Shown: piece by piece, positions 1-62,287 of the stretch | Numbering within the stretch: position 1 is the stretch's first letter | Layout: the number at the start of each line of letters is the position of its first letter | Assembly (NCBI GenBank): GCA_017476665.1 | Contig: JAFUZJ010000043.1 | Coordinates: 1 to 62,287, forward strand | Direction: 5' to 3' | From: Lachnospiraceae bacterium | Lineage (GTDB): Bacteria > Bacillota > Clostridia > Lachnospirales > Lachnospiraceae | DNA: 62,287 nucleotides | Position numbers and translations under genes: made by a program | Notes under the pieces: model-generated | Databases searched by the model: none | What the model was told of the DNA's origin: nothing | Seen by the model: the letters and a program-made list of their open reading frames with translations, nothing else

Positions 1-390
1 CAACAGATCAAGAGCCTTTTCCAACTGTGCAATATCACGGCAGACTTTTTCTATCACAACCTGCTCTGACTGTACTTTGTCCGCACCGAACATTTCATTC
101 GCTGTCAAGTTCGACATACATTCTAAGAGTGCAGCCGTTCGTTCCGAAATCTTCCTCTTCGCCTGTATCTCCCCCGCAGCCAAATGCACATCCCGCGCCT
201 GTTCGATCGTCACAAAGCCTTTTCCGGCTCTCTGCGTCCGATGCCTCTGCACCCGCGCCTTGCTTTCCTCATCCGCCGCATCCATGGTTGCAATATAATA
301 TTTCTTTGTATCTGCACCAGTTTCCGCCAAAAGTTTCTCCGCAAACCCGGACTTTCCGCTGCAGCTGCCGCCTGTCACCAAAATCAACAT
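1..390 (-). CDS. cobU: Adenosylcobinamide kinase / guanylyltransferase, N-terminal part
   Basis: Partial gene: the 130 N-terminal residues are present and the C-terminus runs off the left edge. CobU phosphorylates adenosylcobinamide and then transfers GMP to it, activating the lower-ligand attachment site of cobalamin in the cytoplasm. The start reads MLILVTGGSCSGKS, a P-loop in the position and form usual for CobU (typically GGxRSGKS), followed by YYIATMDAADEESKARVQRHR, which matches the second conserved block of the family. It follows the DUF3089 lipoprotein gene by 8 bp. An in-frame GTG at 402 would overlap that gene's stop as GTGA and is an alternative start; ATG 390 is preferred because the family strand begins there. 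cobT and cobQ lie upstream in the same direction, supporting the assignment. Confidence 0.85.
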   Translation of the reverse strand, partial: MLILVTGGSCSGKSGFAEKLLAETGADTKKYYIATMDAADEESKARVQRHRTQRAGKGFVTIEQARDVHLAAGEIQAKRKISERTAALLECMSNLTANEMFGADKVQSEQVVIEKVCRDIAQLEKALDLL

Positions 391-398
391 AATCTGTC

Positions 399-1427
399 TC
401 ACGCCGCCGAATTTTCCGCAGCCTCCTCCATAAAGCGCTCCACGCGTTTCCTCACATTCTCCTGCAGGTTCCGGTAAAAGAACTGGTAATCATAAATATG
501 ATACCCGCCCTCGGGAAGCCCCGGCACCACAGCCGGATAATCCGCCGCCTGAATATCCGTCACCTTCAGCACGCCGCGTGAAACATCCAGATACCCTCCG
601 CACAGTCCCGTTTCCTCACGGGTGATCCTGCCACTGTAATCCGTAAAGCAGGCACCCAAATTTTCGCTTCGGTCTGCAGCCGTCCCGTCTGTCTTCCAGT
701 TCAGCGGATTGATTGACAGCGCCTTCTGTCCCGCCGGATTGATAAAGGTCTCCTCCACCTCCGGTGCCTCACAGTCAAAGCTGATCACCACGCCAATGTC
801 CTCCGCAGACTGCGCCGGTCTGATCTGCGGATACTGCTCCACCATATCCTCCGTTACCGGCCAGCCTATCGCATACACCGCCACAAGCTGCCCATACAGC
901 GCCTCGTCTTCAAAATATTCCTCCAACAGCCTGTAACACATATCCGCTCCCTGGGAAAACCCGGCCAACAGAATCGGCCTGCCGTGATTCTCATGCTCCA
1001 GGTAATAGGAAAAAGCCGCCGACACATCCTCATACGCAAGCTCCAGATAAGGCTCTCTCGCCTCCGGCTCCAGACCATAGACCTGCATGGCCGCCTGCCT
1101 GTAATATGGCGCATACATTCTGGCGCTTTCTTCATAAATTCCGCGCTCCATGTTCAGCGCCCCCATAAAGCTTCCCTTAGTCTTCTCATCATTCAGAGAC
1201 ATATTGTTTTCCGCTTTCCCATCAACCGTGGGGCAGATCAAGAACAGGTCGGCCTCCTTATCCTCCCCGATCCCATAATACGCCCAGTTAGCAGTCACGG
1301 CATAGTCCGTATTGACATCTGTCATTTGCATCGCATCCTGCTCTCGTATCTTCCCGCCGCATCCCGGAAGCAAAAACGCCAACAAAAGCATAACTGCGAT
1401 ATGACATATCTGCATTCTTTTTTTCAT
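399..1427 (-). CDS. DUF3089-type alpha/beta hydrolase lipoprotein
   Basis: 342-residue predicted lipoprotein. A short basic start and hydrophobic stretch end in the lipobox LLPGC, so lipidation at Cys23 is expected, anchoring it outside the membrane. The body resembles the DUF3089 family of serine-hydrolase fold proteins: YYG and a DLFLICPTVDG block come early, and the nucleophile elbow is GFSQG with Ser158. The C-terminal part contains GGYHIYDYQFFYRNL. Substrate is not known; family members are annotated only as putative lysophospholipase/esterase-like. It sits between the HAD phosphatase gene and cobU in a minus-strand run of cobalamin genes. Nothing in its sequence links it to corrinoids, so it may simply share the transcript. 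Confidence 0.7.
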   Translation of the reverse strand: MKKRMQICHIAVMLLLAFLLPGCGGKIREQDAMQMTDVNTDYAVTANWAYYGIGEDKEADLFLICPTVDGKAENNMSLNDEKTKGSFMGALNMERGIYEESARMYAPYYRQAAMQVYGLEPEAREPYLELAYEDVSAAFSYYLEHENHGRPILLAGFSQGADMCYRLLEEYFEDEALYGQLVAVYAIGWPVTEDMVEQYPQIRPAQSAEDIGVVISFDCEAPEVEETFINPAGQKALSINPLNWKTDGTAADRSENLGACFTDYSGRITREETGLCGGYLDVSRGVLKVTDIQAADYPAVVPGLPEGGYHIYDYQFFYRNLQENVRKRVERFMEEAAENSAA

Positions 1428-1448
1428 CCACTTCTCTCTCGTCTTACA

Positions 1449-2114
1449 TCATAATTTCGCCAGATACTCCCGCGCCGCAAACAGATCCCCGCACACCACC
1501 TCGGAAAGTCCGCGCATCTCCTCGTCCGCCGGGATCATATCCGGCACCATGATAGGGCGCATCCCCGCTCCGTGCGCTGCCCGGATCCCGTTGTAGGAAT
1601 CCTCAATGGCAAAAGTCTCCGCCGGCCTCACCGAAAGTTCCTGACAGGCCAACAGATAAATCTCCGGATTGGGTTTGCTGATCTTCACTGCATCTCCACC
1701 GATGATCTTATCAAAATACGACAAAAATCCTGCCTCCTCCAGTTCCCTTTCCACCGTCGCTTTGCGGGTGGAGGACGCCACCGCCGTCCGAATTCCATTT
1801 TCCTTCAGATATGACAAAATCTCCTGCACACCGGGCTTCACCGGCAGACGCCCATCATCATATTTTTGATGAAAAAGTGTCGAGCTGTCTGCCAGCAGTC
1901 TGTCCGCAATACCGCTTCCAAACTCCTTTGCATACGCGGCTTCCACAATCTCCCTGGTCTGATTTTTATTCGTTCCGATGCACCGGGTAAACACTTCATC
2001 GATCTCCCGTATCCCGTAATTTGCCGCCACCTCACTCCAGCAAATAAGACATGCTTTCTCGGAATCAAAGATCACGCCGTCCATATCAAAAATTACACTG
2101 TATGAAATACTCAT
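1449..2114 (-). CDS. HAD-superfamily phosphatase (beta-phosphoglucomutase-like)
   Basis: 221 residues with the HAD motifs in order: motif I VIFDMDGVIFDSE (nucleophile Asp10, acid/base Asp12), motif II at TAVASST, motif III lysine in the KISKPNPEIYL block, and motif IV in FAIEDSYNGIRAA. The cap is helical and inserted after motif I (subclass C1), as in beta-phosphoglucomutase, phosphoglycolate phosphatase and sugar-phosphate phosphatases; the sequence alone does not choose among these. It lies between cobT and the DUF3089 lipoprotein. Some bacteria need a phosphatase to turn alpha-ribazole-5'-phosphate into alpha-ribazole (classically CobC, which is not a HAD enzyme). A role here as a substitute is speculation. 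Confidence 0.8.
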   Translation of the reverse strand: MSISYSVIFDMDGVIFDSEKACLICWSEVAANYGIREIDEVFTRCIGTNKNQTREIVEAAYAKEFGSGIADRLLADSSTLFHQKYDDGRLPVKPGVQEILSYLKENGIRTAVASSTRKATVERELEEAGFLSYFDKIIGGDAVKISKPNPEIYLLACQELSVRPAETFAIEDSYNGIRAAHGAGMRPIMVPDMIPADEEMRGLSEVVCGDLFAAREYLAKL

Positions 2115-2174
2115 GAAATTTTATTTCCTTTCCACTCACAAATCTATCTCTATTATTGTCAAATTTGCCAACTT

Positions 2175-3290
2175 CTAAAATCTTGTATATTGTTCCACCG
2201 CAATATCTTCAAAGGTAGTCGGCTTCTCATAAAGCGCCATCGCCAGATCCAGGAGTCCGAAAAGCATCACGGCTCCCGTGCCTTCCCCCAATGCCAGATT
2301 TCCCTGGATCACAGGCTCCATACCAAGTGCCTGAAACACCACATCCGCCGCAGGTTCCTTACTCTTATGCGAGGGGATCATGTAGGCCTTCACGCCGGGC
2401 ACCAAGGCCTTTGCGGCGAGCGCTGCCACTGCTGAGATCACGCCGTCGATCACCACCGGCAGATGCACCAGTGCGCCCCCAATGAATACTCCCACCATCG
2501 CTGCAATGTCCAGACCGCCCACACAAGACAAGATATACAATGCCCTATGTTCCGCACTGCCTTTATGATCTTCCCTTTGTGCAGATGATACAAGCCCATA
2601 CTTCTCCAGCGCCTCTTGCACTACAGTCCGCTTGCGCACAAGTCCTGCATCCGAAAGCCCGGCTCCCCGCCCTACGATTTCGCCTGCCGAAGCACCCGCC
2701 AGCGCTGCCGTCACCGCCGCAGCCGTGGTGGTATTGCCGATTCCCATTTCCCCGGTAGCCAGGATCTGATAACCCTTTTCCTTACACTCTGCCGCCAGAT
2801 GAATCCCCACGCGGATTGCCGCAAGCACCTGCTCCTTAGACATAGCCGGCTCTTTTCGGAAATTTCTGGTGCCGGGCATCACTTTTCGGTTCACAACCCC
2901 GGCAATCGTCTCTGTATCTGCAATCCCCACATCCACCGGGATCACATCCGCACCGACCACCTTTGCCATTTTACAGACATTGGAAGTGCCTCTGCCCATG
3001 GACTCCGCCACCTGCCTGGTCACCTCCTGCCCGCACTGGCTGACGCTTTCCTCCACGATCCCATTGTCCGCGCACATGACCAGAACCGCTTTTTTCCGGA
3101 TATCGATATCTGCGGTTCCCGTAATCGCGCCGATCTGGGCCAGATACGTTTCAAATTTTCCCAAGCTGTCCAAAGGCTTCGCGATCTGATCGATCCGTGT
3201 CTGCACCTGCTCCCGGATTGTCTCATCCGGCGCGTCTATCTGTATTTCCAATAATTCTCTCTCTTCTGCTGCCATCCCTGCAACCTTCAT
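2175..3290 (-). CDS. cobT: Nicotinate-nucleotide-dimethylbenzimidazole phosphoribosyltransferase
   Basis: 371 residues, normal CobT length. The enzyme transfers phosphoribose from nicotinate mononucleotide to a lower-ligand base such as 5,6-dimethylbenzimidazole, giving the alpha-riboside phosphate used in cobalamin assembly. Family signatures visible are [10 protein letters not shown] near the N-terminus, [11 protein letters not shown], the glycine-rich substrate loop [13 protein letters not shown], and the C-terminal [10 protein letters not shown] carrying the catalytic glutamate. The start codon overlaps the cobQ stop as ATGA, which points to translational coupling and co-regulation with cobQ. 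Which lower-ligand base it prefers cannot be read from sequence. Confidence 0.95.
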
Positions 3291-4813
3291 ACATCTTTCT
3301 CAATTTTTGCTTCCCGAAGCATTCCGTAAACCGCTTCCATATCCAGATGCTCCCGCAAAGTCTCCGCCAACAAATCATACTGCGTCTCTTTGTAAGTCCG
3401 ATAATCCAACATCTGTCCGGTTCCAATGGTTCCGACCGCCACACCCTTCTTTGCCGCCAAACCATTCAGGATTGCCGGTGCAACTCCCTCTCCGTCAAAA
3501 ACACCGTGGATATAGGTTCCGCAGATGTTGCCGCTTTGAACCATATTTTTTTGTATCCTCTCTCCGGCAGAATTTCGTGTTTCTCCCATATGGATCTCAT
3601 AGCCCTCGATCGGCAATCCGTTCAGACAAGCCAACTCCCCATCCAACTCTGAAAATGCCGCATGTACCACCTGCCTGGTCTTTTTCTCCCGCATCACGGT
3701 TGTCACTGACAAAAGTTCCATTCCCCGGATACCTGCCTGTCCTTCCACACCGCCGGGGTCACTGATCCATTCTCCCAACATCTGAAATCCGCCGCAGATT
3801 CCGAACACCGGCACTCGCTGCGACAGCTTCTTCACCGCAGCCTCCAGTCCGTTCTCCCGCATCCACTTCAGATCCCCAACGGTGTTCTTACTGCCCGGCA
3901 AAAAGATCATATCCGGCTCGCCCAGCTCCGCCACATTCTGCACATACCGCAGCGATACCCCGTCTGCCGCCTGCTCAAATACATCAAAGTCCGTAAAATT
4001 CGAAATCCTCGGATACCGGATCACCGCCAGATCCACCGCTTCCACACGCCGCCTGTCAAACCGCTCCGTCAGACTGTCCTCATCCTCCAGCCGCACGGAC
4101 ATGTACGGAACGACACCAAGGACAGGCATCTGTGCCGCGGTATCCTTACCTTCCAAAGCATGCTTTATCTTCTTCTCCAACATGGTAATCCCAGGCTCCA
4201 GCAAAGTCTCATCCCCGCGGAACTTATTGATGACCAACCCTTTCACTCTCGCCCGCTCATTTTCCGTAAGCAGCATCACAGTCCCCAAAAGCTGTGCAAA
4301 CACACCGCCCCTGTCGATATCTCCCACCAACAGCACCGGCGCGTCCACCAGTTCCGCCATACCCATATTGACAATATCATTTTCCTTCAGATTGATCTCC
4401 GCCGGGCTCCCCGCCCCCTCAATCACAATGATATCCGTCTGCTTTTCCAGCTCCGCAAAAGCCCTTCTGATCTCCGGAATCAACTGCTTTTTATACGCAA
4501 AATACTCTCTCGCGGACATATTTCCGATGACTTCCCCGTTTACAATCACCTGCGATCCCACATCATTTGTGGGCTTTAAGAGAATCGGATTCATATGTAC
4601 ACTGGGGGCGATTCCCGCAGCCTCCGCCTGCATGACCTGCGCCCGTCCCATCTCTAATCCTTCACTTGTAATATACGAATTCAGCGCCATGTTCTGAGAC
4701 TTAAAAGGAGCCACCCTGTAACCGTCCTGTTTGAAAATCCGGCACAAGCCCGCCACAAGCATACTCTTTCCGGCACCGGACATGGTGCCCTGTATCATGA
4801 TCACTTTGGACAT
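3287..4813 (-). CDS. cobQ: Cobyric acid synthase (glutamine-hydrolysing)
   Basis: 508 residues from the chosen ATG. CobQ amidates four carboxylates of adenosylcobyrinic acid a,c-diamide using glutamine and ATP. An N-terminal P-loop-like GTMSGAGKS (residues 9-17) opens the dethiobiotin-synthetase-like domain; the C-terminal glutamine amidotransferase domain has nucleophile Cys340 in [12 protein letters not shown] and the catalytic His in GTYIHGVFD. The reading frame stays open 72 codons further upstream, but that extra stretch is unrelated ATPase remnant starting at a TTG. The ATG at 4813 has a good ribosome binding site (GGAAGGAG, about 8 bases upstream) and begins exactly where the family begins ([10 protein letters not shown]), so it is the real start. 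Stop overlaps cobT. Confidence 0.95.
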
Positions 4814-5056
4814 TTCCTGTACTCCTTCCCTCAACACTCTCTTCAAAATCTGCTCCCTGTGATCCAGAAACATCTTCGTCACCTGATAGCTGTCCGTTTC
4901 CTCGTAAGCACAGGTATGCACACTCCCCTCATCAAAGCTCAAAATCTCCGCATCCGGTATGCCCCACAGAATGGGCGAGTGAGTCACAATAATAAACTGC
5001 GAACCTTTCTCCGCGCACTTGACGCTCAATTGATTATGCGCATGTTTATGTACCGC
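4814..5056 (-). pseudogene. C-terminal remnant of a predicted AAA-type ATPase
   Basis: The codons directly before cobQ, in the same frame, encode [20 protein letters not shown], then [24 protein letters not shown]. This is the end of the COG3910-type predicted ATPases (Walker B-following H-loop THSPI, then the Y-Q-V-T tail). The Walker A, signature and most of the protein are absent. Upstream the frame stops at TGA 5057-5059, which is also the stop of the neighbouring hypothetical gene. So only about 65-70 C-terminal residues survive with no credible start. I read it as a deletion scar that brought the hypothetical genes at 5057-6375 next to the cob genes. Confidence 0.7.
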
Positions 5057-5521
5057 TCAAACCTTATATATCAATACATCCTTCGGCGCATCCCAATTCA
5101 GGCACACAGAAATGATATGTGTCATTTCGTCCCAATCTGACACTTTATACTTCCTTTTCACTGTTTCATCTTCTCGGACTAAATAAATATAAAATTGACT
5201 TAATTCCAGCAGTCCGGTTAAAAAATCAAGCAAATGATTCCTGTCCGGCTCTGTTCTTTGATGATTAATACTCCATTCCAACTGATGAAGCATATCTGCA
5301 CCATTCTTGAGATACAATGCAACAAAATTGTGGTCTGCTACTATATTCTCAGACCTCACATAGTGTCCTATATCCTCCTGCTCAAAAATCATACCGCCTT
5401 TGGTCATATACTGCGGCGGATCACATGAAAACGAACTGCCACCCCATTCATGGACGATTACGCTCAGTCCAGTCTGTTCCAGTTCGTCTTTCGGTACAAT
5501 GATTGACAATTCATAATCCAT
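5057..5521 (-). CDS. Hypothetical protein, possible immunity-like
   Basis: 154 residues, not recognised. It is acidic, soluble, has no signal peptide or membrane segment, and mixes short beta-like stretches (MDYELSIIVPKDE; FSCDPPQYMTKGGMIFEQED) with a helical middle (LLDFLTGLLELSQFYIYLV) and a tryptophan-containing tail (SDWDEMTHIISVCLNWDAP). This size and composition is common in immunity proteins of polymorphic-toxin systems, but no toxin gene adjoins it, so that idea is weak. It follows a second unrecognised protein by 59 bp in the same direction. Its stop codon TGA also closes the frame of the downstream ATPase remnant. Confidence 0.55.
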   Translation of the reverse strand: MDYELSIIVPKDELEQTGLSVIVHEWGGSSFSCDPPQYMTKGGMIFEQEDIGHYVRSENIVADHNFVALYLKNGADMLHQLEWSINHQRTEPDRNHLLDFLTGLLELSQFYIYLVREDETVKRKYKVSDWDEMTHIISVCLNWDAPKDVLIYKV

Positions 5522-5580
5522 ATACTATTTCTCGCCTTCATAAGTTTTTAACTACTGGGGATGTCAGCCCATACGCCTTG

Positions 5581-6375
5581 CTACGCCGTATACCTCCACA
5601 TCATCCCCATAGAAACAAAATAGGTTCCGTCATATTCATCCATGATTTCCTCCACATCCGAATCATAAAAGTAAACCATATGATCCTTGAGCAACACAGA
5701 TGCCTCAAATAACTCTGATGTATAGTTTTCCGCAGCCGGAACCAAATGCACGACTCTCGGAGCAAGCAGCATGATCTCAATCTCTTTCGCCCAGTCGCTG
5801 TTGAACACCACTCTTACTTGTTTGGAACCGGCAAGACTTAAAATCATGCCATCCACATCAAAATAATCTCCCGATACATATGACAACTCTTTCAACACCG
5901 CATCATGAAAACCACTATATTCCTGCATCAGCCTGTCAATGTCCTGTTTGGATTCAATATAATTCCACCCTGCAAGTTTTGTCGATACCGTTGCAAGTCC
6001 AACCTGCGCCTTTTCCAGCAATCCCGTTTCCAAAAGCTCTGTCAACGCACGGACATTGTCCCACAGACACAACTCTCCCCCATAGTAATGCACCTTTTTA
6101 CTATGTTGCAGATTTTCATTCAGACTTTCGACCTCTGATCCATCTCTATATACCCATTTACCATTCACCGGATTTGTGTCAATGATTTCAACATTCACTT
6201 CATATGGCGGTTGTGTGGAAAAATCAAGATATTCTACCAGACACAACTTGCCCGGATCATCCGGGGCATCTACCACGTACCAGTCGCCTGCCCTGTTGAT
6301 CACCGCATACACCTCGGATATGTAATATTGCTTGCTTAACCTATTATAAATTCTTGCCCTCATATCCCGCCTCAC
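5581..6375 (-). CDS. Hypothetical protein with immunity-like C-terminal domain
   Basis: 264 residues, no signal peptide or transmembrane segment. The first ~130 residues (IYNRLSKQYYISEVYAVINR, DWYVVDAPDD) are unrecognised. The last ~110 residues begin with a FHDAVLKELSYVSGDYFDVD motif and continue with a beta-rich stretch ending SMGMMWRYTA. That FHD-x-x-(L/I)-KE start is, as I recall, seen in small Firmicutes proteins thought to act as immunity or accessory proteins of secreted toxins; this is inference without a database check. It may be co-transcribed with the 154-residue hypothetical downstream. No toxin is present between them. Confidence 0.5.
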   Translation of the reverse strand: MRRDMRARIYNRLSKQYYISEVYAVINRAGDWYVVDAPDDPGKLCLVEYLDFSTQPPYEVNVEIIDTNPVNGKWVYRDGSEVESLNENLQHSKKVHYYGGELCLWDNVRALTELLETGLLEKAQVGLATVSTKLAGWNYIESKQDIDRLMQEYSGFHDAVLKELSYVSGDYFDVDGMILSLAGSKQVRVVFNSDWAKEIEIMLLAPRVVHLVPAAENYTSELFEASVLLKDHMVYFYDSDVEEIMDEYDGTYFVSMGMMWRYTA

Positions 6376-6407
6376 CCTTCTGTTATTGCTATTATAGGCA
6401 ATTGCTG

Positions 6408-7709
6408 TTAGTTAGCTCCTTTTCCTGCATACTGAGCCGACATCTGTTCAAATAAATCAATTGCTTTTCGAACGACTTCCTCCATTTGCTCCACTTTCAG
6501 TTCCTCAATCGGTTCTTCCTGAGTTTCACCGCATCTGCCGCACACGCCTTTCTGCAATCCTTCTTCCCCCAAAAGCGGCTCTTTTACTACAGTCCATTTA
6601 TAATCATGCTGCTTCAGCGTATAAGCATCCTTCCAGGAATAACCGCATTCCGGGCAGGTATGAAAGGTATACCCAAACGCATCACAGACTGCCTCCATGA
6701 CCTCCTGTTTCGCGTCCATATGCGCACAGACATATTGCTCCGGAAAATTTTCTCTTGGATACTGAATTCCCCGCGGCAACAAATCCACATCATAGGCATA
6801 TACCTCATCCCGCAGGAAAGACTCCTTATTTTTGCCATACGCAAAGGTCCAGTTCATGATTTCTCCGATATAGGGAGCACAATAAGCCCTGCGGTTGGTG
6901 TTGTCTTCATAAAACGTGATCTTACCCTCCACCTGATTTCCGGTAACCGCCCCCGCATAAACGGTTCCTCTAGGATACAGGATATACATGCCCACCAGTC
7001 CGCCGTTGTGCGCGTATCCATGCTCGGAATCATATCCGTCAAGCTTAATGGTACAATCCGTGATATCCGGGTATCCCGCGCCGCACACACCGCCCATAAA
7101 CTGCTCATCTCTGGTGGCTTTGTCCCTATCAATGCATATCAATGTCACATCCGTATTACATTCTGTGATCTGTCCATAGCCATATCCTGCAATACCGCCT
7201 ACCCCGAACATTTTCTCATGGGCGCGCAGCGTGAGCGTACCCTTTATGGTGCAGTTGATGATCTTGGCATTTTCCATATACCCCGCAATACTTCCAACGA
7301 AACACGGCGAATCTGTTTCCGTATTCACCTGCATGTTCAGAATCGTCAGGTTCTTCACAGTCCCCTCTTCCAGAACATCAAACATCGCGGCAAAAGAAGT
7401 ATCATACACCTTCATGTTACCGTCATAGGTGTCTCTGGTTGCTTCTCCTGTCTCCTTCACCAAAAAATTTAAAATTGCATGTCCGTCGCCGTCAAGCGTT
7501 CCCTGAAAAGAAAATGGTATCCATTCCTCCCCGGTCATGTCAATGTCATCCACCAAGATATAGCTGCCGGAGGGATTGTCTGCCATTTTCCGCAAGCCCT
7601 CCGGCGTAGAGATCTCAATATCTCCGTCCGCCTGCGCCAATAATTTGCTTCCCGCAAAGAAGAATAATGCAATTATCAAAAATATACTTTTCTCAATCTT
7701 CTTTTCCAT
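6408..7709 (-). CDS. Secreted beta-helix-type protein with Cys-rich tail
   Basis: 433 residues. An N-terminal signal peptide is evident (lysines followed by IFLIIALFFFAGSKLLAQA), so it is exported. After it come GLUG/parallel-beta-helix style repeats: ISTPEGLRKMADNPSGSYIL, EWIPFSFQGTLDGDGHAILN, then repeated blocks of the type VKNLTILNMQV, AKIINCTIKG, GQITECNTDV and PDITDCTIKL. The C-terminal ~100 residues hold two CxxC pairs (CPECGYSW and CGRCGETQ), giving a zinc-ribbon-like module. Such proteins act at the cell surface or in adhesion and glycan contact, but no substrate can be named. No sorting motif or other anchor is visible. Neighbours are unrelated accessory genes. Confidence 0.65.
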   Translation of the reverse strand: MEKKIEKSIFLIIALFFFAGSKLLAQADGDIEISTPEGLRKMADNPSGSYILVDDIDMTGEEWIPFSFQGTLDGDGHAILNFLVKETGEATRDTYDGNMKVYDTSFAAMFDVLEEGTVKNLTILNMQVNTETDSPCFVGSIAGYMENAKIINCTIKGTLTLRAHEKMFGVGGIAGYGYGQITECNTDVTLICIDRDKATRDEQFMGGVCGAGYPDITDCTIKLDGYDSEHGYAHNGGLVGMYILYPRGTVYAGAVTGNQVEGKITFYEDNTNRRAYCAPYIGEIMNWTFAYGKNKESFLRDEVYAYDVDLLPRGIQYPRENFPEQYVCAHMDAKQEVMEAVCDAFGYTFHTCPECGYSWKDAYTLKQHDYKWTVVKEPLLGEEGLQKGVCGRCGETQEEPIEELKVEQMEEVVRKAIDLFEQMSAQYAGKGAN

Positions 7710-7801
7710 CTTTATTTTGCACCCTTCCGGTTTTCACTACTACATTCCATTTTTTGTAACTATTCAGAATCATTCACAAAACAAATATTTTACTTGATTC
7801 C

Positions 7802-8893
7802 TCATTTCTGTAAATATGCTTGTAACATTTCTCCCAGCGTCTCCGCGAACTCCTCCGGCGCGTCAAACTGCGGCGAATGCCCACATCCGCTTATGAGCTC
7901 ATACCGCTTGTCCGGCGCTGTAATCTGCTCGCAATAATCTTCAGAGTACGCCGCCGGTGTTGTCCAGTCGCTTTCTCCTGTGATAAACCCAACAGGAAGC
8001 TCATAAGTCATACCATACTCCCTGACATCCGCCGTAAGAATATAATCAAACAACTGCCCGTTCAGAGCAAAATATGTCCCAATATCTCCCATCTGCTTCA
8101 AAAACCACCTAAGGTCATCTATCCCCATAAAAGAAGATTTCACTCCTTGCCATATGGTATTCTTTTCCCGCTCCGCCTTGTGATATGGTGCCGCCAGTTG
8201 CCTTGCGGTCTGCATATTGATTAGGTTCGTGTCCTCAGCATAGTTCCGAAAGGCCTCCTCCATTGCCGCAGTATCATCCCCCTGCGCCTTTGCTTTTTGA
8301 AGCGCATCTTCGTAGCTGTATAGTTCGCTCTCCATCGTAACAACCTGCCCGACACCAATATAAGCCCTGATCCTATCCGGGTGCTCCAAGGCGTATTTAC
8401 TCCCCACCATAGTTCCGTAGGAGTGTCCGACGATCACAATATCCTTCGGTGCGAAACGCCTCTCCACATAATCAACCAGCGCATCCACGTCCTGAACTGC
8501 CTGTTCAAATGTAGCGGTCTCATTGTCCGGATCATTTGCCTGATTTCGGAAATACGTCCTGCCACACCCTCTCTGGTCCCATGTGATAATCGTATATTGA
8601 TCGACCAGATCCTTTTCCCAGACATAATCCACGAATCCGTCCGGACTGGCAGGACCGCCGTGCAGCCAGATAATGACCGGATTATTGACATTTTCTCCCC
8701 TCACACGAATAAATTGTTGCTGTCCGTTCAACTCTACATAGATGCCCTCATCCACACCGCCGGCCGTGGAGATATGATAGGTGAGATAATTGCCCAAACG
8801 CACTATCCCCACCAAACAGATAGCGAGAACAATGATTCCAGACAAAATCCTGCCGATCCATCTTCCTGTTTTCCTGAGCAATTTCATTTGCAT
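7802..8893 (-). CDS. Membrane-anchored alpha/beta hydrolase, proline iminopeptidase-like
   Basis: 363 residues. One hydrophobic segment near the N-terminus (IGRILSGIIVLAICLVGIV, about residues 13-31) probably anchors it with the catalytic domain outside. The hydrolase core has the oxyanion-hole motif LHGGPASPDG (residues 77-86), WDQRGCGRT, and the nucleophile elbow VGHSYGT with Ser158. The catalytic Asp is likely in the TGESDWTTP region and the His in SGCGHSPQFD. HGGP plus WDQRGxGxS is typical of proline iminopeptidase/epoxide-hydrolase-like S33 family members. True substrate unknown. It appears to stand alone between the secreted protein and a small phosphatase-like gene. Confidence 0.8.
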   Translation of the reverse strand: MQMKLLRKTGRWIGRILSGIIVLAICLVGIVRLGNYLTYHISTAGGVDEGIYVELNGQQQFIRVRGENVNNPVIIWLHGGPASPDGFVDYVWEKDLVDQYTIITWDQRGCGRTYFRNQANDPDNETATFEQAVQDVDALVDYVERRFAPKDIVIVGHSYGTMVGSKYALEHPDRIRAYIGVGQVVTMESELYSYEDALQKAKAQGDDTAAMEEAFRNYAEDTNLINMQTARQLAAPYHKAEREKNTIWQGVKSSFMGIDDLRWFLKQMGDIGTYFALNGQLFDYILTADVREYGMTYELPVGFITGESDWTTPAAYSEDYCEQITAPDKRYELISGCGHSPQFDAPEEFAETLGEMLQAYLQK

Positions 8894-8925
8894 TCATACC
8901 CTTTCCCGCTTACGTAATCTCTTCT

Positions 8926-9243
8926 CTACACATATTCCTCCACACAGCTTACAAGCAACTCCTGCAATTCCTCATCCATGTATTCATATTCATCCGGTAT
9001 GTTCAGGCATAAAATCTGTTTGTTGTTGATTTCTTCCGCATACTTTTCTCTTATCCGGCGCACATGTTTTTTCTCCATGCAAAAGATAATATCCGCCCAG
9101 CCAATCAGTCCCGCAGTGACCTTCACCCTGGAATTGGATTCCGTTCCGGCAGACCGTGCCTCACAGCCTTTATACCCGTTGAATATCTTCTCCGCGGTTA
9201 AACTCCGTCTTTTGTTTTGACTGCATAAAAATAACAGCTTCAT
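8926..9243 (-). CDS. Small low-molecular-weight tyrosine phosphatase-like protein
   Basis: 105 residues. The N-terminus LFLCSQNKRRSLTAE carries a CX5R(S) phosphatase loop with Cys7 and Arg13, placed as in low-molecular-weight protein tyrosine phosphatases and the compact predicted PTPs of Firmicutes and Bacteroidetes. The middle (GTESNSRVKVT, GWADIIFCMEKKH) matches the conserved region of that group. The protein is shorter than classical LMW-PTPs (~150 residues), and the general-acid Asp is not obvious; IPDEYEYMD is the best candidate. Start overlaps the stop of the upstream ATC-hydrolase-like gene as ATGA, so the two are translationally coupled. Substrate is unknown. Confidence 0.75.
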   Translation of the reverse strand: MKLLFLCSQNKRRSLTAEKIFNGYKGCEARSAGTESNSRVKVTAGLIGWADIIFCMEKKHVRRIREKYAEEINNKQILCLNIPDEYEYMDEELQELLVSCVEEYV

Positions 9244-9983
9244 GCATTATCCTCTATCTTTTTCCGGCTCACCAGAAATCCCTTCTCATCCCGTACCACT
9301 TCGTATTCGTTCGACAAAGGATTCTCACTGCCCACCACACAGTAATCACAGATATCACTGTTTCCGCAGGTGCCACATCTGATCAGCTTTCCATGAATCT
9401 CCGCAATGCCAAAGAAATCACAATTACACAAAAGCGGCAGGACATGTAGTAAATCGTGTGCTTTTGCAAACTCTGCATTGGGACATTTCGTAAAATGATA
9501 CCGCGCAGCCTGATGCTCCTTGTCAAAAGGTTCCGCCACATTACAGAAACCGGCCGGCCATGTCTTATATTGCCTGCGGTCTTTATCTCCCACCTTTTTG
9601 AATACCTTATCAATCAGGAACATGTCAAACCTTCTGTTCAGGTTAAACACCTTCCCCAGCTTGGTAAAGGAACCCATAAACAGGCTGTTCATAAAATCCT
9701 GCAGTTCCTCTATGGGGGGCTGGTCCGGGAGTGCCGGATATAGCGCGAAGATCAGCAATCCGCCGTAAATAGCATTCGCGTGTCCGTTTTTCGCGCCGCC
9801 ATAATCCGGGCAGTCCTGTAAAAATTCTATGTAATTTTTATGGATCTTTCGCCAGATTTTCTTTGCGTCATCCCTGCCGTAGCGGTCAATCAGCCACTTT
9901 ACGATTGCTTTCTTATACTCTTCCGGATACAGCATGTGTTTTCCTGTATCAAATTCCTGTACCCTTCTGCCCATAATTTTCAT
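9240..9983 (-). CDS. L-2-amino-thiazoline-4-carboxylic acid hydrolase-like protein
   Basis: 247 residues, cytoplasmic. It resembles the ATC-hydrolase family (first known from Pseudomonas cysteine biosynthesis from ATC), which in Clostridia is widespread and of unproven function. Supporting signs are the helical N-terminal half (YKKAIVKWLIDRYGRDDAKK), the central MGSFTKLGKVFNL stretch, and the Cys-rich C-terminal half (FTKCPNAEFAKAHDLLHVLP, LLCNCDFFGIAEIHGKLIRC, CGTCGNSDICDY), typical of these domains. Start ATG follows a GGGAAAGAGG ribosome binding site. A possible promoter lies about 90 bp upstream. It is coupled to the small phosphatase gene through an ATGA overlap. Confidence 0.7.
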   Translation of the reverse strand: MKIMGRRVQEFDTGKHMLYPEEYKKAIVKWLIDRYGRDDAKKIWRKIHKNYIEFLQDCPDYGGAKNGHANAIYGGLLIFALYPALPDQPPIEELQDFMNSLFMGSFTKLGKVFNLNRRFDMFLIDKVFKKVGDKDRRQYKTWPAGFCNVAEPFDKEHQAARYHFTKCPNAEFAKAHDLLHVLPLLCNCDFFGIAEIHGKLIRCGTCGNSDICDYCVVGSENPLSNEYEVVRDEKGFLVSRKKIEDNA

Positions 9984-10076
9984 CCTCTTTCCCTATCAAA
10001 GATACTCGCGGCATATGTCCAAATCAGCATCCAAATTGACATGCAAGCATGCCACCTTGGCTCATTGCTCGTGGGA

Positions 10077-10105
10077 ATAAAAATCGCGAAACTACTTTTC
10101 GTCAA
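10077..10105 (-). promoter_or_regulatory. Candidate promoter for the ATC-hydrolase/phosphatase pair
   Basis: On the minus strand TTGACG (10105-10100) is followed after 17 bases by TTTTAT (10082-10077). The -35 is five of six, the -10 four of six, and the position is about 95 bases before the start at 9983. Eye-based call only. Confidence 0.35.
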
Positions 10106-10137
10106 TCCCTATAAATAGACAATTATGAAATCCACCA

Positions 10138-11268
10138 TTATGATTGAAGCACCATATTATGGTTACCTCTTGCATATTCCAACAATTTCCGGTTTGCCTG
10201 ATTCTGCGTCCCAAACCGATCCACCGCACAGATCACCCGCTCACAGCTGTTCATCACCGCAAGAGCCTCCTGTACCGTAACCTCATCTATCTCGGCAAAC
10301 GCCTCCACACAGACCACCCGCGCCGCCAGTTTCTCGGCCACAGGATAATCCATATCATTCTTCTGCAAAATTCCCGTGGCAAACGGAATCCCCTGTCTCT
10401 GCAATCTACGGTAAACAGGTGCGCCGCTGCCGCCCCCGGCGATCACAAAAACTTCCGGTTCCCCTTCTATTCGCGGCAGTTCCGGTCTGCATTCCGCTCC
10501 GTCATAAGAACCGGTTCGCAGATCATACAGCTCTGCAATATAATTTCCCTGAAAGACCTCCTCCACCGTGCCCAATCGCTCTACTTTTCCGCCCTTAATG
10601 CACATGATTTTGTCAGATACACGCTGCGCCAGCTCCAGCTCATGCAGGGACATAATCACCGTCAGCTTTTCTTCTCTGGCCATGCGTTGTAAAATAGTCA
10701 ATAATTCCAGCTTATACCGCATATCCAAATAGGAGGTTGGCTCGTCCAGGATCATCAGCTTTGGCTCCTGACAAAGCGCTCTGGCCAGCATGGTCAGCTG
10801 CTTCTGCCCGTCGCTGAGGGTTGTGAACTCCTGATCTGCTAACCCTGCAATTCCCACCAGTTCCATGGTCTGCCGCACCTTCTCCTTGTCCGCAGAACTT
10901 AAAATCCCCAGCGTCCCGGTGTACGGATACCGCCCCATGGAAACTACCTCCTCGCAGGTCATATAGTCCCCCTTTACCCGGTCCGTCAGCACCACCGCCA
11001 TATCCTGCGCACGTTTCGCCGCTGCCATCTCATGGATGCTGTTTTCCTCCAGACACACCACGCCGGAGAGGGGCTTAAGCTGCCCCATGATACTCTTCAG
11101 GATCGTGGATTTTCCTGCGCCGTTTCCGCCGATCAACGTCATAATCTCCCCCTGCGCCAGCGACACATCGACATCCTGTACCACCGGTACATTTTGGTAG
11201 CCTACAGTCAATTGTTTTATTCTGAAAAAATAGGTTTCCTCTTGCTGCATGTTTTGGCTAATCCTCAC
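10138..11268 (-). CDS. ABC transporter ATP-binding protein (FecE/BtuD type) with C-terminal extension
   Basis: 376 residues, about 120 longer than a typical FecE/BtuD ATPase. The ATPase core spans roughly residues 12-255: Walker A GGNGAGKST, Q-loop region VVLTDR, signature LSDGQKQ (normally LSGGQ or LSDGQ), Walker B KLMILDEPTS and H-loop MSLHELE. It energises the permease encoded at 11962-13020 for uptake of a metal chelate, haem or corrinoid. The extra C-terminal domain begins near PEVFVIAGGGSGAPVYRRL, looks like a Rossmann-type nucleotide or small-molecule binding fold, and ends with CERVICAVDRFGTQNQ. Start is GTG with GTGA overlap to the zinc-ribbon gene; ATG at 11250 is an alternative. 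The hairpin element and the zinc-ribbon gene separate it from its permease. Confidence 0.85.
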   Translation of the reverse strand: MRISQNMQQEETYFFRIKQLTVGYQNVPVVQDVDVSLAQGEIMTLIGGNGAGKSTILKSIMGQLKPLSGVVCLEENSIHEMAAAKRAQDMAVVLTDRVKGDYMTCEEVVSMGRYPYTGTLGILSSADKEKVRQTMELVGIAGLADQEFTTLSDGQKQLTMLARALCQEPKLMILDEPTSYLDMRYKLELLTILQRMAREEKLTVIMSLHELELAQRVSDKIMCIKGGKVERLGTVEEVFQGNYIAELYDLRTGSYDGAECRPELPRIEGEPEVFVIAGGGSGAPVYRRLQRQGIPFATGILQKNDMDYPVAEKLAARVVCVEAFAEIDEVTVQEALAVMNSCERVICAVDRFGTQNQANRKLLEYARGNHNMVLQS

Positions 11269-11639
11269 TTATCCTTCCGCAAAATTGTCCCTGTCTCGTC
11301 ACATCCACTTTTCTCATGCCTAATTCTTCCGGATTTCTTATGCTGATAGTTGTGCCTTCTCCAATCTTTCCTCATAAGTGCATCGTCCGGTGATTCTCTC
11401 TTGAACCAATAAACCTCATACGGCGTATCCGGCCTGTTTTTGCAAAAAGGACATTTTGCATCTCCGCAAACCGGCTCTTCCCACTCATTACAGTAGATAC
11501 ATGCCCATGCATCATATCTGTCAATCAATATACGCTCCATCTTACCGCATTTGGAACATGGGGTGTCTGAAAACATTCCAATCCGGCTCCATATCAATTT
11601 AGCCCGTCTTGATTTCAAATCGTTTTTTTTACGCTTCAT
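11265..11639 (-). CDS. Small zinc-ribbon protein, function unknown
   Basis: 124 residues from the ATG at 11639 (the frame opens at 11666 but the conserved part starts MKRKK). Six cysteines in three pairs, CSKCGKMERI, ACIYCNEWEEP and CPFCKNRPDTPYEVYW, together with Cys in VCGDAKC, suggest one or two structural zinc sites. Flanks are very basic (KSRRAKLIW; RRHNYQHKKSGRIRH), so nucleic-acid or protein contact is possible. I recall similar hypothetical proteins in Lachnospiraceae but no known function. It sits between permease and ATPase genes of one transporter and overlaps the ATPase start by four bases. Confidence 0.6.
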   Translation of the reverse strand: MKRKKNDLKSRRAKLIWSRIGMFSDTPCSKCGKMERILIDRYDAWACIYCNEWEEPVCGDAKCPFCKNRPDTPYEVYWFKRESPDDALMRKDWRRHNYQHKKSGRIRHEKSGCDETGTILRKDK

Positions 11640-11719
11640 CCTATATCCCCGTTCAAGTAATTGCAAAACTCATTTTTAACGGTATCGCGTTATACATATT
11701 GTACACCACCAGCATAGGC

Positions 11720-11933
11720 AGAAGCATAGTTCTCTCTGGCACGTCAGTGGAGGATTCTGATTTTTCTTAGATGCCGGTTCAGTACCCTAGGGTAAAACAC
11801 GCAAGGATGCGTGTTTTAGGCACTATCGGGCAAGGATGCCCGTTAGTGCCGACCCGTAACTTTAGCATAATCCATATCCGGCAGCTTAGAAAAATTGGAA
11901 TCTGTAACGAGTGCCAGAGAGAACTATGTTCTC
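11720..11933. mobile_element. MITE-like inverted-repeat element with two AAGGAT-loop hairpins
   Basis: Perfect 18-bp terminal inverted repeats CATAGTTCTCTCTGGCAC (11725-11742) and its complement (11911-11928). Inside them lies a second, imperfect inverted pair (about 11753-11776 and 11880-11903, TTTTTCTTAGATGCCGG against the complement TTTTTCTAAGCTGCCGG). At the core are two hairpins: AAAACACGC / GCGTGTTTT (11794-11817) and a 7+5-bp stem with a T-T mismatch (11819-11850). Both close on the identical loop AAGGAT (11803-11808 and 11832-11837). GGGT/ACCC around them could close a multi-branched, cloverleaf-like fold. No transposase ORF is inside. It lies in the gap between permease and zinc-ribbon genes, so either a non-autonomous transposon or a structured regulatory RNA. 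Confidence 0.7.
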
Positions 11934-11961
11934 CTGACCATGCGCCCTCGTTGCTACAATT

Positions 11962-13020
11962 CTATCCAGTCTTCCTTCTGTGCATCATCACCCAGATCAC
12001 CACCGGCGCACCGAATAATGCCGTCACACTGCTGATAGAAAGCTCCACCGGCGCAAACACAGTCCGTGCGATCAAATCACTGAACAGACAAAATACCGCT
12101 CCGCCCAGAAAGCAGGCCGGTATCATGATAAGCGGTTTTGTCGTCCGGAACATGCTTCGGATCAGCTGTGGCACCGCAATTCCTACAAAAGAGATAGGTC
12201 CCGCAAATGCCGTGACCGCTGCTGCCAGCAGGCTTGCCAAAAACACCAACGCGGTCCGAAACAGCCGCAGGTTCACCCCGATACTCGCTGCATACGCCTC
12301 TCCCAACTGACATGCTGCGATCGGCTTTGACAAAAAAATAATACAGATAAAAGTTATGAGCACCAACACCGCAATCACCTTTACATTGTCCCAGGTAATC
12401 CCGGAGAAACTCCCCAATGACCAATTGTGCAGGTTCACAATATTGGAATCATCCGCAAACGTCACCACAAAATCCGTGACCGCCGAACAGATATACCCGA
12501 TCATCACGCCGCTGACGATCAGCATGGCGGATTGGTACACCTTTCTCGCAAAAAGCAGCACAAAGCCCATAGAAAATAACGCGCCGACAAATGCCGCCGC
12601 GATCAATAAAAAGGAACTGCTCCTCAGTCCCATCTGTAATATTCCCACCAAAGTCAATGCCACCGCCAGTTTTGCGCCCGACGAAATGCCCAGCACAAAA
12701 GGTCCCGCAATGGGATTCTGGAAAAAGGTCTGCAAAAGATACCCGGAAAGCGCCAGTGCTCCACCCAACAGCGCCGCCGCGATCGTCCGGGGCAGTCTGA
12801 TCTGCCAGATGATCGCGTAAGAAGCCTCCGAAATCGCGATGCCGCCTTCCGGCAACGATCCGTTTCCTCCCACACCTCTCAAGATCTGCCACACCTGTTT
12901 TACCGGGATCTCCACACTTCCCATGCAGAGATTTGCCGCAAACAGCACGACCACCGCCACAAGCAATCCCATAAATCCCAGCACTCTGCAGCTGCCTTTT
13001 TTTTCTGTATGTCTTTCCAT
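11962..13020 (-). CDS. FecCD/BtuC-family ABC transporter permease
   Basis: About 352 residues, normal for the FecCD family of metal-chelate, haem and cobalamin importers. Around ten hydrophobic segments are visible, beginning GFMGLLVAVVVLFAANLCMG. Conserved blocks include RLPRTIAAALLGGALALSGY, LQTFFQNPIAGPFVLGISSG, and GPISFVGIAVPQLIRSMF near the coupling loop. The frame opens at a GTG (13053) overlapping the previous stop as GTGA. ATGs at 13026 and 13020 also fit; 13020 has the best spacing from AAGGA, so it is used here, while translational coupling from the GTG remains possible. Partner binding protein is at 13701, ATPase at 10138. Confidence 0.9.
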   Translation of the reverse strand: MERHTEKKGSCRVLGFMGLLVAVVVLFAANLCMGSVEIPVKQVWQILRGVGGNGSLPEGGIAISEASYAIIWQIRLPRTIAAALLGGALALSGYLLQTFFQNPIAGPFVLGISSGAKLAVALTLVGILQMGLRSSSFLLIAAAFVGALFSMGFVLLFARKVYQSAMLIVSGVMIGYICSAVTDFVVTFADDSNIVNLHNWSLGSFSGITWDNVKVIAVLVLITFICIIFLSKPIAACQLGEAYAASIGVNLRLFRTALVFLASLLAAAVTAFAGPISFVGIAVPQLIRSMFRTTKPLIMIPACFLGGAVFCLFSDLIARTVFAPVELSISSVTALFGAPVVIWVMMHRRKTG

Positions 13021-13049
13021 TTTCATTATCCTTCCGTCTGAAGACGAGG

Positions 13050-13652
13050 TCACGCAAAATCATCTATGTCGTCTTTAATGATTTCTTTTCCCTCTTCCTC
13101 GTCTGAAAGTTCTGCTGTCATTGCATATTCGTGCTCACCGGAATCCGGGTCAAATTTAGAGAGGTAACATAAGCTCATGGTTCCCAGTTCTCCCGCCTTC
13201 TGCCCGTTTTTCTCCAGATAATAGCTGATCTGCCAGAAATAGTCCTTGAATTTCGGTTCGATCACAAAACGGCAATCCGCTCCGAACTTACTCTGTACTA
13301 ACGTCTGCCCATATTCCATATATTGAGCCATCACCAGATCAATCCTCTCTTTTACCGCCTCAAAAGAATTGGTATAGGTCAAAGAGCCCAATTTTGAATA
13401 TTGATATGACACATTGCTCCGATAGGCAAACTTGATCACCGGTACGGAATCCTCCGTCATATCCCCGCGGGTAAAATGAATTTTCTCTCCCGTCTTCATA
13501 TGAAAATCATACGTTTCCTCCGAAGTCATCCCGTCTCCGCAATCTATATAAATGCTTGCCAGCTGCTCCGCCATGATCGTTTTCTCCGAAAACAGCGACT
13601 TGCGGACAAACCGATCCTGTTTCATATGTATCGTCTTACGCTTTTCCGCCAT
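13050..13652 (-). CDS. Unknown soluble protein encoded inside the transporter operon
   Basis: 200 residues, not recognised. No signal peptide or membrane segment. The N-terminus is basic (AEKRKTIHMKQDRFVRKSLF). The middle contains YIDCGDGMTSEETYDFHMKT and YSKLGSLTYTNSFEAVKERI, and the C-terminus is strongly acidic (ELSDEEEGKEIIKDDIDDFA). It lies between the binding-protein and permease genes, with a GTGA overlap to the permease frame, which argues that it belongs to the transport unit rather than being a passenger. A role in handling the imported ligand or in regulation is possible, but nothing in the sequence shows which. Confidence 0.65.
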   Translation of the reverse strand: MAEKRKTIHMKQDRFVRKSLFSEKTIMAEQLASIYIDCGDGMTSEETYDFHMKTGEKIHFTRGDMTEDSVPVIKFAYRSNVSYQYSKLGSLTYTNSFEAVKERIDLVMAQYMEYGQTLVQSKFGADCRFVIEPKFKDYFWQISYYLEKNGQKAGELGTMSLCYLSKFDPDSGEHEYAMTAELSDEEEGKEIIKDDIDDFA

Positions 13653-13700
13653 TTCAGCCTCCGTATCACATAAGTCTTATGTCTGCTTTTCTGTACTATT

Positions 13701-14909
13701 TTACTCCAACCTGTATAGGAAAGTAAACTCCCCTTCCCTACTTTTATCAATATTTTCTTCTCCGGTCAGCAAAAGCATCTCGTGAATCTCCTGAAGCGCC
13801 GTCCCCAGTTCCATGGAATTCTGAAAAAAATCCGCTGACATGCACCAGACTTCGCCCTCTTTGACCGCCTTGAAATCCGCAAACAAAGGACTCTTATCCA
13901 GCAATTCCTGCACCGAGTGGATCTCGCCCGCAATGGTACTGTTGTAGATCAGCACATCCGCATCCTGCGCCCCGGCGTAGAACTGCTCCATCTGAATATT
14001 CATGGTTCCCGTAGCGCCTTCCGGCACCTCGATACCGTCGAGCGCATAGGTTCCTCCTGCCATGCGGATCATCTTGGCAATGTAATCCTCAGGCTTGCGG
14101 ATATTGATTGCCCCGGTGGAAGTCACATTAAAAAATGCCACTTTCCGATTCAGTGACTCGGCCGCAGTTCCCTTTTCAAAAGCCGCTTTCTGCGCCGCAT
14201 AAGCTGCCTCCGCCTGACTCTCATGACCGGTGAGTACCCCGTAGACCTTTATCCATTCCATGCGCCCCAGGGGACTCTCCTCATAGCTGGAATGGTCTTC
14301 AAACACATGAATGCCCAAAAGTTCCAGCTGTTCCTTCACTTCCGGCACATGCTCCAGCATGGTGGACTGCACGGACAAGGTGCATCCGGAAGCCTTGATC
14401 CGTTCATAATCCGGCGCGCTGTACTTGCCCGCATAAACGATTTTTCCCTGCTCCATAGCCTGACGGGCTTCCTCGATATGCCAGGAATTCTGTTCAATCC
14501 CGGAAAGTGTGATACAATCCAAAGCATCCATGGCACAGAACATATCCATTGTCGCCGATGCGGCCAGATAGATGTTGCCCACCGGCTGCTGCAGCACCAC
14601 GATGTCAACGGGAATATCCGTCGGCACGCCGGTCTGCTGTCCGTTCGCACTCTCCGGCACGCTGAAGAACCGGCTTCCGTCCGACAGCGTGATCAAAGCA
14701 TATCCGCCCTCATAATAATCCACTGAAAATTCTTTTGCATAATCCGTCTGCATGCTGTGCGTAAAGGTTAACTGTGAACTGATTTCCGACGCACTGACCT
14801 CCTGCCCGCTTCCTGCCCCGTTCTCCTCCTGCGCCTTTCCGCAGGCTGCAAACGCCAGCACAGCCGCCAGCACCAACGCCAAACACCGCTTCTGTATTCC
14901 GAACTGCAT
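13701..14909 (-). CDS. ABC transporter substrate-binding lipoprotein (metal-chelate/haem/B12 type)
   Basis: 402 residues from ATG 14909. Signal peptide with lipobox (ALVLAAVLAFAACGK), so it is tethered outside the membrane. The body follows the class III (BtuF/FepB/FhuD) plan of two alpha/beta lobes joined by a long helix: DIVVLQQPVGNIYLAASATM, then KIVYAGKYSAPDYERIKASG, LGIHVFEDHSSYEESPLGRM, a long helix near ESQAEAAYAAQKAAFEKG, and a second lobe with YIAKMIRMAGGTYALDGI and ADVLIYNSTI. The frame opens at 14939, but AGGAAAG nine bases before 14909 and the preceding gene's stop at 14911 favour ATG 14909. Ligand cannot be determined: nearby cob genes favour corrinoids, the neighbouring NEAT-like protein favours haem. 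Confidence 0.85.
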   Translation of the reverse strand: MQFGIQKRCLALVLAAVLAFAACGKAQEENGAGSGQEVSASEISSQLTFTHSMQTDYAKEFSVDYYEGGYALITLSDGSRFFSVPESANGQQTGVPTDIPVDIVVLQQPVGNIYLAASATMDMFCAMDALDCITLSGIEQNSWHIEEARQAMEQGKIVYAGKYSAPDYERIKASGCTLSVQSTMLEHVPEVKEQLELLGIHVFEDHSSYEESPLGRMEWIKVYGVLTGHESQAEAAYAAQKAAFEKGTAAESLNRKVAFFNVTSTGAINIRKPEDYIAKMIRMAGGTYALDGIEVPEGATGTMNIQMEQFYAGAQDADVLIYNSTIAGEIHSVQELLDKSPLFADFKAVKEGEVWCMSADFFQNSMELGTALQEIHEMLLLTGEENIDKSREGEFTFLYRLE

Positions 14910-14910
14910 T

Positions 14911-15462
14911 CTATGCATCTTTCCTGCGTCCCTTCCCATTCATAACATAAAGAATTCCGCCGACCACCGCAACCAGTCCTACCACTGCACCAACCACGTA
15001 TCCTGCCATCGCAAACGGATCCCCGGCATTCGTTTGCGATGGCAGGGAACTGCTGTCAAAATACAACCTATACGTAATTTCATGGGGCGTACTCATCGCT
15101 GTGGTATCTGCGATCACCTGCATGTCTCCGTCGAAAACTGTTACGGGAATTTCAAACGCAGAATTTCCCTCCGTGTTCACCGGGTAATATGTCTGCTCTC
15201 CCACCTTCATATAATCGTAATTGGGACTGCTGAAAACAATCCTTGCAGTGGCCTGTCCGTCCTGTACCGTCATGACAGCCGGAGATGCGATGGTAGCCTT
15301 ACCGCTGCCGCCGGACATGGTGACCGCAATCTCATAAGTACCGTCCGGTATAGCAAGCTGCGTCGCCTGTACATGTCCGGAAAATAGGACAAACACAATC
15401 ACGATAAGGACAATGCCCCTTACGATCCTCTTACTTCTGTATCTTTCATCTGCTTGTTCCAT
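14911..15462 (-). CDS. Surface-anchored NEAT-like domain protein
   Basis: 183 residues. Signal-type hydrophobic segment at residues 13-28 (VRGIVLIVIVFVLFSG), an extracellular beta-sandwich, and a C-terminal membrane segment (GYVVGAVVGLVAVVGGILYV) ending in GKGRRKDA, giving type I membrane topology without an LPXTG sorting motif. The ~110-residue middle (DGTYEIAVTMSGGSGKATIA, MTVQDGQATARIVFSS, FEIPVTVFDGDMQVIADTTA, HEITYRLYFD) follows the strand order of NEAT domains, which bind haem in Gram-positive iron uptake. The usual SxxxxY helix and YDHxY motifs are not well conserved, so haem binding is unproven. It overlaps tcdA upstream by 17 bp and abuts the binding-protein gene. Confidence 0.55.
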   Translation of the reverse strand: MEQADERYRSKRIVRGIVLIVIVFVLFSGHVQATQLAIPDGTYEIAVTMSGGSGKATIASPAVMTVQDGQATARIVFSSPNYDYMKVGEQTYYPVNTEGNSAFEIPVTVFDGDMQVIADTTAMSTPHEITYRLYFDSSSLPSQTNAGDPFAMAGYVVGAVVGLVAVVGGILYVMNGKGRRKDA

Positions 15463-16216
15463 CTATTGTCACCAAATCCTTTACCACTTCTCCTGCAATG
15501 ATCAGACCCGCCACCGAAGGCACAAACGCAGTGCTTCCCGGAATATCCCGTCTCTCTGTACATTTATGCTGTGCACCGGGCGGGCAGATGCAATGCTCTC
15601 TGCAACTGATCGCCATGTCCTCAATCGGACGCGTTGGCTGCTCCTCCGAATAGACCACCTTTAATTTCTTAACGCCGCGTTTCTTCAGTTCCCGCCGCAT
15701 CACCTTTGCGAGAGGGCAGACCTTCGTCTTGTAGATATCCGCAACCCGGAACTGACTGCCGTCCAGCTTATTTCCGGCACCCATACTGCTGATGATAGGC
15801 ACGTTCGCCTCCTGCGCTTTTAGGACCAATGCAATCTTGGCCGTCACGGTATCCACGGCATCCACCACATAATCATATTCGTCAAAAGGAAAATCCGAAG
15901 CATTCTCCGGCAGGAAAAAACACTTATGTACGCGCACATCCGCCTCAGGATTGATGTCTGTAATGCGCTCTTTCATGACATCAACCTTGTATTTTCCAAT
16001 GGTCTTTCTTGTGGCAATGATCTGGCGGTTCAAATTTGTCAGACACACTTTATCGTCATCAATCAGATCAAATGCGCCGACGCCGCTCCTGACCAGTGCC
16101 TCACACACATATCCGCCCACACCGCCTATCCCGAACACCGCAACCCGGGATCTGCTCAGTTTTTCCATTGCCTCCTTGCCGAAAAGCAACTCCGTACGTG
16201 AAAATTGATTCAACAT
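15446..16216 (-). CDS. tcdA: tRNA threonylcarbamoyladenosine dehydratase (TcdA/CsdL family)
   Basis: 256 residues of the ThiF/MoeB/E1 superfamily. TcdA uses ATP to cyclise t6A37 in ANN-decoding tRNAs to ct6A. The nucleotide loop GIGGVGGYVCEALVRSGVG is clear, followed by FDLIDDDKVCLTNLNRQI, DVMKERITDINPE, YVVDAVDTVTAKIAL and SSMGAGNKLD; the C-terminus has EEQPTRP. These are the TcdA forms of the E1-like motifs. First gene after a strong sigma-A-type promoter and likely the first gene of the transcript that continues into the NEAT-like and transporter genes; the 17-bp overlap with the next gene supports that. The link between tRNA modification and transport is probably only positional. Confidence 0.9.
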   Translation of the reverse strand: MLNQFSRTELLFGKEAMEKLSRSRVAVFGIGGVGGYVCEALVRSGVGAFDLIDDDKVCLTNLNRQIIATRKTIGKYKVDVMKERITDINPEADVRVHKCFFLPENASDFPFDEYDYVVDAVDTVTAKIALVLKAQEANVPIISSMGAGNKLDGSQFRVADIYKTKVCPLAKVMRRELKKRGVKKLKVVYSEEQPTRPIEDMAISCREHCICPPGAQHKCTERRDIPGSTAFVPSVAGLIIAGEVVKDLVTIDGTSR

Positions 16217-16278
16217 ATGTTCTCCCTGATTTCTTCGTCTTTTTCAACAATCTCTGCGTGTTAATTTTTTGACATATT

Positions 16279-16307
16279 ATTATATCACGTTTTTTTCGAC
16301 AGGTCAA
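16279..16307 (-). promoter_or_regulatory. Strong sigma-A-type promoter of tcdA and transporter operon
   Basis: On the minus strand TTGACC (16307-16302), 17-base spacer, perfect TATAAT (16284-16279), about 65 bases before the tcdA start. It begins 4 bp from the end of corA. This is the best housekeeping promoter in front of the whole transporter set. Confidence 0.7.
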
Positions 16308-16310
16308 TTT

Positions 16311-17228
16311 TTACAACCATTTCTTTGCCTTGAAAAAGATCAGACTCCCTACCACGATCAGTACACTGACACCGGCCACCGTCGGATACGCATAGCGCCA
16401 TTCTAACTCCGGCATATACCGGAAGTTCATGCCGTACCAGCCAACGATCAGTGTCAACGGCATAAAGATGGTCGTGACCACCGTCAAAAGCGTCATGATA
16501 CGGTTCTGTTTCACATCCAGCTGTGCCTGATAGAGATCCCGGATCTGCATGGCGTGATCCCGGAGCGCTGTCACCGTATCGGCGAGTCGGGATACCCGGT
16601 CTGAAAAAAGCCTGAAATAGCGCACATTTTCCTCTTTAAAGAAATGATTTTCATTTTCCTCCAACTCCTGCCCCAGATCGATCAGCTGCTCATAATGGAT
16701 CTTCAGATCCCGCATATCATTCCGGATCTCATAGACCCGCTTCACATCCGTCAGTTCCTCTCCGTCCAGGATATCATCCTCTATCCTGTCCAACTCTTTT
16801 TCATAACGTTCCAAAAGCGCCAGATCCGGGTGTATGATCTGCTCCAGAAAATCATACAGGAAACGCTCCAGGCTGGGTATCCGCCATTTCTTATATCTGC
16901 GGATATCCTCGATCTGCCGCAGGACATACCCGTCTTCATCTATGAAAACAATGCCCTTCTCATCCAGTGCAAAGGCAAATTTATATTCCTCCCCGGGAAT
17001 ATCTTTCCGGTTTGGGATAAAAAAGGTTCCCGTCAGAGAATCGAAATTGACCTCCGCCTTGGTGTTATGGACAGCGGCCGCATCCGGCTCCAGATCCATT
17101 CCCATATCAAAGCTCTCTTTTTGGTCCTGCCATTCCGCGCCGGTCAGTACCGCCACATACTGCTCCGTCTTCTTTTTGATCTCCTCCGCCGTACATTCCG
17201 CCAGGGTCTCACGAATCCAAAAATACAT
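16311..17228 (-). CDS. corA: CorA-family magnesium/divalent cation channel
   Basis: 305 residues, usual length. A soluble alpha/beta N-terminal half (SLTGTFFIPNRKDIPGEEYK, IVFIDEDGYVLRQ) is followed by the long helical stalk with ELDRIEDDILDGEE and REIRNDMRD-like segments, and two C-terminal membrane helices. The selectivity motif GMN is in VGWYGMNFRYMPE; the second helix is YPTVAGVSVLIVVGSLIFF and the tail is basic (KAKKW). It forms homopentamers in the membrane that let in Mg2+ (or Co2+/Ni2+). Co2+ entry would be useful to cobalamin synthesis, but that link is only positional. It lies where spo0A often follows spoIVB in related genomes. Confidence 0.9.
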   Translation of the reverse strand: MYFWIRETLAECTAEEIKKKTEQYVAVLTGAEWQDQKESFDMGMDLEPDAAAVHNTKAEVNFDSLTGTFFIPNRKDIPGEEYKFAFALDEKGIVFIDEDGYVLRQIEDIRRYKKWRIPSLERFLYDFLEQIIHPDLALLERYEKELDRIEDDILDGEELTDVKRVYEIRNDMRDLKIHYEQLIDLGQELEENENHFFKEENVRYFRLFSDRVSRLADTVTALRDHAMQIRDLYQAQLDVKQNRIMTLLTVVTTIFMPLTLIVGWYGMNFRYMPELEWRYAYPTVAGVSVLIVVGSLIFFKAKKWL

Positions 17229-17290
17229 ATTTTCTCTCCTCTTTTGTAGGCTCTTCCTTTATTTTATACTATTCTCCTCAAAAAGGAAAG

Positions 17291-18565
17291 CTATATCTGT
17301 CCCTGTTCTTTTAACATGGTCTCAATAAAGATCCCATAACCTTTTGCCGGATCATTGACCAGTACATGCGTGACCGCTCCAATAATCTTTCCGTTTTGTA
17401 TAATGGGGGCTCCGCTCATTCCCTGAACGATTCCTCCCGTCATACGCAATAGCTCAGGATCCGTAATGGAAAGTTCAATTCCCCGGTTCACATTATCATG
17501 ATCCAAATGCAGAGCTGTGATGCGGATATCATAATACCTTGGCTCTCCGTCCACTGTACACAGGATCTGTGCATCTCCCTTTTGAATCTCCTGCTTCAGC
17601 CCTATGGGTAACGGCTCGTTCTCTGATAATGCCATTCCCTCCTCATTACAGCTTCCGAAGACACCTTCCTGACCGTTATAAGTAATATCCCCCAGAATAT
17701 TTTCATCGGAATACACGATCATTCCCGTCATTTCCCCGGGATCTCCGATTTTTCCCTTGTGAATAGAAATAATCTGCGTCTTATAGATGGTACCGTCATA
17801 GATTTCCATGAGTCTTCCGGTATCCACATCATTGATGCCGTGTCCCAGCGCCCCAAAGTTACCTTTACTGTCAATATAAGTCATTGTTCCGACACCTTGT
17901 GCGCTGTCCCTGACCCAGATTCCGATCTTATAAGCTCCGTTTGCATTCTGCCTGGGCGTAATTTCCAGATCAAGCAATTCACCCTTGCGTTCAATTGTGA
18001 GAATCTGCGGCTCACCTCCGCTCTCCTCTATCCTGCGGATAAAATCTTCTTTTTGACTTACCTCCACACCGTTCAGTTTACAGATATAATCTCCAGATTG
18101 TAATATGGATTGTGCAGGTGAAAGGAAATGCCCCTCCTTGTCTTGAAATTCACCTGTACCGACAACGAGAATCCCTCTGGACTCCATATAGATACCGATG
18201 GGCACCCCCACCGGTATCAATTCCGTATCATCGATTACCTGAATCCCCACCTGCTTCATAGGGAGAACACCAAATAATTTTACATCCAGCGAGTATTCAT
18301 TGCCCGTAGCATGTTTGAACGTAAGCGGCTCCCGCAAATCTATGGTGACTGCCCCTGCCGGAATATTGCTCTGGTTCTGCGCATCTACGCTGATCAATTC
18401 CGCCGTTGCAGGTACTCCAAAAGAAAAAGACTGCTCTGCATCCGCCCGAAGCCGGATCACAGACGGAATTCTGCTGTCCACCTGATAATATCCGACACCT
18501 GCCAATGCAGCGCAGCTCAAAATCAACGCTATCCCTAAACCCGCTCTGTAAACCCGCATTCTCAT
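17291..18565 (-). CDS. spoIVB: SpoIVB serine peptidase, sporulation signalling
   Basis: 424 residues, family-typical. SpoIVB is made in the forespore, crosses into the intermembrane space and cleaves SpoIVFA, releasing pro-sigma-K processing in the mother cell. One N-terminal membrane segment (GLGIALILSCAALAGVGYY), then a PDZ domain with LVVGTGEFQDKEGHFLSPAQ and IEESGGEPQILTIERKGE, then the S55 peptidase domain. The catalytic His lies in FGALGHGINDVDTG and the Ser in GMSGAPIIQNGKIIGAVTH. Located right after recN, as in most endospore formers. spo0A, its usual neighbour, is not the next gene here. Confidence 0.95.
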   Translation of the reverse strand: MRMRVYRAGLGIALILSCAALAGVGYYQVDSRIPSVIRLRADAEQSFSFGVPATAELISVDAQNQSNIPAGAVTIDLREPLTFKHATGNEYSLDVKLFGVLPMKQVGIQVIDDTELIPVGVPIGIYMESRGILVVGTGEFQDKEGHFLSPAQSILQSGDYICKLNGVEVSQKEDFIRRIEESGGEPQILTIERKGELLDLEITPRQNANGAYKIGIWVRDSAQGVGTMTYIDSKGNFGALGHGINDVDTGRLMEIYDGTIYKTQIISIHKGKIGDPGEMTGMIVYSDENILGDITYNGQEGVFGSCNEEGMALSENEPLPIGLKQEIQKGDAQILCTVDGEPRYYDIRITALHLDHDNVNRGIELSITDPELLRMTGGIVQGMSGAPIIQNGKIIGAVTHVLVNDPAKGYGIFIETMLKEQGQI

Positions 18566-18642
18566 ATCTGCATTCTCGCTTTCCTACCATTTTTATAAGA
18601 GATTGATCTTTATAGTATGCGGGATTTACAGAAAAATTATAC

Positions 18643-20334
18643 CTATTTATTTTTTACTTCCAGTGCCTGTACACGGAGTTCATTTGCATTAGATAATGCC
18701 GCCTCCGTCAGCGTATCACTCCCCAGTAATCTGGCCAACTCCGCTAACTCCCCAGTCTCATCTAATCGCCTGATATCTGTAATGGTACTGTCGTCCGTAC
18801 TGCTTTTCTCGATCACAAAATGTGCATCCGCCATTGCTGCGATCTGCGGCAGATGTGTAATGCAGATCACCTGATGCGCCCGACCGACCTGGCTCAACTG
18901 CTCCGCCACCTTCCAGGCCGTCTTTCCGCTGATTCCCGCATCAATCTCATCAAAAATAAGCGTATCGATCTCGTCGCGCTCCGCCAACACCGTCTTGATC
19001 GCCAGCATCACTCGGGACAGTTCTCCTCCGCTGGCTACCTGTCCCAGCGGCTTGATCGGCTCTCCCGGATTCGTGGAGATCATGAACTCCACATCATCGT
19101 ACCCTTTCTCGGTGATCGTTCCGTTCGGACGCACTGCAACTTCAAACTGTACCGTCAGGAAATTCAGCTGCACCAGGGCATCCGTCAGCTTCTCCGTCAG
19201 CTGCACCGCATTTTTCTGCCTGATCTTGGACAATACGGCACAGGCTTCCGAAAGCTTCTTTTCCGCCTTTTCCAGCTGCATCTGCAAGCCATTGATATAA
19301 GCCTCATAATCGGAAAGCATATTTAAAGTTTCCTGTCTGGAGGCGGCATATGTCAGAATCTCCGGAATCGTATTGCCGTATTTCCCTTTCAGACGGTTGA
19401 TCGTATTCAGCCGTTCCTCCACTCTGACGAACTCCTCCTCGTCAAACTCGCTGTCACTCATATATTCCGCCATATCACGGTTATAATCTGCAAGCAGATT
19501 GTCCACTTCCGTCAGCTGTTCTTCCAGCTCCTCCAAACGGGGATCATATGCGGTGACCGTCCGCAGCGCGCGCAATGCCCTGCTCAATGCATTCCCTGCA
19601 CCGCCTTCCTCCTCTGTCCCGGAATAATGATAACTCTCCGCCAGATTCTCGGTAATTTTACGGCTGTTGCTCATCCGTCTGTAGGTCTGCTCCAATTCCT
19701 CATCTTCTCCCTCGATCAGACGGGCGCCCTCAATCTCCTGTAACTCGAATTCCGCCAAAGCCTGCTCTCTCGCCTTAGCGTTCTCATCCATTACTTCTTT
19801 CTCCAGCTTTCTCTTCAATTCTTTTACTTCGTCATAGAAATCCGCCACTGCCTGGGCGGGCGCGGCATAACTCTCCCCGCAGTATGCATCCAGGATTTCC
19901 ATATGCTTTTTTTTGTGAAGCAGGGATTGATGCTCATGCTGCCCGTGAATATCCAGCAAAAGTTCCGCCAGTTCTTTCACCTGTTTTGCGGTCACGGTTT
20001 CTCCGTTGATCTTACAGACGCTTTTTCCCTGCTGCAGCTTTCTGCTGATGATGACACTGTCATCCTCATGCTCCAGATCCATCTCGGCAAGTTTTGCTTT
20101 GATCGCCGCTCCCTCATCTGTGCCACAAGAAAAAACAAGCTCCACCAAGGCGCTCTCCGCTCCCTGACGCAGCAGGTCTTTCTCAAATTTTGCTCCCAAA
20201 GCCAGATTCACGGAACCGATGAGCATGGACTTTCCTGCTCCGGTCTCTCCCGTGAGAATGTTCAGCCCCGGGACAAATTCCACTTCTGTCTCTTCCATGA
20301 GAGCCAGATTTTTCACATGTAAACTTTGTAACAT
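18643..20334 (-). CDS. recN: DNA repair protein RecN
   Basis: 563 residues from ATG 20334; a longer frame to 20370 exists, but 20334 begins the conserved MLQSLHVKNLALMEETEVEF and has an AGAAGGAGAG ribosome binding site. RecN is an SMC-like ATPase acting early at double-strand breaks. N-terminal Walker A GETGAGKSMLIGSV, central coiled coil (e.g. KRKLEKEVMDENAKAREQAL and the segment after GLQMQLEKAEKKL), C-terminal signature VASGGELSRVMLAIK and Walker B LIFDEIDAGISG. It sits between argR and spoIVB in the conserved clostridial order, 44 bp from argR, and is likely in the same transcript. Confidence 0.95.
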   Translation of the reverse strand: MLQSLHVKNLALMEETEVEFVPGLNILTGETGAGKSMLIGSVNLALGAKFEKDLLRQGAESALVELVFSCGTDEGAAIKAKLAEMDLEHEDDSVIISRKLQQGKSVCKINGETVTAKQVKELAELLLDIHGQHEHQSLLHKKKHMEILDAYCGESYAAPAQAVADFYDEVKELKRKLEKEVMDENAKAREQALAEFELQEIEGARLIEGEDEELEQTYRRMSNSRKITENLAESYHYSGTEEEGGAGNALSRALRALRTVTAYDPRLEELEEQLTEVDNLLADYNRDMAEYMSDSEFDEEEFVRVEERLNTINRLKGKYGNTIPEILTYAASRQETLNMLSDYEAYINGLQMQLEKAEKKLSEACAVLSKIRQKNAVQLTEKLTDALVQLNFLTVQFEVAVRPNGTITEKGYDDVEFMISTNPGEPIKPLGQVASGGELSRVMLAIKTVLAERDEIDTLIFDEIDAGISGKTAWKVAEQLSQVGRAHQVICITHLPQIAAMADAHFVIEKSSTDDSTITDIRRLDETGELAELARLLGSDTLTEAALSNANELRVQALEVKNK

Positions 20335-20378
20335 ATAAGTCACTCTCCTTCTGCACCTTCTCCAAAGCACATCTGGAT

Positions 20379-20846
20379 TTAATTATCTAATTTTCCTTTT
20401 ATTTTATGGATCAAGGATTCTGCTTCCTCCACGGAGCGGGATGCTACCATGATCGTGTCATCTCCTGCAATGCAGCCCAATACCTCCGGAAACTTCATGG
20501 CGTCCAGAGCTGCCGCCACAGCCATGGCCATGCCCGAAACCGTCCGGATCACCACAAGATTTTGTGCGATATCCATGGAGGCAAACCCTTCCCGCAGCAC
20601 GCGGACATATTTCTCCCCCGCCTGCATCTCTACCAGATTCTTCTCCGCATACCCCATGGCTGCATATTTCTGCCTGCCTTTTTCAGCAGTCACCTTAGAC
20701 AGCTTCATGTCACGGATGTCCCGTGATACGGTTGCCTGCGTCACTTGAAATCCCGCCTCTCTGAGACACCGGGCCAGTTCCTCCTGAGTTTCCACATCCT
20801 GCTTCTCTATAATCTCAAGAATTTTTTCCTGTCTTCCCTTTTTCAT
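20379..20846 (-). CDS. argR: Arginine repressor ArgR/AhrC
   Basis: 155 residues from ATG 20846 (MKKGRQEKILEIIEKQDV), preceded by GGAGA; an upstream ATG at 20861 overlaps the nadK stop as ATGA but encodes only five extra residues. It represses arginine synthesis genes and activates catabolic ones as a hexamer with bound arginine. The N-terminal winged helix contains QVTQATVSRDIRDMKLSKV, the DNA-contacting helix. The C-terminal oligomerisation/arginine site is GCIAGDDTIMVA, where the DD pair binds arginine. Its place between nadK and recN is conserved in Clostridia. Confidence 0.95.
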   Translation of the reverse strand: MKKGRQEKILEIIEKQDVETQEELARCLREAGFQVTQATVSRDIRDMKLSKVTAEKGRQKYAAMGYAEKNLVEMQAGEKYVRVLREGFASMDIAQNLVVIRTVSGMAMAVAAALDAMKFPEVLGCIAGDDTIMVASRSVEEAESLIHKIKGKLDN

Positions 20847-20857
20847 CGGTATCTCCA

Positions 20858-21724
20858 TCAATCACTGAATTTCTTATGCAGTAATTCCATAAAACTCATT
20901 TGATTCAACTTTAAAAATTCGGTTATTTTCTCTGACTGCACAATCCGGATCCGATCACCGGAGCACATAGAGATCTTATGACTTCCGTCAAAAACCGCCT
21001 CCACGGTCTGTTTCTGCCCTTCTCTGCCTGTGGGGATCTCAATTTCGATCACATCCGCAGGATCAAAAACAATGCTCCTGTGATTCAGCGAATGGGGACA
21101 GATTGGGGTAAGCATGATCAGTTTTGCACTGGGCTCTACCAGCGGGCCGCCCGCAGACAGGCTGTAACTGGACGCCCCTGTAGGTGTGGCAACGATCATA
21201 CCGTCCGCCTTATAACGGTGCAGAAACTGTCCGTTTACATAAATATCCATCCAAAGCATCTGCATGGAACCGCGTCTGGAGATCACCACATCATTCAGCG
21301 CCCATCCCTCCTCAAACGGTTTGCCGCAGTGGAAATTTACCTTTCCGTTTAACATCATACGGGATTCCTTGGTAAACTGCCCATCGATCAGCTTCTGCAG
21401 AGAATCTTCCAGATTGGATGTCTCAATCTCCGTCATATAACCGAGCGTTCCCAGATTTACACCGATAATGGGAATGAATAACTTCTTCGTCTCTCTGGCG
21501 GCCTGGAGCACGGTTCCATCTCCTCCCAGCACGATCATGCAATCCACATCCTTCGGGATGTTCTTTGCCTCCTCAGACATCTCGGTGGTATCCGCCGTCC
21601 AGTCTGCCTCCTTGATCATCAACGTAACCTTCTGCCCCTTACACTCCAAATAACTTTTGATCCGGTAAGTAGAGATCAAATCCTTATCCTTATGCTTGTT
21701 TGTGTAGATCAGAAAATGATTCAT
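20858..21724 (-). CDS. nadK: NAD kinase
   Basis: 288 residues. Phosphorylates NAD to NADP, the only NADP source in the cell. Motif GGDGTVLQAAR is the phosphate-binding GGDGT loop with the catalytic Asp; the second block ALNDVVISRRG carries the NE/D motif, and DGMIVATPTGASSYSLSAGG is the conserved substrate loop. The protein begins with MNHFLIYTNKHKDKDL and has the EADWTADTTEMSEEAKNIPK insert seen in clostridial versions. It lies between tlyA and argR; stop overlaps an upstream ATG of argR by four bases. Cytoplasmic, housekeeping. Confidence 0.95.
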   Translation of the reverse strand: MNHFLIYTNKHKDKDLISTYRIKSYLECKGQKVTLMIKEADWTADTTEMSEEAKNIPKDVDCMIVLGGDGTVLQAARETKKLFIPIIGVNLGTLGYMTEIETSNLEDSLQKLIDGQFTKESRMMLNGKVNFHCGKPFEEGWALNDVVISRRGSMQMLWMDIYVNGQFLHRYKADGMIVATPTGASSYSLSAGGPLVEPSAKLIMLTPICPHSLNHRSIVFDPADVIEIEIPTGREGQKQTVEAVFDGSHKISMCSGDRIRIVQSEKITEFLKLNQMSFMELLHKKFSD

Positions 21725-21737
21725 ACCCGATACCTCC

Positions 21738-22619
21738 TTACATTTTGTGGGATTGTTCCACTATTTCCGCTATCTTATTTTCCCATAGTTCGCTATGAGA
21801 AATCCCCTTCCGTTCCGAAATGATCTGTCCCAGCAATTCTTCTGCCTCCCGCTCTGTGCGTTCTGCAGCTTCTTTAGAAATCTCCTCCGCCTTACGGATA
21901 TGCAGCAAATATTCAATATTTCCTTCCGGCCCCTTGATGGGGGAATGCTCCAGATGCAATACTTCAAACCCGATACTGTCTGCATAATCAATGATCTTAT
22001 GGATGACCTCCGCATGTGTTTCCGGTTCCCGGACAACGCCTTTCTTGCCCACCTTGTCCTTCCCCGCTTCAAATTGCGGTTTGATCAGACAGACCATCTC
22101 ACCGCCAGACTTCAACAGATTTCTGGCCGGGATCAAAATTTTCGTAAGCGATATAAAGGATACATCCACACTGGCAAAATCCAAAGCCTCCTGAATATCC
22201 GCTGCCGTCATATAGCGGAAATTCATCTGCTCCATACACACTACCCTGGGATCATTCCGCAGTTTCCATGCCAATTGTCCGGTTCCCACATCTACAGAAT
22301 ACACCTTTTCGGCTCCGTTTTGCAGCATGCAGTCCGTGAACCCTCCCGTAGACGCACCGATATCCATGCAGACCATACCTTCCAGGGAAAAGTGCCACTG
22401 CTCCATCGCTTTCTCCAGCTTAAGCCCTCCGCGGCTGACATACTTCGGCTGACTCCCCCGCACCTCCACCGAGATTTTCTCTGTATCAAAAAAGGTGCCC
22501 GCCTTATCCTCCTTCTGCCCGTTCACATATACGATTCCGGACATCAGGATAGCCTTTGCCTTCTCTCTGGATGGCGCATATCCCTGCTCTACCAAAATAA
22601 CATCCAAACGTTCCTTCAT
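21738..22619 (-). CDS. tlyA: TlyA-family rRNA ribose methyltransferase
   Basis: 293 residues from ATG 22619, which overlaps the dxs stop as ATGA; the frame extends upstream to 22736, but those residues lie within dxs and are not family-like. The N-terminal S4 RNA-binding domain reads ERLDVILVEQGYAPSREKAK and GIVYVNGQK. The C-terminal Rossmann methyltransferase has CMDIGASTGGFTDCMLQNGA, VYSVDVGTGQLAWKLRND and the K-D-K-E catalytic set. TlyA 2'-O-methylates rRNA (C1409 of 16S, sometimes C1920 of 23S), affecting capreomycin sensitivity in mycobacteria. No haemolysin role should be inferred from the old family name. Confidence 0.95.
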   Translation of the reverse strand: MKERLDVILVEQGYAPSREKAKAILMSGIVYVNGQKEDKAGTFFDTEKISVEVRGSQPKYVSRGGLKLEKAMEQWHFSLEGMVCMDIGASTGGFTDCMLQNGAEKVYSVDVGTGQLAWKLRNDPRVVCMEQMNFRYMTAADIQEALDFASVDVSFISLTKILIPARNLLKSGGEMVCLIKPQFEAGKDKVGKKGVVREPETHAEVIHKIIDYADSIGFEVLHLEHSPIKGPEGNIEYLLHIRKAEEISKEAAERTEREAEELLGQIISERKGISHSELWENKIAEIVEQSHKM

Positions 22620-24481
22620 GAAATCTCTGTCCTGATTCTTTCCACAATACTCTCCGCATCCACACCGATCTCTTTCTTCAGGAGTTCTGTGTTTCCATGC
22701 TCTATATAAGCGTCCGGCAAAGTCACCCGGATACACTTGCAGCGCTCACAGACAATACCATGATCCGCAAGGCAATCCAATACCCTCTCCCCATAACCGC
22801 CGCTCGCCACATTCTCTTCCATGGTGACGATCAGGCGATGTCCTGCGGCAGCCTCCAGAACCGCCTCCTCATCAATCGGCTTGACAAAACGGGCATTCAC
22901 CAGGCTCACCGCATATCCCTGTTCCTTCAGGGTATTTCTGACGGTCTCCGCCGTTTTCACCATACTGCCCACCGCAAATAATGCAATCTCCGATTCCCGA
23001 TAGATCCATTCCGCCCTGCCCAGTTCAATAGGCGCCCGAAACTCCTTCAGTCCGTCATATGCATTTCCCCTGGGATAGCGCAGTGCGATCGGTGCTCCGA
23101 AATTCACCGCAAATTTCAGCATATCGGAGAGCTCCCACTTATTTTTGGGTGCCATCACATGCATGTTGGGAATTCCGGACAGATATGTAAAATCAAAGAT
23201 TCCCTGGTGTGTCTCCCCATCACTTCCCACCAGTCCTGCTCTGTCGATCGCAAAAACCACCGGAAGGTTCTGGATACACACATCATGAAGAATCTGGTCG
23301 TAAGCTCTCTGCAAGAAAGAAGAATACACCGCTACAATGGGTTTTAATCCTCCCGCAGCCAATCCGGCCGCAAAAGTCACTGCATGCTCCTCCGCGATCC
23401 CCACATCAAAGAACCGCTCCGGGTACATATTATGAAAACGTTTCAAGCCGGTGCCATCCGGCATTGCCGCCGTAATCGCCACAATCTTCTCATCCCGCTG
23501 TCCCAGCTTACACATGACCGTCGAGAAAATATCGGTATAATTTGCCGTCGTTCTGGGATGGGACGGAATGCCCGTCTCAATATCAAATGGCTCCGCACCG
23601 TGGAATCTGGCGGGATGTCTTTCCGCAGGACCGTATCCCTTTCCCTTCTGTGTCATCACATGTACCATAACACAGCCTTTCACACGCTTTGCTTCCCCCA
23701 GCACTTTGGTCATCGCATTAATGTCATGACCGTCTACCGGTCCCAGGTAAGTGATCCCCATATCCTCAAAAAACATTCCCGGGATCACCAGCTGCTTAAA
23801 GCTGGACTTTGCGCGGCGGATGGTCTTCACCATGCTGTCTCCGCCTTTTGTCCCGCTGAGGGCGTTATAAATGCCTTCTTTCAGATCCAGATAACCGGAT
23901 GCGGTCCGGATATTGTTCAGATACTTGGACATACCTCCCACATTCTCCGAAATAGACATATTGTTGTCATTCAATACCACAATGAAATTGGTTTCCAGCT
24001 TTGCCGCATTATTCAATGCCTCATATGCCATACCACCGGTCAGCGAGCCGTCTCCGATCACTGATACGATTGTCCGCTTTTCCCCCTTGATATCCCGAGC
24101 CTTTACCAATCCCATTCCTGCAGAGATGGAAGTGGAACTGTGTCCGGTATCAAACGCATCGTAATCGCTCTCTTTCCGCTTTGGGAACCCGCTCATGCCA
24201 TGAAACTGCCGAAGCACATCAAAGCCTTCTTTCCGGCCGGTCAGGATCTTGTGTGTATAAGACTGATGCCCCACATCCCAAATAATCTTGTCATCCGGAA
24301 GATCCAGAGAGAGATGCAGCGCCATGGTCAACTCCACCGCCCCCAGGTTGGACCCCAGATGTCCGCCCGTGACACTGATCTTCTCGATCAGAAATTGTCT
24401 GATCTCCTCTGCCAATGCAGGGTAATCTTTTTTATTTATCTTTTTGATATCATTAGGATTCTCTATCTTTTCAAGCAACAT
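22616..24481 (-). CDS. dxs: 1-deoxy-D-xylulose-5-phosphate synthase
   Basis: 621 residues. Condenses pyruvate and glyceraldehyde-3-phosphate using thiamine diphosphate, the first step of the MEP isoprenoid pathway. Signatures: SVTGGHLGSNLGAVELTMAL at the N-terminus, WDVGHQSYTHKILTGR, ThDP motif VIGDGSLTGGMAYEALNNA, DGHDINAM, the second-domain VGIAEEHAVTFAAGLA with the catalytic glutamate, and DRAGLVGSDGETHQG. The stop overlaps tlyA (ATGA), and ispA is 22 bp upstream, so isoprenoid chain building and its first enzyme are co-transcribed. Confidence 0.97.
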   Translation of the reverse strand: MLLEKIENPNDIKKINKKDYPALAEEIRQFLIEKISVTGGHLGSNLGAVELTMALHLSLDLPDDKIIWDVGHQSYTHKILTGRKEGFDVLRQFHGMSGFPKRKESDYDAFDTGHSSTSISAGMGLVKARDIKGEKRTIVSVIGDGSLTGGMAYEALNNAAKLETNFIVVLNDNNMSISENVGGMSKYLNNIRTASGYLDLKEGIYNALSGTKGGDSMVKTIRRAKSSFKQLVIPGMFFEDMGITYLGPVDGHDINAMTKVLGEAKRVKGCVMVHVMTQKGKGYGPAERHPARFHGAEPFDIETGIPSHPRTTANYTDIFSTVMCKLGQRDEKIVAITAAMPDGTGLKRFHNMYPERFFDVGIAEEHAVTFAAGLAAGGLKPIVAVYSSFLQRAYDQILHDVCIQNLPVVFAIDRAGLVGSDGETHQGIFDFTYLSGIPNMHVMAPKNKWELSDMLKFAVNFGAPIALRYPRGNAYDGLKEFRAPIELGRAEWIYRESEIALFAVGSMVKTAETVRNTLKEQGYAVSLVNARFVKPIDEEAVLEAAAGHRLIVTMEENVASGGYGERVLDCLADHGIVCERCKCIRVTLPDAYIEHGNTELLKKEIGVDAESIVERIRTEIS

Positions 24482-24503
24482 GATCTGCTCCTGTCCACTG
24501 AGT

Positions 24504-25433
24504 TCAACTCCGCCTGTTGATCAGATGACGGATCAACGCCTCCATAAATTCATGATCTCCCGGAAATTCCCTTAAAATCTGAATCGCTTCCTCCGAAAGC
24601 CGTTCCACTTCCTTCTGTGCCGCCTCCAAACCTTTTAACGTCACATAAGTCTGTTTTCCGTTTGCCGCATCACTTCCGATCGGTTTCCCCAACTCAGCAC
24701 TGTCGCCCGTCACATCCAGGATGTCATCCTGAATCTGAAATGCCACACCGATATTCATGGCACACTGCCCGATCTGCTGCAGTATTGTCTCATCCGCATC
24801 GCCGCCCAAAACGGCTCCGATCTGCATAGCTGCCTTGATCAACGCTCCTGTCTTATGCGTATGGATATACAGGATCTGCTGTTCCGTCAATTCATCCGCC
24901 CGATCTTCCGCCTCTATATCAGCCACCTGTCCGCCGATCATTCCTCTGATACCTGCATTTTCCGCAAGAATCTGCATTGCCCGGCTGACCGCCAGATAGT
25001 CTTCTTTTTCCGTACATACACGGAAAGCCTCCGCCGCTGTTTCAAACGCGTAATTCAAGAGTGCATCTCCGGCCAGTATCCCCATGGCGTCCCCGTAAAC
25101 CGCCCAGGTCGTCTTCTTTCCCCTGCGATACTCATCATTATCCATGGCGGGCAGATCATCATGCACCAGCGAGTAGGTATGGATCATCTCCATGGAAGCC
25201 ATAAAAAATGCAATGCCCTCCCTCTTACCGCCGAACATATCATACATTTCCTTCATCAAAACCGGACGCAGTCTTTTTCCTCCGGCCAAAACACTGTACC
25301 GCATAGCATCTGTAATTGTCTGCGGTGTATTTTTATCCGCTTCCCCCGAAACCGGCAAATATCCTGCTATAATCTTCTCTGCTTCCTCAGTCCGCAATTT
25401 CAGGTTCTGTCGGAAAACATCCTCCTGCATCAT
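24504..25433 (-). CDS. ispA: Polyprenyl (farnesyl-type) diphosphate synthase
   Basis: About 309 residues from ATG 25433 (MMQEDVFRQNLKL); the longer frame to 25469 lies inside xseB. It joins isopentenyl units to make farnesyl or geranylgeranyl diphosphate for undecaprenol, quinone and other isoprenoids. First Asp-rich motif in LVHDDLPAMDNDEYRRGKKT, second in QIQDDILDVTGDSAELGKP, and KGGKRLRPV-like region LAGGKRLRPVLMKEMY. The DDxxxxD-type first motif and the residues before it fit class II short-chain bacterial enzymes, but product length cannot be fixed from sequence. Flanked by xseB (four-base gap) and dxs. Confidence 0.92.
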   Translation of the reverse strand: MMQEDVFRQNLKLRTEEAEKIIAGYLPVSGEADKNTPQTITDAMRYSVLAGGKRLRPVLMKEMYDMFGGKREGIAFFMASMEMIHTYSLVHDDLPAMDNDEYRRGKKTTWAVYGDAMGILAGDALLNYAFETAAEAFRVCTEKEDYLAVSRAMQILAENAGIRGMIGGQVADIEAEDRADELTEQQILYIHTHKTGALIKAAMQIGAVLGGDADETILQQIGQCAMNIGVAFQIQDDILDVTGDSAELGKPIGSDAANGKQTYVTLKGLEAAQKEVERLSEEAIQILREFPGDHEFMEALIRHLINRRS

Positions 25434-25437
25434 CGTA

Positions 25438-25647
25438 TCACAGTTCCTCCAGTCCGCCGTCTTCCGCAATCTTCAAGACTTTCTTTTCTACACGATCGAT
25501 CTGTGCATTACATTTCTTCAAAAGCTGCATACCCTCACTGTATGCATTAAAAGCGTCTTCCAGCGAAATATCCTCTTCTTCGAGGCGTGCAATGGTTTCT
25601 TCCAGCCGCTTAAAATTTTCTTCCAGCGTTTCTTCCGTTCCCGTCAT
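25438..25647 (-). CDS. xseB: Exodeoxyribonuclease VII small subunit
   Basis: 69 residues, the normal size. Sequence ETLEENFKRLEETIARLEEE followed by DISLEDAFNAYSEGMQLLKK matches the coiled, helical XseB family, which binds XseA in several copies to form the ExoVII single-strand nuclease. It overlaps the xseA stop by four bases (start at 25647, xseA end at 25644), giving coupled translation. Cytoplasmic. Confidence 0.95.
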   Translation of the reverse strand: MTGTEETLEENFKRLEETIARLEEEDISLEDAFNAYSEGMQLLKKCNAQIDRVEKKVLKIAEDGGLEEL

Positions 25648-26861
25648 CTGCGTTCCTCCTGTATCTCTTTCACTTGTGCCCGGATATTTCCGTCCTGCAC
25701 CCGGATCACCAGATCCTGCCCCACAGTAACATCCTCTATTGAATGAATATTATGCCCCGTTTCGTCTTCTATATAAGAAAAACCGCTCTGAAGTTTCTCC
25801 AACGGCGAAAGTCCCTTCATTCTGGCAATATACAGATCCATCCGGTGGCGTTTCTGCTTCAGGATCCGATCCATGCATGCCTGTAACCGGTCTTCCATAC
25901 GCAGACTCTTTTGACTCTGCTCCCGGATGCGTGTCACCGGGTGATACAGCTTCAGTTTCATGCCCAGTCGCTCCGTTTCCCTGCGCTGCTTTTCAATGTG
26001 CTGGCGCATCGGACGATTGAGGCGCATCTCAAAACTGTCAAAAGTCTCAAAAATATCTCTGATATCCGTTACAGCAAGCTCTGCCGCAGCAGAAGGCGTC
26101 GGTGCACGAAGGTCGGATACATAATCGATGATCGTTGTATCCGTCTCATGTCCAACCGCCGAAATGATGGGAACGGAACAGTCAAAGACAGCCTGCGCCA
26201 CTTCCCGCTCATTAAATGCCCATAAGTCTTCTATGGAGCCGCCCCCGCGTCCCACGATCATCACATCGACCTTCTGTTTCTCCAGAGCGCGGATGCCTGC
26301 AATAATACTGGGGGCTGCCGCCTCTCCCTGCACGGTTGCCGGATAGAGGATGATCTGAACATAAGGATTCCTTCTGCCTGCAATCTGTATGATGTCCTGG
26401 ATCGCCGCCCCGGTGCTGGCAGTCACCACTCCCAGGGTTTTGATATATTTGGGGATAGGCTGCTTATATTGTTCCGCGAACATCCCCGATTCTTCCAACT
26501 CCGCTTTCAGCTGTTCATACCTTTCATGTAACAGTCCCACGCCGTCTAACACAATCTGTCTGGTATAGAGCTGGTATTTCCCGCCTTCCTCATACAGAGC
26601 CACATACCCGCCTACAACGATCTGCTGCCCATTCTGCAATTGAAATTCGAGCCCGCTCTCCCTCCATGATCTGAACATAACGCAGGAGATTTCACAATCT
26701 ATGTCTTTTAAGGTAAAATAAATATGCCCCCTTGGATTGTATTTGCAGTTACTTACCTCTCCTCTGACAAAGACAGACTGCAAAAAATGATCCTGCGCGA
26801 ACATATTTTTTACATAGGTATTTAATTGTTTTACTGTATAGATGTTACGATTTGCTCTCAT
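25644..26861 (-). CDS. xseA: Exodeoxyribonuclease VII large subunit
   Basis: 405 residues from ATG 26861 (MRANRNIYTVKQLNTYVKNM). XseA is the catalytic subunit that degrades single-stranded DNA from both ends in mismatch repair and recombination. The N-terminal OB-fold contains VFVRGEVSNCKYNPRGHIYF and LKDIDCEISCVMFRS. The catalytic domain contains KTLGVVTASTGAAIQDI, MIVGRGGGSIEDLWAFNE, SAVGHETDTTIIDYVSDLRA and PTPSAAAELA, followed by a long helical region. An ATG at 26891 lies in nusB and is less likely. It overlaps the 3' end of nusB by 17 bp. Confidence 0.95.
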   Translation of the reverse strand: MRANRNIYTVKQLNTYVKNMFAQDHFLQSVFVRGEVSNCKYNPRGHIYFTLKDIDCEISCVMFRSWRESGLEFQLQNGQQIVVGGYVALYEEGGKYQLYTRQIVLDGVGLLHERYEQLKAELEESGMFAEQYKQPIPKYIKTLGVVTASTGAAIQDIIQIAGRRNPYVQIILYPATVQGEAAAPSIIAGIRALEKQKVDVMIVGRGGGSIEDLWAFNEREVAQAVFDCSVPIISAVGHETDTTIIDYVSDLRAPTPSAAAELAVTDIRDIFETFDSFEMRLNRPMRQHIEKQRRETERLGMKLKLYHPVTRIREQSQKSLRMEDRLQACMDRILKQKRHRMDLYIARMKGLSPLEKLQSGFSYIEDETGHNIHSIEDVTVGQDLVIRVQDGNIRAQVKEIQEERR

Positions 26862-27282
26862 CTGACTTTGCAACCTTGCCGAGAATTGCATTCACAAATG
26901 CGCCTGAGGATTCCTGCCCATACTTTTTTGCAATCTCTACCGCTTCGTTGATGGCAACAGAAGCAGGAATATCTTCGTCAAACAGAATCTCATAGACAGC
27001 AAGACGCAGCACGGAAAGCTCTACCTTTCCCATGCGCTCCGTGTTCCACCCCTCTGTATTTTCATTGATGATCGGATCAATTTGAGCAACCTTTTCCAGG
27101 ACTTTACCGCATCTGGTCGTAATATAATCTATATCTTTCTCTTTGAAAGCCTCCTGGGTATCTTCTGCCGGCAAATCCTCCGCCCAAAGCAACATCTGCT
27201 CCTTCATATCCTCCTCGGTATGAAAAGAAACCCGAAACAAAAGACGAAAAACCTGCTCCCGCAGTTCGCGTCGTTTCATCAT
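26845..27282 (-). CDS. nusB: Transcription antitermination factor NusB
   Basis: 145 residues, all-helical. NusB with S10 (NusE) binds boxA RNA and keeps RNA polymerase processive over rRNA operons. Family stretches: RRELREQVFRLLFRVSFH at the N-terminus, WNTERMGKVELSVLRLAVYE, and the C-terminal DIPASVAINEAVEIAKKYGQ followed by SSGAFVNAILGK. Position between asp23 and xseA is conserved in Clostridia. The start is one base past the asp23-family stop, so the genes are nearly touching. Confidence 0.95.
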   Translation of the reverse strand: MMKRRELREQVFRLLFRVSFHTEEDMKEQMLLWAEDLPAEDTQEAFKEKDIDYITTRCGKVLEKVAQIDPIINENTEGWNTERMGKVELSVLRLAVYEILFDEDIPASVAINEAVEIAKKYGQESSGAFVNAILGKVAKSDESKS

Positions 27283-27283
27283 A

Positions 27284-27673
27284 TCATTTGTTTTCCTTCT
27301 TCATATTTACGCCTGCAATCCGGATATTTACCGTTTCACAGGTAAGTCCCGTCATATTCTCAATGGCATTTTTGACCTTGGTCTGTACCTGCTGGCAGGT
27401 TGCAGGAATATTATAACCGTAATCCATGGTAACTGCCAGATCGATATTTACGATATCATCCGAAACAGCCACACGAACCCCTTTGGTCAATTTTTTTACG
27501 CCGACCTTGGACATCAGCTCATTACTGATATTTCCCGCCATAGCACTGACACCGTTTACCTCGGTCGCTGCCAAAGAAGCGATCATCGCAACCACATCAT
27601 CCGCGATCTGAACCGCTCCCACATTCTCCTCATCTTTCAGAACAACTGTGCTCTGCTCCGCTGCATTTTCCAT
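27284..27673 (-). CDS. Asp23/Gls24 family protein (YqhY-like)
   Basis: 129 residues from ATG 27673, which has GGAGG eight bases upstream; the longer frame to 27724 contains no further conserved residues. Conserved Asp23 signature: IADDVVAMIASLAATEVNG, VSAMAGNI, KGVRVAVSDDIVNIDLAVTM, and DYGYNIPATCQQVQTKVKNA ending in NMTGLTCETVNIRIAGV. In Bacillus the paralogue YqhY sits next to accBC and nusB and affects fatty-acid control and envelope stress, and S. aureus Asp23 is tethered to the membrane by AmaP. Its role here is unknown, but it is the first gene of the nusB-spoIVB block. Confidence 0.9.
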   Translation of the reverse strand: MENAAEQSTVVLKDEENVGAVQIADDVVAMIASLAATEVNGVSAMAGNISNELMSKVGVKKLTKGVRVAVSDDIVNIDLAVTMDYGYNIPATCQQVQTKVKNAIENMTGLTCETVNIRIAGVNMKKENK

Positions 27674-27726
27674 TTTCAATTCCTCCAATTCTTTAAAACT
27701 CGGAAGTTTTTTATAGTATACCACAC

Positions 27727-29004
27727 TTATTGTCCGGTTGTCACCATAAAAAATGTCAGGGTATATTGTTTGTCATCACAGGAATAAATGAATGTTTCTA
27801 TGCCTGTTCCCTCCAAATATCGAAACAGCTGCTGCGTGTCCAGCAGTTTCCCGCAAAATTCCTGAAAGCACGACTCGTCTGCACAGCACAGGGCAATAAT
27901 AATATCCCCCGTCTCCGACTGTTGTCCTTCTGCCACCCGTCGCTCCACCAGTTCTTTGATCTGCTCTTTGTCATAGCCGGTGAAAAATGCATTTTCACGC
28001 ACATAATAATTATCTGCCATGGCATTGCATTCCGGCAGTTGCAGCGTGTCATCCGGCAGGTGCGTACGCAAAAGCTGATCTTCCGTAATGCAGAAGTAAT
28101 CATAACTGATCCACTCTGAGATATCCGGCGCCTTCACCGCTCCCGCATCGTTTTCCCCGTCTGCATCTTCCGCACTCCGGTATGAAATGTCTCCCCACGT
28201 GACGTCCACATAGTAGAATGCGCCGTCCGCGTTTACGAGGTTCCATGCGTGACCTTCTCCGGTCTCGATCACTTCTCCCTGCACAAGCGTACAGTCAACA
28301 CTCATGCGATTCAGCAGGTACTGAAACGCCTTTGCATATCCCTGACAGACGGAAGCACGCCCCACAAATACGGAGTAAATATTCTGGTTATCCGGTGCAC
28401 TTCGGTCATAATCCGTTTCCAGGATCAACGTATCATAGACATACTTGACCTTGGAATAATCATCTGACGTCTCCGGTGCAGCCTGAAGGATTTCTTCTGC
28501 TCTGTCCGAAATCTCCTGCATTCTCTCACAGGCCGACTCCCATGGCATACTGTAAGTTCCAGTAAATTCGATGGCCACCAGCTTCTCTCCCACCGTATAT
28601 TTGGTATAGCTGTAGCCTTCCACATAAAACAGCTCCGGGTGATCGATCAACACGGACTGAAAGATTTTGTCCACTGCTTCCTCATTTAACCCCTGTATCA
28701 GACCTTCCTCCGAAAGCTTTACGTTTTCCGCCATCACGCCCAGTATTGCCGCAATGTCCTGATACCAGATCTGTTCAGCCGACGATAACCGCTCAAAAGC
28801 ATAGGTATAGCAATCATCCCGCAGAATGCTCTCTCTGGACTGTTGTTCCACATCCTTAAGCGCCAATGTCATCTCGTCAGATTCCTGCGTTCTGGATGGC
28901 AATGGCTCCACCGACCATGCCTGATATCCCTGGGGCACGCATGCTGACAGAAAGACCGTCATTGCAAGGATCAGACCTCCGATTGGGATCCGGATTTTTT
29001 TCAT
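27727..29004 (-). CDS. Transglutaminase-like lipoprotein
   Basis: 425 residues. Signal peptide with lipobox FLSACVPQ, so membrane-tethered outside the cell. A transglutaminase-like (papain-fold) domain in the middle has the catalytic Cys in FVGRASVCQGYAKAFQYLL, the His in GEGHAWNLV and the Asp in AFYYVDVTWGD. A helical N-terminal part (ERLSSAEQIWYQDIAAILGV) and a VDHPELFYVEGYSYTKYT-like segment are shared with the paralogue at 37437. These proteins are assumed to act on peptides or cross-links in the envelope or spore coat, but no activity is proven. It lies between prfC and the asp23-family gene. Confidence 0.8.
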   Translation of the reverse strand: MKKIRIPIGGLILAMTVFLSACVPQGYQAWSVEPLPSRTQESDEMTLALKDVEQQSRESILRDDCYTYAFERLSSAEQIWYQDIAAILGVMAENVKLSEEGLIQGLNEEAVDKIFQSVLIDHPELFYVEGYSYTKYTVGEKLVAIEFTGTYSMPWESACERMQEISDRAEEILQAAPETSDDYSKVKYVYDTLILETDYDRSAPDNQNIYSVFVGRASVCQGYAKAFQYLLNRMSVDCTLVQGEVIETGEGHAWNLVNADGAFYYVDVTWGDISYRSAEDADGENDAGAVKAPDISEWISYDYFCITEDQLLRTHLPDDTLQLPECNAMADNYYVRENAFFTGYDKEQIKELVERRVAEGQQSETGDIIIALCCADESCFQEFCGKLLDTQQLFRYLEGTGIETFIYSCDDKQYTLTFFMVTTGQ

Positions 29005-29009
29005 AAACC

Positions 29010-30605
29010 TTAATTCCTGCTAAACTCTGTAAGCACCAGCCCTTTGTTGCGATCCAGTGTCATTCCGATACTCCATGAATTCACAAAGAGCAGCAAAGGA
29101 TTTCCTTTCATATCCTTCACCTTCTTCATATCAGAAGTACCGGTCAGTTTAGACAGGTCTACCTCCTCTTTATTTTCAATCCAGCGAATGTGTTCGTATG
29201 GCAGATTCTCCAGCCGGATCTCCACATTATACTCATTTTCCAGTCTGTACTTCAATACATCAAACTGTAGCACACCCACCACTCCGACGATGATCTCCTC
29301 CATGCCTGTGTTGTACTCCTGGAATATCTGAATAGCACCCTCCTGGGCAATCTGCTCGATTCCCTTCACAAACTGCTTCCGCTTCATGGTGTCCATCTGC
29401 CTCACCCTGGCAAAATGCTCCGGTGCAAAGGTCGGGATCCCCTCGTACTGGAATTTGTCCTTGGGCATACAGATCGTATCTCCGATGGAAAAAATGCCCG
29501 GATCAAACACGCCGATGATATCCCCCGCATAAGCCTCCGACAGGATCTTGCGTTCATCCGCCATGATCTGCTGTGGCTGGGACAGGCGCATCACTTTATT
29601 TCCCTGCACATGGCGCACTTCCATATTGGCATCAAAACGGCCGGAGCAGATACGCATAAACGCCACTCTGTCCCGGTGTGCCTTGTTCATATTTGCCTGA
29701 ATCTTGAATACAAAGGCGGAAAATTCATTTTCCGCAGGCTCGATCATGCCGATATCCGCTTTTCTGGGAAGCGGGGTTGTGGTCATATTCAGGAAATGTT
29801 TCAAAAAGATCTCCACGCCGAAGTTGGTGAGAGCCGAACCGAAACAGACCGGTGTCAGTTTTCCGGCACGCACCGCATCCAGATCAAATTCCGCGCTGGC
29901 GCCGTCCAGGAGCTCAATCTCACCTAACAGCTTGTCCGCCGCCTCATTGCCGAGCAGTTCCCTCAAATGTGTCTCATCCTCCACCGCAACCTCCGTGGCC
30001 TTGCCCTCTTTGGTCCCCTTCTCCGTGTCGGAATAAGCAATGACACACTTTTTCTCCCTGTCATAAACACCCTGGAACGCCTTACCGGAACCGATGGGCC
30101 AGTTCACGGGACAGGTGGCAATGCCGAGTTCTTTCTCGATATCATCCAGCAGTTCAAATGTATCCCTGGCATCTCTGTCCATCTTATTGATAAACGTAAA
30201 AATAGGGATTCCCCGCATACCGCAGACCTTGAATAATTTTCTGGTCTGAGCCTCCACACCCTTCGATGCGTCGATCACCATGACCGCAGAGTCCGCCGCC
30301 ATCAGTGTTCGGTACGTATCCTCCGAGAAATCCTGATGTCCCGGCGTGTCCAAAATGTTGATACAGTATCCGTCATACTCAAACTGCAGCACGGAGGAGG
30401 TCACAGAGATACCTCTCTCCTTCTCGATCTCCATCCAGTCCGATACTGCATGACGTGCTGTCGCCTTTCCCTTTACGCTTCCCGCCAGATTAATGGCTCC
30501 TCCGTAGAGCAGAAACTTCTCCGTCAGCGTGGTCTTACCCGCATCGGGGTGGGAAATGATTGCAAAGGTACGACGACGATTGATTTCTTCTGTATAGTTA
30601 CCCAA
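29010..30605 (-). CDS. prfC: Peptide chain release factor 3
   Basis: 531 residues. RF3 is a translational GTPase that recycles RF1/RF2 from the ribosome after peptide release. G-domain motifs: G1 SHPDAGKTTLTEK, G2/switch I in GISVTSSVLQFEY, G3 DTPGHQDFSEDTYRTL, G4 NKMDRD. The domain II/III block RQMDTMKRKQFVKGIEQIAQ and the C-terminal part follow the RF3 pattern rather than EF-G (no domain IV). The start MGNYTEEINRRRTFAIISH is usual for the family. Between the transglutaminase lipoprotein and deoB; no co-function implied. Confidence 0.95.
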   Translation of the reverse strand: MGNYTEEINRRRTFAIISHPDAGKTTLTEKFLLYGGAINLAGSVKGKATARHAVSDWMEIEKERGISVTSSVLQFEYDGYCINILDTPGHQDFSEDTYRTLMAADSAVMVIDASKGVEAQTRKLFKVCGMRGIPIFTFINKMDRDARDTFELLDDIEKELGIATCPVNWPIGSGKAFQGVYDREKKCVIAYSDTEKGTKEGKATEVAVEDETHLRELLGNEAADKLLGEIELLDGASAEFDLDAVRAGKLTPVCFGSALTNFGVEIFLKHFLNMTTTPLPRKADIGMIEPAENEFSAFVFKIQANMNKAHRDRVAFMRICSGRFDANMEVRHVQGNKVMRLSQPQQIMADERKILSEAYAGDIIGVFDPGIFSIGDTICMPKDKFQYEGIPTFAPEHFARVRQMDTMKRKQFVKGIEQIAQEGAIQIFQEYNTGMEEIIVGVVGVLQFDVLKYRLENEYNVEIRLENLPYEHIRWIENKEEVDLSKLTGTSDMKKVKDMKGNPLLLFVNSWSIGMTLDRNKGLVLTEFSRN

Positions 30606-30637
30606 AACAATATCCTCCTGATCCTGTCCTCACATGC

Positions 30638-31813
30638 TCACAGCATGCTGTCGCCGGCAAATTCCGACGCAATACCAAAATATTGTAACACAGTTGCCCC
30701 TATATCGGCAAATGTTTTTCTCGTTCCCAGGTTTCTGGGCGAAATCCGGCTCCCGTACATCACAAACGGAGTGTATTCTCTGGTGTGATCTGTGGTCTTT
30801 GTATAAGCCGGATCACAGCCATGATCCGCCGTGAGCATCAATACATCCTCCGGCTTCATCCGGTTCAGAATCTCCGGCAGCTTTTCATCAAAATAAGTCA
30901 GCGCCTTCGCGTATCCGTCCACATCCCTGCGATGTCCGTAAAGCATATCATAATCCACCAGATTCACAAAACAAAGCCCTTCAAACTCTTTGTCCAGATA
31001 TTCCAGTGTGCGATCGATCCCCTCTGCATTTCCGGCAGTATACACCGCTTCCGTGATCCCCTTTCCGGCAAAAATGTCCTTGATCTTGCCCACAGCGATC
31101 ACATCTTTTCCGGCTGCCTTCAGCTGATCCAGCATCGTCACGGCAGGCGGTTCCATCGAAAAATCATGTCTGCGCATGGTGCGGGTAAAATTCCCCGGCT
31201 CCCCCACAAAGGGTCTGGCGATCACCCGCCCTACACCATGCTCCCCGGTCAGTATCTTTCTGGCAATCCTGCAATACTCATACAGCTGCTCCGGCGGCAC
31301 AAGCTCCTCATGGGCAGCAATCTGAAACACGCTGTCCGCTGAGGTATATACAATCAGCTTCCCTGTCTCCAGATGCTCCTCACCGTAGTCTGCGATCACC
31401 TGAGTTCCGGAATACGGTCGATTGCAAAGGATTCCTCTCCCGGTCTGCTCTCGAAACGGAGCCAGCACTTCCTCCGGGAACCCATCCGGATAAGTGGGCA
31501 GCGGCTTCCCCGAATAGACTCCCGCGATCTCCCAATGCCCGATGGTGGTATCCTTTCCCTTAGAGGCCTCCCGCATACGGGCGACAACGGCAGTGTGAGG
31601 CTCTTTCGCCGTCCACTCCGTGCCGTCCGCCTTCTTTGCCACCTGTACCCCCTCTATCTGAAACAGCCCCATCTTCTGTAGATTTGGCAGTGCGAAATAC
31701 GGACTTTTCGAAACACTCCCGATCGTGTTTACGTTGAAGTCTCCGTAAGCACCTGCATCCTCCATCTGTCCCACACCGAAACTGTCCAATACGATCAAAA
31801 ACACTCTCTTCAT
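30638..31813 (-). CDS. deoB: Phosphopentomutase
   Basis: 391 residues, normal. Interconverts ribose- or deoxyribose-1-phosphate and the 5-phosphate in nucleoside salvage and catabolism; Mn2+-dependent member of the alkaline phosphatase superfamily. The metal site is built from FLIVLDSFGVGQMEDA, VDYDMLYGHRRDVDG and LTADHGCDPAYTKTTDH; the active Thr lies in GKDTTIGHWEI. Family N-terminus MKRVFLIVLDSFGVG matches. Downstream of the spoIIIA operon in the same direction, separated by 83 bp with no clear terminator. Confidence 0.95.
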   Translation of the reverse strand: MKRVFLIVLDSFGVGQMEDAGAYGDFNVNTIGSVSKSPYFALPNLQKMGLFQIEGVQVAKKADGTEWTAKEPHTAVVARMREASKGKDTTIGHWEIAGVYSGKPLPTYPDGFPEEVLAPFREQTGRGILCNRPYSGTQVIADYGEEHLETGKLIVYTSADSVFQIAAHEELVPPEQLYEYCRIARKILTGEHGVGRVIARPFVGEPGNFTRTMRRHDFSMEPPAVTMLDQLKAAGKDVIAVGKIKDIFAGKGITEAVYTAGNAEGIDRTLEYLDKEFEGLCFVNLVDYDMLYGHRRDVDGYAKALTYFDEKLPEILNRMKPEDVLMLTADHGCDPAYTKTTDHTREYTPFVMYGSRISPRNLGTRKTFADIGATVLQYFGIASEFAGDSML

Positions 31814-31896
31814 AGTCTGCCCCGTTTATCCTTCCCGTAAATTTCTGCTTCCTGTCAGTCTCATGACATTATGTAATTTCAGCATACCACAAAATC

Positions 31897-32637
31897 TCAC
31901 TGCACAACAGTACTGATCACAATATTTTCTGCGGGAATACCCGTTTTTCTCTTAACAATATCCTCAATCTGGGCGCGCTGCACCTCATTCAGAGAAGTCG
32001 CATTCACCACCACATCCACCATATTATCCGCAATGCTCACCACCACGTCCGAGAAACCTTTCGCTTCCAACAGGATCTCCGCAGCCGATTCCTTCTCCGC
32101 CGTCACAGTCATCTCCACCATGCTGTCCACCGCATCCTGCTTCTGCTCGTCGCTCAAACCGTCACTGCCTATGATCTGCATCAGCGTCTCTTTGTTTTTT
32201 GCCCTGGTCTGTTCTTTCAAAAGCTTTGCATCCGACAGCACCGCCACGCCATCCGACGATGTAAAGACCGCTTCCCCGGGAATCTCACCGGCCTCCGGCG
32301 TCACCTCCGCGATCTGCATGTCACTGTCCAGATAATCGTCCATGATCACATCCGCATCCGTATCCAGACTCTCTATCTCCGTCAGGCCTGCTGAGAGCAG
32401 ATCGGTTTCCGACAGATCCAACAGCCCGTTCAGTTCCGCACTGTCCCTCAGCTGCTCGGAGGTGTAGTTTTCCGTGATCACGCCCGAAGAATTCGCCGCG
32501 CTATACAATTCTCCGTCCTCCACCGTCAAATACTCCTCTTCCAGGTTGGTTCCCGCAAATTGCAGATATCCTGCAATGGCAATCATAACTGCCAGCGCGG
32601 TGATCATCAGTTGGTTCTTTTTCACTAAATTTTTCAC
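31897..32637 (-). CDS. spoIIIAH: Stage III sporulation protein AH
   Basis: 246 residues, GTG start with GAGGGAGA upstream. SpoIIIAH is a mother-cell protein whose extracellular ring domain pairs with forespore SpoIIQ across the intermembrane space, forming the feeding-tube-like channel. It has one N-terminal membrane segment (LMITALAVMIAIAGYLQFA) followed by an acidic linker and the C-terminal YscJ/FliF-like ring-building domain (AAEILLEAKGFSDVVVSIAD, MVDVVVNATSLNEVQRAQIE and KRKTGIPAENIVISTVVQ). Last gene of the spoIIIA operon in the order AA to AH. Confidence 0.93.
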   Translation of the reverse strand: MKNLVKKNQLMITALAVMIAIAGYLQFAGTNLEEEYLTVEDGELYSAANSSGVITENYTSEQLRDSAELNGLLDLSETDLLSAGLTEIESLDTDADVIMDDYLDSDMQIAEVTPEAGEIPGEAVFTSSDGVAVLSDAKLLKEQTRAKNKETLMQIIGSDGLSDEQKQDAVDSMVEMTVTAEKESAAEILLEAKGFSDVVVSIADNMVDVVVNATSLNEVQRAQIEDIVKRKTGIPAENIVISTVVQ

Positions 32638-32691
32638 AGCAATCTCCCTCTTATTCTTTCATTTTTAGAAAGTCTATCGCTTTCTTTTGTT

Positions 32692-33324
32692 TCATTGTAT
32701 GAGACCTGTCTGCAATATATGCTTGTTTCCCATCGGAAGTACTTTCACTCTGTGCGCCTCCACGCCGAAAAGCGCCTGTGCTGCCTCCGTGATACTGCGG
32801 TTCACCTTTCCGTCACCCGCGCCTTCCGCGATCACTAGTACGCCCTCCACCCGGGGATACAGAACCTTCGTCACAAACGGCTCTCCCTCTTTATTCTGGT
32901 ACACGGTACTGTCCCCTTTTTCATACTGTGTGACAGACCGCGTTCCTCCTTCGCTGTCCTGCTCTACGGTACTGGAACGAGAGATCGGCTCATCCTTCTC
33001 AACCACCTGCTCTTCAGAGGACACAAACGTGAGCATTACCTCAACCTCTCCTACATTTTCCATAGCGGACAATAATTTTTTTAACTTCTCCTCCTGAACG
33101 GTCTCGTAATCCATGGATCCACTGCCGTCCTTTTCCGTAGTCTCCTCCTGTGGCACCCGTTTTTCTGAAATGCTTTCCTTCAAACTGCCCTCTCCCGATG
33201 AACCCTCCTCCTTTTTTATCGGGAGCGCTATCACAAACAATAAAATTCCGGCCAATACCATAATGATCAGATTCTCTCTTTGAAACCACTTTTTCCATAA
33301 GCTCAGCCAATCAATCTTTTTCAT
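32692..33324 (-). CDS. spoIIIAG: Stage III sporulation protein AG
   Basis: 210 residues from ATG 33324 (MKKIDWLSLWKKWFQRENLI); the frame extends to 33369, but that part lies within spoIIIAF. SpoIIIAG forms a large 30-subunit ring in the mother-cell membrane channel. One membrane helix (NLIIMVLAGILLFVIALPI), a charged linker and a C-terminal ring-building motif domain (LLSAMENVGEVEVMLTFVSS; RVEGVLVIAEGAGDGKVNRS; ITEAAQALFGVEAHRVKVLP). Overlaps spoIIIAF by 14 bp. Confidence 0.92.
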   Translation of the reverse strand: MKKIDWLSLWKKWFQRENLIIMVLAGILLFVIALPIKKEEGSSGEGSLKESISEKRVPQEETTEKDGSGSMDYETVQEEKLKKLLSAMENVGEVEVMLTFVSSEEQVVEKDEPISRSSTVEQDSEGGTRSVTQYEKGDSTVYQNKEGEPFVTKVLYPRVEGVLVIAEGAGDGKVNRSITEAAQALFGVEAHRVKVLPMGNKHILQTGLIQ

Positions 33325-33700
33325 CTTCTTCCTCCCCCAACATGACAGGCTTGATCTTAACCCGATCAATCTTATCCACGTCCACTTCCTCTATGTTCTG
33401 ATTTCCCTGCCCGGTCCCAGCAGACGCCGCTTCCTCAGGCACTGTCTCATCCTGTTCTGTCACAGATGTCTCAATCACTTGCAGCTGCTCCTGAAACCAT
33501 TTCATCCGCTCCTCCAGGCTTTCCTCTCCCGTTCCTGTCAGAATGCGGTTGATCGGCAAAACAAGCTGGATCAGGATCATAGCGCTGAGCAGCATTTTCA
33601 GATACTTCTCGTAAGAGCCATTCGGTCTGCAGTGAATCAATGTCTGCGCGCAGATCATAAAAACACCGATCCTGCAGACTGCCGTCATCCAGTTTGTCAT
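33311..33700 (-). CDS. spoIIIAF: Stage III sporulation protein AF
   Basis: 129 residues from ATG 33700 (MTNWMTAVCRIGVFMICAQT). A small protein with two N-terminal membrane helices (GVFMICAQTLI; MLLSAMILIQLVLPI) and a soluble C-terminal part ending in KIKPVMLGEEEDEKD, matching the SpoIIIAF layout. It is part of the mother-cell SpoIIIA channel. An alternative start 18 codons upstream would overlap spoIIIAE by 38 bp and does not resemble the family. Confidence 0.88.
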   Translation of the reverse strand: MTNWMTAVCRIGVFMICAQTLIHCRPNGSYEKYLKMLLSAMILIQLVLPINRILTGTGEESLEERMKWFQEQLQVIETSVTEQDETVPEEAASAGTGQGNQNIEEVDVDKIDRVKIKPVMLGEEEDEKD

Positions 33701-33716
33701 AGCATCTACGCCCCCT

Positions 33717-34775
33717 TCATAAACCTTTATTTGTGGCGATTGCAATGATCGCAATGGAGATCAGAAACAATAACATCGCCGTCCCTGCAAGCCGGAACAA
33801 AAAAAATGCACCGTTTCCCACCTGATCTGCGCAGGTTGTGATCCGCTTGTTGCTGACAATTCCCATAAGCGCCGCGGCAGCCTTCAGCATAAATGCAGTC
33901 AGACCTATCCGCAACAGCGGTGTTAGGCATAAAAGGCACAGCAGGATCAAAAGCCCCAGCCCCATACTGTTTTTGATCACAACAGCCGATCCCACCGTAA
34001 GCTTCATCACTCCTTCCGCGGCATCTCCGACTCCGGGCAGCGCCCCCATGGTCTTTTGTACAATCGTATTTTGAAAGGAATCCAGTACCGGCGTCAGCAC
34101 GGACTGAAAAACACTAAGGCCTGTCACGATCCAGACGGATGCCTTTAACACGCCTCCGATGATCTTCTCAAGAAATTCCATAAACAATGTCAGCTTCTCC
34201 TCGATCCAGATACCGTTAACAACAGCCAGCAGGCAATAGCTGTATATCAGGGGAAGTATCACGCCGCTCAGGATCTCCTGCACGATACAGAGCAGAATCA
34301 GCATAAACTGATAATAGGTTCCCGCCGTCATCGCCCCCGCGGCAACCCCCACCGCCATCAGATATGCCGGTATTAAAAGCCTGCTGAACAGAACAATATT
34401 TTCCATGACATGCACAGTCAGATCCATTGTCTGCGAAAAACATTTTAACAGCACGGTACTCATCAAAAGATAGATAAAATAAAAACTCAGATCGGCCACC
34501 TGATGCTTGTCAAATACTTCTACAAAATGTCCCACCAGAGCTGACATCACCCCCAGCACCACCAGCCACACAAAAATATTTTTTATCCCTTCGGTGCTCC
34601 CCGCCATCTCCTTAATCCCTAGCTGCAAATAGTCCGATAACACGCCCAGTACATCCCCCTGGAGCAGCCGATGCATCAGCTCGGGAAAAGAGATATCATA
34701 TGTGGGAAACAGCCTGTCCATCTCATTCTGCAGCTGTCCGAACCCATACTCCTCCCAAATCGTTTCCACATCCAT
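33717..34775 (-). CDS. spoIIIAE: Stage III sporulation protein AE
   Basis: 352 residues, about seven membrane segments and a cytoplasmic N-terminal stretch (DVETIWEEYGFGQLQNEMDR). Typical SpoIIIAE elements are LPTYDISFPELMHRLLQGD-like LFPTYDISFPELMHRLLQGD, SRLLIPAYLMAVGVAAGAMT, and PALPGVGDAAEGVMK-like MGALPGVGDAAEGVMKLTVG near the C-terminus. It resembles the polytopic component of type III-like secretion machines and is essential for engulfed forespore maintenance. ATG 34775 is preceded by GGGGGAG. SpoIIIAF begins 17 bp after its stop. Confidence 0.93.
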   Translation of the reverse strand: MDVETIWEEYGFGQLQNEMDRLFPTYDISFPELMHRLLQGDVLGVLSDYLQLGIKEMAGSTEGIKNIFVWLVVLGVMSALVGHFVEVFDKHQVADLSFYFIYLLMSTVLLKCFSQTMDLTVHVMENIVLFSRLLIPAYLMAVGVAAGAMTAGTYYQFMLILLCIVQEILSGVILPLIYSYCLLAVVNGIWIEEKLTLFMEFLEKIIGGVLKASVWIVTGLSVFQSVLTPVLDSFQNTIVQKTMGALPGVGDAAEGVMKLTVGSAVVIKNSMGLGLLILLCLLCLTPLLRIGLTAFMLKAAAALMGIVSNKRITTCADQVGNGAFFLFRLAGTAMLLFLISIAIIAIATNKGL

Positions 34776-34804
34776 GTATGTAACTCCCCCCGTCTGTCAC
34801 TTTT

Positions 34805-35191
34805 TCAGGCCAGACTCTGGATCTGTTCGATCACCGCAAACAGTATCGGCAATCCGGCAAAGATCACAGAAAGCTTTCCCAATATTTCAATCTGTTCCGA
34901 TACCGCTCCGTATCCCGCATCTTTACAGAGGCCGGCGCTGAATTCACAGATATAGGCAATGCCGATGACTTTGAACAGAATCGTCAGATATTCCCCCGAA
35001 CCGTCCAGATATCTTTTCAGCAATTCAAATTTATCCAGGACCAGTTCCAGTTGCCCCAGTACAAATCCGAAGATCAGAATGCAGATACCCATACCGATCA
35101 GGATCCCATACTCCGGCTTCTGTACCTTGAACTGCAGGGCAAGCAGCACCCCCAGGACAGCCAATACTCCTATTTTGATCACCGTCGTCAT
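34805..35191 (-). CDS. spoIIIAD: Stage III sporulation protein AD
   Basis: 128 residues, four hydrophobic segments (IKIGVLAVLGVLLALQF; ILIGMGICILIFGFVLG; YLTILFKVIGIAYICEF; AVIEQIQSL tail). The block FKVIGIAYICEFSAGLCKDA followed by GYGAVSEQIEILGKLSVIFA is the hallmark of SpoIIIAD and the related SpoIIIAC, resembling FliQ/SctS-type export components. Ribosome binding site GGGAGG lies directly upstream. Mother-cell channel subunit. Confidence 0.92.
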   Translation of the reverse strand: MTTVIKIGVLAVLGVLLALQFKVQKPEYGILIGMGICILIFGFVLGQLELVLDKFELLKRYLDGSGEYLTILFKVIGIAYICEFSAGLCKDAGYGAVSEQIEILGKLSVIFAGLPILFAVIEQIQSLA

Positions 35192-35218
35192 TCCCGGTTC
35201 CTCCCTTCAAATATGGCC

Positions 35219-35413
35219 CTATAATACAAACAGCGCCTGAATTGTCTGGAACAGATCATATATATACGGTACAATCCATGACAGCACAAGCACCAGCCCT
35301 GCAAGACTGATCAGAAAAGCATGTTCCTCCCTGCCACTGTGCTTTAACACCTGCCCCAATAATGTCACCAAAATTCCCACCGCAGCGATTTTAAAGATCA
35401 GACCCACTTCCAT
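35219..35413 (-). CDS. spoIIIAC: Stage III sporulation protein AC
   Basis: 64 residues from ATG 35413 (MEVGLIFKIAAVGILVTLLG), the family's usual size; GGAGTG lies about nine bases upstream. The frame is open to 35512, but those codons overlap spoIIIAB and are not family-like. Two membrane helices, with the conserved QVLKHSGREEHAFLISLAGL stretch between them. Small partner of SpoIIIAD in the mother-cell channel. Confidence 0.92.
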   Translation of the reverse strand: MEVGLIFKIAAVGILVTLLGQVLKHSGREEHAFLISLAGLVLVLSWIVPYIYDLFQTIQALFVL

Positions 35414-35448
35414 CTTCTCACACTCCATCCGCCATACTGTCTTTTTTC

Positions 35449-35988
35449 TCAAAGCAATACAATTACCATCAACAAGCCGCACATCCCGCCAAGGCTCAAT
35501 GCAAGACGGCATTTTCCCGGAAGCTCCCGCTCTGCAATTCCAATGAGATCCCGCAGCTGCTCGATTCCCTGTTCCAGATATTTCATTTGCATTTCTCCAT
35601 CCTGAAATCCTCTTCCTTGAAACGGCTCCAAAAAAGCGGTTTTATCCTCCGGCTTCAGGGGCAGATCTGCAAAACACTGTTCCATTTCTGCACAAAATAC
35701 ATCCCGAAATGTAAACCGTTCCCCACAGGCTCCCCCATAGACCTGATACTCGCTATATATCCGGTACACATTTTGCAGACTTTCCCGATAGGGCTCCTCC
35801 AGACGAATAGCCATGTTCTTACAGCATTCCGGCATAGCCGCTTTTCCGTATCGTATTTCCCCCCGAAACAATTCCAATATTTTGACCAACGTCCGCAGCG
35901 CCTTTACTCTGCCGATAAATCTCCTCCGATACCACGATCCAAGTCCCAAACTGCCGCTCAGGATCAGAAATCCCCCAAAAATTCGCAT
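35449..35988 (-). CDS. spoIIIAB: Stage III sporulation protein AB
   Basis: 179 residues. N-terminal membrane segment FGGFLILSGSLGLGSWYR, then a helical domain with VKALRTLVKILELFRGEIRY, and a C-terminal helix LALSLGGMCGLLMVIVLL. This matches SpoIIIAB, which has a GspF-like fold and partners the ATPase SpoIIIAA. ATG 35988 has GGCGGAGGACA before it. The annotated frame of spoIIIAA runs 170 bp into this gene, which is far more than the few bases usually shared and is probably caused by a frameshift in spoIIIAA. Confidence 0.92.
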   Translation of the reverse strand: MRIFGGFLILSGSLGLGSWYRRRFIGRVKALRTLVKILELFRGEIRYGKAAMPECCKNMAIRLEEPYRESLQNVYRIYSEYQVYGGACGERFTFRDVFCAEMEQCFADLPLKPEDKTAFLEPFQGRGFQDGEMQMKYLEQGIEQLRDLIGIAERELPGKCRLALSLGGMCGLLMVIVLL

Positions 35989-36880
35989 TGTCCTCCGCCC
36001 TTCCTTTCGGAATCACAAACCGTTCAAACAGATTGTCCGCAAACAACTCCGGGAAACGCTTCTTTGCATCCTCCGAATCCCTGCCGTGTACCGTGGCCAG
36101 GATCTTACACCCACACACAGCCGCCGTCCGCAAAGCCTCCACATCCTCTCTGCCTCCCAACTCGTCCACCGCCATCACCTCAGGCGCCATAGAGCGCAGC
36201 AACAGAAACATTCCCTGTACTTTCGGACAGGCCGTCAACACATCCGTCCGGCAGCCCAGGTCATTTTGCGGACACCCCAGATAGGAGCCGGACAACTCTG
36301 AACGCTCGTCCACCACCCCCACATTCCGCGCCCTGCCGTAGGGATTTCCGTCAGACACTTTACGGATCAATTCACGCAGCAGTGTGGTCTTGCCCGCCCC
36401 CGGCGGCGAAATGATCAGTGTATTGCGCACCTCCCCCTCCTCGTACAGATCAGGCAGGATCCGATCCGCCACGCCGAATATCTGATGCGAGATCCTGATA
36501 TTGAGATAATACAAATGCTTCATTGTGCGGATTCTTCCGCTTTCCTCGCACACCGTCTGACCGGCCATTCCGATCCGGTGACCTCCCGGTACCGTAAGGA
36601 ATCCCTGCCGTAACATATCTTCAAACGCATACGGGGAACCCTGACAGATACGCATCATAAAATCATCCAGCTCCTGTTGTGTGACCTTATGTGCCCGCTC
36701 CGCCAGATCCGTAAAAAAGCCCTGCTCGTCCAAAAAAACATCATTCCCCGTTCGCCGGATCAAAATCGGCTGACCGATCCGCATCCGGATCTCTCTGATG
36801 TGTCCGGCTTCCGCAATGACCGTATTCCAAAAATCCGCCACATCCTGTCCAAAAAGTCTTCGCAGACTGTTCTCCCGCAT
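35819..36880 (-). CDS. spoIIIAA: Stage III sporulation protein AA, ATPase; apparent 3' frameshift
   Basis: Open frame of 353 residues. SpoIIIAA is a mother-cell secretion-type ATPase that powers the SpoIIIA-SpoIIQ channel. Walker A ISPPGAGKTTLLRELIRK, the GVVDERSELSG block, EVMAVDELGGREDVEA (Walker B-like) and CKILATVHGRD are all in place up to NLFERFV, about residue 288. From about 36010 the frame departs from the family and continues 64 residues into spoIIIAB without recognisable content. Shifting one frame there gives SERKGGGQCEFLGDF and a stop at 35964, with the residue spacing expected for the family C-terminus (S-x-x-K-G-x-G-x-x-E). So a 1-nt (or 4-nt) deletion near 36010/36011 is likely, either real or a sequencing error. 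Confidence 0.85.
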   Translation of the reverse strand: MRENSLRRLFGQDVADFWNTVIAEAGHIREIRMRIGQPILIRRTGNDVFLDEQGFFTDLAERAHKVTQQELDDFMMRICQGSPYAFEDMLRQGFLTVPGGHRIGMAGQTVCEESGRIRTMKHLYYLNIRISHQIFGVADRILPDLYEEGEVRNTLIISPPGAGKTTLLRELIRKVSDGNPYGRARNVGVVDERSELSGSYLGCPQNDLGCRTDVLTACPKVQGMFLLLRSMAPEVMAVDELGGREDVEALRTAAVCGCKILATVHGRDSEDAKKRFPELFADNLFERFVIPKGRAEDNANFWGISDPERQFGTWIVVSEEIYRQSKGAADVGQNIGIVSGGNTIRKSGYAGML

Positions 36881-36903
36881 ACCCTCTCCCCCATCCTCTT
36901 TTC

Positions 36904-36932
36904 ATTTATATGAGGGAAATGAAAAGTTATAC
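36904..36932 (-). promoter_or_regulatory. Candidate sigma-E-type promoter of the spoIIIA operon
   Basis: On the minus strand GTATAAC (36932-36926) and CATATAAAT (36912-36904), 13 bases apart, resemble the -35 (ATA core) and -10 (CATACA-T) of mother-cell sigma-E promoters. Expected regulation of spoIIIA by sigma-E is established in Bacillus; the match here is by eye, the -35 weak. Confidence 0.35.
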
Positions 36933-36941
36933 CAATTTTAT

Positions 36942-36970
36942 TTGCCTGAAAAATTAATATGTGATATAAT
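36942..36970 (+). promoter_or_regulatory. Sigma-A-type promoter of the DtxR-like regulator
   Basis: TTGCCT (36942-36947), 17-base spacer, perfect TATAAT (36965-36970), 58 bases before the start at 37028, which has GGGAGG at 37016-37021. Divergent from the spoIIIA operon. Confidence 0.7.
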
Positions 36971-37027
36971 ACTTGCAATATGTAGAAATACCTTCATCAT
37001 AGCCAGCAAGATGCCGGGAGGTCAGAC

Positions 37028-37393
37028 ATGAAAACGAATGAATCTGCTGAAAATTATTTAGAGACCATATTGATCTTGAGTCACAAAAATCCGGTTGTCC
37101 GCTCCGTAGATATCGCCACCGAACTGGGATTTAAGAAATCCAGTGTCAGTGTTGCCATGAAGAATCTGCGCGAAGCCGGTCATATTACCGTAACCCGGGA
37201 GGGATTTATCTATCTGACAGAGTCAGGACGGGAAATTGCAGAAATGATCTATGAGCGGCATCAGCTGATCTCCGAATGGCTGATCCGATTAGGGGTAGAC
37301 GAGACAATCGCCACCGAGGATGCCTGCCGCATGGAACATGTGATCAGTAAAGAAAGTTTTGAGGCAATCAAGAAACATATCGGGGTTTCTTGA
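37028..37393 (+). CDS. DtxR/MntR-family metal-dependent transcriptional regulator
   Basis: 121 residues, one of the few plus-strand genes. The N-terminal winged helix contains SAENYLETILILSHKNPVVR and the recognition region ATELGFKKSSVSVAMKNLRE; the dimerisation and metal half has IYERHQLISEWLIRLGVDE and EDACRMEHVIS, where E-R-H and E-D-x-C-x-x-E-H supply metal ligands in MntR/DtxR. It lacks the C-terminal SH3 domain, as in MntR. It probably represses manganese or iron uptake genes when metal is bound, but no target operator was found here. Its last codons form the upstream arm of its own terminator. Confidence 0.88.
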   Translation: MKTNESAENYLETILILSHKNPVVRSVDIATELGFKKSSVSVAMKNLREAGHITVTREGFIYLTESGREIAEMIYERHQLISEWLIRLGVDETIATEDACRMEHVISKESFEAIKKHIGVS

Positions 37394-37407
37394 TTGCCTC
37401 GTTTTTT
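37361..37407 (+). terminator. Rho-independent terminator overlapping the regulator's stop
   Basis: Perfect 16-bp inverted repeat GAGGCAATCAAGAAAC (37361-37376) and its complement (37385-37400), 8-base loop, followed by GTTTTTTCC. The left arm encodes part of FEAIKKHIGVS, and the stop lies inside the right arm. Confidence 0.9.
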
Positions 37408-37436
37408 CCTATCAAATATCAATTCTATGGCTAAGA

Positions 37437-39023
37437 TCACCAGGTATAAATATTGTGGTAAAGTCTGTAATAATTGCCTCCGAGCTCCTGCACCTGGATC
37501 TGGATTGCAAAATGATCCCGCTCCAGTTTCTGAAGCCCTTCCTTTACGTATCCGGCTTCATAATCCCCTGTCCCATATGCTTTTTCAATCTCTGCCAGCA
37601 CATATTTGGGTACCACATTACTGAAAGACTGTTGTCCGGCCCCCCGATCCGTCATCTGCTTCAGGCAGTTCTGATAGTACGCCTGCAGGGTGGTCTGTAC
37701 CGCATCTTCCGAAAGCCCGGCCTTTTCCAGACTGTATACATCACCGCCGGACACAAAGCTTACGCTGTTTTTCTCTTTCTCCTGCTCTTTAGGCGTCCAG
37801 GTCAACGGCTGCTGCGGGTTCGGGTTCAGCGTAATCCCCGCCACAACATTGCTGTCGCCCGCAGGCTCACTGATCACGGTCTCCGCATCCAGGCTGCCGC
37901 AAGGCGGCAGATAGACACTCATCCCGGTTCGCACATGTGTGCCTACAAACTGTGCATCCGTCTTGTTAAAATAGTCATAGGTGGACGGATCCGTATCATC
38001 CCATGTCACATCCACATTGTAATAGGTATCCCCAATCCTGATAATATTCCATGCGTGATCTTCTCCGGAATATCCCGTGCAATAATAGCAGGGAATCCCC
38101 AACTGCTGCATCATATATTGGAATGCTCTGGAATAGCCGGCGCACACGGTATCCCCATTGACCAGCGCGCTGTAGGCACTCTGATTCATTGCGGAAGACA
38201 GCGAATAGCTCGCCTTCTTGATCAATTCGTCGTGAACATACATCTCTTTTGCCGTTTCGGTACCATAGTTGGACGCTCCGCTTACGATTGACTGTGCGGC
38301 AGCTTCAAACTCTTTTTTTGCCTGATCCAGCTTCTTTGCGGTGCGATTGTAGGACAAAGTGATCTCTACGCATTCTCCACCGGACCGATACTTACAACTG
38401 TAGCCGGTCTCCAACCAGAAAAGTTCCGGGTGATCATTGTACACGGCCTCAAATACATTTTTCAGCTGTGCCGTATTCACCTGCTCCACCGGTGCAAACG
38501 AGCCTTGCAGCTGCACTGCATTGGCATAAATCTGTCTGTATAAATGCTGCATCTGTGCATTCAGCATATGATAGTAGGGATAAAATTCCGCGTCAAAAAC
38601 GTACTCATCACCGGTGATCCCCGTATCAAGCTGTTCATCCAGTTCCTCCGCCTGTTCCTCCGCGAGCTCCTCTCCGCTCATGTTCACAGGCTGGTAGCCG
38701 TTTCTGCTGCTTACCTGACTCGGCAGATTCAGGGAACCTCTGATCGGCGCCACATAACCGGCTATTTCATCTGCTGCCAGCACTCCGTCTGCAATCCGAT
38801 AGGCGCTGTCTTCGGCATCACCTGTAAGTCCTGTGCTTTCCCCTGCGCCTCCCTCTTCAGACGCATTTGACTTTCCCAGATCGGAAAGCAGCCCATGCTC
38901 TCCGTACAGCGTTTCCGACAGACTCTTTGTCATATCCGGAGAAAATGCCAGCACTAAAATGCCGGCACACGCCAGCATAATGAAAACAATGATTCCATAA
39001 AAAAGCTTTTTGAGAAATCTCAT
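37437..39023 (-). CDS. Transglutaminase-like exported protein
   Basis: 528 residues. N-terminal membrane or uncleaved signal segment (GIIVFIMLACAGILVLAFSP), an acidic linker of low complexity (about residues 45-70), then a helical region and a transglutaminase-like domain: Cys in VNGDTVCAGYSRAFQYMMQQ, His in EDHAWNIIRIGD, Asp in YYNVDVTWDD. The order and surrounding motifs (DHPELFWLETGYSCKYRSGG) match the lipoprotein at 27727, so the two are paralogues of one Clostridia family. The outer-face location suggests action on envelope or spore peptides; substrate unknown. It converges on the DtxR-like gene and follows the PfkB kinase gene. Confidence 0.8.
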   Translation of the reverse strand: MRFLKKLFYGIIVFIMLACAGILVLAFSPDMTKSLSETLYGEHGLLSDLGKSNASEEGGAGESTGLTGDAEDSAYRIADGVLAADEIAGYVAPIRGSLNLPSQVSSRNGYQPVNMSGEELAEEQAEELDEQLDTGITGDEYVFDAEFYPYYHMLNAQMQHLYRQIYANAVQLQGSFAPVEQVNTAQLKNVFEAVYNDHPELFWLETGYSCKYRSGGECVEITLSYNRTAKKLDQAKKEFEAAAQSIVSGASNYGTETAKEMYVHDELIKKASYSLSSAMNQSAYSALVNGDTVCAGYSRAFQYMMQQLGIPCYYCTGYSGEDHAWNIIRIGDTYYNVDVTWDDTDPSTYDYFNKTDAQFVGTHVRTGMSVYLPPCGSLDAETVISEPAGDSNVVAGITLNPNPQQPLTWTPKEQEKEKNSVSFVSGGDVYSLEKAGLSEDAVQTTLQAYYQNCLKQMTDRGAGQQSFSNVVPKYVLAEIEKAYGTGDYEAGYVKEGLQKLERDHFAIQIQVQELGGNYYRLYHNIYTW

Positions 39024-39029
39024 CTGTTC

Positions 39030-39968
39030 TCAACACCTTTCCAGCATTTCCACTGCTTCTCTCGTACAAAAGCCCTCCGAAAACGCACTGGCACTCCCCG
39101 CTGCGATTCCCCTGCGAAACGCACGGGCATAGTCCTGTGACTCCAGCCATCCGGCCATAAAACCGGCCAACATGGAATCTCCCGCTCCGACACTGTTTGC
39201 AACCCGCCCCGCAGGAGCAGACTGTGACAATGTCTGCCCGCCTTCCGTAAGCAGTACTGCGCCCTCTGCGCCCAGAGAGATCAACACATTTCGCGCACCC
39301 ATCTCCTGCAGTTTCCTGCCATAAGGGAGTACGGTCTCCCGCCCCGTAAGCTGCACACCGAAAATCTCACTCAGTTCCTGCCCATTGGGCTTGATCAGAA
39401 ACGGGTGATGCGGCAATACATGCAACAAAAGATCCCTGGCGGCATCCACCGCAATCAGAACCCCTTTCCCTTCAAGATATCTCATAATATCCGTGTAGAC
39501 ATCCGGACTCAGAGAGGGGGGCACACTACCCGACAAAAACAATACATCTCCGCTCTGCAGCGCTCCCAGTTTCCGCATCAGGACTTCCATATGTTCCGCC
39601 CGGATCATCGGACCGGCTCCATTGATCTCCGTTCCGTCAACGGAAGTCAGCTTAACATTAATACGGTTCATTCCGCTTTCCACTGGGATCAGATCTGTTT
39701 TGATCCCTAGTGTATCAAGCTGACGCTCAATCTCATCACCGGTGAATCCTGCTTTAAACCCAATCGCCGTGCTGGGAATCCCCAGATTTCGAAGCACCAT
39801 GGATACATTGATCCCCTTGCCGCCGGGCATAATTCGCTCTGCGGAAGTCCGGTTCGTCATCCCCAATCGAAAATTCTCCACAGAAACAATATAATCCAAA
39901 GAAGGATTCAGGGTAACTGTAACGATCAAACGGGACCTCCCGTCAGGTGCCTTATCTAAACCTGCCAT
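39030..39968 (-). CDS. PfkB-family sugar-phosphate kinase (1-phosphofructokinase type)
   Basis: 312 residues. Ribokinase/PfkB fold. Motifs: substrate block VTLNPSLDYIVSVENF, GGKGINVSMVLRNLGIP at the start, and the C-terminal anion-hole motif VGAGDSMLAGFMAGWLES with the catalytic Asp. The first motif and length match 1-phosphofructokinase (FruK) and tagatose-6-phosphate kinase (LacC). No fructose or tagatose PTS genes adjoin, so substrate choice remains open. GGAGGAGGGA lies in front of ATG 39968. The next gene downstream, seven bases away, is the transglutaminase-like protein, with no functional link evident. Confidence 0.88.
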   Translation of the reverse strand: MAGLDKAPDGRSRLIVTVTLNPSLDYIVSVENFRLGMTNRTSAERIMPGGKGINVSMVLRNLGIPSTAIGFKAGFTGDEIERQLDTLGIKTDLIPVESGMNRINVKLTSVDGTEINGAGPMIRAEHMEVLMRKLGALQSGDVLFLSGSVPPSLSPDVYTDIMRYLEGKGVLIAVDAARDLLLHVLPHHPFLIKPNGQELSEIFGVQLTGRETVLPYGRKLQEMGARNVLISLGAEGAVLLTEGGQTLSQSAPAGRVANSVGAGDSMLAGFMAGWLESQDYARAFRRGIAAGSASAFSEGFCTREAVEMLERC

Positions 39969-39993
39969 GATCAGTTCCCTCCTCCTGATAATG

Positions 39994-40464
39994 TCATAGA
40001 ATTTTTTCCATCAAAGTCTTTTGAACGCCAAAACCCATATGGTCATAAAAAGCTCTGGCACTGTCATTTCCCTCCCAGACATGTAGCGTTACATTATGAC
40101 ACCCCTGCTTCTTTGCAAACTCGGTCACATACTCATACAATTCCCTGCCCACATGTTTTCCCCGGGCGTTCTCGTCCACGCAGAGATCATCTATGTAAAG
40201 CGTCTTCATATCATGAATATTGTTCAGTCCCTTACGTTCCTGCAGTTCACAGAAACAATACCCCATCACCTGATCCTTCTCATCCGTCGCTACGAATACC
40301 GGCGTATCCGGATTGACAAAGATTGCTTCCAGTTCTTCATCCGTATATTTCTTTGTCCCTGAAATGAAAATATCCGGACGAATGTCCGCATGAATTTCCA
40401 ACACCTCACCGAGCAGTTTATTCACTGCCTGCATGTCGTTATGTCCCGCTTTTCTGATCCGCAT
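39994..40464 (-). CDS. GNAT-family N-acetyltransferase
   Basis: 156 residues. GNAT fold: motif A is DDLCVDENARGKHVGRELYE with the acetyl-CoA loop (R-G-K-H-V-G), and motif B YEYVTEFAKKQGCHNVTLHV with WEGNDSARAFYDHMGFGVQK at the end. Substrate cannot be assigned: it could be a small amine, a protein N-terminus or an antibiotic. It precedes the PfkB kinase gene in the same direction by 26 bp, and may share a transcript. Confidence 0.88.
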   Translation of the reverse strand: MRIRKAGHNDMQAVNKLLGEVLEIHADIRPDIFISGTKKYTDEELEAIFVNPDTPVFVATDEKDQVMGYCFCELQERKGLNNIHDMKTLYIDDLCVDENARGKHVGRELYEYVTEFAKKQGCHNVTLHVWEGNDSARAFYDHMGFGVQKTLMEKIL

Positions 40465-40512
40465 GTCTGTTCCCCCGCTGTCTTTTCTGTTTCTATAACA
40501 CTCCTGCGTTTT

Positions 40513-40785
40513 CTAGTGCCAATATGGCTTTTGATCCTTATGGGTAAATCCCTGTAATCTTTTTTTATATTCCGATTCACACGATGTGTAATAGGCAATC
40601 TGCTTTTCATTGAGACCGCCCTGTTCCTTCAGTTCCGCAAGTTTTGCCTGATAGGCAATAAACCCTTTTTGTGCAGCATCTTTATAATTATTTGCCACAT
40701 TGGAAGCAACCTTTTCCAGAAGTTCCTCCAGGTCTTTATTTTTCTTATGGGCATTCCGTATATCCGGCAAATGTAAGCCAAACAT
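40513..40785 (-). CDS. Small helical hypothetical protein
   Basis: 90 residues, highly charged and probably all-helical: KNKDLEELLEKVASNVANNY, AQKGFIAYQAKLAELKEQGG and ESEYKKRLQGFTHKDQ. No signal or membrane segment. GGGAGGAG upstream of ATG 40785 supports translation. I do not recognise a function. It precedes the GNAT gene with a 48-bp gap. Confidence 0.6.
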   Translation of the reverse strand: MFGLHLPDIRNAHKKNKDLEELLEKVASNVANNYKDAAQKGFIAYQAKLAELKEQGGLNEKQIAYYTSCESEYKKRLQGFTHKDQKPYWH

Positions 40786-41014
40786 AAATCTCCTCCCAGA
40801 TTTCCGTCAAAATCCCCGTTCCCACCCTCGCAGCCGCAGTTAATGTCCGGTAATAAAAATAACGATCACAATACAATCATACGCTTTTGGGGCATAACAG
40901 TTCTAAGGGGATTCGAACCCCCTACGCCTGCCCTTTGGCGCACCATGAGGGACGACTTGCGCTGTCGCCTGCGTTGACATTCACCCCGCTGCCGCTACCG
41001 ACTATAATTCTCTA

Positions 41015-41476
41015 TTATTCAAGCTCAACCAGTTCGGTATTCCAGTTGGTCTCCTGCAGCTTGTTATCCAGCTTCCGGAGTTCCTTCGCCATTCTATCAA
41101 TCTGGGACTGCCACTTTGTGACTTCTATCGTGGACTTCACCTTAATTTCTGAACCTCTTGCGCGATATGCTGTCTGGCTTGCCGTACGCACCAGCTCCTT
41201 GTAAATAGAAATTTTTAATGTCAGCGCATCCTTTCTTGCGATCAATTCCGTCATAGTCTGTCCGTCCACAAGTGTACTACAGTTGGTAAGATTGATCTTG
41301 GAGATCAATTCCGCCAATCTGGCGATTGCAACATCCAGCTCTTTCTTCAGTTTCTCCGGATTTTCCGCCGATTTCTCACCTTCCTGCACCAACATATTGC
41401 TGTTCAGACGGCTTTTCAGCTGCTCAATGTTTCTGTTCAGATCCGCTCTCTCCTGTAATGCTTCTGCCAGTTTCAT
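41015..41476 (-). CDS. DIP1984-family protein
   Basis: 153 residues from ATG 41476 (MKLAEALQERADLNRNIEQL), preceded by CGGAGGAAGGACC. Helical coiled-coil protein; the family (named after a Corynebacterium protein, once called septicolysin) has conserved NLTNCSTLVDGQTMTELIAR-like content, here ISKINLTNCSTLVDGQTMTE, then RGSEIKVKSTIEVTKWQSQI. No enzyme activity is established and haemolysin labels are not supported by sequence. It stands alone between the carbonic anhydrase and small hypothetical genes. Confidence 0.8.
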   Translation of the reverse strand: MKLAEALQERADLNRNIEQLKSRLNSNMLVQEGEKSAENPEKLKKELDVAIARLAELISKINLTNCSTLVDGQTMTELIARKDALTLKISIYKELVRTASQTAYRARGSEIKVKSTIEVTKWQSQIDRMAKELRKLDNKLQETNWNTELVELE

Positions 41477-41595
41477 GGTCCTTCCTCCGTTTCGCTTTTG
41501 TTTTATCATCAAGGCGATCTTCTCTGCCGCCTGCGTTTCATTTCTCTCCTGATATCTATTTTATCATAAATTCTGTAAGATACAAGCCAAAGCCA

Positions 41596-42165
41596 TTACA
41601 GGAACTCTACTGTACCGTCCTCCAGATGATAAATGGCACCCAGTACCTGCAATCCATACTCTTTCTCATCTTTCTGAATCTGAAGGCTGTGCTCTATGAT
41701 CTCGCAGCTGTGCTTCACATTCAGGCAACATGCCTTAACCTCATCTTTCTCGTCTCCGATGGCCTTGACAATTTCATCCGTGATATACTTGATATATCCT
41801 TCAGGCTGGTGATTCAGTGCTGCGTCTACAGCCCCACAGTGATCATGACCCAGCACTACGATCAGACCGGTTCCCAGATGCTCCGCCGCATACTCGATGC
41901 TGCCAAGCTGATGGGACTCCATCACATTGCCGGCCACTCGGATCACAAAAAGGTCCCCCAGCCCAGCCTGGAAAATGACCTCCGGTATCACTCTTGAATC
42001 GGAGCAGGCCACAATAATCGCATAGGGGCGCTGCCCTTCCTTTACCAACCTGAGCAGTGTTTCTGTGGAAGCCTCACAGCAAGCTTTTCGGGAAGCCACA
42101 TAGGCCTTATTGCCTTCCACCAGTTTCTCTTTTGCATACTGCGCAGAATACTCATACTGTACCAT
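41596..42165 (-). CDS. Beta-class carbonic anhydrase
   Basis: 189 residues from ATG 42165, with AGGAGA seven bases before; the longer frame to 42297 contains no further family residues. Interconverts CO2 and bicarbonate. Zinc ligands lie in VACSDSRVIPE (Cys, with the Asp-Arg pair) and VLGHDHCGAVDAAL (His and Cys). The rest, FVIRVAGNVMESHQLGSIEY and HLGTGLIVVLGHDHCG, matches beta-CA. Short C-terminal part (YGLQVLGAIYHLEDGTVEF) is characteristic of the YbcF/ancient prokaryotic branch. Confidence 0.93.
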   Translation of the reverse strand: MVQYEYSAQYAKEKLVEGNKAYVASRKACCEASTETLLRLVKEGQRPYAIIVACSDSRVIPEVIFQAGLGDLFVIRVAGNVMESHQLGSIEYAAEHLGTGLIVVLGHDHCGAVDAALNHQPEGYIKYITDEIVKAIGDEKDEVKACCLNVKHSCEIIEHSLQIQKDEKEYGLQVLGAIYHLEDGTVEFL

Positions 42166-42299
42166 AGTTGCATCTCCTTTTCTTTTGCGTTTTGTTATTA
42201 TTTGTTTATTTGCAAGCATCCAGAAGCCTGCTCCCTTCCGCCTGACAGCGACCTGCTTTACGCCCTTCTTACTCGATACCTGTTCGGTTTGCAACAATT

Positions 42300-42848
42300 T
42301 TACTGTCGGTTGAAATAGCTGATTCCCCCGCTGGGATTGAAGTAAGTCCTGATATAACCATCCGTGGAGAGAATGACGAATTCATTCGTCGCCTCCACAT
42401 AATAAACTCCGTCCCCGTCCTCTTTCTCGGTCTTGTACAGCGCATCCGGATTATTGATGACCGCAGAAGCCGCCGTCTCATAGTCCGCCGCCGAAGCAAA
42501 TCCCATCTCGATACCATGCTTTTCATAATGCTGATTCAGGAGTTTTTTACTGCGGAATTTGTATGTTGTTTCGACTGTCTCTGATGTCTGCGATTCTGTC
42601 GTCGGCTGTGATTCCGACAGCTGTTGCGGCTCTGCGATTGTCTCCGGTTCCGACAGCTGCTGAGGCTCTGCAATTGTCTCCGGTTCCGACAGCTGCTGTG
42701 TCTGCGTTACTGCTGCCGGTGCAGTTTCGGTTGGCTGTTCCTGTATGAAATCCGGTATTTCTTTGCCTGCCAAGACCAAAATAACCGCAGCAATCGCCGT
42801 AAGTATGGAGATGACCGGACCCTTTGACTTTTTATCCGTACTTTGCAT
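42300..42848 (-). CDS. Membrane-anchored protein with nuclease-toxin-like C-terminal domain
   Basis: 182 residues in three parts. First, an N-terminal membrane segment (VISILTAIAAVILVLAG). Second, a Gln/Glu/Pro/Ser-rich linker with 12-residue repeats (QQLSEPETIAEP). Third, a ~85-residue domain: KFRSKKLLNQHYEKHGIEMG, FASAADYETAASAVINNPDA, DGVYYVEATNEFVILSTDG and YIRTYFNPSGGISYFNRQ. The last part resembles the BECR-fold (barnase/EndoU/colicin D-E5/RelE-like) nuclease domains at the ends of polymorphic toxins, with H-x-x-K-H early and T-N-E-F / R-T-Y-F late as possible catalytic elements. In toxins this domain sits at the far C-terminus, as here. No immunity gene adjoins, so it may instead be a domesticated, structural or phage-derived version. 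Confidence 0.6.
   Translation of the reverse strand: MQSTDKKSKGPVISILTAIAAVILVLAGKEIPDFIQEQPTETAPAAVTQTQQLSEPETIAEPQQLSEPETIAEPQQLSESQPTTESQTSETVETTYKFRSKKLLNQHYEKHGIEMGFASAADYETAASAVINNPDALYKTEKEDGDGVYYVEATNEFVILSTDGYIRTYFNPSGGISYFNRQ
42612..42698 (-). repeat. 36-bp tandem repeat in a surface-linker coding region
   Basis: Two nearly identical 36-bp units (42612-42647 and 42648-42683) plus a 15-bp partial third unit. They encode the 12-residue repeats of the linker in the protein at 42300-42848. Unit differences are few, so the array is young or homogenised. Confidence 0.8.
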
Positions 42849-42946
42849 ATTGATTCCTCTGTTGCTTTTCTTTCTTCCCTATAAACTTTGTTTTCATTAT
42901 ACCATAAATAGTGGGGACTTGTCACCTTGATCCTGTCTCACATTTC

Positions 42947-42984
42947 AGAAAAGGAGCGCAAATTGTCTCCAATTTACGCCCCTT
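42947..42984 (-). terminator. Terminator of the sigma/anti-sigma-like unit
   Basis: Hairpin with stem AAGGGGCGTAAATTG / CAATTTGCGCTCCTT (minus strand, two mismatches), GAGA loop, followed by TTTTCTG. Located 37 bp past the stop at 43021. Confidence 0.75.
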
Positions 42985-43020
42985 CGTCCAAGCAATCTTC
43001 TTTTCCGGATCATGCATTAT

Positions 43021-44004
43021 TTATTGCAGCTCATATGCAATGAAAAATTGCTTTGTCTCCAACTCTTTCTCGTTCATGTCCGGATATCTCTCTCCAAAAC
43101 CGGCCTCCCGCAACGTCATAACCTTTGGCACAACCTTGATATCCGCGCTCTCAGTCGTCCCGTCATCAAAATGCACCGTACAGGTAATGACTACATCCCC
43201 CAGCAATTGTGTCATGGCATCCACATGTCTGTCACTTATTCCAAACTCCTCCCATGTCAGATCCGGGAAATACGTTTTGTGTAAACCTTCCACATCTAAG
43301 TCTTCCATCTTCTTTTCTCCGCATACACTGAAATCTGTGTAGGGAGCAGTCTGCTTATCATAAGCTACCGTGTAGGAATAATATATCTGATTATCCAGGT
43401 CATCCCACCAGTATTGTGGTTTCTCGTCATCTGTATGGATGCTCTTTCCGTAATCCTCATAGGGCGCCGCCTCCGCTTCGATCACAACACTGTCCTGGTT
43501 CTTTGGCTCGCAGATCTGCAAAAAGCCTTTATTTACACTGTAAGTGATCTTTTCGATATGGGATCCCTCACACCGGAAGGAAAAAACAGATCGGTAGGTA
43601 TACTCATCCGAACCTGCACTTTTCTGCCCCCCATTTCCTCCACCGCCAACTCCCGTAGTTATCACGGGCTTACCTTTTTCCATGACCACCCCGCCCGTTG
43701 CATCCCGGTCAGACGCCAATGCTTTCAGCGTAAAGCTATGGGAATACTCCTCCATTATAAGATCCGCATCTTCCATCCTTCTGTTCGCACTTTGTGCATA
43801 AACAGCCACTGCAACTGCTGCACAGGCCGCCACTGATGCCGCCGTAACCGCAAGACGTCTGAATGTAACCGCACGGCCCTTTCTGATTTTCTGCGCTGCT
43901 CTGAGATTTCCATCCTGCACTTCGTTCTGATACAATCCTTTCAGTTTTTCCTGCATGCTCTGATCCAACCTGATCTGATCCATCGTGTTTTTATACCTGC
44001 TCAT
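43021..44004 (-). CDS. Probable membrane anti-sigma factor or sigma-linked surface protein
   Basis: 327 residues; start overlaps the sigma-factor stop as ATGA, so the two are coupled. The cytoplasmic N-terminal ~45 residues contain helices (DQIRLDQSMQEKLKGLYQNE) where an anti-sigma factor binds its sigma. One membrane segment follows (RLAVTAASVAACAAVAVAVY), then a long extracytoplasmic domain with a Gly-rich linker (VGGGGNGGQKSAGS) and an unrecognised beta-rich body with YRSVFSFRCEGSHIEKITYS and YWWDDLDNQIYYSYTVAY. It lacks the zinc-binding HxxxCxxC motif of ZAS anti-sigmas. The arrangement strongly suggests signal reception outside and control of the sigma inside; direct proof is lacking. 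Confidence 0.6.
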   Translation of the reverse strand: MSRYKNTMDQIRLDQSMQEKLKGLYQNEVQDGNLRAAQKIRKGRAVTFRRLAVTAASVAACAAVAVAVYAQSANRRMEDADLIMEEYSHSFTLKALASDRDATGGVVMEKGKPVITTGVGGGGNGGQKSAGSDEYTYRSVFSFRCEGSHIEKITYSVNKGFLQICEPKNQDSVVIEAEAAPYEDYGKSIHTDDEKPQYWWDDLDNQIYYSYTVAYDKQTAPYTDFSVCGEKKMEDLDVEGLHKTYFPDLTWEEFGISDRHVDAMTQLLGDVVITCTVHFDDGTTESADIKVVPKVMTLREAGFGERYPDMNEKELETKQFFIAYELQ

Positions 44005-44495
44005 TCCAATCCCTCCTCGCTCAAAATGGTCTTTAATTTTTTCCTGGCCCTGACAAGCCGCACATTTACAGCATTTGGACTTTTACCCAGCACACCTGCA
44101 ATCTCACAGAGGGAATATCCCTCATAGTAGTGTAGATACACGATATTCCGGTCAATTTCAGGAAGCTTTTGCAGCTCGGATAACACAAAGTTTTCTTCCG
44201 CCTCCTGGGAACTTTGATCAAACTGCTCCAGCGACTCATAAGAGCTTTCTTTTTTCCGAAAAGCCATTTTCCGGAAATCCCGGCATTGGTTGATCGTAAC
44301 CCGCAACAGCCACGCTTTTAAATGCTCCTTGTCTACAAAGCTCTCACCATGCCGCAGTAGTTTGATAAAAACCTCCTGCACAACGTCTTCCGAGTCAGCC
44401 ACATTCATCAGATTCTGGTAAGCAATCCTGTATACAAGGTTAGAGAATTCTTCCACAACTGAAATATAGCTCTGCTCATTATCCATCTGTATCAT
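44001..44495 (-). CDS. ECF-type RNA polymerase sigma factor
   Basis: 164 residues from ATG 44495; AGGAGG lies 13 bases upstream, and an upstream start at 44528 is possible. Region 2 reads FSNLVYRIAYQNLMNVADSE and DVVQEVFIKLLRHGESF, region 4 LPEIDRNIVYLHYYEGYSLC then EIAGVLGKSPNAVNVRLVRA, the recognition helix. Lacks regions 1 and 3, so ECF group. It probably directs transcription of its own promoter and a regulon to do with the envelope. A palindrome sits ~45 bp upstream. The anti-sigma-like gene follows in coupled overlap. Confidence 0.9.
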   Translation of the reverse strand: MIQMDNEQSYISVVEEFSNLVYRIAYQNLMNVADSEDVVQEVFIKLLRHGESFVDKEHLKAWLLRVTINQCRDFRKMAFRKKESSYESLEQFDQSSQEAEENFVLSELQKLPEIDRNIVYLHYYEGYSLCEIAGVLGKSPNAVNVRLVRARKKLKTILSEEGLE

Positions 44496-44541
44496 TGCTG
44501 TATCCAAACCTCCTTTCACACAGAACACGAACAGAGAGGAA

Positions 44542-44559
44542 AATATCGTACACGATATT
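44542..44559. promoter_or_regulatory. Perfect palindrome upstream of the sigma-factor gene
   Basis: AATATCGT-AC-ACGATATT, 8-bp perfect arms with a 2-bp centre. Located 46 bp upstream of the start at 44495, inside the 5' untranslated region or promoter of the sigma/anti-sigma pair. Likely operator or start of a small hairpin; the protein binding it is unknown. Confidence 0.5.
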
Positions 44560-44603
44560 AAAAAATTTTCTGCAATACATATTCCGAAAGATTATATCAG
44601 AAT

Positions 44604-44654
44604 AAACGAGAGAAGCGCAGGCAACCGCCGCTTCCGACTGCCCACGCTTCTCTC
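44604..44654 (-). terminator. Terminator of hsp20
   Basis: Perfect 10-bp stem GAGAGAAGCG (44608-44617) and CGCTTCTCTC (44645-44654) with inner pairing, followed on the minus strand by GTTTATTCTG. It ends the hsp20 transcript, which stops at 44686. Confidence 0.7.
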
Positions 44655-44685
44655 ATTTATTCCTCTATCACTTTATTTTTGAATG

Positions 44686-45174
44686 TTACCCTTCAATCGC
44701 AATGGTCTTTTTCTGCTCCACTGCTTTCTTGGGATCTTTCTTGGGGATCTCCAGCCTCAAGACACCGTCCTCAAATTTCGCTTTGATGTCCTCCTCCGTG
44801 ATCTCATCGCCCACATAGAAGGTTCTGGACATGCTTCCCGCATATCTCTCCTGACGAATAATCTTACCGGACTGCTCATCCTTTTGTTCCTTGTCCAGTC
44901 CTTTGGACGCCTGAATGGTCAGATACCCGTTCTCCAACTGAAGGTTCAGTTCATCCTTCTTGAACCCGGGCAGATCGATATCAACTTCATAACCGTTGTC
45001 CTGTTCTCTGACATCCGTCTTCATCAGCCTGTCAGCATTCTTCCCGTACAAAGGATTCTTCTTACCATAAACCGGCTGGTTCCACTCGCGGTCCATCTGG
45101 CTCATGAGCCTGTCAAAACCATCAAACCAATCGTCCATCATATTCTCTCTGAAAATACTCGGTGCATATAACAT
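44686..45174 (-). CDS. hsp20: Hsp20/alpha-crystallin small heat shock protein
   Basis: 162 residues. Holds unfolding proteins for refolding by ATP-dependent chaperones. Alpha-crystallin domain from about residue 50 (MKTDVREQDNGYEVDIDLPG, FKKDELNLQLENGYLTIQAS) to EDGVLRLEIPKKDP. The N-terminal arm is MLYAPSIFRENMMDDWFDGF, the C-terminal tail KKAVEQKKTIAIEG; the IXI-like tail motif is IAI. AGGAGG ribosome binding site. A CIRCE element overlaps its promoter, so it is expected to be repressed by HrcA with groESL/dnaK. Confidence 0.93.
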   Translation of the reverse strand: MLYAPSIFRENMMDDWFDGFDRLMSQMDREWNQPVYGKKNPLYGKNADRLMKTDVREQDNGYEVDIDLPGFKKDELNLQLENGYLTIQASKGLDKEQKDEQSGKIIRQERYAGSMSRTFYVGDEITEEDIKAKFEDGVLRLEIPKKDPKKAVEQKKTIAIEG

Positions 45175-45253
45175 AACAACTACCTCCTTTTATATGAATC
45201 AATTATTTGCTTTGTTCTCAGGAAATATTCCTTTATTTCCTCCTGATAATTAT

Positions 45254-45282
45254 GTTATAGCACTTTTATTAGCACTCGTCAA
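45254..45282 (-). promoter_or_regulatory. Promoter of hsp20
   Basis: On the minus strand TTGACG (45282-45277), 17-base spacer, TATAAC (45259-45254). The -35 lies inside the CIRCE spacer and left arm, so HrcA binding would block RNA polymerase. Confidence 0.8.
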
Positions 45283-45295
45283 TAGTGAGTGCTAA
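45269..45295. promoter_or_regulatory. CIRCE operator (HrcA binding site)
   Basis: Exact consensus TTAGCACTC-N9-GAGTGCTAA (arms 45269-45277 and 45287-45295, spacer GTCAATAGT). Established binding site of the heat-shock repressor HrcA. Located about 95 bp before hsp20. Confidence 0.97.
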
Positions 45296-45345
45296 TAAAA
45301 TTTTATTAACAAAATATTATGCATTTATAAATTGTCAGAACTTTC

Positions 45346-46425
45346 TTATGCACTCTCGTTCATCTTGACCAGTTTGGCCGCCTGATCCGCCGCAATACAC
45401 GCGTCCAGGATCTCCTGAATATCTCCGTTCATGACCTTATCCAGCTTATAGATTGTCAGACCGATGCGATGATCCGTCACACGCCCCTGCGGGAAATTAT
45501 AGGTGCGGATCTTCTCTGAACGATCGCCCGTACCGATCTGGCTGCGCCGCAGCTCCGCCTCCGCATCATGTCTCTGCTGCTGTTCCAGATCATACAGCTT
45601 CGCCCGGAGCAGATTGAATGCCTTCTCCTTATTCTGGATCTGAGATTTCTCCGTCTGACTGTAGATCACGATCCCCGTGGGATAATGAGTCAGACGCACC
45701 GCCGAGTCCGTGGTGTTGACACACTGCCCGCCGTTTCCGGATGCGCGCATCACATCGATTCGGATATCCTTGTCTTCAATCTTGATGTCGATATCCTCAT
45801 CCACCTCCGGCATGACCGCCACACTGATGGTAGAGGTATGGATCCGCCCGCCGCTCTCCGTCTCCGGCACACGCTGCACGCGGTGCACACCGCTCTCATA
45901 TTTCATCACGGAATAAGCACCCTGCCCGGTAATGGTAAACTGTACTTCCTTCATGCCGCCGATTCCGATCTCATCCACATTCATGGTCTCCACTCTCCAG
46001 TGGCGCCCCTCCGCATAATGTACATACATACGATAGATTTCCGCCGCAAACAACGCCGCCTCATCACCGCCGGCACCTGCACGGATCTCTACGATCACGT
46101 TCTTGTCATCATTTGGATCTTTGGGCAGGAGCAAAATCTTCAGTGTCTGCTCAAGTTCTTCCGCACGCTTTTTACTGTCATTCAGCGTTTCCTTGATCAT
46201 CTCCCGCATTTCATCATCATTCTCCTCATCCAGCATTGCCAGAGAATCCTCGATGTCCTGCTTGCATTTCTTGTATTCCGTATAAGCTTCCACAAGGGGC
46301 GTCAGATCACTCTGCTCCTTCATCAGCTTGCGGAAACGCTCCTGATTATTTGTGACCGTAGGCTCATGCAGCTCTCCCATGATCTCCTCATAACGGATCA
46401 ATAAATCTTCTAACTTATCAAACAT
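45346..46425 (-). CDS. prfA: Peptide chain release factor 1
   Basis: 359 residues, normal. RF1 recognises UAA and UAG and triggers peptide release. GGQ catalytic motif in [20 protein letters not shown]; codon-recognition PxT motif in [20 protein letters not shown]-like [19 protein letters not shown] (PET, as in RF1 rather than SPF of RF2). N-terminal helical bundle [18 protein letters not shown]. Stop-codon recognition and the Gln of GGQ (to be methylated by PrmC, encoded next) support the pair working together. Followed by the CIRCE-regulated hsp20, which has its own promoter. Confidence 0.97.
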
Positions 46426-46464
46426 TTCCCAACCTCACTATCTTCTCAAATTTACAGTCATCTC

Positions 46465-47301
46465 TCAAAACCAGGTTCCGTAAACCACCCGATCGAGTCC
46501 TGCATAATCCTGTAAGACACAGACCTCATGAAAACCCGTCCGCATCATGAGCTGCTTCACCGCTTCTCCCTGATTATATCCAATCTCAAAGAAAAGCATT
46601 CCGCCGCCGCACAGGTACCTGGGACTCTCTGCAACAATCTTTCTGTAAAAATCCAATCCGTCTACCCCGCCGTCCAGCGCCGCAAGCGGTTCATGCTCCC
46701 GCACCTCCGGCATCAGTTCCGGGATCACCTGCCGCTCAATATAGGGTGGATTGGAAACAATGATCTCGAATTGTCCCGAAATATTTTCAAACAGATCTCC
46801 CTGTACGAAGTTGAGCCGCTGCTCTCCCAGCAATCGCATCGCATTCTTCCCGGCAACCGCCAGTGCCTCCCCGGAAATATCCGCACCCACGCCGCTGCAT
46901 CCGTTGGTATAATGCAACAGGCTGATCAAAATACAGCCGCTCCCCGTACACAGATCCAGCACCCGCATTCCGTCGTGCAGATTTTTCAATACTTCCTCCA
47001 CCAGAATCTCTGTATCCTGCCTGGGGATCAGCACATGCTCATTCACCAGGAAATCCAGTCCCATAAAATTCTGCATTCCGGTCAGGTGCTGCAGCGGGAT
47101 TCTCGCACAGCGCTTCTCCAACAATGCCTCATAGGCCGACTGTTCCGGCTCTGTCACTTCTCTGTCTCCATGCACGAGCAATGTATTGCGGTCTGTCCTG
47201 CAGATAAATTCCAACAAAAACCGGGCATCCAGCTCCGGCTCCGGCACGCCGGATTCCAAAAGCATATTTTTGCCTTTTTCATAACACTCGCGATAATTCA
47301 T
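46465..47301 (-). CDS. prmC: Release-factor glutamine methyltransferase
   Basis: 278 residues. Methylates the GGQ glutamine of RF1/RF2 using AdoMet. N-terminal helical domain (MNYRECYEKGKNMLLESGVP), AdoMet motif VLDLCTGSGCILISLLHY and the catalytic NPPY in EIIVSNPPYIERQVIPELMP. Overlaps the yqhQ stop as ATGA, and prfA, its substrate gene, follows by 39 bp. Confidence 0.95.
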   Translation of the reverse strand: MNYRECYEKGKNMLLESGVPEPELDARFLLEFICRTDRNTLLVHGDREVTEPEQSAYEALLEKRCARIPLQHLTGMQNFMGLDFLVNEHVLIPRQDTEILVEEVLKNLHDGMRVLDLCTGSGCILISLLHYTNGCSGVGADISGEALAVAGKNAMRLLGEQRLNFVQGDLFENISGQFEIIVSNPPYIERQVIPELMPEVREHEPLAALDGGVDGLDFYRKIVAESPRYLCGGGMLFFEIGYNQGEAVKQLMMRTGFHEVCVLQDYAGLDRVVYGTWF

Positions 47302-48329
47302 GCCTTTTGCACCGTTTCATCCATGCGCTCGTCATCCTCAGCATCCTGCGGTGTATCCTTCAGCCAGCTGTCGTCCACCTCATACCCGAAATTGTCCTTC
47401 AGATAGGCTTTCCAATCAAACACCGCTTCCACAGCCGCGATCGCCACTTCAACCATATCCTCATCCGGCTCCCTCGTAGTCAGCCGTTGGATCAGCATCC
47501 CCGGCGCAGACAGGATATTCACAAACAGATTGTCACTTCTTCCTGCCAGGCGAATGATCTCATAGGAGATTCCTGCCACCACAGGCATCAGTAAAACTCT
47601 CAGCACCACTTTCTCCACCACATTGTCAACCCGGATGAAGAAAAACAGGATAATACTCACGATCATCACGAAGAAAATAAAACTGGTACCACATCGCTTA
47701 TGCTGTCTGGAGCTATGCATGACATCATGTACCGTCAACGGCCTGCCCTTTTCCACACAGTTGATGCATTTATGCTCTGCACCGTGATACTGGTAAAGCC
47801 TCTTGATGTCTTTCATGGCGCTGATGCCCCACACATAGAGCAGGAACACCACCAGTCTGATCACCCCTTCGATGATTGCAATCAGGGAATCATTCCTGAT
47901 ATATTTCTGAAAAAACAAGGATAAAAAGTACGGCAATACAATAAATATCCCCACCGCCAGGCAAATAGAAAAGACCGTCACTAACACGCTCATCAGCTGT
48001 TCACTGCCGCTGTCGGCCTTTTTCACCTCACCGCTTTCCTCCTCATCATAAAAAGCCGCCGAATAGTTGAGTGCCTTGATTCCCAATATCATGGAATCCA
48101 CAAAATTAAATACACCTCTTATAAACGGCAATTCCTTCAGCTTGTTTCGATGAAGTGTTCCCTGAAAGGTTTCCACATCCACAGCAATACCGCCGTCCGG
48201 TTTTCTGACCGCCACCGCATATTTTTCTTTGTTTTTCATCATGATTCCCTCCAGAACGGCCTGTCCGCCGATTCCGGAGTATCTGTTACACTTCTTTTTG
48301 GAACTATCCTGGGATATGCTCTTTTCCAT
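47298..48329 (-). CDS. yqhQ: DUF1385 membrane protein (YqhQ-like)
   Basis: About 343 residues. Conserved N-terminal motif YSGIGGQAVLEGIMMKNKEK, then several hydrophobic segments (SVLVTVFSICLAVGIFIVLP; LVVFLLYVWGISAM), the HGAEHKCINCVEKGRPLTV block (with YQYHGAEHKC) and VHSSRQHKRCGTSFIFFVM-like MHSSRQHKRCGTSFIFFVMI. Function unknown; in Clostridia it regularly lies between rpmE and prmC. Start choice is uncertain: ATG 48329 has GAGG six bases upstream, ATG 48362 has AAGGA eight upstream, and both fit. Confidence 0.85.
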   Translation of the reverse strand: MEKSISQDSSKKKCNRYSGIGGQAVLEGIMMKNKEKYAVAVRKPDGGIAVDVETFQGTLHRNKLKELPFIRGVFNFVDSMILGIKALNYSAAFYDEEESGEVKKADSGSEQLMSVLVTVFSICLAVGIFIVLPYFLSLFFQKYIRNDSLIAIIEGVIRLVVFLLYVWGISAMKDIKRLYQYHGAEHKCINCVEKGRPLTVHDVMHSSRQHKRCGTSFIFFVMIVSIILFFFIRVDNVVEKVVLRVLLMPVVAGISYEIIRLAGRSDNLFVNILSAPGMLIQRLTTREPDEDMVEVAIAAVEAVFDWKAYLKDNFGYEVDDSWLKDTPQDAEDDERMDETVQKA

Positions 48330-48436
48330 ACTTAACCTCATATTATAACCGCTCAGGACCATTCACCAAGTCCTTTCATCCTAAACGATCATCAGATCAC
48401 ATAATACAAAATATGCGCCATATGGCGCACCAACAC

Positions 48437-48470
48437 AAAAAGGGTTGAGATAGAAATACCTCAACCCCTT
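48437..48470 (-). terminator. Terminator of rho-rpmE
   Basis: On the minus strand AAGGGGTTGAGGTATTTC folds onto TATCTCAACCCTTTTTG, an 8-10-bp stem with a U run. It follows rpmE by 11 bp. Confidence 0.8.
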
Positions 48471-48480
48471 GCATACATTC

Positions 48481-48681
48481 CTATTGAACACCGTATTTTC
48501 TGTTGAACTTATCAATACGGCCATCAGTTCTCGCAGTTTTCTGCTGACCTGTGTAGAATGAATGACACTTGGAGCAAACCTCTACGTGGATCTCAGGCTT
48601 TGTAGAACCGGTCACAAACGTATTACCGCAGTTGCAGGTAACAGTTGCTTGATAGTACTTAGGATGAATTCCTTCTTTCAT
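48481..48681 (-). CDS. rpmE: 50S ribosomal protein L31
   Basis: 66 residues from ATG 48681 ([20 protein letters not shown]), AGAGAGGTG upstream; the longer frame to 48798 is not family-like. Cysteines in TCNCG and [13 protein letters not shown] form the C+ (zinc-binding) type L31, so not the zinc-free YtiA type. Follows rho and has its own terminator, the usual rho-rpmE order. Confidence 0.97.
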
Positions 48682-48809
48682 GCTTTTCACCTCTCTATAA
48701 TAATTGTAGAATAGTTCTATGTTCTCATCCGCACTGCTTATAGAACCACAAACAGCGGTATTATTGTAACACAGAGAGGGACATGATGCAATACCCAATT
48801 TAAAGAAAT

Positions 48810-50339
48810 TTAAATGAATTTATTTTTCTTCACCAAATTCACAAATTCAACATTGTTCCGCGTACGGGCAAACATGTCCAAAATCTTATCCGTGGCCTCA
48901 TCCGGTTTCAATCCGTTTAACGCCTTCCGCATAATATTGATCGCTTCCAGCTCATCCCGATCCAACAGCAAATCCTCCCGTCTGGTGCTGGATTTGGCCA
49001 GATCAATAGCCGGGAAAATGCGCTTCTCGGACAATTTTCTGTCGAGCACCATCTCCATGTTACCAGTACCCTTAAATTCCTCGTAAACCACGTCGTCCAT
49101 CTTGCTTCCGGTATCAACCAATGCCGTGGCAAGAATGGTAAGGCTTCCACCGCCTCTCATTTTACGCGCGGCGCCAAAGAACCGTTTCGGCATATGTAAT
49201 GCCGCCGGATCCAAACCACCGGACAACGTTCTTCCGCTGGGCGGGACAACCTGATTATAGGCTCTGGTCAATCGCGTAATGCTGTCCAGGAGGATTACCA
49301 CATCTTTCTGGTGCTCCACCAGACGTTTTGCGCGCTCGATCACCATCTCCGAAACTCTTTTATGATGCTCCGGGAGCTCATCAAAGGTAGAATAGATCAC
49401 TTCTACATTTTCTCCCACGATAGCCTCTTTTATATCCGTTACTTCCTCCGGACGCTCATCGATCAGCAAAATGATCATATGCATCTGCGGATTTGACCGA
49501 AGAATAGACTTCGCAACTTCTTTCAACAAAGTCGTCTTACCCGCTTTAGGCGGGGACACGATCATACCGCGCTGTCCCTTGCCCACAGGACTTACCAGAT
49601 CCATAACACGCATGGAAATGTTGCATCCCGGCGTCTCCAGCTTAATTCTCTCATCCGGGAAGATCGGCGTCATATTCTCAAAATTCTTGCGCTTCGCAGA
49701 TTCCTCCGGAGTGTACCCATTGATTGACTTCACAAAAAGCAATGCGCTGAATTTCTCCTGCTGGGTTTTGACCCTTTTATTTCCGCACAGGATATCTCCT
49801 GTCTTCAGCATAAATCTGCGGATCTGACTAGGCGCCACATAGACATCGTTCTCTCCGGGCAGATAATTTTCGCAGCGAATGAACCCATAGCCGTCCGGCA
49901 TAACTTCCAGGATACCGCTTGCCTCCTGTCCGCTGTCAAGCTCTTTCAGCGCCTGTGCTTCCTCCTCAGGAGACTGTGCCCCCGGGATCTGATCTGCCGC
50001 CTGTGTTCCGGCTTGTCCCGACGATGTTCCCTGCGCGTTTACAGGTTGTGCTACCACTGCCTGTCCCGATGCCGCAGCTCCCGCCTGACGCGGCGCACTC
50101 CTGACGATAACAGTCCTGGACTTCTCGGGATTTCTCGTCTGCTCCACTGTCTTTTCCGGCTCTCTCTCCCTGCTTTTCGACGCTTCTTCCGCTTCGGCAA
50201 GCTTTTTCAGGCGTTCATCCTCTGCCAACATAGCTTCCACAAGCTCTGACTTCTTCATGGTAGAAGTTCCCTTCAATCCACGCACCTTTGCCAACTCTTT
50301 TAATTGTTGCAATGCCAATGATTCATATTTTTCTCTCAT
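48810..50339 (-). CDS. rho: Transcription termination factor Rho
   Basis: 509 residues, about 80-90 more than the E. coli protein. N-terminal helical Rho_N module ([20 protein letters not shown]), then a disordered linker of ~90 residues rich in Ala, Gln, Gly and Ser (about residues 50-140, including [20 protein letters not shown] and [17 protein letters not shown]). Next is the RNA-binding cold-shock-like domain ([20 protein letters not shown]), then the hexameric ATPase with Walker [18 protein letters not shown], Walker [12 protein letters not shown] and R-finger region [19 protein letters not shown]. Linker insertions occur in clostridial Rho and can make it prion-like. Its leader carries a tandem repeat. 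Confidence 0.97.
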
Positions 50340-50675
50340 ATCATCCTCCTAAAGCATACTCAAATCACATCGTCTGATATATATCACTTTTCCTTCTGCA
50401 TTTTCCTTATATGTCACGCACAACACATTACACAACACATTACCATGCTGCATATGTTCCACACATTGCACACGTTTCATTGGGGGTTTTCACAAGACAG
50501 ATATAGAACGTGCATATATTATAATATAATTTTATCTAAATAGGAAGCCCTAATTTATTAAAATTCTTAATTTATTTGGCAGATTTGCAAAAAACAATTG
50601 CATTTTTCCCGCTTTTCACTATACTGTAATTGTCTCACATGATTTACAGTGTCCCGCATGTACAAAGGAGCTATT
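50340..50675. other. Divergent intergenic region between rho and the PAP2 gene
   Basis: 336 bp without a gene. It holds a 12-bp perfect tandem repeat CACAACACATTA (50419-50442), an AT-rich stretch (about 50512-50560) that contains minus-strand TATAAT-like sequences for rho, and a plus-strand promoter for the PAP2 gene (next entry). The rho ribosome binding site TTAGGAGGATGAT is adjacent to its ATG. No riboswitch fold or RNA gene was recognised. Confidence 0.6.
50598..50625 (+). promoter_or_regulatory. Candidate promoter of the PAP2 gene
   Basis: TTGCAT (50598-50603), 16-base spacer, TATACT (50620-50625), 50 bases before ATG 50676, which follows AAAGGAG. Confidence 0.5.
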
Positions 50676-51341
50676 ATGAAAAAATACAAAATACTTTGGA
50701 ATAAATACCATCATGCCCTGCCTTTGATCCTGTATATCATCATTTATTGGATCTGGTTTTGGCATTTGGAGGCAAAGGTGACCGATCCGCAATATATCAT
50801 TCACATGCGTATAGACGACTATATTCCCTTCTGTGAACTGTTTGTAATTCCCTATTGTATGTGGTTCGGTTACATAACCGCTGTCATACTCTATCTGCTC
50901 TTTACCGACAAAAAAGAATACTACCGCGCCTGCCTGTTTCTGTTCACCGGAATGACTATTTTCCTGATCATCTCCACGCTGTGGCCGAACGGACACCAAC
51001 TGCGGCTCGCCGCAATGCCCCGGGATAACGTTTTTACTCATATTGTTACTTCCCTGTGGAACACCGACACGCCGAACAATCTCTGGCCCAGCATACATGT
51101 TTATAACTCGCTTGGTGCACACTTTGCAGTACTTCACAGCAGCCGGCTTACAGAGAAAAAATGGGTTCGCCGCGGATCGCTCATCTTATGCTGTTCCATC
51201 ATTCTCTCTACCGTTTTCATCAAACAGCATTCCATGTTTGATGTACTGACAGCCTTTGGCATGGCCGCGATCATGTATGTTTTGGTTTATCAAGCTTCAT
51301 TTGTAATCTTTTCATGTAGGCGCCAAAAGCGGAGGGCATAG
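50676..51341 (+). CDS. PAP2-family membrane phosphatase
   Basis: 221 residues from ATG 50676. Five or six hydrophobic segments; the catalytic loops resemble PAP2 enzymes, with NNLWPSIHVYNSLGAH (SxH motif) and the third motif near IKQHSMFDVLTAFGM (R/K-x5-HxxxD). Some members dephosphorylate undecaprenyl diphosphate or phosphatidylglycerophosphate, others are involved in inositol phospholipids; substrate not clear. The motif KxxxxxxRP is not obvious: KEYYRACLFLFTG is the candidate first motif. It converges on sfsA-mutY, overlapping the last 71 bases of that gene. Confidence 0.75.
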   Translation: MKKYKILWNKYHHALPLILYIIIYWIWFWHLEAKVTDPQYIIHMRIDDYIPFCELFVIPYCMWFGYITAVILYLLFTDKKEYYRACLFLFTGMTIFLIISTLWPNGHQLRLAAMPRDNVFTHIVTSLWNTDTPNNLWPSIHVYNSLGAHFAVLHSSRLTEKKWVRRGSLILCCSIILSTVFIKQHSMFDVLTAFGMAAIMYVLVYQASFVIFSCRRQKRRA

Positions 51342-53046
51342 GATATTGATCCTTTGTCTCCTCCGGCCTGATATAGATCCAGTCCTTGATCTCTGTTCCG
51401 GGATTCCGTTGTTCCAATTCATCCGTCTGCACCACATATCCCTTCATATGCCATTCCTTATGCGTAAAAATATGTTTTACATCCTCTAACGGTACGATTC
51501 GGATCGTTTTCACACCATTTCTCTCCAGATAAGCTATGACTTCTTCCGCAGTCCGGAATCCGTCCAGCCACGGGAACTCATACATTCCTGCCAGCAGTCC
51601 CTTCTCAGGACGTTTTCGAATAACCGTATACTCTGCGTCTCTGATGAGCAAAACGGTCTTTTTCTCTATCTTTCTGCCCTTTGCATGAGCCTTTCGCGGA
51701 TAATCAAGTTCCGTTCCGTCGCCATGTGCCAGGCAAAGCCCCGCCAACGGACACTTATCACACAAAGGTGCCCCATTGGGAATGCAGACACAGGCCCCCA
51801 ATTCCATCATGGCCTGATTAAAATCTCCCGGTCTGTCCCCCGGAATGATCTGCCCGACCTCCTGTTCCACCTGCCGTTTCACCTGGGCATCGGATATCAG
51901 ACGCTCATCCTTGCACAATCTCGCCACCACCCGCATCACATTACCGTCCACGGCCGGCACTGCCTCGCCAAACCCGATGGATGCGATCGCACCGGCTGTA
52001 TAACTGCCGATTCCGCATAATGTAAGCAGATCCGCATAGCTGGAAGGTATCTTTCCGTCAAATTGACTCATAATCTGCACTGCCGCTTTCTGCAGATTGC
52101 GCACCCGATTATAATATCCCAGACCTTCCCAGAGCTTTAACAGCATCTCCTCCTCTGCACCTGCCAGCACTTCCACATTGGGAAGTGCCTTCATAAACCG
52201 CTCAAAATAAGGTTTTACCGCCTCTACCCGGGTCTGCTGCAGCATGATTTCCGAAACCCATATGCGATAGGCATCCGGTTGGTCCCGCCATGGCAAAATA
52301 CGTTTATTTGCATCGTACCACATAAGCAGCGGCGCAGATATCTCCGTCAAAATCTGATCCCCGTTTTCCAGTCTGACCGGCACTTCGGCATCTATCTCTA
52401 TTTTGTCCTCTGCCACATTACAGTCGTATGCGTAAACTTCCACGCCGGCTGTCGCCGCCTCCGTCAGCGCCTCTGCAAATGCGGGCTGAATTTCACGGGC
52501 CGGTCGAAAATACGCCGCACCTTTCATCTGGATCACAAAGATCACGCAGGCTCTGAACCCCTCTCTTCTCGCCTGTATCAGCTCCCGCATATGTTTCACA
52601 GCCCGTTCGGACGGCGCATCCGGAAAGCTCACAACACCGTTTTCTTCCGAGGTGACTCCCTTGACCTCCAGAAAGATCTTTTGTTCCTCCGTCTCCAGAT
52701 AAAAATCAAACCTGGAGTTTCCGTAACAGGTCTCCGGCCGCACCGATACCAGATCCGGAAACAGCTTCTTTTGGAGAAGCCATTCCCCTACCACCTGATT
52801 CGGTGCCTGGGAATCCACATTTACCAGTCTGCCGTTCTTTTCCACCGTCACAAGATCATAGGCGGTGGCACGCTCTTTTTTATCACTGTGCGTCAGCCAT
52901 ACCCGCGCTCCCGGCACCAACAGTTCTCTGCATCTTCCGGTGTTCTTTACATGTATTTTTTCAATTTTATCATTTAACTTCACATAGGCTGTAAACCGAT
53001 TGATCCTCTCAATCCATTCAGCCTGCGCGATGGATGGATACTTCAT
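51271..53046 (-). CDS. SfsA-MutY fusion: DNA-binding sugar-regulon protein plus A/G-specific adenine glycosylase
   Basis: 591 residues in two full modules. Residues 1-~230 are SfsA: RINRFTAYVKLNDKIEKIHV, VKNTGRCRELLVPGARVWL, NSRFDFYLETEEQKIFLEVK and FPDAPSERAVKHMRELIQ. Residues ~235-591 are MutY. Its glycosylase domain has RILPWRDQPDAYRIWVSEIM with the catalytic Glu in SEIMLQQTRVEAV, HhH LTLCGIGSYTAGAIASIGF, catalytic Asp in VPAVDGNVMRVVARL and a 4Fe-4S cluster. Cys spacing there is C-x7-C-x2-C-x5-C (CIPNGAPLCDKCPLAGLC) rather than the common C-x6-C. A NUDIX-like C-terminal domain for 8-oxoG recognition follows (TVLLIRDAEYTVIRKRPEKG; LLAGMYEFPWL). MutY removes A opposite 8-oxoguanine. The join is in frame with no stop or Met start between modules. 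Confidence 0.9.
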   Translation of the reverse strand: MKYPSIAQAEWIERINRFTAYVKLNDKIEKIHVKNTGRCRELLVPGARVWLTHSDKKERATAYDLVTVEKNGRLVNVDSQAPNQVVGEWLLQKKLFPDLVSVRPETCYGNSRFDFYLETEEQKIFLEVKGVTSEENGVVSFPDAPSERAVKHMRELIQARREGFRACVIFVIQMKGAAYFRPAREIQPAFAEALTEAATAGVEVYAYDCNVAEDKIEIDAEVPVRLENGDQILTEISAPLLMWYDANKRILPWRDQPDAYRIWVSEIMLQQTRVEAVKPYFERFMKALPNVEVLAGAEEEMLLKLWEGLGYYNRVRNLQKAAVQIMSQFDGKIPSSYADLLTLCGIGSYTAGAIASIGFGEAVPAVDGNVMRVVARLCKDERLISDAQVKRQVEQEVGQIIPGDRPGDFNQAMMELGACVCIPNGAPLCDKCPLAGLCLAHGDGTELDYPRKAHAKGRKIEKKTVLLIRDAEYTVIRKRPEKGLLAGMYEFPWLDGFRTAEEVIAYLERNGVKTIRIVPLEDVKHIFTHKEWHMKGYVVQTDELEQRNPGTEIKDWIYIRPEETKDQYPMPSAFGAYMKRLQMKLDKPKHT

Positions 53047-53974
53047 CGCTCAAACTCTCTCTTCCCTTCTTTTTCCGATAAGGCACCCTCGCCGCCGGCA
53101 CTGCCTCTGCCGCACTCAACGTGTGCACCGATTGATCATCAAAAAAAATCTGTGCCCCGAAAGCCGCCAAAACAGCTTTTTTCTCCAGACCACCCAGGAA
53201 AAAGGCCTCGTCCACCCTGACCTGCCATGCCCGCAGAGTCCGTATCACCCGCTCATGGGCAGGAGCACTCCGGGCTGTGACCAGTGCTGTGCGGATGGGA
53301 CATTCTCCCGTCTCCGCTGTCAGTCTTTCCTGCAATGCGGACAATTTTTTCAGGAACTGTGCAAACGGTCCCTCTGCCAACGGAGTCCGTGCATTGCGCT
53401 CCTCATTTTCCTCAAAAGCATGCAGTCCCCTTGTCTGAAAGATTCGCTCCGATTCATCCGTAAACAGGACCGCATCCCCGTCAAAGGCAATCCTGATCTG
53501 TGCCGGCCTGCCGTTCCATCCCGCATGGGACGCAAATGTTCCGCCCTGCTCGGTACAGATGATTCCTGCTGCAATTCCACTGTCGATCGCGCACTGCACA
53601 TCCTCTTCACATGCAGAAAGATACAGGTCTGTGTGAAATGCTTCCAGATAAGGCGCCAGAGACGCTCCGCTCACCAACACCGCCCTTGTGATCGGTAAAT
53701 GATAATGCCGTATCGTATGAAATACCCGCAGAGAAGTATCCGGACTGTTGTGGGACATGATGATCACCTCAACCAGCGGATCCTCCCCCGCCTGATTCAA
53801 CGCCAGAAATGATCGGATCAATCCGAATCCCGGCCCCGGTTTCAACGGCACCTGCTCATTGGCAATCTGATAACTGCAATAAGCCGCAACTCCCTGCGTC
53901 TCATAAATGGCATGTTCTTTTGTCAGGTCAAACAATGCCCTGGCCGATATGCCGATCACCATTTTGTCTGCCAT
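53018..53974 (-). CDS. 5'-nucleotidase, cytosolic-I family
   Basis: 318 residues from ATG 53974, AGGAG seven bases upstream (the frame opens at 54037). Resembles the eukaryotic NT5C1/bacterial 5-nucleotidase family (dephosphorylates AMP and other nucleoside monophosphates). N-terminal VIGISARALFDLTKEHAIYE is characteristic, as are VEVIIMSHNSPDTSLRVFHT, ITRAVLVSGASLAPYLEAFH, RIAFDGDAVLFTDESERIFQ (HAD-like DxDxV) and ALVTARSAPAHERVIRTL with FLGGLEKKAVLAAFGAQIFF. 3' end overlaps the sfsA-mutY start by 29 bp. Confidence 0.85.
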   Translation of the reverse strand: MADKMVIGISARALFDLTKEHAIYETQGVAAYCSYQIANEQVPLKPGPGFGLIRSFLALNQAGEDPLVEVIIMSHNSPDTSLRVFHTIRHYHLPITRAVLVSGASLAPYLEAFHTDLYLSACEEDVQCAIDSGIAAGIICTEQGGTFASHAGWNGRPAQIRIAFDGDAVLFTDESERIFQTRGLHAFEENEERNARTPLAEGPFAQFLKKLSALQERLTAETGECPIRTALVTARSAPAHERVIRTLRAWQVRVDEAFFLGGLEKKAVLAAFGAQIFFDDQSVHTLSAAEAVPAARVPYRKKKGRESLSDEVSIHRAG

Positions 53975-54018
53975 GTCGCCGCTCCTTTCTCTATCCACAT
54001 CAGAGCGGCATCCGGACA

Positions 54019-54615
54019 TTAGCGCAAACGATTGCACTCATACTTTTCCAATGTCAGCAGGCAGGATCGTAACGACGCATATCTCTCCTGTGTCTCTCCG
54101 TCCGGCACCTCTATGTCACAGGCGACTGCCATGGTTGTGATCATATCGTCCGTAATGCGGTGATGCAATCCGGCCAGAATATTCAGCCTGTCCTCATAGG
54201 ATGTGGCATCCAGAAACTCCAGGAGCTGCGGATCCAAACCGCTTGTTTCCTCCGGAAGGCTTTCCTCTGCATGATTCTCCTCTGCCGGAACCCCTTGCGG
54301 CTTTTCCGTCTGGATCTTCCCATCCGTTTCCTGCGTGGTTCCCGCGGCATGTTTCCGCTCTCGCTCTGCCTTGCGCTCTTCATTATCGCTCTGCAGTTCA
54401 AAACGATATTTCTGTGCCGCGTCAGGATACTTCTGCCTGTCCACCTCACTCAGGAACATATCGAGAGGTCTGGCATATGTTTTAAAATCTCCATACAGGG
54501 CCTGATATACCACCAGCTGCTCATCCGTTTCCGTATGCTGTGCTATTGCCGTGATCTGATATAGATTTCCTTTAAAGTGTTTATAGATTTCATGAGGTCT
54601 GGGAATAAATGACAT
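54019..54615 (-). CDS. DUF1653-domain protein
   Basis: 198 residues from ATG 54615, AAAGGAG eight bases upstream. The N-terminal ~65 residues are DUF1653 (IPRPHEIYKHFKGNLYQITA; EQLVVYQALYGDFKTYARPL), usually a small stand-alone domain. Then a hydrophilic, disordered, basic-acidic linker (ERKAERERKHAAGTTQETDG) and a helical C-terminal domain (LLEFLDATSYEDRLNILAGL, YASLRSCLLTLEKYEC). No known function. It overlaps the upstream part of the frame of the nucleotidase but not its real start. Confidence 0.8.
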   Translation of the reverse strand: MSFIPRPHEIYKHFKGNLYQITAIAQHTETDEQLVVYQALYGDFKTYARPLDMFLSEVDRQKYPDAAQKYRFELQSDNEERKAERERKHAAGTTQETDGKIQTEKPQGVPAEENHAEESLPEETSGLDPQLLEFLDATSYEDRLNILAGLHHRITDDMITTMAVACDIEVPDGETQERYASLRSCLLTLEKYECNRLR

Positions 54616-54745
54616 TTGCAAAACTCCTTTCGGCAAGCGTCTCTCAAACGAGCCATAACGATTTACTCATAAAGAGTATACCCCTATTTTATACAAATGT
54701 CATGCAAATCTTTTGTCGAAATCTGTCATTCCCGGAATTCTGTTC

Positions 54746-55132
54746 TTATAAAGTAAAAAACTGGTATTCAAATTCACATCTGTCCTCCGGGGACGCGCAG
54801 GGGAAGTTCTCCGCCAACACTTTCAGACGCTGCATCAACGCCTCCCGCTCCGCAGAATCCAATCGATCGATCTTTCTGTGATGAATCGTAAATGTGTAAG
54901 TGCGCTCCGTATTCTTCTCCACCACTCTGTTTAGTGTAATTCCGCAATGTGCATATCCCATCTGCGTTAATTGCTCCTCGGTTTCCCTTAACAGCACTTT
55001 TTCCTGCTCTCTGTAAAACTGCTCTTACTCCGCCAATTCCAACTGCTCCTGCCCGCGCACCGTCTCCTTTATACAAAACCCGATTATTCCCACTAAGACA
55101 AGCACCGCGATCCCATACAAATAATTTTTCAT
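54746..55132 (-). pseudogene. Small membrane-anchored protein interrupted by a nonsense codon
   Basis: A frame from ATG 55132, with an ideal ribosome binding site GAGGAGGT eight bases upstream, encodes MKNYLYGIAVLVLVGIIGFC and continues to EQLELAE. It is then stopped by TAA at 55025-55027 (codon 36). The same frame continues directly as EQFYREQEKVLLRETEEQL and runs 93 more codons to TAA-terminated FEYQFFTL at 54746. So one substitution would restore a 128-residue protein with a single N-terminal membrane helix and a soluble tail (AHCGITLNRVVEKNTERTYT; KLVLAENFPCASPEDRCEF-like end). A true inactivating mutation, a sequencing error or a suppressed stop are all possible. The shorter downstream frame could reinitiate at 54997. 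Confidence 0.7.
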
Positions 55133-55231
55133 AATAAAATACCTCCTCATCCGATGTCATTGATCTCTGACGTTCTGATAAGAAGGTATCATATTTTCAG
55201 TCCATAAAAAGTACCTTGATCCGTTTGCATG

Positions 55232-55747
55232 CTATTTTTTCAAAATACGGAACCATATCTCACTGACACTGTTGTAGATAAGTATGATCCCGATCAGCCG
55301 CACAATGATCGTCGCTGTGCCAAACGGGTTCGCCACAATCAGGATACCGAAACCGACGGTGAGCAGGGAGAATACCAACGACACCTGCCAACCGGTAAAT
55401 CCGCTCTTTTTATAAGAGATTGCATGCATGAACCCGAAGGCACCGTACAAAATAATACCGGACCCGGCTATGATAGGAAACACCGAAATGATCAGTTCCG
55501 GATTCAGCAGAATCACCAATCCCGCAATTGCCGTCACAATTGCCCCCACCCATGGAAATACCGCCATCTCTACACTGTCCTTGCGCACCAGCAGCGATAC
55601 AATTGCGACAATCGCACTGATCAGCAGACCGGCTCCCAGCACCTTAACAGCAACCGTCAGGGTATCTCCCGGATAAATGACCAACACGGCCCCCAATACG
55701 ATAATAACAACCAGGTAAAAAAATTGCGACAACTTCGAGTTCTTCAT
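55232..55747 (-). CDS. DUF308/HdeD-like membrane protein
   Basis: 171 residues from ATG 55747 (MKNSKLSQFFYLVVIIVLGA). Six hydrophobic segments in pairs, with the repeated pattern of the DUF308 family: FFYLVVIIVLGAVLVIYPGD, AGLLISAIVAIVSLL, VGAIVTAIAGLVILLNPELI, GIILYGAFGFMHAI, SLVFSLLTVGFGILIVANPF and ATIIVRLIGIILIYNSVSEI. Related to acid-resistance protein HdeD of E. coli by fold, function in Firmicutes unknown. A GTG at 55756 is an alternative start. Confidence 0.85.
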   Translation of the reverse strand: MKNSKLSQFFYLVVIIVLGAVLVIYPGDTLTVAVKVLGAGLLISAIVAIVSLLVRKDSVEMAVFPWVGAIVTAIAGLVILLNPELIISVFPIIAGSGIILYGAFGFMHAISYKKSGFTGWQVSLVFSLLTVGFGILIVANPFGTATIIVRLIGIILIYNSVSEIWFRILKK

Positions 55748-55790
55748 CGTTTTCACCCCCGCTTATGAAGCAATGCTTCTCTTTTGAATG

Positions 55791-58373
55791 TTATTCTACC
55801 ATATTTTCCCTTTTTTGAACAGTTCCTATGCCTTGTCTTTTTTTTCGCTTTTGGAAATCATACCAGATGATACAAAACCCGATCCCACTGACCAGTGTAA
55901 CAACTGCTCCCTGCCATTTTCCGAAAGGCTTATACTCCATTTCCAGCACATAGTCTCCCTGCTGCAGATCAAAAGCCATCAATGTCCCTCCGAACAACTT
56001 AGGCTCCTTCACCTCTCCGTTTAGCTTCACCTCCCAGCCTCTCTCATAGGGAACGCTCAGGATCAATCTGCCTTCCTTTTGCAGCTTTATGCTTCCCCGG
56101 AGATGGGTACTGTCATAACTCACCTGTTCCAGGTGATCCTCCGCCAGAGAATCCATGACCTTCATCAGCACATTTCGGTTCATGCGGTAAATATCCGCGG
56201 AAATTTTTCGGGAATCATCCTCTTTATCGTTATTGGTGATGCGCACGGATTCACCCGCCTTCAAATATCCCAGATACAGGATCGACCCTTTCTTAAGGTT
56301 GTTCCATTCCATCCCATCCGGCGTCGTACCGTATGTCTTGACCTTCTGTGTACCCGCCGCAGTGATGATCCCGTAATAGATCCCGTCCTGCTCCGCCCTG
56401 TATTCCACATCGTCGCCGTTGGATTTCTTACTGCAGATTTCAAACAGCCTCTCATCTATTCCCAGGTCATGCACCATCTGATTCTGCAGCCTCAACGCAC
56501 TGCCCGAGTAGCCATCGGGAAGATCATATCCTGTCGGCGCCACATATCCGAACGGCAGCGTATCCTGTATCTGATAAAGTGTGATTCCGTTTTCTTCTTC
56601 CATCGGAACATAAAGGGAATTCTCATATTCGCCGGAATCCCCGAACATGTATTTCACGTTTAAAAGTGCCGATGTGAACGCTGTTGCACCGTCAAAGTCA
56701 TAGAAAACCTTGCTGTAGCGCATCCCCAGCCTCTCGTAGAGATCCATCACCGCCGAGTTCATGGTGGAAGAAAAGACCGTCGCCGTGGGATACCCCACCA
56801 GAGTCCCGTCATTTTTGGTTTTCCGCTTAAATTTCTCGATTCGATACAGACTGTTCTCTGTCTCTGCCGTGCGTTCGTACAGCGCTTTATAATCCTCCAG
56901 ATTCTCCAGATAAGCAGACCGACTCACATTGCTCACGCTGGTCACGCCGGTGTTGATACAGGTTTCCAACACCATTGCCGCCACCGCAAGACCGACCAGG
57001 ATCCTACGCGTACTCCCGCTCTGATTCCGATATCCCAGATACAGAAGCACCGCATAAATCGTCACAAACAAAAGGGTCAGCCACTCCACCCCCGGCAGAA
57101 TATCCTCATGGGTCGCAAACTGCTCCACAAACACCATGATCACTGCCACCGCCACATAGACATGTATCACCCGTTCCTTCTGTTCCTTTCGGGCAAAGTC
57201 CAAAGAAACCACCCCGTCATAGCACATCACCAGAATCAAAAAAATATAAATAAATGATTGTCTGCCCGGCAAAGAATCCGGATAATTCAGACCATGCCAG
57301 ATGAAATCCAGCAGATTTGTGCTGAATCCCAGTAAAATGAATCCCGCCAGTGCCATCATGCCAAAGCGCCTGCGCGCCGGTATCCTCTCATTCAAAACAT
57401 AAAGCGGCACGCATAGAAACGCACTGACGCCGCAATAAATATTGGGCCAATGATCCAACCCTTTTTCCACAGATACGGCCACACAATGTCTGGCCAGCAT
57501 CTCCATCACAGAAAAATAACTCTCCACTTTTTGCGGAAAAGAAATATCTCCGAAGTCAGTGGTCAGGATCGCACAGACCTCGGGAATCAGCAAGATGGCC
57601 GCCATCCCGCCGGCAAGCAGCGAAAAAACCACAAAGTCCCCGAGAGAATAAAATTTATCCCACCAGCCCTTTTTCATGCAGACTAAATAGATATAATAAA
57701 ACACCAGAAAAATACAGATCATGATGGAAATATAGTAATTCGTCAGAATGGACAATGCCAGTGTAATACAATACAGGAAGGGTTTCTGCTTAAACACCAG
57801 CCGTTCCAGTCCCATCAGGATCAGCGGCAGCAGGATCACACAGTCCAGCCACATAATGTTCCAGTTATACGCCGCCAGAAAACCGGACAATGCATATCCC
57901 AGTGAGAAAAACAGCGCCATTCCCTGCCGGTATGTACGGCCATGCCATATATCAGACTTCTCCGCAACCTCCGGGAGCCCTGTCTCTCCTCTCCTGAAGA
58001 AATACGCATACGCAGTCAACCCGCACAACCCGATCTTGACCACCACCAGGTAAGTCAGGAACTCCATATAGTGAGCCTCAGGGATCAACAATCCCAGCCA
58101 ATGAAACGGACTGGCCAGATAATAGACATACAGCGCCAGAAAATTTGACCCAATCCCCACATTCCAGGTATAGTCTGTCCCCCTGCCGCTTTTCACGGAA
58201 CGCATAAATTCCGAAAAAAAGGGCATATACTGATGATACATGTCCGTGCTCAAAAAACTTCTGTCTCCAAACGGATAGATCCCGTCTACCGCAAAGACGA
58301 CCAGCATGATAAATATCGGCAGAAAAAATGCCGCTATTCCCATTTTTTTTAATCCTGACTTTCTGTCACCCAT
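55791..58373 (-). CDS. YfhO-like large membrane protein
   Basis: 860 residues from ATG 58373 (MGDRKSGLKKMGIAAFFLPI), GAGG upstream. About 12-14 membrane segments fill the first ~460 residues, e.g. FFLPIFIMLVVFAVDGIYPF and WLGLLIPEAHYMEFLTYLVV, and a large extracytoplasmic C-terminal region (ERLGMRYSKVFYDFDGATAF; RTYFGTTPDGMEWNNLKK-like TYGTTPDGMEWNNLKKGSI) precedes a last membrane segment (FGKWQGAVVTLVSGIGFCII). YfhO in Bacillus is thought to glycosylate lipoteichoic acid; the architecture here fits a GT-C-type glycosyltransferase acting on lipid-linked sugar outside. The conserved block LSTDMYHQYMPFFSEFMRSV near the start is typical. Confidence 0.85.
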   Translation of the reverse strand: MGDRKSGLKKMGIAAFFLPIFIMLVVFAVDGIYPFGDRSFLSTDMYHQYMPFFSEFMRSVKSGRGTDYTWNVGIGSNFLALYVYYLASPFHWLGLLIPEAHYMEFLTYLVVVKIGLCGLTAYAYFFRRGETGLPEVAEKSDIWHGRTYRQGMALFFSLGYALSGFLAAYNWNIMWLDCVILLPLILMGLERLVFKQKPFLYCITLALSILTNYYISIMICIFLVFYYIYLVCMKKGWWDKFYSLGDFVVFSLLAGGMAAILLIPEVCAILTTDFGDISFPQKVESYFSVMEMLARHCVAVSVEKGLDHWPNIYCGVSAFLCVPLYVLNERIPARRRFGMMALAGFILLGFSTNLLDFIWHGLNYPDSLPGRQSFIYIFLILVMCYDGVVSLDFARKEQKERVIHVYVAVAVIMVFVEQFATHEDILPGVEWLTLLFVTIYAVLLYLGYRNQSGSTRRILVGLAVAAMVLETCINTGVTSVSNVSRSAYLENLEDYKALYERTAETENSLYRIEKFKRKTKNDGTLVGYPTATVFSSTMNSAVMDLYERLGMRYSKVFYDFDGATAFTSALLNVKYMFGDSGEYENSLYVPMEEENGITLYQIQDTLPFGYVAPTGYDLPDGYSGSALRLQNQMVHDLGIDERLFEICSKKSNGDDVEYRAEQDGIYYGIITAAGTQKVKTYGTTPDGMEWNNLKKGSILYLGYLKAGESVRITNNDKEDDSRKISADIYRMNRNVLMKVMDSLAEDHLEQVSYDSTHLRGSIKLQKEGRLILSVPYERGWEVKLNGEVKEPKLFGGTLMAFDLQQGDYVLEMEYKPFGKWQGAVVTLVSGIGFCIIWYDFQKRKKRQGIGTVQKRENMVE

Positions 58374-58426
58374 GACCAACCTCACTGCATATACTATTCT
58401 ATATCGATCGGATAGGACTCACACAT

Positions 58427-59113
58427 ATGTCGCCAATACCATCCTCACACCCTGCGCATCCCGGTCCCTGCATTGCAATCCTGGGGCGCAGGAAAGACAC
58501 AAAAAATTATGAAAACTTTCTTCGGTGCAACGGTTTTTCATTTGTCACCACGCTGACGCCCGAAGATGTCTGCTGCTGTGCCGGACTCCTTCTGCCCGGC
58601 GGCGGAGATATCACGCCCGGATTCTTCGGAGAAAAAAATAATGGTTCAGACCATATTGACACGGAACTGGATATTCTCCAGCTTCAGGCGCTGGAGCTCT
58701 GCATCAGACAGCACAAACCCGTCCTCGGTATCTGCAAAGGCATGCAGCTGATCAACGTGGCGTTTGGCGGAACCATTCTGCAGGATATGCCCTGCCGCAG
58801 TCTGCATCTGTATTCGGGACAGGATCTGTATCATCCGGTCTGCACCGACCAAACTTCCGTTCTGCATAAACTGTATGGCCCCTGTGTTACACACACCAGT
58901 GTAAACTCTGCCCACCATCAGTGTCTGCATCGCCTTGGGAAAAATCTTCAGATCATACAACGCTGCACTCTGGACAATTGTCCGGAAGCCATCGCTCACA
59001 ATGCGCTTCCCATTCTCGGCGTCCAATGGCATCCCGAACGTCTCGACCCTGTGCAGACTACGCTGTCGGGGGCACCGATCCTCTCTTTCTTCCTGGCACA
59101 GGCAGGGCATTGA
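58427..59113 (+). CDS. Class I glutamine amidotransferase-like peptidase C26
   Basis: 228 residues. Resembles gamma-glutamyl-gamma-aminobutyrate hydrolase (PuuD) and relatives: GLLLPGGGDITPGFFGEKNN, nucleophile Cys103 in VLGICKGMQLINVAFGG, SVNSAHHQCLHRLG and catalytic His-Glu in LGVQWHPERL. It may hydrolyse gamma-glutamyl compounds; substrate not determined. The ribosome binding site is weak (AGGACT). It runs divergent from yfhO and converges on the Mbeg1-like gene with a 56-bp overlap. Confidence 0.85.
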   Translation: MSPIPSSHPAHPGPCIAILGRRKDTKNYENFLRCNGFSFVTTLTPEDVCCCAGLLLPGGGDITPGFFGEKNNGSDHIDTELDILQLQALELCIRQHKPVLGICKGMQLINVAFGGTILQDMPCRSLHLYSGQDLYHPVCTDQTSVLHKLYGPCVTHTSVNSAHHQCLHRLGKNLQIIQRCTLDNCPEAIAHNALPILGVQWHPERLDPVQTTLSGAPILSFFLAQAGH

Positions 59114-60236
59114 TGGGTTTCGTTTCCTCCTGTGCCCGCAGGATCCCCCAAAAAGCATCCACATTCCTGCGCAAGATTCCCATTGTATTTCCATCCACCT
59201 TCCGAAATGCCCGGACAAGTCTGCCCACATTACTTTTCCAGTCAGCGGCAAAGTCCAGCACACTCTCCGTCTGGGTTTCCGACACAATCTGATACATTGT
59301 ATCCACCATCAGTTTTCGCTGTTCCTCGTTCATCGAAAAGATCCATTGGTTGAGCGCGTTATCCGTGCGATGTACCGACGGATAAATATCCTTCAGCAAT
59401 ACAAACCGCCCGTTCCGGATCTTCCACCGGAACGGATCATGCTGTACCGGTCCGTAACTTCTGGCCGCAACTGCCCGGTATCTGTTATCCCCGGATAACA
59501 GCATTCCAACGATTGAAAACGCCGGAAGATATTTCACCACCCTGTCTGCGATCGCTGCATAGCGCATGGAGCGGAATATCTCCGGTCGGAATCCCGGTCC
59601 GTCCATATTGTAGATCCGCAAAATCCGGCTGCGCACCTCAGATGCGCAATACATCGCCCCATATACGGCAAAATTTCCGCCTTTGGAATGTCCTCCCACA
59701 TAAAACGGACCAGAAAAACACCTGGCCACCGTATTCAGATATCTGACTGCCATTGTCTGTCCCGGAACCGGACAGAGAAACGCCATGTTGAAGTCTTCCT
59801 TCCATCCCACAAAGGTTTCATCCGTTCCTCTGAATGCTACATACACCGTCCCGTCCTCCAACAGAAAAGTAACCGCTGCGAACTGCACTTCCCGTGTCTT
59901 TTCCACCAGATTCACATAACAGTTTAACCTTAGATTCGCAAATCTCCTGCTCTCGGACATCCATGCGAACAATGTCCGATTCTCTCTTGCAAAAATGATC
60001 TTGTGAAATAATCTTTCCCGGTGCGGATGATGTCTCAGACTTTTTAAAGTCACAGAGGCATGATCTCCCTTCAGCCCGGGAACCATGCCGTCAAACCTCA
60101 AATATGCCAGCTGACAGAGCAAAAGGCTGTCCACATCATTAAACGCATAGGCTCCAAAAGGCATTTTCCCGTAGGTTTTTAAATAGGTTTCCACCGTATC
60201 TGTCCTGTTTCCGAAAAAACTTCTCCACAGTTTCAT
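59058..60236 (-). CDS. Mbeg1-like (DUF2974) lipase-fold protein
   Basis: 392 residues, cytosolic by sequence. Alpha/beta hydrolase of the Mbeg1-like group of Clostridia: FNDVDSLLLCQLAYLRFDGM near the N-terminus, VTFLLEDGTVYVAFRGTDET, WKEDFNMAFLCPVPGQTMAV, then nucleophile elbow FYVGGHSKGGNFAVYGAMYC. The catalytic Asp and His may be in YNMDGPGF and YGPVQHDPF. Called lipase-like, with no tested substrate. 3' end overlaps the C26 gene (convergent). Confidence 0.82.
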   Translation of the reverse strand: MKLWRSFFGNRTDTVETYLKTYGKMPFGAYAFNDVDSLLLCQLAYLRFDGMVPGLKGDHASVTLKSLRHHPHRERLFHKIIFARENRTLFAWMSESRRFANLRLNCYVNLVEKTREVQFAAVTFLLEDGTVYVAFRGTDETFVGWKEDFNMAFLCPVPGQTMAVRYLNTVARCFSGPFYVGGHSKGGNFAVYGAMYCASEVRSRILRIYNMDGPGFRPEIFRSMRYAAIADRVVKYLPAFSIVGMLLSGDNRYRAVAARSYGPVQHDPFRWKIRNGRFVLLKDIYPSVHRTDNALNQWIFSMNEEQRKLMVDTMYQIVSETQTESVLDFAADWKSNVGRLVRAFRKVDGNTMGILRRNVDAFWGILRAQEETKPINALPVPGRKRGSVPPTA

Positions 60237-60339
60237 ATTTTACCATATCCTTCCAAGACTTCAAGTATGAACGATATAAACTCTGCCATTATTATATCTT
60301 TTGAGCGGAATGATATGCAGCTATAACTACAGAAAGCCA

Positions 60340-60392
60340 AAAAGAGGCCGTCATCCGGCTGAATGCAATCAGCCCAAATGACAGCCTCTTTC
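60340..60392 (-). terminator. Terminator of citrate synthase, nested hairpin
   Basis: Outer stem AAGAGGC / GCCTCTT with GTCAT / ATGAC (60342-60353, 60378-60390) and a perfect inner stem GGCTGA / TCAGCC (60357-60362, 60369-60374). On the minus strand a TTTTT run follows. Located 18 bp after the stop at 60410. Confidence 0.85.
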
Positions 60393-60409
60393 TCATTTTG
60401 TAATCTATT

Positions 60410-61756
60410 TTATCGCTCATCCATCGGGATATAGATCCGTTCTTCCATCACACTCTTATAGGCCGGACGGATGATCTTATCCATATTTAAAAGTTCTTCG
60501 ATCCGATGCGCACTCCAACCCACAATACGGGCAATTGCAAAGATCGGCGTGTACAGTTCCAGCGGAATCTCCAACATACTGTATACAAATCCGCTGTAAA
60601 AGTCCACATTTGCACTGACTCCTTTGTAAATACGCGATTTTTTACCTATCAGTTCCGGCGCCACCCGCTCGATCATGGAATAAAGCGCAAAGTCTTTGTC
60701 CCTACCCTTCTCTTTGGCCAGCTTCTCCACAAAGCTCTTGAATACCTGCGCTCTCGGGTCGGACAGCGAATACACCGCATGTCCCATACCGTAGATCAGC
60801 CCTTTCTGGTCAAATGCCTCCTTATTCAAAATCTTCTGCAGATAAGCGCGTACCTCATCCTCATCGGTCCAGTCGGATACATGTTTCTCAAGATCATGCA
60901 TCATCTCCACAACCTTGATATTTGCGCCGCCATGCTTGGGACCTTTCAGAGAAGACAAAGCCGCTGCGATCACAGAATATGTGTCTGCCCCGGAGGAAGT
61001 CACCACGCGGGTCGTAAAGGTGGAATTATTGCCGCCGCCATGCTCCATATGCAGCACCAGGGCCGTATCCAGCACCCTCGCCTCCAGCTCGGTATATTTC
61101 TTATCCGGACGCAGCATCATCAAAATATTCTCCGCTGTAGACAATTTTTTCCCGGGACGATGAATATACATACTTTCATCATTCTCATAGTGATTGTAGG
61201 CATGATATCCATACACCGCCAACACGGGAAACAGACTGATCAGCCCCATACACTGCCGCAGCACATTTTCCACAGAGGTGTCCTTGCAATTTTTATCATA
61301 AGATGCCAGCGTCAGCACACTCCGCGTCATAGAATTCATGATATCGCTGGTGGGCGCCTTCATAATCACGTCCCTTGTAAAATTCGTGGGCAATGTCCTC
61401 TCTGCCGCCAACACATGCCGGAATGTATTCAGTTCTTCCTCTGTGGGCAGTTCTCCAAACAGCAAAAGATACGCCACTTCTTCAAAGCCATATCTTTTCT
61501 GGGAAAACCCTTTGACCAGTTCGATACAGTCATACCCTCGATACCATAATTTCCCATCGCACGGCGTCTTTACACCGTCAACCATTTTAAAAGACTCTAT
61601 CCGTGAAATATTGGTAAGTCCTGTCAGGACGCCGTTCCCGTTTTTATCCCGCAGGCCTCGCTGTACTTCATATTGATCAAACAGGCTCTGATCAATCTGA
61701 TCCGCCTCCCTGCAAAGCTGCGCATAGTCGCCATAATAGATTCCGCTCTTTTTCAT
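60410..61756 (-). CDS. Citrate synthase
   Basis: 448 residues. Condenses acetyl-CoA and oxaloacetate. Family blocks: LWYRGYDCIELVKGFSQKRY, PTSDIMNSMTRSVLTLASYD, LHMEHGGGNNSTFTTRVVTS, LKGPKHGGANIKVVEMMHDL and IYGMGHAVYSLSDPRAQVFK with the catalytic His and Asp in the GMGHAVY..SDPR region. It is of the long (type II-like) Clostridia form with an N-terminal extension KKSGIYYGDYAQLCREADQ. Upstream 240 bp holds a candidate promoter; no other TCA genes adjoin, so it may serve glutamate synthesis. Confidence 0.93.
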   Translation of the reverse strand: MKKSGIYYGDYAQLCREADQIDQSLFDQYEVQRGLRDKNGNGVLTGLTNISRIESFKMVDGVKTPCDGKLWYRGYDCIELVKGFSQKRYGFEEVAYLLLFGELPTEEELNTFRHVLAAERTLPTNFTRDVIMKAPTSDIMNSMTRSVLTLASYDKNCKDTSVENVLRQCMGLISLFPVLAVYGYHAYNHYENDESMYIHRPGKKLSTAENILMMLRPDKKYTELEARVLDTALVLHMEHGGGNNSTFTTRVVTSSGADTYSVIAAALSSLKGPKHGGANIKVVEMMHDLEKHVSDWTDEDEVRAYLQKILNKEAFDQKGLIYGMGHAVYSLSDPRAQVFKSFVEKLAKEKGRDKDFALYSMIERVAPELIGKKSRIYKGVSANVDFYSGFVYSMLEIPLELYTPIFAIARIVGWSAHRIEELLNMDKIIRPAYKSVMEERIYIPMDER

Positions 61757-61927
61757 GTCTCTCCTCCCCGCTGTTGTTTTTTTATTCGCTTCTCTATTTT
61801 CTGCATTCCTTCTATCACCTGATCAACCGCCGATTCAATTTACCACATTGGGATACGCACATTTCAAGCATATGCTTTCGGAATACCAAAAGAAAAGACG
61901 AAACGAAGCAAGAAAAACTTCCCTTTT

Positions 61928-61956
61928 ATCATAAAGCATAATGGAATTCATTACAA
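61928..61956 (-). promoter_or_regulatory. Candidate promoter of citrate synthase
   Basis: Minus strand TTGTAA (61956-61951), 17-base spacer, TATGAT (61933-61928), about 170 bases before the start at 61756. The remaining part of the 241-bp gap (61757-61997) holds no gene; AGGAGAG precedes the ATG. Confidence 0.45.
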
Positions 61957-61997
61957 GAAAAATTTTATAAATTATTTTAAATAATCATTTTAAATTT

Positions 61998-62287
61998 CTA
62001 AATTCCGTCCTCATATGGCACCTGCGGCACTTCCTCACACACAATTTCTTTTAACTTCTCAAAATTTTCCCTTGAATTGGCAGCGATCACAGGGAAAGGC
62101 CTGTCCACCGGAAATCCCTCATAATACAGGCACTCCGCAATGCCGCCTGCCTCCCTGATAATGGGAAACGCTGCTGCCGCATCCCAGGGGAACAGCCTCA
62201 TCTCGAAATAAAGCTCCACTCTGCCCGCCGCCAGCATGGCCAGCTCCAGACAGGCCGTACCCATGCGCCGCAGATCATCCGACTGCA
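61998..62287 (-). CDS. Inositol monophosphatase family protein, C-terminal part
   Basis: Only the C-terminal ~96 residues are in the window; the N-terminus lies beyond the right edge. Motif SDDLRRMGTACLELAMLAAG, then FPWDAAAAFPIIREAGGIAE, where WDxAA is the family's metal-binding motif near the active site (WD in other members: WDxAAG), then FPVIAANSRENFEKLKEIV. Substrate could be inositol phosphate, fructose-1,6-bisphosphate or PAP. Citrate synthase follows in the same direction 241 bp further on. Confidence 0.8.
   Translation of the reverse strand, partial: QSDDLRRMGTACLELAMLAAGRVELYFEMRLFPWDAAAAFPIIREAGGIAECLYYEGFPVDRPFPVIAANSRENFEKLKEIVCEEVPQVPYEDGI

Follow-up and report, generated by a model that had tools for sequence, protein, structure and literature searches.

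The closest described counterpart of the element analysed here is TwoAYGGAY, which Rfam lists as family RF01731 and types as Cis-reg. The row for TwoAYGGAY in a table of Weinberg 2010 grades it as probably RNA, probably not cis-regulatory and probably not a riboswitch (PMC2864571), and in 2014 binding of the family by CsrA was proposed in a passage that builds on motif matches (PMC4333381). In the passages that name the family, a preprint states that stability differs between its two loops (PMC11661157), and two further papers address the improvement of its structure (PMC11701678, PMC7657543). In the papers listed by a full-text search, whose coverage leaves out most subscription journals, none of the passages naming TwoAYGGAY treats the family as a mobile or DNA element, and among the matches listed for the literature on MITEs, hairpins and single-stranded DNA, no title or abstract opening describes it in this way.

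Here we analysed a copy from a Lachnospiraceae bacterium, carried on the 62,287-nt contig JAFUZJ010000043.1 (GCA_017476665.1), which as a whole is called the window. Our main reading, to which we assign a probability of about 0.7, is that the window copy belongs, as a solitary copy, to a family of mobile but non-autonomous DNA elements in Lachnospiraceae, the core of which has been catalogued as TwoAYGGAY; the RF01731 entry would then probably describe a mobile DNA element. As far as our searches went, two things are new: the evidence that RF01731 is a mobile DNA hairpin and not a cis-regulatory RNA, and the observation that it is nearly confined to hosts with flagella. If the reading is true, a 16-year-old orphan RNA family would be transferred to mobile DNA elements.

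Anatomy and identity of the window element

The window element is a long palindrome with two apical hairpins, placed within a transporter operon. Its features and those of the neighbouring genes are listed below.

11715..11936, no strand: entire palindromic element, arms and apex (DNA and RNA folds of both strands, inverted repeats)
11725..11742, + strand: left outer inverted repeat, outside the Rfam model (18/18 complementary to 11911-11928)
11911..11928, + strand: right outer inverted repeat, outside the Rfam model (inverted-repeat pairing)
11745..11910, + strand: match to RF01731, which defines the AYGGAY strand (covariance model)
11753..11777, + strand: left inner arm with a TTTTCTTA stretch, frequent across the family
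11878..11902, + strand: right inner arm with a TTAGAAAA stretch, frequent across the family
11793..11818, + strand: apical hairpin 1 (loop AAGGAT at 11803-11808, context CAAGGATG)
11819..11850, + strand: apical hairpin 2 (loop AAGGAT at 11832-11837, 29 nt past loop 1; one mismatch in the hairpin)
11962..13053, - strand: FecCD-type permease, upstream of the element in the operon (PF01032, E=1.3e-80)
11265..11666, - strand: 133-aa cysteine-rich ORF with CxxC motifs, between the element and the ATPase (no Pfam match at E <= 0.001)
10138..11268, - strand: ABC ATPase, downstream of the element (PF00005, E=4.3e-31)

The anatomy agrees with an earlier, sequence-only reading of this DNA, which had claimed perfect 18-bp terminal inverted repeats, a second, imperfect inverted pair inside them and twin central hairpins with AAGGAT loops. 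The inner arms are 84% complementary, and the two hairpins are bracketed by GGGT (11790-11793) and ACCC (11852-11855). The palindrome reaches past the earlier coordinates, to ~11715-11936, and includes two one-base bulges within a length of about 222 bp. Folding of both strands, which had been suggested as a check, gave structures far better than those of dinucleotide shuffles both as RNA (11715-11940; z = -10.7 on the + strand and -12.9 on the - strand) and as DNA (11715-11936; z = -13.3 and -12.3 for the two strands), and none of 200 shuffles equalled the native fold. The element was also correctly said to hold no ORF of its own: the sole ORF of at least 80 aa that crosses it (11771-12310, + strand) continues antisense through the permease gene. 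The window copy thereby combines 18/18-bp inverted repeats, a length of about 222 bp and the absence of coding sequence, as is characteristic of MITEs. With up to 3 mismatches allowed, the outer 18-mer has no further occurrence within the window. Two more long imperfect hairpins, with arms of 29 and 24 nt, lie at 45249-45315 and 44600-44662.

The claim that the element is undescribed does not survive, as it is a member of RF01731. The covariance model is matched from end to end (model positions 1-168) and scores 92.1 bits, its cut-off being 43; RF01731 is the only Rfam family that scores above its own cut-off anywhere in the window. Compared with the AYGGAY consensus, the AAGGAT loops of the window retain GGA and the flanking C..G, and have A instead of Y at the second base.

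Copies, unit ends and the interrupted operon

The genome of the window contains 1 RF01731 copy (all 90 first-look candidates were scored). A survey of 146 genomes returned matches in 25, own genome included, and above the cut-off in 24 of these; 14 of the 25 positive genomes have from at least 6 to at least 17 copies and 11, again including the own genome, a single one, these numbers being lower bounds because at most 17 candidates were scored per genome. At least 12-17 copies each are present in eleven other genomes of the genus and at least 17 each in three relatives, and the distribution within the genus is patchy, with RF01731 in 24 of 91 genomes. Lachnospiraceae-wide, 65 of 397 genomes from 334 genera have matches, with at most 6 candidates scored per genome, so that copy numbers are again lower bounds. 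A degenerate core pattern identified 45 stretches in GTDB genomes and had no match among viral contigs; 44 of the stretches are titled Acetatifactor sp. or uncultured Lachnospiraceae (two assemblies), the remaining 1 Muribaculum sp. The supposition that no second copy exists thus does not hold, as copies were found across many relatives.

Two further loci are recorded here as separate observations. In another family of the same order, locus L025 (genome G123) matched RF01731 only weakly (best E 2.8e-5; the genome has 6 matches); it carries a different long AT-rich palindrome and may be a distant relative or a chance hairpin match. Locus L119 (genome G073, contig C50) contains identical copies of a polysaccharide-deacetylase-like gene (ORFs 1276-1986 and 2433-3143) at a spacing of 1157 bp, together with three TwoAYGGAY matches at the same spacing, a pattern attributable to recombination amplification or an assembly effect. 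This array had been considered as a transposase candidate and was rejected, as it instead appears to consist of the duplicated polysaccharide-deacetylase-like gene plus the element.

The complete genome G006 contains at least 21 copies (17 fetched and 4 units found via their ends). Among the 17 fetched copies, twelve have a common unit of ~480-530 bp (89-99% identity), a second group comprises four, and one has only ~206 bp in common. When copies were compared in pairs with 2-kb flanks, homology stopped abruptly, and most pairs had no similarity past the unit. Both ends were recognised in 14 units (10 fetched copies and the 4 end-found ones) of 481-694 bp, each containing the core between matching inverted ends that read A(A/C)TGGAAAGTTAG or A(A/C)TTGAGAGTTAG, with minor variants, plus their complements. 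TA adjoins the left end in 13 of the 14 units and the right end in 13 of 14, and both exceptions accommodate TA after a one-base shift of the end; since the units were picked by their end letters, the match of the ends is by construction, which does not apply to the TA outside. TA at both ends is the footprint expected of a TA-targeting transposase, and the TA-flanked inverted repeats of G006 suggest an enzyme of the IS630/Tc1-mariner type as a candidate.

Conserved outer letters in other genomes, which resemble GTAACAGTTCAG in G048 and GTTACTTTTCACA in G061, differ from those of G006, so the RF01731 family has a common core with changing ends, and these differences count against the idea of one family with one enzyme. 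Three G006 loci (L158, L159 and L160) are hybrid units, which combine the left part of one group with the right end of the other and suggest recombination between element groups. Using the exact end pattern TGGAAAGTTAGT, no autonomous element was found in G006; three unpaired end matches considered as such turned out to be further short units beside ordinary genes, each with RF01731. No transposase was found for any element family. A RAYT/Y1 transposase was discarded as partner, as it shows no association in the genus, where 8 of the 24 carriers and 25 of the 67 genomes without the element have it, and a replication-strand bias was likewise dropped, as the strands of the 17 G006 copies look mixed along the contig.

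The window copy splits the operon as the sequence-only reading had claimed, lying between the permease and the ATPase, both on the - strand; a periplasmic binding protein is encoded upstream. Searching the genus for the permease at E <= 1e-60 gave 32 matches in 30 of 96 genomes, own included, and 30 loci were fetched. The ATPase follows downstream of the permease in all 29 loci besides the window. No more than 141 bp separate the aligned portions of both genes in 26 of these loci, and the distance is 379-447 bp in the other three. None of these 29 orthologous operons has a two-GGA core or an RF01731 match at the cut-off, and none showed a match to the 133-aa ORF at E < 1e-8, which points to an interruption of the window operon by the element together with this ORF. 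The lineage that acquired the element may also have been the one to acquire the 133-aa ORF. The proposed search for empty sites thus yielded element-free orthologous operons but, among these 29, no base-exact empty site, because the fetched permeases are only 53-64% identical to that of the window. The permeases of G048 and G084 have similar scores, and these two genomes may be closely related to each other.

Between the two guesses of the sequence-only reading, a MITE and a structured RNA, the MITE is the better one. It is supported by dispersed copies at unrelated sites, sharp TA-flanked ends in G006 and the element-free orthologous operons, but the transposase it would need was not found. 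The solitary state of the window copy in its own genome, with no target-site duplication visible, also counts against the mobility reading.

Pairing pattern and orientation of the copies

A helix that is maintained as RNA tolerates G-U far better than A-C. Because an A-C mismatch on one strand is a G-U pair on the other, motifs can be oriented by comparing the two, as is done in the relevant passage of a published pipeline (PMC6429828). In an alignment of 59 of the 63 picked rows (L069, L081, L129 and L131 left out), compensatory double changes occur in 30 of the 34 predicted pairs, so that covariation is present and would pass for strong support in a screen for RNAs; a small number of genomes contribute many of the rows, and the row pick demanded A.GGA[CT] loops and at least 4 paired bases, so that the invariance of the loops is by construction. 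Among 2001 paired cells of this alignment, 14 are G-U and 14 A-C, so that G-U makes up 0.7%. Controls from the same bacterial family gave G-U to A-C ratios of 40:2 for the TPP riboswitch (12.5% G-U; 30 loci, 11 predicted pairs) and 416:16 for RNase P RNA (16%; 92 pairs, 29 of 30 loci, a fragment being dropped). Removal of the 8 innermost hairpin pairs, which are constrained by the selection of rows, changed the census of the element to 13:14. The arms outside the Rfam model behave in the same way: in AYGGAY-oriented two-GGA copies, 74 G-T and 78 A-C were counted in 82 of 84 copies, while an unoriented arm census of 270:245 mixes orientations and is uninformative on strand. A left arm scores on average 24.8 against its own right arm and 7.2 against that of another copy, its own being better in 82 of 84.

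G-U is thus no commoner than A-C, unlike in TPP and RNase P, which argues that complementarity is kept at the DNA level and that, as judged from sequence comparison, neither strand of the element has the pairing pattern of an RNA; the statistics do not bear out RF01731 acting as RNA. Either selection for a DNA hairpin or template-switch correction of palindromes could maintain such DNA-level complementarity, and the perfect arms could stem from the latter instead of selection. G-U would likewise be disfavoured if both strands had to form the hairpin as RNA; the loops of the element are asymmetric, however.

Orientation relative to genes was scored for 110 copies by a simple ORF rule, with copies lacking a clear core dropped and near-identical copies counted singly. 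Of the 60 copies whose two flanking genes are co-directional, 28 have the AYGGAY strand in sense and 32 in antisense orientation; the remainder lie between convergent (26) or divergent (17) genes or have a gene called on one side only (7). At the window copy, the AYGGAY strand is antisense to both neighbour genes. A structured RNA controlling both genes, the second of the earlier guesses, is weakened by this antisense position, by the random orientation of the copies and by the missing G-U excess. Oriented counts of G-U and A-C, set against known RNAs of the same bacteria, are a cheap test that is applicable to other orphan Rfam families.

We propose that the core of the element, two hairpins with GGA-type loops atop a long palindrome, belongs to a unit that would be moved as DNA by a transposase supplied in trans, in G006 possibly one of the IS630/Tc1-mariner type. 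The hairpin would arise as a cruciform or whenever the DNA is single-stranded, and its two loops may serve as a recognition feature or as the site for a CsrA-like protein. The window copy is a probable relic, which would at most be polar on the ATPase gene.

GGA loops, flagellated hosts and competing explanations

The CsrA-binding proposal of 2014 reportedly came from Gardner and colleagues. In two-GGA copies the loops read CANGGAYG, in part due to row selection, and are close to the E. coli CsrA consensus, given as RUACARGGAUGU in the passage concerned (PMC6692469). The window element contains CAAGGATG twice, which places GGA in hairpin loops with the A_GGA context expected of CsrA sites, and the two loops are spaced by 29 nt in 77 of 85 cores. 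Many copies have one GGA loop only, or a GGA-less CACGATG loop that recurs in several genomes; the class counts of this loop census are not relied on, as it was wrongly centred at a few loci close to the ends of contigs, certainly at L130 and L131.

Carriers of the element in Lachnospiraceae are almost exclusively flagellated. CsrA is present in 62 of the 65 carriers but in 148 of the 332 genomes that lack the element (Fisher one-sided 4e-16), and flagellin in 64 of 65 and 149 of 332, respectively (Fisher one-sided 1e-18); the own genome has 2 CsrA matches. The CsrA contrast within the genus is weak (22 of 24 carriers and 49 of 67 others, p = 0.05), and the two genus carriers without CsrA are genomes of 59% and 73% completeness. 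Three carriers in the family have no CsrA match; two of them were examined (the third is G463), and both retain the two GGA loops and have flagellin, so csrA may be missing from the assembly. CsrA and flagellin are nearly inseparable, with CsrA but no flagellin in 4 genomes and the reverse in 7, and the element may have another factor of motile cells as its partner. A RecA tree was built for 78 of the 80 genomes of a systematic sample, two being dropped because their RecA is split; on this tree, parsimony gave 18 changes for flagellin and 9 for the element, and 12 of 12 carriers have flagellin. Simulations of independent evolution left no carrier among flagellin-negative tips in 0.15% of cases under a threshold model with full phylogenetic signal and in 13 of 6791 under an Mk model of independent traits, so a link arising from ancestry alone is unlikely. 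The near-exclusive tie to flagellated, CsrA-bearing hosts therefore survives a tree-based check on the sample, and the question of the host factor is directly testable. A purely selfish DNA element does not explain this tie.

The host link would be accommodated by a CsrA-sequestering small RNA, whose GGA hairpins 29 nt apart would bind a CsrA dimer and thereby relieve or tune motility control. The resemblance of the loops to the E. coli consensus, their regular spacing, the frequency of CsrA and flagellin in carriers and the simulations on flagellin all speak for such an RNA, which we still consider doubtful: the AYGGAY strand shows no G-U excess, its orientation relative to genes is unbiased, no sigma-70-like promoter was found in 11200-12200, and many copies have just a single GGA loop or carry a CACGATG loop without GGA. 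Moreover, CsrA cannot be separated from flagellin, the genus-level contrast is weak, and two CsrA-less carriers retain both GGA loops, which a missing part of the assembly may explain. Both ideas could be merged if the palindrome were mobile DNA and its loops at the same time offered a site for CsrA; it would move and stay complementary as DNA while its transcribed copies titrate the motility regulator, so that it persists only in flagellated hosts and its copy number tunes CsrA; we regard this combination as unlikely.

The remaining explanations concern the window locus or the history of the repeats. A stable hairpin in the permease-ATPase transcript could alter decay or polarity and hence the protein ratio, and the element indeed lies between both genes and folds at -111 kcal/mol in the operon sense; a precedent exists in Clostridia, where internal terminators are reported to set ABC transporter stoichiometry (PMC9045158). 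Such local control is nevertheless improbable, as RF01731 is present in 0 of 29 orthologous operons, family copies adjoin other genes in every orientation and no terminator-like site was found at the element. Old immobile repeats, passed on by descent with arms that stay complementary only through template-switch palindrome correction, would account for the missing wobble and the good arms as well as for the single copies in 11 of 25 positive genomes. We judge this very improbable in view of the near-identical G006 copies with sharp ends and unrelated flanks, the patchy presence in the genus (24 of 91) and the orthologous operons (29) that lack the element. A non-autonomous mobile DNA element thus remains our preferred reading.

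Among known systems, MITEs of the IS630/Tc1-mariner type are similar in being short, with inverted repeats, TA flanks and many copies in G006 and with no ORF of its own in the window copy; they differ in that the ends of RF01731 vary by genome around a structured core common across genomes, and in that an autonomous partner was not found. REP/BIME/REPIN sequences with their RAYT are likewise palindromes located between genes, with a presumed action as single-stranded DNA in its folded form, but a Y1 transposase is present in only 8 of 24 genus carriers and several multi-copy genomes show none. The CsrA sponges CsrB and RsmZ share with the element GGA in hairpin loops and hosts that mostly have CsrA, whereas the element has two sites, palindromic arms, no wobble and random orientation, and neither promoter nor terminator was seen at the window copy. 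The closest likeness is to RF01731 itself, with a full-length covariance match above the cut-off and two near-identical GGA-loop hairpins on a long stem. The window loops depart from AYGGAY at the second base, and the family that Rfam types as Cis-reg is here a dispersed palindrome with DNA-type covariation and arms that extend well beyond the model.
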